Shown here: one piece after another, positions 1 through 36,819 of the stretch
How positions within the stretch are numbered: the first letter of the stretch is position 1
Layout of the letters: each line of letters begins with the position of its first letter
Assembly: GCA_016792935.1 (NCBI GenBank)
Contig: JAEUJS010000712.1
Span: 1-36,819, forward strand
DNA: 36,819 nucleotides
Origin: Archangium sp.
GTDB lineage: Bacteria > Myxococcota > Myxococcia > Myxococcales > Myxococcaceae
Direction of reading: 5' to 3'
The notes under the pieces: model-generated
Seen by the model: only the letters and a program-made list of their open reading frames with translations
Database searches by the model: none
What the model was told of the DNA's origin: nothing
Made by a program: the position numbers and the translations under genes

Positions 1-663
1 CTTCACGCTGGAGTCGATCACCGTGCGCACGTCGATGGCGCTCGCGGCTCCACGCGACGGGCGGCCGAGCTCGAGCAGGCTGCGCACGATGCCGTCGATG
101 CGCTGCACCTCGCCCTCGATGCGGTTGATCAGATCGATGAGCTCGACGTTGTCCTTAGCTCGCATGCGGATCACCGACACGTAGCCGAGGATCCCCGCGA
201 GCGGATTTCCGACCTCGTGCGCCACGCCCGCGGCGAGCTTGCCGACGGTGGCGAGGCGATCGGTGGCGACCAACTCGGCCTGCAGCCGCACCAGCGAGTC
301 GCGCGACGCGGTGAGCTCGGTGAGCTGCTTCTGGTTGAGCGCCCGCTCCGACGAGAGATCGAGCGCGAGGCGGCGCAGCGCGCGATCGAGGCGAAGGAGC
401 AGCGCCCCGCCCTCGTCGTCGTCGCGCGCCAGCTGCTTCACCGTGGCGCCGATGCGTTCCACCGGGCGGCCGACCGTGAAGTGGAGCACGAGGTAGACGA
501 TCAACGCAGAGAGCACGAGATCGCTGGTGAGGATCAACTGGCTCAGTCCAAGCCAGTCGCCGGGCACCTGCGCGCGCTTGAGCAGCGGCTGCAAGCTGAG
601 CCACGTCGGCACGACGGCGACCAGAGAGATCAGCACCGCGGTGATCAGCAGCCGGAGCTTCAT
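1..663 (-). CDS. Membrane sensor histidine kinase, 3' end cut by window edge
   Basis: The frame opens with ATG at 663 (MKLRLLITAV) and stays open to base 1, giving the first 221 residues. There is a hydrophobic segment at about residues 4-25 and another at about 46-62, which suggests two membrane helices around a short periplasmic loop. A HAMP-like stretch (GRPVERIGATVKQLARDDD) and a coiled region follow. The HisKA phosphoacceptor box reads VAHEVGNPLAGILGY, so the histidine lies near residue 159. The catalytic ATPase domain would lie beyond the window. It is encoded in the same direction as pilS/pilR, 286 bp downstream of pilR. It is probably a second two-component kinase of the pilus neighbourhood, but its partner cannot be seen. 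Kinase identity is secure; the role is inferred from context only. Confidence 0.85.
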   Translation of the reverse strand, partial: MKLRLLITAVLISLVAVVPTWLSLQPLLKRAQVPGDWLGLSQLILTSDLVLSALIVYLVLHFTVGRPVERIGATVKQLARDDDEGGALLLRLDRALRRLALDLSSERALNQKQLTELTASRDSLVRLQAELVATDRLATVGKLAAGVAHEVGNPLAGILGYVSVIRMRAKDNVELIDLINRIEGEVQRIDGIVRSLLELGRPSRGAASAIDVRTVIDSSVK

Positions 664-699
664 CGCCTCGCCCTCACGCGGCGCCTGCCGAACCGCTCG

Positions 700-835
700 G
701 CGAACGACCTCGCGCGACACGGGACACGCGGTTTGCGAGCGAGCTCGCTCCGCACGGCGAACGGCCGCGCGAGACGCGGGACGCGGCACTTGCGCGCGAG
801 CGCACGCCGCACAGCGAACGGCCTCGCGTGACGCG
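700..835. repeat. 57-bp imperfect tandem repeat, about 2.4 copies
   Basis: The motif gcgaacg(a/g)cc recurs at 700, 757 and 814, an exact 57-bp period, with the rest of the unit largely conserved between copies. The first unit holds a 14-bp perfect palindrome (GAGCGAGCTCGCTC, 737-750). The array fills most of the 286-bp gap between the pilR stop and the start of the second kinase. Frames running through it show no credible protein. It could form structure in the kinase mRNA leader or simply be a non-coding minisatellite. Confidence 0.75.
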
Positions 836-949
836 GTTCAGACACAATGCACACGCTGAGCGGTGCCGTCGTGAGGCGCAACGTCGAGTGTGTGCCGCGG
901 CCCAGCGCAAACCCACCCGTCCGCCGCATCTCGACCACGCGCGCCGACA

Positions 950-2326
950 TCAGTCGCGATCTCCGAGGCCGTGCTTCGCCAGCCGGTAGCGCATCGAACG
1001 GAAGGTCAGCCCCAACAGCTCCGCGGCGCGCGTCTTCACGCCGTCGGCTTTGCGGAGCGAGGCCTCGAGAAACCGCCGCTCCACACCGTCGAGATGACGC
1101 TCGAGCGAAAAGCCATCGCCCAGCTGCACTTCGCCCGCGCTGGCGACCGGCTCCGAAGCCGAGGCGCCGGTCACTGCGGGCGGCAAGCTTTCTGGGCCCA
1201 GCAGCTTCCCGTCGGCCAGCGTCGCCGCGCGCTCGATGATGTTGTGCAACTGCCGCACGTTGCCCGTGAACGGGTACTTCTCGATGAGCGCGAGCGCTTC
1301 CTCGGTGAAGGCCATGCCCGGCCGCTCGAGCTCTTCCGACACACGCGCGAGGAAGTACTCGGTGAGGGGCCGAATGTCTTCGCGACGCTGACGCAGCGGC
1401 GGCAGCTCGAGGTTGATGACGTTCAAGCGGTGAAAGAGATCTTCACGGAAGCGCCCCGCCTTCACCTCGTCATCGAGCCGGCGGTTGGTGGCCGCCAACA
1501 CGCGCGCCTCGAACGGCACCTCTCGTGAGCTGCCCACCGGCTTGACGCGCCGCTCCTGCAGCACGCGCAAGAGCTTCACCTGCGTGCCCATCGGCAGCTC
1601 GCCGACCTCGTCGAGCAACACCGTGCCATCGCCCGCCGACACGAGGATGCCGGTGCGATCGCTCGTCGCTCCCGTGAACGCCCCGCGCATGTGACCGAAG
1701 AGCTCGCTCTCGAGCACCCCTTCCGCGAGCGCGCCGCAGTTGATCGGTACGAAGGGTGCGTTGGCGCGCGGGCTGCGGTTGTGAATGGCGCGCGCCACGA
1801 CTTCCTTGCCGGTGCCGCTCTCTCCCGTCACGAGCACCGTGGTGCGCGCGACCGCGACCTTGTCGACCAGCGCCCACACGTCGCGCATCACGCCGCTGGT
1901 GCCGACGAAGTACTCGGCGTGTGGCGTGAGCGACGCGCGCAGCGTGCGGTTCTCTTCGCTCAGCCGGCTCTTCTCGAGCGCGCGCTCCACCAGCAGCATC
2001 AGCTCGTCGTTGTCGAAGGGCTTGCTGATGTAGTCGTAAGCGCCCTGCCGCATGGCCTGCACCGCCGACGCCGGCGTGCCGTAGGCGGTGATGACGATCA
2101 CCTCGGCAGGTGGATTGAGCGCGCGCGCCGAGCGCACCACGTCGAGGCCGGAATCGTTGCCGATGCGGAAGTCGCTGATGACCAACTCGGTGCCACCCCT
2201 GGCGAGGATCATCTGCGCTTCGCTGAGCGCGCCCGCGAGTTCGACGGTGTGGCCGCTGCGCGTCAGCAGCACCTCGAGGAACTCGCGAATCGAATGTTCA
2301 TCGTCAACGACCAGAATGCGCGACAT
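950..2326 (-). CDS. pilR: PilR-type sigma-54-dependent response regulator
   Basis: This 458-residue NtrC-family activator has three domains in order. The receiver domain (1-120) has its phosphoacceptor Asp in VISDFRI at about residue 52 and a SKPFD lysine. The AAA+ domain (about 140-370) has Walker A GESGTGKE, the GAFTGA sigma-54-contacting loop and Walker B VLLDEVGEL. A Fis-type helix-turn-helix lies at the C-terminus (RAAELLGLTFRSMRYRLAKH). The start MSRILVVDDE is the standard N-terminus of the receiver fold. The gene overlaps the end of pilS by 23 bp, so the pair is probably translationally coupled. In the PilSR family, phosphorylated PilR activates the sigma-54 promoter of the pilin gene pilA; pilA itself is not in this window. 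Confidence 0.93.
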   Translation of the reverse strand: MSRILVVDDEHSIREFLEVLLTRSGHTVELAGALSEAQMILARGGTELVISDFRIGNDSGLDVVRSARALNPPAEVIVITAYGTPASAVQAMRQGAYDYISKPFDNDELMLLVERALEKSRLSEENRTLRASLTPHAEYFVGTSGVMRDVWALVDKVAVARTTVLVTGESGTGKEVVARAIHNRSPRANAPFVPINCGALAEGVLESELFGHMRGAFTGATSDRTGILVSAGDGTVLLDEVGELPMGTQVKLLRVLQERRVKPVGSSREVPFEARVLAATNRRLDDEVKAGRFREDLFHRLNVINLELPPLRQRREDIRPLTEYFLARVSEELERPGMAFTEEALALIEKYPFTGNVRQLHNIIERAATLADGKLLGPESLPPAVTGASASEPVASAGEVQLGDGFSLERHLDGVERRFLEASLRKADGVKTRAAELLGLTFRSMRYRLAKHGLGDRD

Positions 2327-4013
2327 GGGTCTCCTCGTGCTGCGTCGTTGGCGATGAGGTGCCGAGCGTCGGCGCGTCGAGCGCGCGCAGCGTCACCGAG
2401 AAGGTCGTCCCTGCTTCTGGATTCGAGTCGACGGTGATGGTGCCACCGTGCGCCTGAACGATGGAGCTCACCGTCGACAGACCGAGCCCGCTCCCGCCGC
2501 GCGAGCGCGAGAAGAACGGGTCGAAGATGCGCTGGCGATCTTCCGGCGCGATGCTGCCCGCGCTGTCCCACACCTCGATCAGCGGCCCGGCTTTCACCCG
2601 AATGCGAATCGAACCACTTCGCGAGGTGATCGCCGCGGCGGCGTTGCGCAGCAGGTTGATCAACACCTGCTTCACCTGGCTCGCGTCGCACGCGGCTTCC
2701 ACCGGCTCGAGTTCCTCTTCCACGCGCACGCCGAGGAACGACGGGTCGGCGCGCAGGAGCTCGAGCGTCTCGTGCACCACGTGATCGAGCCGCGTCGGAA
2801 CCAGCTGTGGCCGCGGAGGCCGTGCCAGGTCGAGATAGCCTTCCACCAGACCGGCGAGCCGATCGGCCTCGCGCACGATCACGTTGGCCAGCTTGTGCTG
2901 CGGAGCGCTCGCCGAGTCTCCCGCGAGCAGTTGCGCCGAGCCACGCATCGCCGCGAGCGGGTTGCGGATCTCGTGCGCCAGCTGCGCCGACAGCCGGCCC
3001 AGCGTGGCGAGGTGATCGATCTTGTCGAGTTCCTGCTCGACGCGCCGCAGCTCGGTGAGATCTTGAAACACCACCAGCAGACCGCGCGCGCCCGGCAACG
3101 TCGCGACCGAGAGGCCCAGCGTGCGTTCGCCGCGTGGCGTCTGCACCTTGAGCTCGTGCCGGCGCGCCACCACCAGGCCCGTGACCTGCGGAAACAATGA
3201 CTCGATGTCGCGTTGCCCGACCACCGACTCGGCGCTGACTCCGAGAATGCTCGCGGCGGCGGGATTCAAGAAGGTGACTGCGCCCACGCTGTCGCAGGTG
3301 ATCAACCCCGACGGCATCGCCGAGACGATCTCGTTCTGCAGCTCGGTCAGCTGCTTCACTTCGCGCTCGCTGGCGTCGAGCCGGCCACCGGTGCGCGTGA
3401 GCTGCTCTCCGACGTAGCCGCTGAGCACGGCGATCAAGAGCTGGGCGAGCAGCTGAATGAAGAGATCGAGCGCGAAGCGCACCGGGTCGGACGTGGCGAG
3501 CGAGCTGGGCACGATGGCGAGCACCCCCAGGTACGCCGACGCCGCGCCGAGAAAGCCGATCACCGCACCGCGGGTCCCGAGCAACACGGCCGCGCCGACG
3601 ATGGAAACCAGGAACAGAAACGAGAAGGGCGAGCGCGAGCCGCCGGTGAGAAAGACCACGCTCGCGGCGAGCATCACGTCGAAGACGATCTGCACCCACG
3701 CGGCTTCGACACCGACGCGCGAGCGGCGGATCAACAGACCCGTCACCAGCGTGAGCACGTAGCTGAAGCCGATGATGCCGAACGAGGCGAGATCGGCGCG
3801 CGAGAGCTCGCCAGTGGGAATCGAGGCGAGCTGTGCACCGAGACCACCGAGCACCAGCGTGGTGGCGATGGTGCGGAAGATGGTCAGCCACAGGAGGCGA
3901 ACCGTGAGGCCGCCTCCCGCGCGCAGATCCGTCTTGCTCGAAGTTCGCCCGACCGTCTTCGCTGGTGGCGCCGCCGGGCCGAGGCCCCGAGCGTCGCGAC
4001 TACTTGATGGCAC
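2304..4013 (-). CDS. pilS: PilS-type membrane sensor histidine kinase
   Basis: Six hydrophobic segments in the N-terminal third (from LLWLTIFRTIATT to LIAVLSGYVGEQL) match the PilS membrane sensor. They are followed by a PAS domain, a HisKA box (AHEIRNPLAAMRGSAQLL) and a HATPase domain (N box NLLRNAAAA; G box GGSGLGLSTV). PilS senses pilin in the membrane in studied species and phosphorylates PilR, encoded immediately downstream. The start is uncertain. The annotated GTG at 4013 overlaps the end of pilC by 14 bp and has no Shine-Dalgarno; an ATG at 4070 would overlap pilC by 71 bp. The only strong ribosome site, GGGAGG, lies 7 bases before an in-frame ACG at 3905, right at the first membrane helix. 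The product is 533-588 residues depending on the start. Confidence 0.88.
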   Translation of the reverse strand: MPSSSRDARGLGPAAPPAKTVGRTSSKTDLRAGGGLTVRLLWLTIFRTIATTLVLGGLGAQLASIPTGELSRADLASFGIIGFSYVLTLVTGLLIRRSRVGVEAAWVQIVFDVMLAASVVFLTGGSRSPFSFLFLVSIVGAAVLLGTRGAVIGFLGAASAYLGVLAIVPSSLATSDPVRFALDLFIQLLAQLLIAVLSGYVGEQLTRTGGRLDASEREVKQLTELQNEIVSAMPSGLITCDSVGAVTFLNPAAASILGVSAESVVGQRDIESLFPQVTGLVVARRHELKVQTPRGERTLGLSVATLPGARGLLVVFQDLTELRRVEQELDKIDHLATLGRLSAQLAHEIRNPLAAMRGSAQLLAGDSASAPQHKLANVIVREADRLAGLVEGYLDLARPPRPQLVPTRLDHVVHETLELLRADPSFLGVRVEEELEPVEAACDASQVKQVLINLLRNAAAAITSRSGSIRIRVKAGPLIEVWDSAGSIAPEDRQRIFDPFFSRSRGGSGLGLSTVSSIVQAHGGTITVDSNPEAGTTFSVTLRALDAPTLGTSSPTTQHEETHVAHSGR

Positions 4014-5247
4014 CGGCGATGCTGAAGATGGGGAGGTACATGGCGATGAGGAAGCCACCGACCGCGCCACCGAGGAAGACCATCATGATCGGCTCGATGA
4101 GCGAGGTGAGCGAGGCAACGCCAGCGTCGACTTCATCGTCGTAGAAGTCGGCGATCTTGCCGAGCATCTGATCCATCGCGCCGGTCGCTTCACCGACGCC
4201 GATCATCTGCACGACCATCGAGGGGAACACCTTGGTCTCGGCGAGCGGGCCGGCGATGTTCTTACCTTCGGCGATCTTCGCTCGGACGTACTGGATGCCC
4301 TTCTCGATGGTGCGGTTGCCGGCGGTCTTCGCCGTCACGTCGAGCGCGTCGAGAATGGGAACGCCGGAGCTGATCATCGTGCCCAGCGTGCGCGTGAAGC
4401 GCGCGACGGCGACCTTGCGAATCAGATCTCCGATCAGCGGCGCGTAGAGGATGCCCTTGTCGAAGATCTCCCGGCCGCGGGGGTTCTGGTAGAACATGCG
4501 GAACGCGACGATGACGACCGCGATGCCGATCATCAAATAGATCAGGTTCGCCTGCAGCCAGTCGGACAGCGAGACGACGACCTGCGTCGGACCAGGCAGC
4601 GCTGAACCAAAGTCGGCGAACATCTTCGCGAACACGGGCGTCACCTTCACGAGCAGCACGCCGGTGACGAGAATACCGATGCAGACGACGGCGATCGGGT
4701 ACGTCAGCGCGCCCTTCACCTTGCGGTACAGCTTCTCTGACTTCTCACGGTAGACCGCGAGGCGGTTGAGAATGGTATCGAGAATACCGCCGACCTCACC
4801 GGCCGCGCAGAGCTGCACGTAGAGCTCGTCGAAGACCTTGGGGTGTTCCTTGAGCGCGTCAGAGAACGTCGAACCACCTTCGACGCGCGTCTTGATCGCG
4901 AACACGACTTTGCGGAACGCGGCGTTCTCAGTCTGGCTGCCGAGAATGTCGAGGCACTGCACGAGCGGAAGACCGGCGTCGATCATCGTCGCGAACTGGC
5001 GCGTGAAGATCAGGATGTCCTTGCTCGCCACGCCGCCCGGAAGGGCGATGTTCATGTCGAGCAGGCTCTTCTTGCGGACCTTGGTGACGGTCAGGCCGAG
5101 CGAGATGAGACGGGCCTCGACGGCCTTCTCGTCGCCGGCCTCCATCTCGCCCTTCTTGACCTCGCCCTGCTTGGTCTTCGCTTCCCAGAGATAGACCGGC
5201 GTCGAGGACTTCTTCGCCGCTGCCTTGACGGTTGCTGCCTGGGCCAT
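4000..5247 (-). CDS. pilC: Type IV pilus inner-membrane platform protein PilC
   Basis: A 415-residue GspF/PilC-family protein. It has two copies of the T2SF domain: the first holds FTRQFATMIDAGLPLVQCLD, the second FTRTLGTMISSGVPILDALD. Three hydrophobic stretches match the family: YPIAVVCIGILVTGVLL, LIYLMIGIAVVIVAF, and the C-terminal IMMVFLGGAVGGFLIAMYL. PilC is the platform that PilB and PilT act on to add or remove pilin subunits. The ATG at 5247 is preceded by a clear GGAGGG ribosome site. It lies 89 bp downstream of pilT, in the conserved order pilB-pilT-pilC, and its 3' end overlaps the annotated pilS start. The length is normal for the family. Confidence 0.95.
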   Translation of the reverse strand: MAQAATVKAAAKKSSTPVYLWEAKTKQGEVKKGEMEAGDEKAVEARLISLGLTVTKVRKKSLLDMNIALPGGVASKDILIFTRQFATMIDAGLPLVQCLDILGSQTENAAFRKVVFAIKTRVEGGSTFSDALKEHPKVFDELYVQLCAAGEVGGILDTILNRLAVYREKSEKLYRKVKGALTYPIAVVCIGILVTGVLLVKVTPVFAKMFADFGSALPGPTQVVVSLSDWLQANLIYLMIGIAVVIVAFRMFYQNPRGREIFDKGILYAPLIGDLIRKVAVARFTRTLGTMISSGVPILDALDVTAKTAGNRTIEKGIQYVRAKIAEGKNIAGPLAETKVFPSMVVQMIGVGEATGAMDQMLGKIADFYDDEVDAGVASLTSLIEPIMMVFLGGAVGGFLIAMYLPIFSIAGAIK

Positions 5248-5316
5248 GAGCCCTCCAGATGATCAGTAGACGAAGCGCCGCGATGTTAGCCGCGTGCGCA
5301 CAAACTCCAAATGACC

Positions 5317-5331
5317 GGTGCGTGTCGCACC
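5317..5331 (-). other. Short perfect hairpin between pilT and pilC
   Basis: GGTGCG and CGCACC form a perfect 6-bp inverted repeat with a 3-base loop, beginning 5 bases after the pilT stop. No T-run follows on the minus strand, so it is not a classical intrinsic terminator. It could stabilise the pilT 3' end or set the pilT:pilC ratio. No function can be read directly from the sequence. Confidence 0.45.
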
Positions 5332-5336
5332 TGCCC

Positions 5337-6470
5337 TTACCTGCCAGGAGGCCCTGCGGGGCGAGGCACGGCGCCAGAAGCCTGGTGGCCGGGGAGCTGC
5401 GCTCCGCCACCCGACGCCATGATGTTCTTGAGCTCTTCGGGGTCGCTGGTGCGGCCGAAGGCCTCGTCCATCGAGATCATCTTGCGCGAGAGCAACGCGG
5501 CGAGCGCCTGATTGAAAGTCTGCATGCCGAACTTCGCCTGGCCGACCTGCATCTGCGAATAGATCTGGTGCACCTTGTCTTCGCGAATGAGGTTTCGAAT
5601 TGCAGGGTTCGGGATCATCACCTCGAGCGCCAGCACGCGACCGCCACCCTGCGCGCGGGCGAGCAGCGACTGCGACATGATGCCTTCGAGCACGAAGCTC
5701 AGCTGCGCGCGCACCTGCGGCTGCTGGTACGGCGGGAACACGTCGAGGATGCGGTTGATGGTCTGCACCGCGCTGTTGGTGTGCAGCGTCGCGAAGGCGA
5801 TGTGACCGGTCTCGGCGATAACCAGCGCGGACTCGATGGTCTCGAGGTCGCGCATCTCACCGACCAGCACGACGTCGGGGTCCTGCCGCAAGATGTACTT
5901 GAGCGCGAGCTTGAAGCTCTTCGTGTCGGCACCGACCTCGCGCTGGTTCACGAGGCAGTTCTTGTGCGGGTGCAGGTATTCGATCGGGTCTTCGATCGTC
6001 ATGATGTGCTCGTGACGGTCGGTGTTCACCTTGTCGATGATCGACGCGAGCGTGGTCGACTTGCCTGAGCCCGTCGGCCCCGTCACCAGCATCAGCCCAC
6101 GCGGCTTCTTCGAGAGCTCCTGCACGATGGGCGGCAGGCCCAGTTCCTGGAACGTCAGGATCTTGAAGGGAATGGTGCGGAAGGCGCCGGCGACGGCTCC
6201 GCGCTGCATGAAGATGTTCGAGCGGAAGCGCGAGAGGCCCTTCACGCCGAACGAGAGGTCGAGTTCGTTGTCCTCTTCGAACTTGTGCTTCTGCGCGTCG
6301 GTGAGAATCGAATAGCAGAGCTGCTTGGTCTCGACCGGAGTCAGCGGGTTCATCTTCAGCGGGACCAGATCGCCGTCGATGCGGAGCTGCGGAGGAGAGC
6401 CAGTGGTGATGTGGAGATCGCTTGCGCCGCGATCGACCATGGCCTTGAGCAGCTGGTGAAGATTCGCCAC
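5337..6470 (-). CDS. pilT: Type IV pilus retraction ATPase PilT
   Basis: A 377-residue secretion ATPase. From the GTG at 6470 the protein begins (M)ANLHQLLKAMVDRGASDLH, the usual PilT N-terminus; the frame is open 88 codons further upstream but that part is compositionally unlike protein and overlaps the end of pilB. The ribosome site AGGAAGTTC lies just ahead of the GTG. Walker A is GPTGSGKSTT (about 131-140), the Asp box is TIEDPIEYLH, Walker B is VLVGEMRDLE and the His box GHIAFATLHTN. The C-terminal AIRNLIRE motif, needed for retraction in studied PilT proteins, is present. It powers pilus depolymerisation and hence twitching or S-motility. A 38-bp gap separates it from pilB. Confidence 0.96.
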   Translation of the reverse strand: MANLHQLLKAMVDRGASDLHITTGSPPQLRIDGDLVPLKMNPLTPVETKQLCYSILTDAQKHKFEEDNELDLSFGVKGLSRFRSNIFMQRGAVAGAFRTIPFKILTFQELGLPPIVQELSKKPRGLMLVTGPTGSGKSTTLASIIDKVNTDRHEHIMTIEDPIEYLHPHKNCLVNQREVGADTKSFKLALKYILRQDPDVVLVGEMRDLETIESALVIAETGHIAFATLHTNSAVQTINRILDVFPPYQQPQVRAQLSFVLEGIMSQSLLARAQGGGRVLALEVMIPNPAIRNLIREDKVHQIYSQMQVGQAKFGMQTFNQALAALLSRKMISMDEAFGRTSDPEELKNIMASGGGAQLPGHQASGAVPRPAGPPGR

Positions 6471-6508
6471 GAGAACTTCCTTCCTGAACTTCCTGGAGTC
6501 AGTGAGTT

Positions 6509-8212
6509 TTAGAAACGGTCGGGCGCGGTGTTGGAGACCGCTTCGTCGACGGTCGACACGCCAGCCATCACCTTCGAGATGGCCGCCATGCGCAGCGTCT
6601 GCATGCCGAGCCGAATCGCCTCTTGCTTGAGCTCGGCGGCCGACGCGCCGTTGATGACGATCTCCTTGAGGCCGTCCCAGAAGGGCATGACCTCGTACAC
6701 GGCGACTCGGCCGCGGTAGCCGCGATCGTTGCATTCCTTGCAGCCGCCCTTGTCGTAGAGCGTGAAGGAACCGATCTTGTCCGCCGGAACGCCGGCGTTG
6801 ATCAGGGCCTGCTCGTCGACGTTGGCGACCTGCCGCTTGCAGTTTTGGCAGAGCCGGCGCAACAGACGTTGCGCGAGGATCAGGTTGAGCGACGCCGTGA
6901 CCATGAACGGTTCGATGCCCATGTTCAGCAGGCGGCTGACCGTGCCCGGCGCGTCGTTGGTGTGCAGCGTGGACAACACGAGGTGGCCCGTGAGCGCGGC
7001 CTTCACGCCGATTTCCGCGGTCTCGAAGTCGCGGATCTCACCGATCATGATGGTGTCGGGGTCTTGCCGGAGGAACGAGCGGAGCGCGGCCGCGAAGTTG
7101 AGGCCGATGCTGTCCTGCATCTGCACCTGGTTGATGCCCGCGAAGTTGAACTCGACGGGATCTTCCGCGGTGGACACGTTGGTGGTCGGGTCGTTCAGCG
7201 CGGCGAGCGCCGAATAGAGCGTGGTGGTCTTTCCCGAACCCGTGGGGCCGGTCACCAGCACCATGCCGTACGGGCGATCGATCGCTTCCTTGAACCACTT
7301 CAGCGGCTCGGGGTCGAAGCCGAGCTTGGTCATGTCGAGCTGCAGGTTCGACTTGTCGAGCAGACGCATGACGACTTTTTCGCCGAACAGCGTCGGGCAG
7401 ACCGAGACGCGGAAGTCCATCTCCTTGCCGCCGCCCAGCTTGATCTTGATGCGTCCGTCCTGCGGCAAGCGGCGCTCGGAGATGTCGAGCTGCGACATGA
7501 TCTTCAGACGCGAGATGATCGCGTTGCGCAGCTTCATCGGCGGCTTCATCACCTCGTACATCACGCCGTCGATGCGGAAGCGGACGCGGAAGTCCTTCTC
7601 GTACGGCTCGACGTGGATGTCGGAGGCGCGCTTGCTGATGGCGTCCTTCAGGATCAGGTTCACCAGCTTGATGACGGGCGCGTCGTCGGCGGCCTTGGCG
7701 GCCTCTTCGACGTTCTCGCTCGAGGTCTCGGCGACCTCGACGTCGTCTTCACCCATGCCCTCGACGATGTCTTCGAGGCTGGGGCCCTTCTCGGCGTAAA
7801 AGCGCTCGATGGCCTCGCGAATCGCGGGCTCCGAAGCGACCACCGCTTCGATGTTGTAGCCGGTGAGGAACTTCAGATCGTCGACGGCGTAGATGTTCGA
7901 CGGGTCGCACATCGCGACGATCAGCGCTGAGCCGGCGCGGTTGACGGGCACCACGAGGTGCTTCTCGGCGACGTCTTTGGGGACGAGCTTGATGATGTCG
8001 GGCTCGACGTCGAACTCCTTCAAGTTGATCGCCGGAACGCCGTACTGCTTGCTCAAGAAGTCGGTGAGCTTCGACTCCTCGATGGCGCCGACCTTGATGA
8101 GCGCGGTGCCGATGCGCGTACCGGTCTTCTGCTGTTCTTCCTGCGCTTTGCGGAGCTGTTGAACCGAGATGAGGTTTTCGCGAACGAGCAGCTCGCCCAG
8201 ACGACCTGACAT
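6509..8212 (-). CDS. pilB: Type IV pilus assembly ATPase PilB
   Basis: A 567-residue extension ATPase starting MSGRLGELLVRENLIS at the ATG at 8212; an upstream in-frame extension to 8458 runs through the terminator and ribF and is rejected. The N-terminal MshEN/GspE-N region (residues 1-150) includes a first RLGELLVxxxLIS-type motif; MshEN domains bind c-di-GMP in some PilB relatives. Then come Walker A GPTGSGKTTT, the Asp box STAEDPVEF, Walker B IMIGEIRDFE, the His box GHLVLSTLHTND, and a tetracysteine zinc site (CQNC and CKEC). It powers pilin polymerisation through PilC. It is the first gene of the minus-strand pil block. No convincing promoter could be found in the short gap upstream. Confidence 0.96.
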   Translation of the reverse strand: MSGRLGELLVRENLISVQQLRKAQEEQQKTGTRIGTALIKVGAIEESKLTDFLSKQYGVPAINLKEFDVEPDIIKLVPKDVAEKHLVVPVNRAGSALIVAMCDPSNIYAVDDLKFLTGYNIEAVVASEPAIREAIERFYAEKGPSLEDIVEGMGEDDVEVAETSSENVEEAAKAADDAPVIKLVNLILKDAISKRASDIHVEPYEKDFRVRFRIDGVMYEVMKPPMKLRNAIISRLKIMSQLDISERRLPQDGRIKIKLGGGKEMDFRVSVCPTLFGEKVVMRLLDKSNLQLDMTKLGFDPEPLKWFKEAIDRPYGMVLVTGPTGSGKTTTLYSALAALNDPTTNVSTAEDPVEFNFAGINQVQMQDSIGLNFAAALRSFLRQDPDTIMIGEIRDFETAEIGVKAALTGHLVLSTLHTNDAPGTVSRLLNMGIEPFMVTASLNLILAQRLLRRLCQNCKRQVANVDEQALINAGVPADKIGSFTLYDKGGCKECNDRGYRGRVAVYEVMPFWDGLKEIVINGASAAELKQEAIRLGMQTLRMAAISKVMAGVSTVDEAVSNTAPDRF

Positions 8213-8249
8213 GGAGTGTGCCCTTGGAGTGGGTGCAGCGTGAGACAGG

Positions 8250-8288
8250 AAAAAAAGAGCCCGCGGATTCAAACTCCGCGTTCCGGGC
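8250..8288 (-). terminator. Intrinsic terminator downstream of ribF
   Basis: On the minus strand GCCCG (8288-8284) pairs with CGGGC (8263-8259), enclosing an inner CGGA/TCCG stem; an alternative register pairs CGCGGA with TCCGCG around a 7-base loop. The outer stem is followed directly by TCTTTTTTT. This sits 25 bases after the ribF stop and 38 bases before pilB, so it should end ribF transcription and separate it from the pil block. Confidence 0.8.
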
Positions 8289-8312
8289 AAAGCAAGGATT
8301 GCGGAACGGGGC

Positions 8313-9236
8313 CTAGGTGAAACTGCGGGCCACCGCTTCGCGCGCCGCTTCGAGATCGCGCGCGATCTGCGCCGAGAGTTCGTCGGCGGAGCCGAAGCGC
8401 TTCTCCGCGCGCAGCCGTTCGAGGAATTCGACGCGCAGGCGCTGACCGTACAGGTCACCCGAATAATCGAACAGGTGGGCCTCGATGGTCACTTCCCCGC
8501 CGCCAAAGGTGGGTTTCACACCGATGTTGGCCGCACCGCCGCGCAACGTTTCCTCGCCCGGCACGCGCACGCGAATCGCGTACACGCCCGGAGCCGGACG
8601 CAGCTCGTTGGCAGTGTCGATGTTGGCCGTGGGGAAGCCGATGGTGCGGCCGCGGCCGGCGCCCGGTACCACCACGCCCTCGAGATCGAAGGGGCGGCTC
8701 AGGAAGCGCGCAGCGGCCTCCACGCGGCCCTCGAGCACGTATTCGCGAATCTTGCTCGACGAGACGACGACACCCTCGACCGTCACCGGAGCGACCGCCA
8801 CCACCTTCGCGCCGCGCGCCTTCGCGGCTTCGGTCAACGTCGCGACCGTGCCGGCGCGTTTCTGGCCGTAGGTAAAATCCGTGCCGACGACGATCGCTCC
8901 GACGCCGAGCCCGTCGAACAGACTCGCTTCGAACTGCGCCGGAGAGCTCTTCGCGTAGTCGAGGGTGAAGGGCTGCACGACGACGAAGGCAGCGCCCGCG
9001 GCCTCGAGGAGCTCGAGCTTGCGCGCCTGCAGCACGATCAAGCGAGGCGCGAGCTGCGGCTGCAGCACTTTGCCCGGGTGCGGGAGAAATGTGACGGCTG
9101 CGACCTTCCCGTGCTTCGCCGCTTCGGTGAACAGCGCCTGGTGGCCGAGGTGAACGCCGTCGAAGTTGCCGAGGCACGCCGCCGCGCCCTTCAGCTCACC
9201 GTTGGACGCCTCTTGAATCGATGCAAAGACCTTCAT
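8313..9236 (-). CDS. ribF: Bifunctional riboflavin kinase / FAD synthetase
   Basis: A 307-residue RibF: it phosphorylates riboflavin to FMN and adenylylates FMN to FAD in the cytoplasm. The N-terminal FAD-synthetase domain shows the nucleotidyltransferase signature (CLGNFDGVHLGHQAL), FLPHPGKVLQP, VVGTDFTYGQKRAGTV and the VSSSKIREYVLEG segment. The C-terminal flavokinase domain shows GRGRTIGFPTANI (the PTAN Mg/ATP motif), GVYAIRV and the HLFDYSGDLYG strand. The length is standard. It ends at the terminator ahead of pilB, so it is probably a separate transcription unit. Its ATG is only 18 bp from the start of the divergent gene at 9255, so promoters for the two must lie inside each other's coding region or be shared. 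Confidence 0.95.
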   Translation of the reverse strand: MKVFASIQEASNGELKGAAACLGNFDGVHLGHQALFTEAAKHGKVAAVTFLPHPGKVLQPQLAPRLIVLQARKLELLEAAGAAFVVVQPFTLDYAKSSPAQFEASLFDGLGVGAIVVGTDFTYGQKRAGTVATLTEAAKARGAKVVAVAPVTVEGVVVSSSKIREYVLEGRVEAAARFLSRPFDLEGVVVPGAGRGRTIGFPTANIDTANELRPAPGVYAIRVRVPGEETLRGGAANIGVKPTFGGGEVTIEAHLFDYSGDLYGQRLRVEFLERLRAEKRFGSADELSAQIARDLEAAREAVARSFT

Positions 9237-9254
9237 GTGCGGGCCGGACTATAG

Positions 9255-11750
9255 GTGGCAGGCGTGAACCTGGCGTTGATCACGTTGGTGCTGGCCGCCT
9301 GGCCGCTCCCGCCCGATGCAGGGCGCGGTGAGTTCGCCAACCCTTCGAACTGGCCGAACGAGCCCGCGTGGATCGAGCAATGGCCGTTGTTGTCGTTCAC
9401 TCCCGACGCCGGGCGGTGGAGCGCTCTGAGCGACGCTGAGCGTGATGCGGGAGTCGGCATGAGCATCGATCGCGCGTTCAGCGTGACGCTCGGCGCTCCG
9501 AACGTGACCATCGCGGTGATCGCTCCGTCGTTCGACACACGAGAAGCCATCGTCGCGAACGCGTGGAAGTTGAACGCCGCGGAAGTTCCCGACGCTGGCG
9601 ACGTGAACGGCAACGGACGAATCGACGTCGGTGATTTCGCGGCCGACCCACGCGTGACCGACCGCAACGGTAACGGCGCGATCGATCTCGACGACGTGGT
9701 GCGCTCGCTGTCCGACGGAATGGATCAAGATCAGAACGGCCGCATCGACGACATCAGCGGGTGGGATTTCGATTCGGCTGGCGCGTTGTTCGCCAGCGAC
9801 GCGGGACGATCGATCGCTCCGCTCGCGGCGCCGATCGACGATGGCCTCCCTGGCGTTGGAGTGTGTCCGCGCTGCACGGTGGTGGCGTTCGCCGACTCGT
9901 CCTTCGAGCGCGCTCTGAACGCTGCCGTGTCGAGTGGAGCGCGCGTGGTGCTGGCTCCGCGCTTCGATGGGGAGCTGAGCCCGTCGTCGCTCCAGGCGCT
10001 CGATGCCGGAGCGATCGTCATCACGGCTGGCTCGGGATCGCTCGCTTCCTTCCCTTTGGCGGTTCACCCCGCAGTGTGGAGTCCCCGCACGCTGACCGCT
10101 GACGCGACCTCGGCGCAGAGTCGCTCGGGCTGCGGTGGCCTCGCACGCGGATCGATCTCGGTGAGCACCACCACCTGCGAACGGGAAGCGGCCACCACGC
10201 TCGCCGGCCTCGCGGCCCTGGTGCTCTCGGCAAATCCCTCGCTCGACGCGCAGCAGGTGCGAGGCCTGCTCGGAGGCGATCGCATCGATGCGTTCGCAGC
10301 AGTGACTCGCGCCGCAGGAATGGCTCCGCCGCTGATCGATACGGCCGCGACGCAGGTGTTGCCGCTCTCGGGAGCGACGCGGTGTTTCGTCGACGGCGTC
10401 GAGGTGCGCTGCGATGGCGGGCTCACCACCGGCCAGTTCGAGATCTCGCTCGATGTCCGACCTGAGCGCGCGTTCTCGCTGTTCACCGAACACACGAGCG
10501 GGGGTGAGTGGAACACCTGGTTCGCCGCTCCACCGCAGGCCGCGCGGAGAGGTTTGGTGGCGATCACCACTCCCGGTTGGGGCTCGCGACCGCCCCGCTA
10601 CGTCGATCTCTCAGGACTCGAGACGGATGAGCTGGTGTTCGCTCGTCGTGCCGGGCGATTGCCATTCGCCATGGCGCGCATCGATGGAGATCGTCAGAGC
10701 GACCTGATCGAGATCGACGGGCGCGAGGTGGTGATCAACGGAACACTCCTCGAGACGCTCGACGCCGGGGCGCTCGAAGGGCCGATCGCCATCGATGGAA
10801 CGCTGATTACGCTGGAGAACAGCGGGCTGATCACCGTGCGCAACGGCGCGGATCGGTGGACGCATCAACTCCCGGCGTTGAGCGGGCCTGCGATCGGAAA
10901 GATCGACGGAGACAACTCGATCGATCTGGCGCTCGCCGACGGCGCGATGGTGCACGTGTTGATCACCGACGCCCGGGGCCCGACGTCACTGAGCTGGACT
11001 GCTCCGTCTCGCGCGCGGGAGGCCCTGCTCGGCAATGTCGCCGGAGACGCTGAGCTCGAGGTAATCGCCGAGAAGATCTTCGACTCGCGCGGCGCGGTGC
11101 TCGGCACGCTCGATGGCTGGGTTCCGTCGAACTGGCCCGCGTTGCTCACGCGCGCCGACGAGACCAGCGCTCGCTCGCTCGTGCAGCTCGAGTCACGCGT
11201 GGATGGTCGCGTCGATGTCGCGCGCTACGAGGTCGAGCGCGCGCTGCGTGGCGGTGATCAGCTCATCGCACGCCGAGTGATCACCACGCTGACGCACGAG
11301 CCGGCGCCAGGAGGCATGGCCGCGGTGGACGTCACGGGAGATCGTCATCCTGATCTCCTGATCCCCACGCTCGATGGGCTGGTGTTCATCATCGATCTCG
11401 ACGGCAGCTCGCCACCCGAGTCTCCAGTCAGTGCCTGGGGGACGGTGGTGAGCGCTCCGACGGTCGGCGTACGTGACGATCACGTCGAGTGGTCGGTGCG
11501 CAACACGCGCGGTGACGTGGTGCGCTTCCTCTCGCGAGGGTTGGTCGAAGACATCACGTGGGATGGACCGGGCCACGATGAGGGAAACACGCGCAACGCC
11601 GAGACGCCGTTCCACGCGCGGCGCATCAGCGGCATCGGCATCATGGATCCGCCGATCCTCCAGCCGATGTGTGGCTGTTCAGCGAGCGAGGGCACCCTCG
11701 TGTTGCTCGCGCTGATCACTTTCCTGTTCCGACGTCAGACGCGCTGCTGA
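9255..11750 (+). CDS. Secreted pseudo-subtilase with FG-GAP-like repeats and MYXO-CTERM tail
   Basis: 831 residues from GTG 9255; GTG 9264 is an alternative start. An N-terminal hydrophobic signal peptide (LALITLVLAAWPL) is followed by a region that aligns by eye with S8 subtilases: VTIAVIA (84-90), the calcium-loop-like inserts DVNGNGRIDVGDF, DRNGNGAIDLDDV and NGRIDDISGWDF, and LAGLAALVLSANPSLDAQQV (326-345). The catalytic residues are gone: Asp is replaced by Ala90, the HGTH region reads AGRS (about 183-186), and GTS reads CER with Arg320 in the Ser position. The second half has FG-GAP/VCBS-like repeats (RIDGDRQSDLIEI, KIDGDNSIDLALA, VDVTGDRHPDLLI). It ends CGCSASEGTLVLLALITFLF then RRQ, the Cys-hydrophobic-Arg plan of MYXO-CTERM sorting signals. 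It is probably a surface-anchored binding protein rather than a protease. Confidence 0.8.
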   Translation: MAGVNLALITLVLAAWPLPPDAGRGEFANPSNWPNEPAWIEQWPLLSFTPDAGRWSALSDAERDAGVGMSIDRAFSVTLGAPNVTIAVIAPSFDTREAIVANAWKLNAAEVPDAGDVNGNGRIDVGDFAADPRVTDRNGNGAIDLDDVVRSLSDGMDQDQNGRIDDISGWDFDSAGALFASDAGRSIAPLAAPIDDGLPGVGVCPRCTVVAFADSSFERALNAAVSSGARVVLAPRFDGELSPSSLQALDAGAIVITAGSGSLASFPLAVHPAVWSPRTLTADATSAQSRSGCGGLARGSISVSTTTCEREAATTLAGLAALVLSANPSLDAQQVRGLLGGDRIDAFAAVTRAAGMAPPLIDTAATQVLPLSGATRCFVDGVEVRCDGGLTTGQFEISLDVRPERAFSLFTEHTSGGEWNTWFAAPPQAARRGLVAITTPGWGSRPPRYVDLSGLETDELVFARRAGRLPFAMARIDGDRQSDLIEIDGREVVINGTLLETLDAGALEGPIAIDGTLITLENSGLITVRNGADRWTHQLPALSGPAIGKIDGDNSIDLALADGAMVHVLITDARGPTSLSWTAPSRAREALLGNVAGDAELEVIAEKIFDSRGAVLGTLDGWVPSNWPALLTRADETSARSLVQLESRVDGRVDVARYEVERALRGGDQLIARRVITTLTHEPAPGGMAAVDVTGDRHPDLLIPTLDGLVFIIDLDGSSPPESPVSAWGTVVSAPTVGVRDDHVEWSVRNTRGDVVRFLSRGLVEDITWDGPGHDEGNTRNAETPFHARRISGIGIMDPPILQPMCGCSASEGTLVLLALITFLFRRQTRC

Positions 11751-11774
11751 TAGCGGTCACTCCTCGGTTCCCCA

Positions 11775-12401
11775 ATGCGCATTCCGCTTCGCCCTACAGC
11801 CGCCGGTGCCGAGCTCGTCGGCCTTGAAGAACCTCCCGACTGGACGGCCGTGTTCAACGGCTCGACCGGCCCGCTGGAGCTCGAGATCGGCTGCGGAGCG
11901 GGTGGCTTCGCGCTCGAACACTGCAAGCGCAACCCGTCGATCCGCTTCGTCGCGTTCGAGTGGCGCAAGAAGTACGCGCGCGAGGTCGCGTTCCGCGCCG
12001 AGAAACACGGCATCACCAACCTGAAGGTGATCGAAGGCGACGCGCGCATGGAAGTGCCGCGCCTCTTCACGCCCGGAAGTCTGGCGTGCATCCACCTCCA
12101 ATTTCCTGATCCCTGGTGGAAGCGCGCGCATCAGAAGCGGGCGATCCTCCAGCTCGACTTCACGAAATTCCTGCTGACGCTGCTCGCTCCCAATGGGCGC
12201 TTCGATTTCCGCACCGACGTGCAAGACGTCGGAGAGCGCGGCCTCAAGGTGCTCGAGCAGGCTGGCTTCCACAACCCGCTCGGGCCGTTGGTGTTCCACC
12301 CCTACGACGCCGAAGAAGCGCCCTCGACCCGCGAGCGGAGGTATCTCGCCTCGGGGCAGCCCGTGTATCGCGCGCGCCTCGTCAAGCTCGCGCAGCCGTG
12401 A
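11775..12401 (+). CDS. trmB: tRNA (guanine-N7-)-methyltransferase
   Basis: A 208-residue TrmB, which makes m7G46 in the variable loop of tRNAs using S-adenosylmethionine. The SAM-binding motif I is LELEIGCGAGGFALEHC (about residues 35-51). The family signature is LQFPDPWWKRAHQKR, and the C-terminal TRERRY segment corresponds to the TxYE-type motif. The length is normal for the family. It starts 24 bp after the previous stop and heads a run of four same-strand genes with small gaps or overlaps. The role in tRNA modification is independent of its signalling neighbours. Confidence 0.93.
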   Translation: MRIPLRPTAAGAELVGLEEPPDWTAVFNGSTGPLELEIGCGAGGFALEHCKRNPSIRFVAFEWRKKYAREVAFRAEKHGITNLKVIEGDARMEVPRLFTPGSLACIHLQFPDPWWKRAHQKRAILQLDFTKFLLTLLAPNGRFDFRTDVQDVGERGLKVLEQAGFHNPLGPLVFHPYDAEEAPSTRERRYLASGQPVYRARLVKLAQP

Positions 12402-12415
12402 CATCCTCCGCGCCT

Positions 12416-12443
12416 CAAAGCCCCCTGGGGCGACGGCGTTGGG
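12416..12443. repeat. Palindromic dispersed repeat, copy A (intergenic)
   Basis: CAAAGCCCCCTGGGGCGACG followed by gCGTtGGG. The core GCCCCCTGGGGC is an inverted repeat (GCCCC-CT-GGGGC). The same 20 bases, and 26 of 28 in all, recur inside alaS at 23430-23457. Here the element lies between trmB and the diguanylate cyclase gene, and its last three G's form part of that gene's Shine-Dalgarno (GGGAG). Confidence 0.7.
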
Positions 12444-12449
12444 AGAAAG

Positions 12450-13478
12450 ATGGCGGTCAGGCGCAAGACGCTCGAGAGCGCTCGACGCGAGGAGCCGGGG
12501 GGCTCGGTCAAGGGCCGACGCCTCCTCGTCGCCGATGATGATCAGCTGATCGTCTCGCAGATCCGTCAGGCCCTCAGCGGCAGCGAGTACGAGTTCGTGG
12601 AATGCGCTGACGGCACCGAGGTGTTGTCTGCCATTCGCCAACACCACCCCGATCTCCTGCTGCTCGACGTCGAGATGCCCGGCCTCGGCGGCGTCGAGGT
12701 GTGCCGCATCGTGAAGGCCAATCAGGGCTCGAGCGGGTTCGGCTTCATTCCTGTCATCCTGATGACCGCGCGGCGCACGGGAAAGGTCGAAGGCCTCGAG
12801 CTGGGCGCCGACGACTACCTGATCAAGCCGTTCGACATGCTCGAGCTCTCAGCGCGCGTGAAGTCGATGCTGCGTTTGAAAGCGTTGCAGGACGCGCTGA
12901 TGGAAAAGAACCGCGAGCTCGATCGCGCCAACAAAGAGCTCGAGGAGAAGCGCAACGAGCTGCTCCAGCTCTCGCGCACCGATGGCCTCACCGGGCTCAT
13001 CAACCGCCGTCACTTCGAAGAGCGGCTCGGCGCGGAGTTCGCGCGCAGTGAGCGGTATCGCGCTCCGCTCTCGTGCTTCCTGCTCGACATCGATCACTTC
13101 AAGAAGGTGAACGACACGTGGGGCCATCCCTTCGGCGACGTGGTGCTGCGCGAAGTGGCAGGCGTCGCGCGGCGTGCGCTGCGCGATGTCGACATCCTCG
13201 CGCGCTACGGCGGTGAAGAGTTGGTGGCGCTGCTGCCCGAGACGTCTCCTGAAGAGGCGTGGCGCGCGGCAGAGCGGGTGCGCATGGGCGTCGAGGCCAT
13301 GCGGCTGACCGCACAGACCGAAGAAGGTCCGACCACGGTGCGGTGCACGGCGTCGATCGGCGTCTCGACGTTCCCCAGCGAGTCGGTGGGGAGCGCCGAC
13401 GCCCTGGTGCAGGCCGCTGACGACTGCCTCTACGCAGCCAAAGAAGGGGGCCGCAATCAGGTGCGGCAGGCTGTATGA
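12450..13478 (+). CDS. Response regulator with GGDEF diguanylate cyclase domain
   Basis: 342 residues. The receiver domain (about 22-142) has the acidic cluster ADDD, phosphoacceptor Asp73 (LLLLDVEMPG) and Lys126 (LIKPF). A charged coiled coil (about 145-175) links it to a GGDEF domain (175-342). The signature reads GGEEL (254-258) rather than GGEEF, and the upstream inhibitory I-site RxxD is present as RDVD (245-248), five residues before it. The predicted reaction is 2 GTP to cyclic di-GMP, controlled by phosphorylation and product inhibition; the Leu at the last signature position is a mild deviation and activity should not be assumed. The architecture is REC-GGDEF, as in PleD-like enzymes but with one receiver. 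It overlaps the next gene by the ATGA quartet. Confidence 0.9.
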   Translation: MAVRRKTLESARREEPGGSVKGRRLLVADDDQLIVSQIRQALSGSEYEFVECADGTEVLSAIRQHHPDLLLLDVEMPGLGGVEVCRIVKANQGSSGFGFIPVILMTARRTGKVEGLELGADDYLIKPFDMLELSARVKSMLRLKALQDALMEKNRELDRANKELEEKRNELLQLSRTDGLTGLINRRHFEERLGAEFARSERYRAPLSCFLLDIDHFKKVNDTWGHPFGDVVLREVAGVARRALRDVDILARYGGEELVALLPETSPEEAWRAAERVRMGVEAMRLTAQTEEGPTTVRCTASIGVSTFPSESVGSADALVQAADDCLYAAKEGGRNQVRQAV

Positions 13479-13879
13479 GGCCTCTGACGATGCGCTGGGT
13501 GCTGCTCATTCTGGTGTTGGCTTCCTCGTGCAAGCCCAGGCCTTCGACGGCGACTCCAGAGCTCACCTACCGCACGTTCGTCGACGCGCTGCAGAAGGGT
13601 CAGGCGAAGGCCGCGTGGAATCTGCTCTCGGCGCCGACGCGTGAACGCGTGACGGCGAAGTCGAAGCAGCTCGCCGAGGCCAGCAAGGGGCTGGTGCGTG
13701 ACGAGCCCGAGACCCTCCTCTTCCAGGGGAGCCGACCGGGGACGATCACCACGATCACCCAGGTGCGCGCGGATGAGTCGAGTGCGACCTTGTCGGTGAC
13801 GAGTTCAGGTGGAACACACGAAGTGAAGCTCGTGAAAGACTCTGGCAAGTGGTTGGTGGACTTGTCAGATACGCTGTGA
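13475..13879 (+). CDS. Small predicted lipoprotein, NTF2-like size
   Basis: 134 residues. The N-terminus is a lipoprotein signal (WVLLILVLASSC) with lipobox ASSC, so the mature protein should be a membrane-anchored lipoprotein of about 115 residues. The rest (TYRTFVDALQKGQAKAAWNL at the start, SSATLSVTSSGGTHEVKLVK later, ending KWLVDLSDTL) has the helix-then-strand pattern of DUF4878/NTF2-like lipoproteins that begin with a 'F..AL..GD...A...L' helix. The ATG at 13475 overlaps the diguanylate cyclase stop (ATGA), and ATG 13490 is a possible alternative start. No enzymatic residues are evident. The family assignment is by pattern only. Confidence 0.75.
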   Translation: MRPLTMRWVLLILVLASSCKPRPSTATPELTYRTFVDALQKGQAKAAWNLLSAPTRERVTAKSKQLAEASKGLVRDEPETLLFQGSRPGTITTITQVRADESSATLSVTSSGGTHEVKLVKDSGKWLVDLSDTL

Positions 13880-13885
13880 GGCGCC

Positions 13886-14935
13886 GTGGTTGATCGCAAC
13901 AGGGGGAAACCGCCGGTTCAGGTGATCCGCAAAGGGTCGGCCCCCGTTTCGCCCACGCCTTCTCCTTCGACGGTGAAGCCCGTCGTCACGCCGACGCCGA
14001 GCGCTTCTTCGAGCGCCAATTCCACGGCTCCGAGTGCCGCCGTGCCTCCCGCGCGCAGCTCGTCACCGCGTCCTGGTGGAGCTGGAGGACCTCGCCCCGG
14101 TGGTGGGGGGCCGCGCCCGGGTGGAGGCCGCCCTCCCTTCCGTGGTCCGCCGCGTTCGAGTGTTCCGCTCGCGCCGCCGACGACCGAAGCGATCGCTGCG
14201 CTGGCTCGCAAAGAACGCGTGCCGAATCGGATCGCGCGCGGAGAGCTCGAAGGAAAGATGAAGTGCCGCATCTGGAAGAAGCTGCACGCCGAAGAGGCGA
14301 AGCGCTTCGATCAGGCGTGGACGTTGATGGAAGCGACTCCGGGGCTCGACCTCGCCGACGCGTTCGGCATCGTGCAGAGCGGCATGTCGGTCGAAGAGTT
14401 CCGCGCGCGGCGTGCGCGGGCGCGGCGGCGTGAGGCGATCAAGGAAGCGCGGTCGACGGTTGCGCCTGAGACGATCGACGCGTTCATCGCTGGTCGCATC
14501 GCGGACAAGAGCGAGCTGGCCATCGTGATGGGTGAGCGCACGGCGCTCGACGCGATGACGGCGGTGGCTCCGGTGTCGTTTACGACCGAGCGCACGGGGC
14601 AGCTCGAGAAGCTGCACGTGGTCGTCGTCGCGCGGAAGACGACGTGGGAGCGGTTGCTGCCCAGGCTCGAGCGCGATCCGAAGTTGTCGCAGAAGCCGGC
14701 GTCGGTCGCGCGGCAGCCTGCGCGTCGGCCAGTCAGCGATCCGCGCGCGTTCTTGCCGCACGTCGGTCAGTCGGTGACGCTGCAGCTGCGTAACGGGATC
14801 AAGCTGGAGCAGCCTTTGATCGCTGTCGGGCCGTTCGACGTGCTCGTCGGGACGAAGGATGAAGAGCTGTTCGTTCCGCTGCACGCCATCGTTGCGTGGA
14901 CTCCGCCCGCGGGCGCGAGCACCGACGGCGCCTGA
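13886..14935 (+). CDS. Disordered protein with C-terminal Hfq/Sm-like domain
   Basis: 349 residues from GTG 13886, 6 bp after the lipoprotein stop. Residues 1-95 are low-complexity Pro/Ser/Thr, then an RGG-like tract (PRPGGAGGPRPGGGGPRPGG). Residues 100-240 are helical and basic (RRARARRREAIKEARS). Residues about 293-340 align by eye with bacterial Hfq: VTLQLRNGIKL against VSIYLVNGIKL, PFDVLV in the Sm1 distal strand, and LHAIVAWTP against KHAISTVVP. The Hfq-family NG and HA residues are kept (Asn303, Gly304, His333), while the Lys before His is Leu and the FDQF loop is changed. The sequence suggests an RNA-binding Sm-fold protein with a disordered arm. Whether it forms a hexamer or binds RNA is unknown, and plain homology to a myxobacterial hypothetical family is also possible. 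Confidence 0.7.
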   Translation: MVDRNRGKPPVQVIRKGSAPVSPTPSPSTVKPVVTPTPSASSSANSTAPSAAVPPARSSSPRPGGAGGPRPGGGGPRPGGGRPPFRGPPRSSVPLAPPTTEAIAALARKERVPNRIARGELEGKMKCRIWKKLHAEEAKRFDQAWTLMEATPGLDLADAFGIVQSGMSVEEFRARRARARRREAIKEARSTVAPETIDAFIAGRIADKSELAIVMGERTALDAMTAVAPVSFTTERTGQLEKLHVVVVARKTTWERLLPRLERDPKLSQKPASVARQPARRPVSDPRAFLPHVGQSVTLQLRNGIKLEQPLIAVGPFDVLVGTKDEELFVPLHAIVAWTPPAGASTDGA

Positions 14936-14944
14936 GCCGCCGCG

Positions 14945-15275
14945 CTCGAAAGCACCTGCGACGAGCTGTGCTCGGGTGAGCGCTCGACGTCGTCGCGTTG
15001 AGAGACTCGTGCAGCGGAATGCGCTGCGGACGAGTGGTGTTCGCGTGAGCGCGATCGACCTCGTCGCGTTGAGAGACTCATGCAGCGGAAAGCGCTGCGG
15101 ACGAGTTGGGTTCGCGTGAGCGCGATCGACCTCGTCGCGTTGAGAGACTCATGCAGCGGAAAGCGCTGCGGACGAGTTGGGGTTCGCGTGAGCGCGATCG
15201 ACCTCGTCGCGTTGAGAGGCAGCGGAAAAGCACTGGGAGCGACTTGTGTTCGGGTGAGCGCGATCGACGTGCTCG
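14945..15275. repeat. 71-bp tandem repeat array, five copies, with internal hairpins
   Basis: The anchor gcg(a/c)tcgac recurs at 14980, 15051, 15122, 15194 and 15260 (intervals 71, 71, 72, 66). The middle copies are nearly identical; the outer ones are diverged and share variants (cgggtgag, gacgt). Three units contain the perfect stem GCAGCG/CGCTGC with a 5-base loop (15011-15027, 15082-15098, 15153-15169); the loop changes but the stem does not. A second short stem CGCGA/TCGCG spans the anchor. The array begins about 10 bases after the stop of the Hfq-like gene, so it would be in its 3' UTR if transcribed. No convincing protein is encoded. Confidence 0.85.
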
Positions 15276-15413
15276 ACTCGCGGCAGCTTCTCGGTTCGCG
15301 CGTCTGGTCGCGCGATTTCCGCTCGCTTCGGTTCTGGCCTCGCGATCTTCCGGGCGTGGGTGGTCCTGCGGTGGTTGGAACGACCAGAGAAGCCCGGTCG
15401 CTCTCCCGGAAAG

Positions 15414-15449
15414 CGCAGTACTCATGACCTTAAGAGCATGACCACTGCG
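15414..15449. other. Long imperfect inverted repeat in a gene-free stretch
   Basis: CGCAGTactCATG and CATGaccACTGCG are 13-base arms matching at 10 positions, separated by ACCTTAAGAG. The repeat lies in the gene-free stretch 15276-15548, about 100 bases beyond the stop of the minus-strand zinc-ribbon gene. There is no T-tract on either side, so it is not an obvious terminator; a protein-binding site is possible. Apart from this element I see no gene or signal in 15276-15548. Confidence 0.45.
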
Positions 15450-15548
15450 GTTCCCGGAGCCGCGCCCGGTCGTCGCTCGAAGCTCGCGGGGCACACCCGA
15501 AGTCGAGCACGGCGCAGACACCAGAACCGCACTCGTCCCCAGGGCAGT

Positions 15549-15815
15549 TCAACGCCGACCGTCACTGCGCATACGAGCGGAGTTCCTCGAGCGACATCGC
15601 GCGTGCCACTTCTCACAAGACGCGCACGGGTACGCCTCGAGCGTCTTGCGCGTCTCGGGCTCGGCGTTCATGCGCTGCGCCGAGTCCTCGGCCGGGTACG
15701 CGATCTTCTTCCCGCAGGTGCGTTCGACTCCAGCATTGCGGCCCGCCTGCAGGTGCAGCTCGACGACTTCGGGTTCCATGCGCGCTGACGGAGGACCGCT
15801 CCGACGCTGACTCAC
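15549..15815 (-). CDS. Small zinc-ribbon-like protein
   Basis: 88 residues from GTG 15815, which overlaps the stop of the upstream gene in GTGA, or 76 residues from ATG 15779. The pattern is one Cys in RTCGKKIAYP, a spacer rich in A/E/R, then LEAYPCASCEKWHARC. This resembles small bacterial zinc-ribbon proteins in which a basic 'K..Y.....A' segment precedes 'YxCxxCxxWH'. It is the third gene of a minus-strand operon with the sigma-region-4-like and von Willebrand A genes. No specific function can be named. The conserved-looking YPCxxCxxWH core and the coupled start argue that it is real rather than a shadow frame. Confidence 0.6.
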   Translation of the reverse strand: MSQRRSGPPSARMEPEVVELHLQAGRNAGVERTCGKKIAYPAEDSAQRMNAEPETRKTLEAYPCASCEKWHARCRSRNSARMRSDGRR

Positions 15816-16600
15816 AGGTGCATGCGCAGCGCGTCGAGCACTTCCAGCCGCGTGCGGTTGGTGCGCTCATCGAACTGCACCTTGCACAGCGTCTTGATGC
15901 GCGAGAGCAGCCGGTATGCCGTCGCGCGTGAGACACCCCGCCCTTCGGCCCATTTCTCGACGGGCTGCCCATCCAACTGCGAGCGGAAGAGATCCTTCTC
16001 GTCGTCGCTCAACACCGCCGCGATGCCGCGCGCCAATCGCTGCGCATCGAGCCGGGCGCTGATCACCGACGGAAATTCGCGGCTGCCCGACTGACTGATC
16101 TCCGACGGCATCGCCGGGCGCACGTACCGCGCGAACAATTCCTCGGTCGCTTCCTTCGACGTCGGCCGCCGACGCAGTTCGCTCCACACCGCGGCGACCG
16201 CCTGCTCGACGGCGATGGGAGAGAAGCCCGTGCGCGTGGAGATCGACGGAGGAAAACCCGACTGCGCCGGACCCGCGACCGCCTCGAGCGCCTCACGCAC
16301 CTGCGCCGACAACGCGTGCCACGCCTGATGCGAGTCCTGATTTCCGGCGACCACCTGCTTGAAGCGGTGCTTCACCGCGCGCTCGAGCTCGGAGTGGCTC
16401 ATCGCGAGCAGCTCGGCTCTCCGCGCGTCGTCGAGCACGTGCCGCTCGAAGAACAACCCAATGAAGCCATCGAGCAAGGCCGCATCAACGCGACCCACTC
16501 CGACCACGATACGGCGGAGCGCGAGATAGTCCTCTTCCTGGAAGTCGTCGGACGCGTCGTAGCGCTGAAGCGCTTCGTGGAGTCTGGCGACGTCGCCCAT
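15812..16600 (-). CDS. Sigma-region-4-like helix-turn-helix regulator
   Basis: 262 residues starting MGDVARLHEALQRYD. The N-terminal two-thirds is acidic and helical (FQEEDYLALRRIVVGVGRVD and following) with no motif I recognise. The C-terminal 70 residues have the layout of sigma-70 region 4 or LuxR-type domains: LSDDEKDLFRSQLDGQPVEK, then the HTH GVSRATAYRLLSRIKTL. A region 2 typical of working sigma factors is not evident. It begins 4 bp after the upstream von Willebrand A gene and overlaps the zinc-ribbon start, so the three are almost certainly co-transcribed. A transcriptional regulator is the best reading. A divergent ECF-like sigma factor cannot be excluded. Confidence 0.7.
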   Translation of the reverse strand: MGDVARLHEALQRYDASDDFQEEDYLALRRIVVGVGRVDAALLDGFIGLFFERHVLDDARRAELLAMSHSELERAVKHRFKQVVAGNQDSHQAWHALSAQVREALEAVAGPAQSGFPPSISTRTGFSPIAVEQAVAAVWSELRRRPTSKEATEELFARYVRPAMPSEISQSGSREFPSVISARLDAQRLARGIAAVLSDDEKDLFRSQLDGQPVEKWAEGRGVSRATAYRLLSRIKTLCKVQFDERTNRTRLEVLDALRMHL

Positions 16601-16604
16601 GGGT

Positions 16605-17837
16605 TCAGCGCCGCTGGCGGTAGTTCTGAATCGGGATGACCTGGCTGACGTGCGTGCCCGCGCGAGCGCTCTGCGCCCGACGAATCAGGAGCGGAATGTC
16701 ACCCTCACCACGCTCGACGGCGAGGCGGAGATCTCCGACGCGCTCGAGGTGACGACGCACCGGAATGCCTTCGGGCGAGAGCGTGACGACCTGACGCAAA
16801 TGACCTTCGGCCGCTTCGAGGTGCTGCTCCGCGCGCTCGAGATCTTTGCGCGCCAGCGAGAGCCACGCCGCCGTCTCTTCACTCACCAATTCCAGCTCGT
16901 GCGAGATGCCGACGATCAACTTGCCGCGCGCTGATTCCGCGGTGACGCGCTCGAGCTCGACCTTCCAGTGCCGCACGTCGCTGCCTTCGCGAGCCGACGC
17001 ATGCAGCATCACGTTCCACTCCGGAGCGTTCACCTGACCGGTGAGCAACACCCGCCGGGCATAGCCGCGCGAGACGTCTCCCAACGCGATCGTCAGCGCA
17101 TCAGAGTCGAGATTGGTCGGATAGCTGTGGCGGCACGTCATCGCGACGAAGCCGTTGGGCTGCACGCGCACGCTCGCTTCACCAGCGACCTGCCCGTAGA
17201 GATGCGCGGTGACTCCGCCCATCGCCTCGCCGAGACCTTCGGGACCATCGACGTGCTCGAACGCGTTGCCCGAGGGCTGGGTGAGCGCCTGCAACACTTC
17301 AGCGACGTAGTGCTTGGCGAGTCCGAGCGCGTGGACGCTGATCTTCTCGCGCGCCAGGCGTTCGCCGAGCTCATCGAACGCTTCCTGCGTGTCCGGCCCG
17401 ACGCTCGGCTCACCGTCGGTCAGCAGCAACATGCGCGGCTTGCGACCGGGAACGAGCGTGCGCTTGAGGCCCTTCATTCCCACTTCCAAGGCCGAATGGA
17501 GCGCGGTGCCCTTGCCGGTCTGGATTCCCTGGAGCGCCTCGACCATCTGCCGCTTGCCGCGCGCGTCCATCATGGTCAGCGGCACGCGCTGTTCCGCGAT
17601 GCCGTCGAACAACACCAGACCGAGGAAGTCTTCTGGCTGCGAAAGCTCGACGAGCTGCTGCGCCGCTTCGATGGCCGCCGACAACGGCGCGCCCTTCATC
17701 GAACCGCTGCGATCGAGCAGCAGGTTGACCATCACCGGCGAGCGCGCTTCTTCAGCCGAGGCTTCCCCGGTGATGAGCACGTTGGCTTCGCGGTGATCCC
17801 CTCGCGGGGTCTCGACACTCCAGGCCGTCCATTGCAT
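16605..17837 (-). CDS. von Willebrand factor A domain protein
   Basis: 410 residues without a signal peptide. The VWA domain (about 33-215) has a complete MIDAS: DRSGSM (Asp42, Ser44, Ser46), the Thr of TGKGTALHSAL, and the Asp of LLLTDGEPSVG. It should therefore bind a divalent metal and a partner protein. A beta-rich region follows (ASVRVQPNGFVAM and on), then a long helical C-terminus (LARKDLERAEQHLEAAEGHL). The ATG at 17837 has a good AAAGGAG site 8 bases upstream. It is the first gene of an operon with the sigma-4-like regulator and the zinc-ribbon protein. Its start is divergent from the cupredoxin gene, with 129 bp between. Confidence 0.88.
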   Translation of the reverse strand: MQWTAWSVETPRGDHREANVLITGEASAEEARSPVMVNLLLDRSGSMKGAPLSAAIEAAQQLVELSQPEDFLGLVLFDGIAEQRVPLTMMDARGKRQMVEALQGIQTGKGTALHSALEVGMKGLKRTLVPGRKPRMLLLTDGEPSVGPDTQEAFDELGERLAREKISVHALGLAKHYVAEVLQALTQPSGNAFEHVDGPEGLGEAMGGVTAHLYGQVAGEASVRVQPNGFVAMTCRHSYPTNLDSDALTIALGDVSRGYARRVLLTGQVNAPEWNVMLHASAREGSDVRHWKVELERVTAESARGKLIVGISHELELVSEETAAWLSLARKDLERAEQHLEAAEGHLRQVVTLSPEGIPVRRHLERVGDLRLAVERGEGDIPLLIRRAQSARAGTHVSQVIPIQNYRQRR

Positions 17838-17935
17838 TGCGGGTGCTCCTTTGCTGCGTTCATTCCTTGAGAGCGCAGCGCCCCGTGATTCGTCTCACCA
17901 GCGTAACCGTGCGACCCGACGCACGTCGCGTTAGA

Positions 17936-17956
17936 CCGGTTCCCCCATTCAACCGG
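17936..17956 (+). promoter_or_regulatory. Inverted repeat overlapping the cupredoxin leader
   Basis: CCGGTT (17936-17941) and AACCGG (17951-17956) form a perfect 6-bp inverted repeat with a 9-base spacer. Its right arm overlaps the purine-rich GGATAAG just upstream of the ATG at 17967. In RNA it could mask the ribosome site; in DNA it could be an operator for a dimeric regulator. It lies in the 129-bp divergent gap between the VWA and cupredoxin genes. Confidence 0.5.
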
Positions 17957-17966
17957 ATAAGCACAC

Positions 17967-18332
17967 ATGCGCACACTCACCGTCGCCGCTCTCCTGATCA
18001 CTGCCCTTTGCGTGAAGGAAGAACCCAAACCCGAGGTCGTCAGCACGCCGGTGAAGAAGCCTGCGACGCGGCGCATCGAGATGGCCGTCACGACCGATGG
18101 CTTCGTTCCGCACGACGTGAAGGTGAAAGCGAACGAGCCGGTGACGCTGGTGGTGACGCGCAAGACCGATGAGACGTGCGCCACCGAGATCTTGATCGAA
18201 GGCACGGACATCAACGCGCCGCTGCCGCTCGACAAGCCGGTCGAGGTCGCGTGGACACCGACGAAGGCCGGCCAGGTGAAGTTCGGCTGCGCGATGGACA
18301 AGATGATCGGCGGCATTCTCCTCGTCGAGTGA
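17967..18332 (+). CDS. Exported cupredoxin-domain protein
   Basis: 121 residues. A short hydrophobic export signal (LTVAALLITALC) is followed by a charged linker and a Cupredoxin_1-type domain: TDGFVPHDVKVKANEPVTLV, VTRKTDETCATEILI, and the C-terminal FGCAMDKMIGGILLVE. The Cys-x-Met-x-x-Met cluster stands where this family has its CGM-M metal site, and the TCATE segment is also typical of the family. It is likely a periplasmic copper-binding or copper-handling protein. A lipoprotein is less likely because Leu precedes the Cys. The gene is monocistronic in appearance, divergent from the VWA operon, and has an inverted repeat over its leader. Confidence 0.8.
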   Translation: MRTLTVAALLITALCVKEEPKPEVVSTPVKKPATRRIEMAVTTDGFVPHDVKVKANEPVTLVVTRKTDETCATEILIEGTDINAPLPLDKPVEVAWTPTKAGQVKFGCAMDKMIGGILLVE

Positions 18333-18386
18333 GCAACCGTGCGGATCGAGGAACCTGTCAGTCCTGATCTGTAGGGTGCTCGCGTT

Positions 18387-20327
18387 ATGAGCTCGATTTT
18401 CAGCCGCCTGTGCTTCATCGACATCGAGACCACCGGCCTCGATCCGAAGGTCGATTCGATCCTCGAGATCGGTCTGGTGTTCGTCGAGGACGAGGCGATC
18501 ACGCGGCGTCAGAGCTGGCTCATCCGCGCGCCGGGGCCGGTCGCTCCGTTGATCACCGCGCTCACCGGACTCTCGGGCAGTGAAGGCGTCGCCGACTCAC
18601 TGAGCGTCGTCGAAGCCGAGGTGCACGACGCGCTCGATGGGTGGACGCTGGTCGCCCACAACGCGAACTTCGAGCGCAGCTTCCTCGGAGCGATCGTCGC
18701 TTCGAACGCGATGATCGACTCGTGGGAGATCGCGCAACTCCTCTTCCCCGAATTGCCCGGTCACTCGCTCGACGCGCTGGTGCGGTGGCTCGAGGTCGGT
18801 CGTGCGGCTCGCCATCGCGCGCTCGATGACGCGGAAGACACGTTCTCGATGTTGAAGGCGCTCGTGCTGCGCGTGCGCGAAGAAGATCCTTCTCGGATTT
18901 CGAGAATCGCCGCGCACCTCGATGACAAAGATCGTGATCAACGCGCGCTGCGTGAGTTCTTGAACGGCGTGGCGACGACGTCTCGACTCGCCGCGACGCC
19001 ACGAACTCCCGTCGAGCCGCCGCGCGCGGAGTGGACGCAGCTGGTCGGTCAGTCGCTCTCTGCTCCCGCGGTTTCGTTCTTCGAGATCGAACACAGCGCG
19101 TTGCTCGAGACGGCGTGGGCCGCGGCGACCGCATCGACCGCGAGCTGCGCGGTGGCCGTTCCGCATCGCGTGTTTCGTCACCAGTCCACGCGGCGCCCGG
19201 CGATCGCGCGCACCGCGGTGTGCACCACGCGGCTCGCGGAGCGACTGTTCACGCTACCGCTCGGCCCCGGCCGTGCCTGGCTCTCGTCGTGGATGGAACG
19301 AACGCACACCGGCGATCCCGACTCGATGGGTCCCGCGCCGCGCTCGCGCTACCCGAACGCCGCCGAGCTGCTCGACTCCTGCACCGCGGTTTGCGCGTGC
19401 ACCAGTGACACCTGCCCCGCCCGTCGTGCCCGCGTCCGGAGCGGCCCCGCTCTGATCACCCATGAGCTCGCCCTCGACTGGATCGAACGCGGCGTGCGCG
19501 AGCGGCTGATCATTCTCGACGCCGATCGACTCCCCGATGCGGAGCGGCATCGAACCCAGCGCGTGTTGCACCTCGACTCGCTCGAACGCTTCGAGCTCGA
19601 CGTCACTGAGCTCACCGCGGCGCTGTCCGCCATGAATCCCGGAGTGGTGTTGCTCCGATCGCGCACCTCTTCCGAGTGGGCGCGCATTCGTGCCGCGCTC
19701 GACGCGCTCTCGGCGCAGCTGCGGAGGCTCGAGGTCTCCCACGAGCGCGCGCGCGTGTTGAGCGATGTGGTCGAGGTGCTCGAGCCGCCGGGGCCGGGTT
19801 TCGAGACGACGGTCTCTCCTGACACGATCGCGCGCGTGCCGGTGCGGCCTCACGATCGCGTCGCGCGAAGGCTGCGTGCGGGCCACTGCCTCATCACGTC
19901 CTTCCGCGGTGGGCTCAGGTGGACACGGAGATCATCGTGGTCGCTCCCGGTGCAGAACGTCGGCACGCGTGTCGAGTGGCTGGCTGAGCCCGCTTCGCTC
20001 GAGAAGCTCGCGCTGGTGTTGAGCGGAATGGAACCCGTGCTCCTCGTGGCGTCCGAGCCGCTCGCGCCGATCGCCGATGCCTGCGCTGCGAAGGGCCTGA
20101 GCGTGAGCCTCGATGAAGCGCGCCCGTCGGCCGTGCAGCTGCGAAAGTGGCGACGCGACGAACCGCTGCCGTCGGCTGCGACCTGCGTCTTCTACGGAGT
20201 TCGGGAATTGCGTCGGGCGATCCTGGCGAGTCCGGCGAAGCGCACCGTGATGCTCTCACCGCACGGAATGGATCAAGCCGTCGTCGATCAAGCCCTGCGC
20301 GGTCTCGAAGCGAGACCGTTCGTCTGA
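18387..20327 (+). CDS. DEDDh exonuclease fused to a degenerate DinG-like helicase
   Basis: 646 residues. The N-terminal 160 are a DnaQ-type 3'-5' exonuclease: motif I FIDIETTG (Asp12, Glu14), motif II HNANFERSFL (Glu96 where Asp is usual), and motif III HRALDDAED (His143, Asp148). The remaining 480 residues follow the plan of DinG/XPD helicases but with the motor residues lost. Where Walker A (GTGKT) is expected there is HSALLETAWAAATAS (237-250), and the DEAH box reads LDADRLPDAE (378-381 DADR). Cys332, Cys336, Cys338 and Cys343 recall the iron-sulfur region, followed by ALITHELALDW like the DinG VIVNHALL strand. No QxxGRxxR motif VI is seen. It is likely a nuclease with a pseudo-helicase targeting domain. 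It ends one base from the convergent gene. Confidence 0.8.
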   Translation: MSSIFSRLCFIDIETTGLDPKVDSILEIGLVFVEDEAITRRQSWLIRAPGPVAPLITALTGLSGSEGVADSLSVVEAEVHDALDGWTLVAHNANFERSFLGAIVASNAMIDSWEIAQLLFPELPGHSLDALVRWLEVGRAARHRALDDAEDTFSMLKALVLRVREEDPSRISRIAAHLDDKDRDQRALREFLNGVATTSRLAATPRTPVEPPRAEWTQLVGQSLSAPAVSFFEIEHSALLETAWAAATASTASCAVAVPHRVFRHQSTRRPAIARTAVCTTRLAERLFTLPLGPGRAWLSSWMERTHTGDPDSMGPAPRSRYPNAAELLDSCTAVCACTSDTCPARRARVRSGPALITHELALDWIERGVRERLIILDADRLPDAERHRTQRVLHLDSLERFELDVTELTAALSAMNPGVVLLRSRTSSEWARIRAALDALSAQLRRLEVSHERARVLSDVVEVLEPPGPGFETTVSPDTIARVPVRPHDRVARRLRAGHCLITSFRGGLRWTRRSSWSLPVQNVGTRVEWLAEPASLEKLALVLSGMEPVLLVASEPLAPIADACAAKGLSVSLDEARPSAVQLRKWRRDEPLPSAATCVFYGVRELRRAILASPAKRTVMLSPHGMDQAVVDQALRGLEARPFV

Positions 20328-20328
20328 C

Positions 20329-21039
20329 TCACTTGCTCAGGCGCTCCTCGAGGCGCGTCTGCAGTTTCTTGAGTGACTCGGGGTCTCCTGCTTTCAGCGC
20401 CTCGAGATCGGCTTCAGTGCGCGCGCGAAGCTGCGTCACCATCTCTGCGAAGACCGCGAACACATCCTGCAATTCGTCTCCCGGTCGCAGGCCGTAGCTC
20501 GGAGGACGCACCGCTCCCGCCGACACCTCACGCGCCATGCGCTTGATGCGGAACAGCGGACCGACGATGCGGTGGGTGATGACGATGGCCGTCAACGCGA
20601 TGAGCGCGATGAACGCCACCAGCACGCCGAGCAATGCGTAGAGCGTCCACTGCTGCTGGCGCTGCACCTCTTCACTCTGCTTCTGCGCCGCTGCCTTCTC
20701 TGCTTCGAACGCCGCGTCGATGGCCTTGCTCTTGTCGGCCAGCTTGGCCGCGAAGTCGGGGTCGTCGAGGTTGGCGGTCAGCTCGTTGTTCAGCGTGCAG
20801 TTGCCGAGCTCACGGCTGGTGTCGGCGGCTTTGCGGCGGGAATCGACCGAGGCAGAGATCTGCGAGAACAGCGAGTCCGTGGTGCGAACGAGGAAGGCGC
20901 CGAGAAGGCCGGTGATGATCAGCGTGAGCGCGACGAAATAGCCCGCGAACTTGAGCTGAAAGCGCGCGTCGAGGAGGAAGTTTCGAAGCTTCCGATCCTT
21001 CGCTCCCGTGGGGGGTGCTGTTTGCTTTCCGTCACTCAT
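20329..21039 (-). CDS. HAMP-domain membrane protein without output domain
   Basis: 236 residues. Hydrophobic helices at about 28-52 (FAGYFVALTLIITGLLGAFL) and 131-157 (WTLYALLGVLVAFIALIALT) enclose a helical periplasmic stretch rich in Ala/Lys/Glu. A HAMP-like domain follows (THRIVGPLFRIKRMAREVSA ... LRPGDELQDVFAVFAEM) and then a short coiled coil to the end. No kinase, methyl-accepting or cyclase domain is present, so it may act with a separate partner. The ATG at 21039 has a GAGGA site and starts 9 bp after the HEAT-repeat gene, indicating an operon. It converges with the exonuclease-helicase gene at a shared TGACTCA. Confidence 0.82.
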   Translation of the reverse strand: MSDGKQTAPPTGAKDRKLRNFLLDARFQLKFAGYFVALTLIITGLLGAFLVRTTDSLFSQISASVDSRRKAADTSRELGNCTLNNELTANLDDPDFAAKLADKSKAIDAAFEAEKAAAQKQSEEVQRQQQWTLYALLGVLVAFIALIALTAIVITHRIVGPLFRIKRMAREVSAGAVRPPSYGLRPGDELQDVFAVFAEMVTQLRARTEADLEALKAGDPESLKKLQTRLEERLSK

Positions 21040-21048
21040 GGTCAGTCC

Positions 21049-21786
21049 TCATTTCTTCCACTCCAGATCCCCAGCTGCGTCGTCGAGGACGCGCGGCACC
21101 ATGGCCTTGATCAAGCTCTCGGGCTTTCCGCCCGCGGCCTTGACGTTCCACGTCCCCTTCAGTGCCTGCTCCGGGTACGTCATGATCAACATCTCCACCT
21201 TGAGGCCCTTGTCCGACGAGCCCGGCAGGAGCTGCATGCGAAGCTGGAATCCCTTGAGTTTCTTCGCACGGATCAGCGTGGCTGCCGATTTCTTGTCCTC
21301 ATTCGGGGGCGCGAACGCCGCTCCGTAGGTGTTCGTCAACTTCTCGCGCATCGTCTTTTCGGCGAGCTGCACGAGGTCATTGGGGAGATCGCCGACCTTG
21401 TCCTGCACCGGCTCGACCTGCAGGTAGAGCGCGCCGGCGGCGACGGCTCCGCCCTGCGTGGCCTTTTCCATCGCGGCCTTCACGCCGGTGTCCGATTCCG
21501 CGCCCATCGCCGCCTTGACGCAGGCCACGGCGGCATCGGTGCGGATCTCTCCGAGACTCGAAGCGGCGGCTGAGCGAACGACCGACTCCGGATCTTTCAC
21601 GAGCCCGCAGAGCGGAGGGACCGCCTCTTCACTCCCCGTACGGCCGAGGAGGAGCGCGGTCTGCGCTTTGACGCGAGGGTCCTTGGTGCTCGCCAGCTGC
21701 TTGATGAGGAGTTGGACGCGCGCGTCTTCCGCGTGCGCGGCGACGGAGATCAGGCAGACCAACCAGATGAAGCTCGACCGCCGCAC
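21049..21786 (-). CDS. Periplasmic HEAT-repeat protein
   Basis: 245 residues from GTG 21786. A signal peptide (SSFIWLVCLISVAAHA, cleavage about after residue 19) is followed by two or three HEAT-like repeats: LIKQLASTKDPRVKAQTALL then LGRTGSEEAVPPLCGLVKDP then ESVVRSAAASSLGEI. The C-terminal half is mixed alpha/beta without a motif I know (GALYLQVEPVQDKVGDLPND and on). HEAT repeats usually bind proteins. It is co-transcribed with the HAMP protein and may interact with its periplasmic part; that is inference. Its start is divergent from alaS. Confidence 0.8.
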   Translation of the reverse strand: MRRSSFIWLVCLISVAAHAEDARVQLLIKQLASTKDPRVKAQTALLLGRTGSEEAVPPLCGLVKDPESVVRSAAASSLGEIRTDAAVACVKAAMGAESDTGVKAAMEKATQGGAVAAGALYLQVEPVQDKVGDLPNDLVQLAEKTMREKLTNTYGAAFAPPNEDKKSAATLIRAKKLKGFQLRMQLLPGSSDKGLKVEMLIMTYPEQALKGTWNVKAAGGKPESLIKAMVPRVLDDAAGDLEWKK

Positions 21787-21804
21787 GCGAAGTCACATTC
21801 TACA

Positions 21805-21810
21805 GGGAGG
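21805..21810 (+). promoter_or_regulatory. Strong Shine-Dalgarno that favours a TTG start for alaS
   Basis: GGGAGG lies 7 bases before TTG 21818, which is in frame with alaS. The later candidates GTG 21848, ATG 21854 and ATG 21866 have no purine-rich site at a usable distance. The homology-like part of AlaS begins at MTAAQIREAF (21866), so the TTG adds 16 non-conserved residues. Confidence 0.55.
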
Positions 21811-21817
21811 TGCGTCG

Positions 21818-24517
21818 TTGAAATCGAGGACTTCGTGGAATAACCCCGTGCGCATGCCATCCCACATGACCGCCGCGCAGATTCGCGAGGCGTTTCTCTC
21901 TTTCTTCGAGAAGCAGGCGCATCGACGCATCACTTCGTCGAGCCTGGTTCCGGCCGGTGACCCGACGCTTCTCTTCACGAACGCGGGGATGGTGCAATTC
22001 AAGGACGTCTTCACTGGGCGCGAAACGCGCGACTACTCGCGTGCGACCTCGACGCAAAAATGCGTTCGCGCTGGCGGCAAGCACAACGATCTCGACAACG
22101 TCGGCTTCACTGCGCGCCATCACACGTTCTTCGAGATGCTCGGAAATTTCTCGTTCGGCGATTACTTCAAGGCCGACGCGGTGAAGTGGGCGTGGGATTT
22201 CGTCACCGGCGAATTGAAGATTCCGGTCGAGCGACTCTCGGTCACGGTCTTCAAGGGCGAAGACGGAATTCCGGCTGACGACGAAGCGGCTGAGCTGTGG
22301 GCGAAGGCCGGCGTGCCGCGCAACCGCATTCACCGCCTCGGCAAGGCCGACAACTTCTGGTCGATGGGCGACGTCGGCGCGTGCGGGCCGTGCTCGGAGA
22401 TCTACGTGTACCTCCCCGAGGGACCCGTCGATGAGAAGAACAAGCCTGGCGAGAGCGACGCGTGGTTGGAGATCTGGAACCTCGTCTTCATGCAGTTCGA
22501 GCGAAAGGCCGACGGCACGCTGGTGAATTTGCCGAAGCCGTCGATCGACACCGGCGCGGGTCTGGAGCGCACCGCGGCGTACGTGCAGGGCAAGAAGTCG
22601 AACTACGACACCGATCTCTTCACGGGGATCATCGCGAAGGTCGAGCAGCTTTCCGGCAAGAAGTACGGCGCGACGTGGGGCCCGAACGCGCACTCCGACG
22701 CGGCGATGCGCGTCATTGCCGATCACGCGCGCGCGACGGCGTTCCTCGTGGCGGATGGTGTGCAGCCGTCGAACGAAGGCCGTGGCTACGTGCTCCGCCG
22801 CATCATGCGTCGCGCGATTCGGCACGGTGAGCAGACGCTCGAGCTGGAGAACGTCTTCTTCTTCGAGTGCGTCGACGCGGTGATCGACACCATGTCGGTC
22901 GCGTACCCCGAGCTGAAGGAGAAGCGGTCCTTCCTCCTCGAGGTCGCGAAGCACGAGGAAGAATCGTTCCGCAAGACGCTCAAAAACGGCCGCAAGCGCT
23001 TCACGCAGGAACAGGCGCGCTTGGAGAAGAGCAACTCGAAGGTGATCAGCGGCGAGGCCGCGTGGGATCTGCACCAGACCTACGGCTTCCCGATCGATCT
23101 CACGCAGATCATGGCGCGCGAAGTCGATCTCACCGTCGACATGGACGGCTACGAGAAGGCAAAGGCCGCGTCGAGCACGAGTGGCGCGCTCACCAACGCT
23201 GGAGCGACCGCCGACGCGTACATGAAGCTCGCGTCCGAGCTGAAGGAGACGAAGTTCCTCGGCTACGAGACCACCGGAGCCGAAGGCACCGTCCAGGCGC
23301 TGCTCAAAGGCGGAGCGCGCGTCGAGGTCGTGAAGCAAGGCGACGAGTTCGAGTTCGTGTGTGATCAGACTCCGTTCTACGGAGAGTCCGGCGGCCAGGT
23401 CGGCGACAGCGGCAATGCGAGTGGCGTGGCAAAGCCCCCTGGGGCGACGCCGTCGGGTAGCGAAACGGGCGCGAAGCTCGCGATCAGCGACGCGCAGAAG
23501 CCGGCGGGCGGTTTGATCGTTCACCGCGCGAAGGTGATCAGCGGCTCACTCGCGGTGCACGACAAGCTCACGCTCGAGGTCGACACGATTCGGCGTCAGA
23601 AGATCCGCGCGAATCACTCGGCGACGCACCTGCTGCACAAGGCGCTGAAAGTGGTGCTCGGCGACACCGTGAACCAGAAGGGCTCGGTCGTTTCGCCCGA
23701 GCTGCTCCGCTTCGACTTCTCTCACTACAACCCGATGACGAAGGCCGAGCAGGACAAGGTCGAAGATCTCGTCAACGGCTGGATCCGCGAGAACCAGGAA
23801 TCACAGACGCGCGTGATGGCGATCGCCGATGCGAAGGCTGCGGGAGCCGTCGCGCTCTTCGGCGAGAAGTACGGCGAGCAGGTGCGTGTCGTCACCGTGC
23901 ACTCCGAGAGCACCGAGTTGTGCGGCGGAACGCACGTGAAGCGCTCGGGCGACATCGGCTACTTCCGCATCGAGAGCGAGAGCTCGGTGGCGAGTGGTGT
24001 GCGTCGCATCGTGGCGTTCACTGGAGACGCGGCGGTGAAGGCCTCGCGTGAAGCGGCGGCCGAGCTGCACCAGCGCCTCGAGACCGAAGGCGCGAACGCG
24101 CGAAAGAAGATCAAAGACCTCGAGCGCAAACTCGAAGAGGCCGCGGTGCGCGCTGCGAGCGGAACGGCGAAGGCCGCCGAGAACGTGCAGGAGATCAACG
24201 GCATCAAGTTGGTCACCCAGCGCATCGAGCCCGCGGACGCGAACGTGTTCCGTCAGCTGTGGGACAACTACAAGACCAAAGACGGCTACGTGGTCGGCCT
24301 CGGCGGAACGACTGCCGACGGCAAGGCGCTCGTACTCGTCGGCGTCTCTCAGAACCTGATCAGCCGCGTGAAGGCCGGCGACGCGATTCGCGTGATGGCG
24401 GCGGAGGTCGGCGGCAAAGGCGGCGGCAAGCCCGAGATGGCGCAAGCGGGTGGACCGGATCCATCGAAGATCCCGCAAGCGTTCGAGAAACTGATCTCGC
24501 TGGTGAAGGGCGCCTGA
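21818..24517 (+). CDS. alaS: Alanyl-tRNA synthetase with a short in-frame insertion
   Basis: 899 residues from TTG 21818, or 887 from ATG 21854. It charges tRNA-Ala. The class II catalytic core begins IREAFLSFFEKQAHRRITSS, with DPTLLFTNAGMVQFK and the motif 2 region (FFEMLGNFSFGDYF). The editing domain has the metal site HSATHLLH and CGGTH. A coiled coil and the C-Ala domain (GGKGGGKPEMAQAGG) complete the protein. Between GESGGQVGDSG and the conserved DAQKPAGG there are about 13 more residues than in E. coli AlaS, as I recall that sequence, including AKPPGATPSGS (526-536 counted from ATG 21854). The DNA there is a near-exact copy of the intergenic repeat at 12416. The insertion is at a surface loop of the editing region, and all catalytic motifs are intact. 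Confidence 0.95.
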   Translation: MKSRTSWNNPVRMPSHMTAAQIREAFLSFFEKQAHRRITSSSLVPAGDPTLLFTNAGMVQFKDVFTGRETRDYSRATSTQKCVRAGGKHNDLDNVGFTARHHTFFEMLGNFSFGDYFKADAVKWAWDFVTGELKIPVERLSVTVFKGEDGIPADDEAAELWAKAGVPRNRIHRLGKADNFWSMGDVGACGPCSEIYVYLPEGPVDEKNKPGESDAWLEIWNLVFMQFERKADGTLVNLPKPSIDTGAGLERTAAYVQGKKSNYDTDLFTGIIAKVEQLSGKKYGATWGPNAHSDAAMRVIADHARATAFLVADGVQPSNEGRGYVLRRIMRRAIRHGEQTLELENVFFFECVDAVIDTMSVAYPELKEKRSFLLEVAKHEEESFRKTLKNGRKRFTQEQARLEKSNSKVISGEAAWDLHQTYGFPIDLTQIMAREVDLTVDMDGYEKAKAASSTSGALTNAGATADAYMKLASELKETKFLGYETTGAEGTVQALLKGGARVEVVKQGDEFEFVCDQTPFYGESGGQVGDSGNASGVAKPPGATPSGSETGAKLAISDAQKPAGGLIVHRAKVISGSLAVHDKLTLEVDTIRRQKIRANHSATHLLHKALKVVLGDTVNQKGSVVSPELLRFDFSHYNPMTKAEQDKVEDLVNGWIRENQESQTRVMAIADAKAAGAVALFGEKYGEQVRVVTVHSESTELCGGTHVKRSGDIGYFRIESESSVASGVRRIVAFTGDAAVKASREAAAELHQRLETEGANARKKIKDLERKLEEAAVRAASGTAKAAENVQEINGIKLVTQRIEPADANVFRQLWDNYKTKDGYVVGLGGTTADGKALVLVGVSQNLISRVKAGDAIRVMAAEVGGKGGGKPEMAQAGGPDPSKIPQAFEKLISLVKGA
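23430..23457. repeat. Palindromic dispersed repeat, copy B (inside alaS)
   Basis: CAAAGCCCCCTGGGGCGACG followed by cCGTcGGG matches copy A (12416-12443) at 26 of 28 positions, the first 20 without a mismatch. It reads in frame within alaS as part of AKPPGATPSGS and coincides with a length insertion relative to E. coli AlaS. The inner GCCCC/GGGGC arms can form a hairpin. Confidence 0.7.
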
Positions 24518-24518
24518 A

Positions 24519-25115
24519 GTGCTGCGCTCGCTCGCCGCAGCGCTCGTGCTGTTGGCGAGCTTGAGTGGGTGTCCGAAAGACAAAGAAGACGACTTCGCGA
24601 ACGATCGCACGCTGCAGAAGTTGAAGGCCGAGCAGGAAAGACTTGCGAAGGCTGGCGCTCCCAAAGTCGTCACGCCAGTCGATGAAGATCCGCTCAACGC
24701 GGCGATCGCCAGGCCCATCAAGCCCGAGTCGCTCGGCATTCCGAACGGAGTGGCCGCCGATCTCGACTCCATCGCGCTGACGCTGCTCGAAGTGCAGCAG
24801 TCGCAAACCGCGGGCACGGGGAAGATCTCGCTGACCACCGGCGAGCGGTTCTTGAAGGTGACGCTCGAAGGCACCTCGGCGAAAGAGCTCGAGCTCGACC
24901 TCACAGGCGCGAAGCTGATCAACGGTGATCAGGAGTTCGGCATCGCGCGCGACGTGCAGTTGGCGGCCAAAGGCACGCCGCTCATCACCCGCTTCAGCCC
25001 CGGCAAGGTCCAGAAGTTGATTCTGTATTTCGAGGTGCCTCCCGAGGTGGTTCGCAAAGGCCTGAAGATCATTCTGAGCCACGGGGAGAGCAGAGTAGAA
25101 CTCACTCTCCAATGA
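24519..25115 (+). CDS. Predicted lipoprotein, unknown function
   Basis: 198 residues from GTG 24519, one base after the alaS stop. The N-terminus has a lipoprotein signal (SLAAALVLLASLSGC) with lipobox LSGC. The mature part begins with a charged helix (LQKLKAEQERLAKAG) and continues as a beta-rich domain (LDSIALTLLEVQQSQ, KISLTTGERFLKVTLE, LILYFEVPPEVVRKGLKIIL). The last segment resembles immunoglobulin-like DUF4352-type lipoproteins, in which a 'V.LyFdVP' strand is common. It overlaps the PilZ-Hsp70 gene in ATGA, so alaS, this gene and the fusion are probably one transcription unit. It has no recognised enzymatic motif. Confidence 0.78.
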   Translation: MLRSLAAALVLLASLSGCPKDKEDDFANDRTLQKLKAEQERLAKAGAPKVVTPVDEDPLNAAIARPIKPESLGIPNGVAADLDSIALTLLEVQQSQTAGTGKISLTTGERFLKVTLEGTSAKELELDLTGAKLINGDQEFGIARDVQLAAKGTPLITRFSPGKVQKLILYFEVPPEVVRKGLKIILSHGESRVELTLQ

Positions 25116-27316
25116 CGTCTGAGTCGTCGAACGAGCCCAAAAAGGTCCCGCTGCGGATCCGGCTCCCGTTCGCGACCGAGGCCGAGTTCATCGAGAAGTA
25201 CGGCCAGAACATCACGCGCGGCGGCGTGTTCGTCGCGACCCGTCACGGCAAGCCCGAAGGCACGCCGATCAGCTTTGAATTGGTGCTGCAAGACGGCGTG
25301 CGGCTGATGCGCGGCGAAGGCATCGTGCAGAAGCTCCTCACCGACGAGGGGAGCGGCCGCCACGGCATGCTGGTGCGCTTCACGCGCATCGACACGCGCA
25401 CCAAGGGCCTCATCGATCTCATCGTCGAGAAGCGTGAAGGCCACACCCAGGCCGAGCCGCCGGCGAGCTCTGCGTCGCAACCGCCGCCGTCGTCATCGAC
25501 TTCGGGCGTGCGTCCCGCGGTTCCGGCGTCGTCATCGACCTCGGGCCTGCGCCCGGCCGTTCCCTCTTCGTCGCAATCTGGACTGCGTTCACCGATCACA
25601 TCAGCCGACAGGTCGGCTGGGGCAGTCGCCAGCTCGCTGACGCCTGCTCCGGGTTCCGCGCCTGTGAAGAAGGGCCCGGTGCCGTTCGCCGACGACATCG
25701 TGATCGGCATCGATCTCGGCACCACCACGTGTCGAGCCGCCGTCGTCGTCGACGGGCAGCCGAAGTTGATTCCGATTCCGTCCGAGCGTGGAGCCTTCGC
25801 GCTGCCGAGCGTCGTGGCGTTCGACACGGTGAAAGATCGAGTGCTCATTGGGTCGGCGGCGAAGAAGCACCGCGTCGATCATCCCGAGAGCGCCGTCATC
25901 GGCTTCAAGCGCCTGATGGGCCGCCGCGCCCAGAGCAAGAAGGTGCGTGAGCTGGCGAAGGTCTCTCCGTACACGTTCGCTTCCGATCCCGAAGGTGACG
26001 TCGGCATCGAGCTCGCGGGCCGCGTGTTCTCGATCTCCGAGTTCGCGCTGCATCTGCTGAAGGAACTCAAGAACGCCGCGCAAGACTTCCTCGGCCGCGA
26101 GCTGACGCGCGCCGTGTTGTGCGTGCCCGCCTGGTACACGGACCACCAACGCGCCGCCGTGCTGCAGAGCGGAAAGATGGCCGGCCTCGACGTGGTGAAC
26201 ATCTTGAACGAGCCCTCGGCGGTCGCGCTCGCGTTCGGGTACGGGCGCGGTCTCGCTCGCAAGCGCGTGCTCGTCTACGACCTGGGCGGCGGCACGTTCG
26301 ACGCCAGCGTGGTCGAGATCACCGGCGACGATCTGGAAGCGGTGAGCACGGGCGGCGACAACTTCCTCGGTGGGATGGACTTCGATGCCCGCCTCGCCGA
26401 AGCGCTGATCGGCACGATGGAAGAAGGCCCGCGCAATCACCTCCTCGAGTCGCGCATGACCGTCGAGCGCGTGAAGGACGCGGCCGAGGTCACGAAGATC
26501 GCGCTCTCGGAAAAAGAGCTCGCGCCCGTCCACGTGCCCTTCGCTTCGGTCGACGCGGGCGGCAACCCGGTGGACCTGCGCGTGGAAGTGGAGCGCGCGT
26601 TCCTCGAGAGCGCCACACAGGATCTCGTCGATCGCACCGGTCAGGTCACGCAGGCCGTGCTCGAGGCCGCGAAGCTCTCTCCACAGAGCCTCGATGAGGT
26701 GCTGCTCGTCGGGGGCCAGTCGCGCGCGCCCGCGGTCCGCCGTCACCTCGAGAAAATTCTCGCGCGTCCGGCGCGCACCGACATCGATCCCGCTGGGGCC
26801 GTCGCGCTTGGCGCTGCGCTGCTCGGCCACTCGCTGGTGCAACGTGAACGGGGCAAGCGCGGGCTCTCCCTCGCTGAGGTGCTCAGCTCTCCCATCGGCG
26901 TTGCGGTGAAGGGCGGCGGTTTCCGTCGGGTGCTCGAGCGCAACACCCGGCTCCCGGCGGAGAAGTCGCTCGCCCTGCCCGTGCAGGCCAATCAGACGCT
27001 CAAGTTCGCCGTGATGCAGGGCACCAGCACGCGCGCTGAAGAGAACGAATACCTCGGAGCGCTCTCGCTCTTGTCCGAGCGCGCCGGCGAGATGAACGTG
27101 CGCTTCGCGGTGACCGCCGATGGACGGCTCTCGCTCTCGGCGACGACTCCGACCGGCAAGGCCGCCACCGTGCAATTCGCCACCAGCGAGGCGAGCGAAG
27201 AGCTCCAGGCCAGGCTGCTCGCCGAATCACCGCTCCCCGGTGAAGAGGGAAATCGCCCCACCCGCTCCGGCCTCTTCACCGGCCTGAAGAAACTCTTCGG
27301 TTCCAACTCGAGCTGA
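25112..27316 (+). CDS. PilZ-like domain fused to an Hsp70 chaperone
   Basis: 734 residues. Residues 1-112 are a PilZ-like domain of the Myxococcus paralogous type (TIGR02266): VPLRIRLPFATEAEFIEKYG, QNITRGGVFVATR. The canonical RxxxR and D/NxSxxG c-di-GMP contacts are imperfect (RIR; NITRGG). Residues 112-190 are a Pro/Ser linker with a repeated SSSTSG(V/L)RPAVP unit. From about 193 the Hsp70 nucleotide domain starts IVIGIDLGTTTCRAAVVVDG, with VLVYDLGGGTFDASVVEI and EVLLVGGQSRAPAVRRHL. The substrate-binding beta domain follows (SPIGVAVKGG, LPAEKSLALPV), but the helical lid and EEVD tail are missing; the protein ends SGLFTGLKKLFGSNSS. It may link chaperone activity to second-messenger or protein signals. 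It is encoded downstream of alaS by operon overlap, without DnaJ or GrpE nearby. Confidence 0.9.
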   Translation: MTSESSNEPKKVPLRIRLPFATEAEFIEKYGQNITRGGVFVATRHGKPEGTPISFELVLQDGVRLMRGEGIVQKLLTDEGSGRHGMLVRFTRIDTRTKGLIDLIVEKREGHTQAEPPASSASQPPPSSSTSGVRPAVPASSSTSGLRPAVPSSSQSGLRSPITSADRSAGAVASSLTPAPGSAPVKKGPVPFADDIVIGIDLGTTTCRAAVVVDGQPKLIPIPSERGAFALPSVVAFDTVKDRVLIGSAAKKHRVDHPESAVIGFKRLMGRRAQSKKVRELAKVSPYTFASDPEGDVGIELAGRVFSISEFALHLLKELKNAAQDFLGRELTRAVLCVPAWYTDHQRAAVLQSGKMAGLDVVNILNEPSAVALAFGYGRGLARKRVLVYDLGGGTFDASVVEITGDDLEAVSTGGDNFLGGMDFDARLAEALIGTMEEGPRNHLLESRMTVERVKDAAEVTKIALSEKELAPVHVPFASVDAGGNPVDLRVEVERAFLESATQDLVDRTGQVTQAVLEAAKLSPQSLDEVLLVGGQSRAPAVRRHLEKILARPARTDIDPAGAVALGAALLGHSLVQRERGKRGLSLAEVLSSPIGVAVKGGGFRRVLERNTRLPAEKSLALPVQANQTLKFAVMQGTSTRAEENEYLGALSLLSERAGEMNVRFAVTADGRLSLSATTPTGKAATVQFATSEASEELQARLLAESPLPGEEGNRPTRSGLFTGLKKLFGSNSS

Positions 27317-27323
27317 GCCCATT

Positions 27324-27339
27324 GCGCCGAGGTAGGCGC
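27324..27339 (+). other. Weak hairpin between the Hsp70 fusion and the calpain gene
   Basis: GCGCC (27324-27328) pairs with GGCGC (27335-27339) around a 6-base loop, starting 8 bases after the Hsp70 stop. A T-run (27360-27365) comes about 20 bases later, too far for a classical terminator. It may reduce read-through into the calpain gene, whose own CAGGAG ribosome site follows. Confidence 0.3.
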
Positions 27340-27382
27340 TTGCCCCACACTGCCGCGTCTTTTTTCAGGAGCCCCGCACCTC

Positions 27383-29152
27383 ATGCCCGTCAACATCAAC
27401 GACCGTCGTCTCTCGACTCTGTATTCCCGCTGGCAGCGCGACACCCAGCCCATCGGCAAGGAGCAGGCGCTCGAGATCCTCTCCCACGCCGGTGACTCGA
27501 GCCGTTGGTCGCAGGTGAATCTGCTCGCCGAGCTGAAGAAGCCGGGCATGACGACCGAGAAGCAGATCGCTGTCGCGGCCGCGGGCATCACGGCCAATGA
27601 GAAGAAAGACATCGAGTCGATTCTCGACAACGGCACCGTGCCGCTCGACCCCGCCGCGCGCTCGTTCCTCGAGCAGGTCGTCGGTCGTTCGCCGAGTGGT
27701 CCGACACCGCCCACGCCTCCCAATCCGCCGCCGAACCCGAACATCGTCAACGGGCTCTCCGTGACCGGCAACCAGGCCAACGGTCTGTCGGGCACCACGA
27801 AGGCCGGAGCGACCATCGAGGCGATCAACATCACCACCGCGCCCGGTGGTCGTCTCCACATGGAAGACACCATGGTGATCGGCACGGCCGACGCGCAGGG
27901 CAAGTTCAGCATGGCGAAGCTGACCGGCGATCAGGCCATGCGCGAGGGCGATCTCGTTCGCATGCGCGCGCGCTACGCCGACGGCACCACGTCTGACTGG
28001 ATGACGGTGAAGGCCACCGGCATCGAGGCGAAGGACTCGCGCAACGCGGTCGTCGCGCTCTTCCGCATCGGCGCCACCGACGCGGGCAACGGCAAGGTCG
28101 ACATCAGCAACATCAACGCGAGCCGTCAGGTCTCGGAGCCCGGCGCGAAGTTGCAGTTCACCAACGCGCGCACCGGCGAGAAGACCGAAGTCACCATCAC
28201 CGACATCGGCGGCTTCCCTCCCGGCTTCAAGCTGAACGGCAAGGCCGGCGACTCGTTCTCGATCGCCGCGAGCGATGGCGTGAACAACACCGACTTCGCC
28301 ACCAAGGTCGGCAACGTGACGGTGCCGGGTGGTGCTCCGGCGACGACCGATCTCATTCCTGATCCGGCGCTGCACAAGGACGAGCTCGACTCGGCCGGCA
28401 AGCCGAAGTTCAACAAGGTGAACTTCACCGGCCCGCTCTTCGTGGACGGCGTGAAGGCCGAAGACGTGCAGCAGGGTCAGATCGGCGACTGCTATTTCCC
28501 CGCGGCGATGGCGGCGATCGCGAAGCACAACCCCGACGCGATCAACAACCTCATCAAGGACAACGGCGACGGCACGTACACCGTGACCTTCAAGCAGAAG
28601 GACTGGGCGACGGGCCGCTACAAGGACGTGCCGGTGAAGGTCGACGGCGATCTCTACGCGCGCTCGTACGGTGGTGCGTTGTACGGCCGCAGCGCGAACA
28701 GCTCCGACCCCAAGAAGATGGAGCTGTGGTTCCCGCTCGTCGAGAAGGCCTACGCGCAGTGGAAGGGCAGCTACGACACCATCGGCAACGGCGGCCACGT
28801 CAGCGACGTGTTCGAAGACTGCCTGGGCGTCGAGGCGAGCTCGCTGGGCATCAGCTACTCGGGCAACGATCGCGTCTGGGCGCAGGTCACCAAGAACGTC
28901 GACGCCAAGAAGCCGATCGGCGCCGGGACCTACGGCGAAGATCGCGAGGCGATGTATACGAACACCGGCGTCTACGCGAACCACGCCTACTCGGTGATGG
29001 GCTACGAGAAGTCGGGCAACGATCGCTTCGTCATCGTGCGCAACCCGTGGGGTGAGTCGGAGCCCGCGGGCAACGGCCCCAACGACGGCATCTTCAAGCT
29101 GAAGCTCGAAGACTTCACCAAGCTCTACCAGTCGTTGTACTTCCAGGAGTAA
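27383..29152 (+). CDS. Calpain-type (C2) cysteine protease
   Basis: 589 residues, with no signal peptide. The N-terminal 115 residues are helical and of unknown type (MPVNINDRRLSTLYSRWQRD). A proline linker (PTPPTPPNPPPNPN) follows, then about 200 residues of beta-sandwich character resembling bacterial Ig-like modules (NGLSGTTKAGATIEAINI; KVDISNINASRQVSEPGAKL). Residues about 330-589 are a calpain papain-fold domain with the full triad: Cys370 in QGQIGDCYFPAA, His534 in ANHAYSVMGY, and Asn554 in VRNPWGESEP. The usual GDCW is GDCY. In eukaryotes such enzymes are calcium-activated; here the regulation is unknown. An ATG at 27383 follows the AGGAG site. The next gene starts 5 bp after the stop, suggesting that the two products work together. 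Confidence 0.88.
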   Translation: MPVNINDRRLSTLYSRWQRDTQPIGKEQALEILSHAGDSSRWSQVNLLAELKKPGMTTEKQIAVAAAGITANEKKDIESILDNGTVPLDPAARSFLEQVVGRSPSGPTPPTPPNPPPNPNIVNGLSVTGNQANGLSGTTKAGATIEAINITTAPGGRLHMEDTMVIGTADAQGKFSMAKLTGDQAMREGDLVRMRARYADGTTSDWMTVKATGIEAKDSRNAVVALFRIGATDAGNGKVDISNINASRQVSEPGAKLQFTNARTGEKTEVTITDIGGFPPGFKLNGKAGDSFSIAASDGVNNTDFATKVGNVTVPGGAPATTDLIPDPALHKDELDSAGKPKFNKVNFTGPLFVDGVKAEDVQQGQIGDCYFPAAMAAIAKHNPDAINNLIKDNGDGTYTVTFKQKDWATGRYKDVPVKVDGDLYARSYGGALYGRSANSSDPKKMELWFPLVEKAYAQWKGSYDTIGNGGHVSDVFEDCLGVEASSLGISYSGNDRVWAQVTKNVDAKKPIGAGTYGEDREAMYTNTGVYANHAYSVMGYEKSGNDRFVIVRNPWGESEPAGNGPNDGIFKLKLEDFTKLYQSLYFQE

Positions 29153-29157
29153 CCCAC

Positions 29158-29517
29158 ATGGCCAAGCCCCCTGAACCGATCGAAGACGTCATTCCTCACG
29201 CGACCCTGGTGGTCGATGCGGAGGTCGTCGAGGTGATCAAGACCGGCCCACAGCCGCCGAAGATCGAAGCGAAGCCTGGAGCGACCAGCACCGGCCAGAA
29301 GACCGCCTCGCAGACCGTGAAGCTGAAGGTGAAGCGCGTGCTGTTCGGCGAGAAGATCGCTGAGGTCGTCGTCGAGAAGCCCGAGGCCGGTTACGCGCTG
29401 AAGGCCGGCAACCACGGCCCGTTCTTGATCGACTCGACGAAGACGATCCTCGGCCGCTACGGCCCTGACTCGTACAGCTTCGAGCGGATCGAGAAGGCGC
29501 TCGCGTCGAAGCGCTGA
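29158..29517 (+). CDS. Small protein of possible OB/NTR fold, calpain neighbour
   Basis: 119 residues, starting 5 bp after the calpain stop and ending 3 bp before the LRR gene. It has no signal peptide or membrane segment. The strand pattern ATLVVDAEVVEVIKTG, then TVKLKVKRVLFGEKIAEVVV, then AGYALKAGNHGPFLID looks like bacterial NTR/TIMP-like OB-fold domains ('VVvGkVvev ... f.VervlkG'). The NTR fold includes protease inhibitors, so a role as inhibitor or chaperone of the calpain is conceivable, but the match is by eye and weak. The end (ILGRYGPDSYSFERIEKAL) is unlike TIMP. The function is unknown. Confidence 0.62.
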   Translation: MAKPPEPIEDVIPHATLVVDAEVVEVIKTGPQPPKIEAKPGATSTGQKTASQTVKLKVKRVLFGEKIAEVVVEKPEAGYALKAGNHGPFLIDSTKTILGRYGPDSYSFERIEKALASKR

Positions 29518-29520
29518 CGC

Positions 29521-30966
29521 ATGGCCAGCCGGAAGAAGGCCGCGCTCGAGGGCCTGCTGCAGGCGGTCCTCGAGGCTCCCGACGCCGACGATGCACGGCA
29601 GGTCTACGCCGACGCGCTGATCGAAGCTGGTGATCCGCGCGGCGAGTTCATTCAGCTCCAGTTGAGTCTCGAAGGCGCGACGCCTTCGGCGAAGGCGACC
29701 GAACTTCGCGCGCGCGCACTGCGGCTCTTTGCAGAGCACCGCGAAGCGTGGATGGCGCCGTTCGGTTCGATGGTCCTCTGGGCCGGTTGGAAGCGCGGAA
29801 TGATCGACTCGGTTCGCGCGCACGCCTCGAACCTCGCCGGCAACCCCGACGCACTCCTCGCACGCGAACCCGTCACCGCCCTCGAGCTGCGGAGAGTCTC
29901 GAATGCTGAAGCGACCGCGTTCGCGAAGAAGAAGGCCTTCGCCCGCGTGCGCACGCTCAGCGTCGCGGAATGTGGAACGAGCGCAGCCACGTTGCTCTCG
30001 GGCGCGCTTCCGAACCTGAGCGAGCTCGACCTGTCAGAAGCCGGCATCAACGACGCCACGTGGACGAAGCTCGCCGCGCTGCTCCCGCAGCTCACGCGCC
30101 TCGGTCTGTCTCACAACGCGCTGTCCGAGCGATCGATCGACGCGCTCCTGGGCAACCGACGACTCTCGAAGCTCGAATCACTCGGCCTCGCCGGAGTCGT
30201 GCGAGGCGTAACCGGCGCTGCGCGCGTAGCCCGAAACCTCGCGCTCCCCGCGCTGCGTTCACTCGACCTCTCGCACAACGACTGGAACGACGCGGACCTC
30301 CGCTCGCTCTCGAAGAACGGTGCGTTCCGCAAGCTCACGGGTCTCGCGCTCCGGGAAAATCCGCTCACTGGAGCGGGGGCGATCGACGCGCTTGCCCCGC
30401 TCACCAACCTCGAAGAACTCGACCTCGCGAGCGTCGAGCTCGGCGCGAACGGAGCAGCGGCGCTCGCGAAGACGTTCAAGAAGCTGCGACGGCTCGAGCT
30501 CATGCAGTGCAACGTCGGCGCGGGCGCGGCCCACCTCGCGAAGCGCGCGTGGCCGCTCGAAGTGCTCGATTTGCAGTACTGCGAGCTCGACGCGCGCGCG
30601 TGCCAGGCGCTCGCCACAGCCGATTGGCCACTGCGCGAGCTGAACCTCTGGGCGAACTCGTACGGAGACAAAGGCCTGGCCGCGCTCGCGAAGGCGCCCT
30701 TCACACGCACCTTGCGCAAGCTCACGCTCGGCTACGGCGAGTTCGGTGATGCAGGTGTGCGTGCCCTGGCAGCAGGCAATTGGCCCGCCCTCGAGGAGCT
30801 CGTGTTTCAGGGCGATCCCATCGGCGAGAGCGGAGCGAAGGCGCTGGCGAATTCGACGACGCTGCCCGCGCTGGTGCGCATCAAGTTCGAGCGCAACGGC
30901 GCACCGAAGAAGGCGCTCGCTCCGCTTCGAGAGCGCGGCGTGGAACTCGACCTGAAGCGAAACTGA
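29521..30966 (+). CDS. Leucine-rich repeat protein with TIGR02996 N-terminal domain
   Basis: 481 residues. The first 50 match the 'repeat-companion' domain TIGR02996: LLQAVLEAPDADDARQVYAD then ALIEAGDPRGEFIQLQLSL. About ten ribonuclease-inhibitor-like leucine-rich repeats follow: LSELDLSEAGINDATWTKLA, LRSLDLSHNDWNDADLRSLS, LEELDLASVELGANGAAALA, LRELNLWANSYGDKGLAALA and similar. The combination is common in Myxococcota and Planctomycetes and serves protein-protein binding. There is no signal peptide. It starts 3 bp after the small calpain neighbour, so it is probably the third gene of that operon. It ends one base from the convergent gshA. Confidence 0.87.
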   Translation: MASRKKAALEGLLQAVLEAPDADDARQVYADALIEAGDPRGEFIQLQLSLEGATPSAKATELRARALRLFAEHREAWMAPFGSMVLWAGWKRGMIDSVRAHASNLAGNPDALLAREPVTALELRRVSNAEATAFAKKKAFARVRTLSVAECGTSAATLLSGALPNLSELDLSEAGINDATWTKLAALLPQLTRLGLSHNALSERSIDALLGNRRLSKLESLGLAGVVRGVTGAARVARNLALPALRSLDLSHNDWNDADLRSLSKNGAFRKLTGLALRENPLTGAGAIDALAPLTNLEELDLASVELGANGAAALAKTFKKLRRLELMQCNVGAGAAHLAKRAWPLEVLDLQYCELDARACQALATADWPLRELNLWANSYGDKGLAALAKAPFTRTLRKLTLGYGEFGDAGVRALAAGNWPALEELVFQGDPIGESGAKALANSTTLPALVRIKFERNGAPKKALAPLRERGVELDLKRN

Positions 30967-30967
30967 G

Positions 30968-32308
30968 TCAGATCGCGAAGCGCGAGAGGAACTTCGCGGG
31001 ATCTTTCTCGGCGTCGAAGTGCTTCAAGACCTCGACCGCCGGAGACGTCCCACGCGTCGCGATCTCACGGAGTGGCTCGAGCAGCGACACGTCGTCATCG
31101 CCCAGGCGCTTGAGACCGCCGGCGGCGATCTGCACCAACTCGCGCGCGGCATCGGCGAGCGTGCGCTTGCCCTGAATCACCGCTCCGAGACCGTCGACCT
31201 GCGCGCGCGCATGCAACGCACGGTGTTCCGCCGGAGACGACATCGCGATCAACCGGCCCGCCTCATCGAGCGCCGTCGCGTCATAGAGAATTCCGCGCAT
31301 CACTGCTCCGAGCGCACCCGTCATCGCGGGCGAGTTGCAGTCGGCGGCGCGAATCTCGAGCACCTTCTTGATGCGCACCTCGGGGAACAGCGTCGAGAGG
31401 TGATCGATCCAATCCGACGACGTCGCCGGCTTCCCCTCGAAGCCGCTCTTCAAGAACTCACGGAACGTCAGCTTGGGAGCGAGGTACCCACCATCACGCC
31501 GCAAGAAGAGCAGCGGCGCATCCAAAGCCCAGTCGACGTACGCGCGATACGAGAACGAGCCATCGAGCATCGCGTTCGGGTACCCACACCGCGCCGGATC
31601 AACGTCGTTCCACACCTGCGAACGGAAGCTCTGCGCGCCGACCTTCTTGCCCTGAGCGATGGGCGAATTCGCATACAGCCCGACCAGCACCGGAGAGATC
31701 CGCGCCGACGTGACGATCTTCTTCACGCAATCGGCTTCATCGCGCCAATCGAGCGAGACCTGACCGGTCGCGGTCATCAACATCATGTGGTGTGCGAGCT
31801 TGCCGCGCGCTCCGAGCGTCTCGCGCATCACGCGGTAGCGGCTCTTCGGCATCCACGGCATCGCGCTCAGCTCGGTGAACGGTCGGTAGCCGAGCGTCAC
31901 CGCGCGCAAGTTCAACTTCGACAACACGTCCTTCAACTCGGACGCGTGCTTGAGATTTTCTGCCTGCGCCTCACGCGCCGTCGCGAACGGAGAACCCGAC
32001 AGCTCGAACTGACCACCCGGCTCGAGCGAGAGCGTTTCCGTTCCGCGTTGCATCGCGATGACTGGCTTGTCGGCCGCTTCACGAATTTCCGAAAAGCCCT
32101 TCGACGCGAAGCCAGTCAGCACCGCTCCAACACCCGAAACGCCCTCGTACGGAACGGGATCCGCGCCCTGCAATGGGAAGAGCAACCGCTCGTGCTCCAA
32201 ACCAAGGAGGAGCTTCCCCGTGGTCCTCTCGGCCGAACGGAAGATCGATTCCAGCTCGCTCACGCTGCCGATCGGCTGGGATTCGGTCTGCTTGGCATCA
32301 AGGGACAT
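30968..32308 (-). CDS. gshA: Glutamate-cysteine ligase, plant/proteobacterial type
   Basis: 446 residues starting MSLDAKQTESQPIGSVSELE. It is the first enzyme of glutathione synthesis, joining glutamate and cysteine with ATP. Family features of the GCS2/GshA type III group are visible: LLGLEHERLLF, SLEPGGQFELSGSP (the ELSG region), RYRVMRETL, MMLMTATGQVSLDWRDEADC, PLLFLRRDGGY, and the C-terminal VLEIRAADCN. EgtA-type ligases are related, but this length and motif set fit the plant/alpha-proteobacterial GshA. The gene stands alone on the minus strand. It converges with the LRR gene at a shared TGAGTCA and is divergent from the CysZ-like gene, 69 bp away. Confidence 0.83.
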   Translation of the reverse strand: MSLDAKQTESQPIGSVSELESIFRSAERTTGKLLLGLEHERLLFPLQGADPVPYEGVSGVGAVLTGFASKGFSEIREAADKPVIAMQRGTETLSLEPGGQFELSGSPFATAREAQAENLKHASELKDVLSKLNLRAVTLGYRPFTELSAMPWMPKSRYRVMRETLGARGKLAHHMMLMTATGQVSLDWRDEADCVKKIVTSARISPVLVGLYANSPIAQGKKVGAQSFRSQVWNDVDPARCGYPNAMLDGSFSYRAYVDWALDAPLLFLRRDGGYLAPKLTFREFLKSGFEGKPATSSDWIDHLSTLFPEVRIKKVLEIRAADCNSPAMTGALGAVMRGILYDATALDEAGRLIAMSSPAEHRALHARAQVDGLGAVIQGKRTLADAARELVQIAAGGLKRLGDDDVSLLEPLREIATRGTSPAVEVLKHFDAEKDPAKFLSRFAI

Positions 32309-32377
32309 GGAAGAACGGGCCGCATATAACGTGCGCCTTCACGCGAGCCACCGTCATTTCGCGAGAAGAGCCCGACC

Positions 32378-33181
32378 TTGAGCGACATTCCTTCAGAAGG
32401 CACACCGTCTGACGTGATGCGCGGGCTGATGCTGCCCTTCCGTGCGTTCGCGCTGATTCTGCGCACGCCGAAGCTGCTCGGGCTCTCGTTGCTCTGCGCG
32501 CTCGTCACCGCCGCCACGCTGCTCGGCACGGGCTGGGGCGCGTGGTCGTTGGGTCAGTCCCTCTCCGAAAAGCTGATCGGCCCCGAAGGCAGCTGGGGCC
32601 ACGCCGCGTCGATCGGGCTGGGCGTGCTCTTCTTCATCATTCTCTTCGCCGTCGGCGCGCTCACGTTGCCGAACCTGATCCTCGCTCCGCTGCAGGACCC
32701 GCTCTCGGAAGCGACCGAGGTGAAGTTGGGTGGCTTCACCGCTCCACCCTTCGCGATCGGAGCGACCATCACCGGCATCCTCACCTCGCTGCGTCACACG
32801 CTCGCGCGACTGGTGCTGATGGCGCTCGGCTACGTCGTGCTGTTTCCGCTCAACCTCATCCCCGGCGTCGGCTCGGTCGTGTACGTCGTCCTCAGCTCGA
32901 CCTGGGCGATGTTCTGGCTCTCGGTCGAACACCTCTCGAACCCGATGGCGCGTCACCTTCGACCGTTCAGGCAGGTCTTCGGCGTGCTGCGGAAACGAAT
33001 CGCGCTCTCTCTTGGTTTTGGGGCAGCCCTCTACGTGTTGCTCTGGGTGCCGGTGCTGAACTGCTTCCTCATGCCCATCGCAGTGGTCGCTGGAACCCTG
33101 CTGTACCGCGGGCTCGCGGCCGTCAACGCTTTCCCGCCGATCGGGAACGAAGACCGTTCTCGGGTGTTGGGCGTTCCTTGA
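32378..33181 (+). CDS. EI24/CysZ-like integral membrane protein
   Basis: 267 residues from TTG 32378, the only start in frame near the 5' end. Hydrophobic helices are evident at LLGLSLLCALVTAATLLGTG, IGLGVLFFIILFAVGALTLP, LVLMALGYVVLFPLNLIPGV, VVYVVLSSTWAMFWLSVEHL and LYVLLWVPVLNCFLMPIAVV. The pattern, with the NLILAPLQDPLSEATE segment, fits the EI24/CysZ family; CysZ takes up sulfate for cysteine synthesis. It is divergent from gshA, which consumes cysteine, but the family is also widespread without that context, so sulfate transport is only a suggestion. No other sulfur genes are in the window. Confidence 0.75.
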   Translation: MSDIPSEGTPSDVMRGLMLPFRAFALILRTPKLLGLSLLCALVTAATLLGTGWGAWSLGQSLSEKLIGPEGSWGHAASIGLGVLFFIILFAVGALTLPNLILAPLQDPLSEATEVKLGGFTAPPFAIGATITGILTSLRHTLARLVLMALGYVVLFPLNLIPGVGSVVYVVLSSTWAMFWLSVEHLSNPMARHLRPFRQVFGVLRKRIALSLGFGAALYVLLWVPVLNCFLMPIAVVAGTLLYRGLAAVNAFPPIGNEDRSRVLGVP

Positions 33182-33248
33182 AGGGTCAGGAGCCGCTCGT
33201 TAGGCTCGATGGGTTCGATTCCCCTGTTTTTCGAGGAAAGAAGGATAC

Positions 33249-36200
33249 ATGCGTCTCTTCCGACGAGTTGCCGTCATCGCCGCGCTTCTCATTGCGTGGG
33301 CGTTCTCTGGCAACGACCGGGTCCCCGTCACGCTGACCCTCGCTGATGCGGCCTACGCCGCACCGAAGGCTGACGAAAAAGAAGTGAAGGGGCCGCACGA
33401 CTTGAGCGCGCTCCGCGTCCTCACGAAGGTCATTCACTACGTGAAGGAAAACTACGTCGACCCCAAGCGTGTGCGACCCAGGGAGATGTTGGTCGCGTCA
33501 TTGGAAGCGGTCGAGAAGTCGGTGCCCGACGTGATGGTCGACGGCAACGCCGAGCAGGGCCGCGTGCGTGTGAACGTGAACGGCAAGATGAAGGAGTTCG
33601 ACATCGGCCATGTCGACTCGCTGTGGAAGATGAGCTTCACCATGAAGGACATCTTCGACTTCATCTCGCACAACATGCGGCCGGTCGAAGACTCGCGCGA
33701 GGTCGAATACGCGGCGGTCAACGGCATGTTGCAGACGCTCGATCCGCACTCCGTGTTGCTGCGCCCCGAGATCTACCGGGAGATGAAGCTCACCACGAAG
33801 GGTGAGTTCGGCGGCCTGGGCTTCGTGATTCAGATGCGTGAGGGCGTGCTGACCGTCGTGAAGGTGCTGCCCAAGACGCCGGCCTTCCGCGGGGGCATCA
33901 AGAAGGACGATCAGATCCTCAAGATCGGTGAGGAATCGACGGTCAACATGGACCTGAACGAGGCGGTCGGAAAACTCCGCGGCCCCGTCGATTCGAAGGT
34001 CACCATCACCTTGAACCGCAAGGGCTGGGACAAGGCGCAGCAGATGACCGTCACGCGCGCGCTGATCAGCATCGAGTCGGTGCAGAGCAAGCTGCTCTCC
34101 TCCAACGTCGGCTACGTGCGCCTCAAGAACTTCCAGGGCAACACCACGCGCGACCTCGAGCTCGCCTTGGAAGAGCTCGGTGAGCAGGCGAAGAAGGGCG
34201 GATCCACCACGGGCCTCAAGGGTCTGGTGCTCGACCTGCGCGGCAACCCCGGCGGTCTCCTCGACCAAGCGATTCAGGTGAGCGACAAGTTCCTCTCGTC
34301 GGGCACCATCGTCTCGACGGTCGGCCTCTCCGACAAGCTCCGCGAAGAGAAGCGCGCGCACCTCGACGACGAAGACGATCAGTTCCCCATCGCGGTGCTC
34401 GTGAACGCGGGCTCGGCTTCGGCTTCCGAAATCGTCGCCGGCGCGCTCAAAAACCAGAACCGCGCGGTGATCATCGGCCGCCAGAGCTTCGGCAAGGGCT
34501 CCGTGCAGGTGCTCTACGACTTCCCTGACGACAGCGCGCTCAAGCTCACCATCGCCAAGTACCTCACGCCGGGTGACGTCAGCATTCAGGAGATCGGCAT
34601 CACGCCCGACATCCAGCTGATCCCCACGCGCGTCTCGAAAGATCGCGTCGATGTCTTCGCGCCGCGCCGCACGATGGGCGAGGCCGATCTCGAGTCGCAC
34701 TTCGCCAACCCCGACAGCAAGACCGCCGTGAAGAAGAAGGACGACATCGTTCAGCGCGAGAAGCCGATGGACACGGTGAAGTACCTCAAGGAAGAGAAGA
34801 AGGTCGCCAAGACCGACAAGCCCGATCCCAGGGCGCCCAACGCGAAGGGCGGCAAGAACGTCCTCACCGACACCGACTCGCACGACGAAGAGCTCGACGA
34901 TCAGCTCGACGCCGAATCGCAGGACGAGGTGCGCGAAGACTTCGAGGTGCAGTTCGCGCGCGATTACCTGCTCGCGGCTCCGCAGCTGCGTCGTGATGAG
35001 CAGCTCAAGGGCGGCAAGAACTTCGTGCTCGAGCGCCGTCAGGTCGAGGAGAAGCGCATCGCCGACGCCATCACCACGCTCGGCATCGACTGGACGCCCG
35101 GTGAGACGCCCAGGAAGGTCGAGCTCGCCGCGTCGCTCAAGCCCTCGTCGGACAAGAAGATCACCGCGGGTGAGAGCGTGCCGCTCGAGGTCACCGTCGA
35201 GAACAAGGGCGGAGAGGCCGTGCGTCGTCTCCGCGGCTGGGTGGAATCGGACAACGGCTTCCTCGATCGCCGCGAGTTCCTCTTCGGTCAGGTGCGCCCT
35301 GGCGAGCGGAAGTCGTGGACCGTGAACGTGAAGATCCCCAAGGACCTCGCTTCGCGTCGTGACGGCGTCACCATCAAGCTGCAGGACGACTCGGGCATCG
35401 TCACCGAGACCACCGCCGGAGAGCTCACCATCGTCGAGATTCCGCGCCCGCAGTTCGCGTTCACCTGGTCGGTCGTCGATGACTGCCCCGCGTGCAACGG
35501 CGACGGTCTCATTCAGCGAGGAGAGACCGTGTGGGTCACCGTGGACGTCACCAACGTCGGCAGCGGCAAGGCGCTCGACGTGTTCTCGAGCGTGCGCAAC
35601 GCCGGAGAGCCTTCCATCTTCATCGAGAAGGGCCGCTTCAAGTTGGGTGAGCTCGCGTCGGGAGAGACCAAGAGCTCGCGCTTCCTGCTCGAGGTGAAGA
35701 AGTCGCTCCGCGCTGACGAGTTTGCGCTGAAGTACGCGGTCATCGACGAGCCGCTCGAGGAATTCACGGCCGACAAGATCTCCATCCCCGTCGCGCCTGA
35801 CACCCAGCCGGCCATCGCCTTCGAGGCGAGCAAGAACGTCTCGCGCATCGCCGACAAGGCCGACATCTACGCGTCGGCCGACTTGAAGCGCACCCTCGCC
35901 CGACTCCCGAAGGGAGCCGTCGTCACCGAGCTCGCCCGCGGCGGCAACGTCGCCAAGGTCGAGTGGGAGAAAGATCGCCCGGTCTTCGTCAAGCTGTCCG
36001 ACCTTCGCGACGCCAAGGGTCAGAAACCCGCGATGCCGAAGGACGTCGACTGGCAGCAGTTCCGCACGCCGGCGCAGATCTCGATGAACATCGACCCGTC
36101 GCTCGGCGGCGCCGTGGTGGAACAGGAGAAGTTCACCCTGAGCTCCGTGGTGAGCGACCCGCAGCTGCTCGACGTCTTCGTGCTCGTGAACGACCAGAAG

Positions 36201-36404
36201 GTCTTCTTCAAGGGCGCGGGCCCGGAAGACGCCGGCAAGGTGAAGTTCACCACCGAGTTCTCGCTCAAAGAGGGCAACAACCTCGTCACCGTGGTCGCTC
36301 GCGAGTCGCAAGATTTCGCCAGCCGCAAGTCGGTCGTCATTCGCCGTCGCCCTGCTGCCGTCGCGCAGAAGGGCGGCGAGGCACCCACGTCGGCCAAGCC
36401 GTAG
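33249..36404 (+). CDS. S41 (Ctp-type) protease with very long C-terminal extension
   Basis: 1051 residues, more than twice the usual CtpA length. A signal peptide or anchor (VAVIAALLIAWAFS) is followed by the N-terminal cap, a PDZ domain (KGEFGGLGFVIQMREGVLTV to about 280) and the S41 core with LVLDLRGNPGGLL, NAGSASASEIVAGAL (Ser391) and GRQSFGKGSVQV (Lys416). The Ser-Lys pair, 25 residues apart, is the family dyad. After about 480 comes an acidic linker (TDSHDEELDDQLDAES), two CARDB/Ig-like domains (GESVPLEVTVENKGGEAVRR; QRGETVWVTVDVTNVGSGKA) that include a CPAC motif, and an SH3-like region near 880-950 with a final beta domain. It should process or degrade cell-envelope proteins. The ATG has a good AGAAGGA site. 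Confidence 0.92.
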   Translation: MRLFRRVAVIAALLIAWAFSGNDRVPVTLTLADAAYAAPKADEKEVKGPHDLSALRVLTKVIHYVKENYVDPKRVRPREMLVASLEAVEKSVPDVMVDGNAEQGRVRVNVNGKMKEFDIGHVDSLWKMSFTMKDIFDFISHNMRPVEDSREVEYAAVNGMLQTLDPHSVLLRPEIYREMKLTTKGEFGGLGFVIQMREGVLTVVKVLPKTPAFRGGIKKDDQILKIGEESTVNMDLNEAVGKLRGPVDSKVTITLNRKGWDKAQQMTVTRALISIESVQSKLLSSNVGYVRLKNFQGNTTRDLELALEELGEQAKKGGSTTGLKGLVLDLRGNPGGLLDQAIQVSDKFLSSGTIVSTVGLSDKLREEKRAHLDDEDDQFPIAVLVNAGSASASEIVAGALKNQNRAVIIGRQSFGKGSVQVLYDFPDDSALKLTIAKYLTPGDVSIQEIGITPDIQLIPTRVSKDRVDVFAPRRTMGEADLESHFANPDSKTAVKKKDDIVQREKPMDTVKYLKEEKKVAKTDKPDPRAPNAKGGKNVLTDTDSHDEELDDQLDAESQDEVREDFEVQFARDYLLAAPQLRRDEQLKGGKNFVLERRQVEEKRIADAITTLGIDWTPGETPRKVELAASLKPSSDKKITAGESVPLEVTVENKGGEAVRRLRGWVESDNGFLDRREFLFGQVRPGERKSWTVNVKIPKDLASRRDGVTIKLQDDSGIVTETTAGELTIVEIPRPQFAFTWSVVDDCPACNGDGLIQRGETVWVTVDVTNVGSGKALDVFSSVRNAGEPSIFIEKGRFKLGELASGETKSSRFLLEVKKSLRADEFALKYAVIDEPLEEFTADKISIPVAPDTQPAIAFEASKNVSRIADKADIYASADLKRTLARLPKGAVVTELARGGNVAKVEWEKDRPVFVKLSDLRDAKGQKPAMPKDVDWQQFRTPAQISMNIDPSLGGAVVEQEKFTLSSVVSDPQLLDVFVLVNDQKVFFKGAGPEDAGKVKFTTEFSLKEGNNLVTVVARESQDFASRKSVVIRRRPAAVAQKGGEAPTSAKP

Positions 36405-36449
36405 CGCTCGTTCCTCGATCCGGAAACGCCCTGTAGTAGGGTCACCCGC

Positions 36450-36819
36450 ATGCTTCGTCGCATGTGGGTGCTGATCGCGGTGCTGGCCTCTGCTCAGGCC
36501 TTCGCCGACTCCTACGACTTCCGCATCTACCAGCTCGGCAATCCGCAGCCGAACCGCACCGGTTCGACCGACGCGGCCAACGCCAACTTCCGCGCCTTCG
36601 CCAAGCGCCTCGCCGCGGCCATGACGACGGTGAACCTGATGCCGCCCGAGACGCTGGGCCACTCGGCGTTCGCCATCTCGGCTGAGCTCGCGGTGGTCGA
36701 CTTGCAGGGCGCGGTGCTGCCCACGCAGATGCCGACCGAGCGCCCGATGAACAGCGCGCTGCTCCTGCCTTCGATTCACCTGCGCAAGGGTCTGCCGTGG
36801 AGCTTCGAGCTCGGCGTGC
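36450..36819 (+). CDS. Exported protein, 3' end beyond the window
   Basis: The frame opens with ATG 36450 (ATG 36462 is possible) 45 bases after the protease stop and remains open to the end of the window (123 codons). The first 21 residues are a signal peptide (MWVLIAVLASAQAFA with cleavage after AFA). The mature part (DSYDFRIYQLGNPQPNRTGS, NANFRAFAKRLAAAMTTVNL, FAISAELAVVD, SALLLPSIHLRKGLPWSFEL) resembles the beginning of myxobacterial outer-membrane or cell-surface proteins, where strand pairs of a beta-barrel start after such a preamble. The family cannot be fixed from the fragment. It could be co-transcribed with the protease. Confidence 0.78.
   Translation, partial: MLRRMWVLIAVLASAQAFADSYDFRIYQLGNPQPNRTGSTDAANANFRAFAKRLAAAMTTVNLMPPETLGHSAFAISAELAVVDLQGAVLPTQMPTERPMNSALLLPSIHLRKGLPWSFELGV

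Follow-up and report, generated by a model that had tools for sequence, protein, structure and literature searches.

Myxobacteria use small RNAs (sRNAs), one of which, Pxr, gates fruiting-body development in Myxococcus xanthus. Which protein could serve these sRNAs in the place of Hfq? The M. xanthus sRNA literature describes no hfq homologue and expects another chaperone for Pxr (PMC5684412, PMC5568312). Pxr dates back to the base of the suborder Cystobacterineae, which takes in the clade that carries the protein analyzed here. That protein is encoded in the window, by which we mean the whole 36,819-nt stretch of Archangium sp. DNA that was analyzed, and is otherwise unnamed; we refer to it by the working name SmX (Table 1). 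Judging from gene order, its orthologue in M. xanthus DK1622 would lie shortly after MXAN_5791; a literature search by locus tag, using likely M. xanthus tags, did not find SmX in publications.

Table 1. Features of the SmX gene and its surroundings (window coordinates)
Feature	Position	Strand	Evidence or remarks
SmX gene	13886..14935	+	GTG start, 349 aa, stop at 14935; orthologues in 93/96 family genomes
N-terminal motif V[EQ]V[IVL][RK][RK], residues 11-16	13916..13933	+	Kept across full-length orthologues
Disordered Pro-rich, Arg-containing arm without RGG, residues 18-95	13937..14170	+	pLDDT mostly <50; composition
Conserved helical domain with RIA[KR]GELEGKMKCRIW, residues 96-191	14171..14458	+	Orthologue alignment and model
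Probable first Sm-like barrel, residues 195-250	14468..14635	+	Full AlphaFold2 model; weak Hfq matches
Conserved basic linker QKPxxVARQPxRRPxS, residues 269-284	14690..14737	+	Site counts, 35 orthologues
Hfq-like Sm domain, residues 285-340	14738..14905	+	Profile search, hhalign, AlphaFold2, Foldseek, site counts
Lipoprotein-like ORF	13475..13879	+	Directly upstream of SmX; same operon by spacing; conserved order
Response regulator-GGDEF diguanylate cyclase	12450..13478	+	Pfam E = 1.3e-44 and 7.7e-24; operon by spacing
trmB-like tRNA methyltransferase	11775..12401	+	Pfam PF02390; conserved gene upstream
pilB-like ATPase	6509..8458	-	Named by inspection of translation; conserved neighbour

SmX closes a tight run of plus-strand genes, in which it follows a subtilase-like ORF (identity by inspection), trmB, a response regulator-GGDEF gene and a lipoprotein-like ORF. 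The lipoprotein-like ORF overlaps the GGDEF gene at 13475-13478, and SmX starts 6 bases past its stop; this close spacing agrees with a first-pass annotation of the locus, which had placed SmX in an operon with a diguanylate cyclase. The most constant gene upstream of SmX is trmB, and the GGDEF gene is absent at this position in several relatives, including a termite-gut lineage with small genomes. Adjacent to the run lies a divergent pil cluster (950-8458); opposite-strand genes were read by inspection as ribF and pilB-T-C-S-R. The order pilR-S-C-T-B/ribF, diverging from trmB-(GGDEF)-lipoprotein-SmX, is conserved in relatives, with pilB, ribF, trmB, the lipoprotein-like ORF and SmX kept in loci that had enough flank. 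SmX is situated ∼5 kb from pilB, a linkage kept across the family, including the small genomes with pilB, pilT and pilC. Downstream, the hairpin-bearing repeat array mentioned in the same annotation does exist (14972-15268; period 71, 4.3 copies, a hairpin in each) but is specific to this genome and not a conserved partner. As it occurs in one place in this genome and was not found in the relatives' loci compared, we rejected it as an RNA partner of SmX. Searching the window against Rfam gave no match. A 262-aa ORF just downstream (15812-16600, minus strand) is shared by close relatives and has no Pfam family above cut-off.

Full-length SmX matched nothing in Pfam or NCBIfam. When its C-terminal 65 residues were searched alone, Hfq was the sole match in both collections, each time below threshold (E = 0.17 in Pfam, E = 0.032 in NCBIfam), and single SmX sequences fall under the curated Hfq cut-offs (12 bits versus 27 for PF17209; 14.1 versus 61.7 for TIGR02383). 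A low PF17209 score is no argument against a true Hfq relationship, because the divergent but structurally proven Hfq of Synechocystis itself obtains just 16.4 bits. Using a profile of 14 orthologues against all PDB sequences, the best match was the Hfq-like protein MJ1435 (E = 1.6e-4), followed by other Hfqs, and Sm proteins made up 10 of the 11 matches listed. Aligning the C-terminal domain profile with eight Hfqs by hhalign gave a probability of 83%, and a larger, more tightly cut profile of 35 orthologues gave 66%; for the latter, the score was 26.5 as compared to at most 14.7 in column-shuffled controls, with none of 200 shuffles as high. The Hfq references were well-known sequences, among them those of Synechocystis (identical to PDB 3hfo) and Thermotoga (107 bits against PF17209); a phage Hfq scan for the reference set yielded one close relative. 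Judging by these profile comparisons, the Sm-core resemblance of the SmX C-terminus exceeds chance.

The predicted structure points in the same direction. In an AlphaFold2 model built from 18 sequences, a helix (residues 286-292) is followed by five strands, with a pLDDT of 92-95 over residues 291-340. Foldseek comparison of the whole model with the PDB returned Hfq for nearly all of the top 50 matches (probability up to 1.00, rmsd ∼1.9 Å); the few others included LSm, SmAP and Gemin chains. Owing to the length of the query, the E-values were modest, from 0.014 upward. The top-ranked match, the viral protein ORF137 (2x4j), superposed poorly (rmsd 14 Å). Residues 285-340 are thus predicted as the helix plus five-strand barrel typical of Sm proteins, and SmX is, by prediction, a member of the Sm/LSm/Hfq fold superfamily. 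The proposal of the first-pass annotation that an Hfq/Sm-like C-terminus is fused to a longer protein is therefore borne out: the PDB profile search, hhalign, AlphaFold2 and Foldseek agree on Hfq, the Sm beta-barrel for which it had suggested structure prediction is indeed predicted, and Hfq outranks other SH3-like folds in Foldseek.

Which residues of Hfq are kept? Site counts in the 35 orthologues revealed conservation of the positions L26, N28, G29, F42 and H57. Y55 and K56 are central to the binding of U-rich RNA in Hfq; SmX has Pro and Leu there without exception, and Pro or Arg in place of Q41. Consequently, the [YF]KH motif of the Sm2 strand reads PLH in 35/35 orthologues, with the His alone retained. 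The arginine rim that follows the N-terminal helix of Hfq is missing as well: the linker there is shorter and has no basic run; basic residues instead form an invariant linker, VARQPxRRP, ahead of the Hfq-like domain and its helix. Since N28, G29, F42 and H57 are kept while Y55, K56, Q41 and the rim are changed, the pore loops are under strong constraint, with a different chemistry. Hfq is a small stand-alone protein, whereas the 349 residues of SmX include further conserved domains. By cut-off, motif, rim and architecture, SmX lies outside the curated Hfq family, yet it may still act in an Hfq-like manner.

Upstream of the Hfq-like barrel, SmX probably carries a second Sm-like barrel, which would make it a tandem Sm protein. 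In the full model, residues 195-250 form a helix (195-207) and five strands (210-215, 219-227, 231-234, 239-241 and 245-250) at a pLDDT of 90-93, with a turn pattern of the Sm fold type. When this region was modelled without the second barrel, confidence dropped, and the best Foldseek matches were mostly Hfq but weak (E >1, probability ≤0.69). Compared with Hfq sequences by hhalign, the first barrel aligned over the helix and strand 1 only (P = 0.0075, above all 200 shuffles); it had no hhalign similarity to the second barrel and no Hfq match in Pfam.

Within the helical domain, the motif RIA[KR]GELEGKMKCRIW is nearly invariant, and a comparison of this domain with Pfam and PDB sequences found no relative. 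The first-pass annotation had described a disordered N-terminal half; disorder and proline-richness are indeed present, but confident disorder covers about residues 1-95, or 27% of the protein. The arm is ∼30% Pro and contains Arg, with acidic residues almost absent. SmX has no RGG, and its relatives have almost none, so that the label of an RGG-like arm had to be dropped in favor of a Pro-rich one. The N-terminal motif V[EQ]V[IVL][RK][RK] is common to full-length orthologues across the family, the termite-gut lineage included, and this conservation suggests that it may be a binding peptide.

Globally, SmX was detected in 93 of the 96 family genomes and in all 26 genera, nearly always as a single copy and also in family members with genomes of 2.1-2.7 Mb. 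In a few family genomes, there is an additional copy that is diverged or partial. Two diverged second copies, both from one genus (G061:C241:15079-15630 and G074:C502:3589-4080), have 37% identity and lie in open frames of 420-422 aa. The three gaps in the distribution are consistent with assembly loss, because in one genome (G090) the contig stops ∼1.6 kb past trmB, and the other two genomes are 79% and 85% complete and likewise have no trmB. SmX is a core gene of the Myxococcaceae. Outside this one family, the search of the 195 Myxococcota genomes gave no orthologue; a phylum-wide role was rejected on this ground, which narrows the earlier suggestion of a missing RNA matchmaker 'of this phylum' to a single family. 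The accompanying premise that canonical Hfq is absent holds: scores pass the PF17209 cut-off for Hfq in none of the 195 Myxococcota genomes, as compared to 5 of 14 control genomes, in line with both sRNA papers cited above.

Hfq-like domains in Myxococcota, that of SmX included, seem to be mainly fused modules. In a neighbouring family of the same order, proteins combine a cyclic-nucleotide-binding domain (E = 1.3e-19) with an Hfq-like region at the C-terminus (PF17209 E = 0.0055, below threshold; L048:928-1680 on the plus strand, L049 and L050 on the minus strand). Moreover, FtsH-like proteins with an AAA domain and apparent transmembrane segments end in an Hfq_1-like domain (L112:550-2073 on the plus strand, L113 and L114 on the minus strand). 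This domain (PF21979) is over the cut-off in two genomes, and the one protein checked for a peptidase M41 match had none.

What, then, might SmX do? Our leading reading, to which we assign a probability of roughly 0.45, is that SmX is a family-specific Sm protein and a candidate RNA binder that stands in for Hfq in the Myxococcaceae. It is supported by the Hfq-like fold, the profile match, the retained N28, G29, F42 and H57 and the strongly basic linker, as well as by the status of SmX as a core gene where canonical Hfq is absent and where published work expects a chaperone for Pxr. Pro and Leu in place of Y55 and K56, the absent arginine rim and the other myxobacterial families that have no SmX argue against it, as does the linkage to pilB and the GGDEF gene, with trmB as the sole neighbour from RNA metabolism. 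The Leu at K56 and the pil linkage in particular weaken a role as RNA matchmaker, and because they recall the PilB-binding cyanobacterial Hfq, they make a serious, if less likely, rival of a scaffold at the base of the type IV pilus. In this reading, the Sm ring would bind not RNA but PilB or some other component of the pilus or of c-di-GMP signalling. In cyanobacteria, PilB and Hfq form a complex, and no RNA substrates of this Hfq have been identified (PMC8092324). The Hfq of Synechocystis has Leu at the K56 position as SmX does, and the linkage to pilB extends to the small genomes that retain pil genes. However, the cyanobacterial-type family PF21979 gives no match to SmX, H57 and the NG pair are lost in Synechocystis Hfq but retained in SmX, and the linkage may be passive, given how old and conserved the pil cluster is.

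It is also conceivable, albeit unlikely, that the Sm fold of SmX serves a different purpose: SmX might act on tRNA, rRNA or DNA, or be a c-di-GMP signalling adaptor that has nothing to do with sRNAs or pili. The constancy of trmB upstream would fit such a role, the large invariant helical domain without a relative may set the function, and the phylum also has cNMP-binding and FtsH-like AAA proteins with Sm-like domains fused to them; however, nothing speaks positively for any particular alternative. It is very improbable that the C-terminus resembles Hfq only superficially and belongs to a different kind of small SH3-like barrel. Scores of single sequences under the curated cut-offs and hhalign probabilities of 66-83%, not >95%, would leave room for it, but the top Foldseek matches are nearly all Hfq, with other Sm-type chains among the rest, the orthologue profile picks out MJ1435 at a significant E-value in a search of the entire PDB, and a divergent Hfq of proven structure reaches just 16.4 bits against PF17209.

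If SmX is indeed an RNA binder in the place of Hfq, its chains would close into a ring, and with two barrels per chain, a pseudo-hexamer could be built from three of them. Contacts to sRNA and mRNA would come from the pore loops, with their invariant G[PR]FD and PLH, from the basic VARQPxRRP linker and from the Pro-rich arm with its positive charge, the N-terminal VEVIRR motif could draw in a partner protein, and co-expression with the GGDEF response regulator would tie SmX to c-di-GMP signalling. This elaborated version as a whole, i.e. a trimeric tandem-Sm pseudo-hexamer that is the sought chaperone for sRNAs such as Pxr and is tied by its operon to c-di-GMP and pilus control, is quite unlikely. 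A core Hfq-like Sm protein in the Myxococcaceae makes the question of the missing chaperone for Pxr directly testable. Should SmX serve the pilus, myxobacteria would join cyanobacteria as a group in which Sm proteins and type IV pili are connected.

Among known systems, MJ1435 of Methanocaldococcus jannaschii (PDB 2qtx, 4x9c, 5dy9) is closest by profile and also stands near the top by fold (rmsd 1.9 Å; TM 0.72-0.78 over the target). Both proteins have an LRNG strand-turn, but MJ1435 is a stand-alone protein of 71 aa with an FKHAI motif, whereas SmX is a 349-aa fusion with PLHAI. With canonical bacterial Hfq (PF17209, TIGR02383), SmX has in common the N-terminal helix, the five-strand barrel and L26, N28, G29, F42 and H57; unlike it, SmX scores under the curated cut-offs, has Leu for K56 and Pro for Y55, has no arginine rim and is fused to other domains. 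A search of the window's genome with the cyanobacterial Hfq family PF21979 did not match SmX. Nevertheless, SmX and the Synechocystis Hfq (Ssr3341, PDB 3hfo) share the Leu at the K56 position, and the genomic link of SmX to pilB has its counterpart in the functional link of cyanobacterial Hfq to PilB, even though the cyanobacterial protein stands alone without NG and H57 and SmX is a fusion that keeps both.
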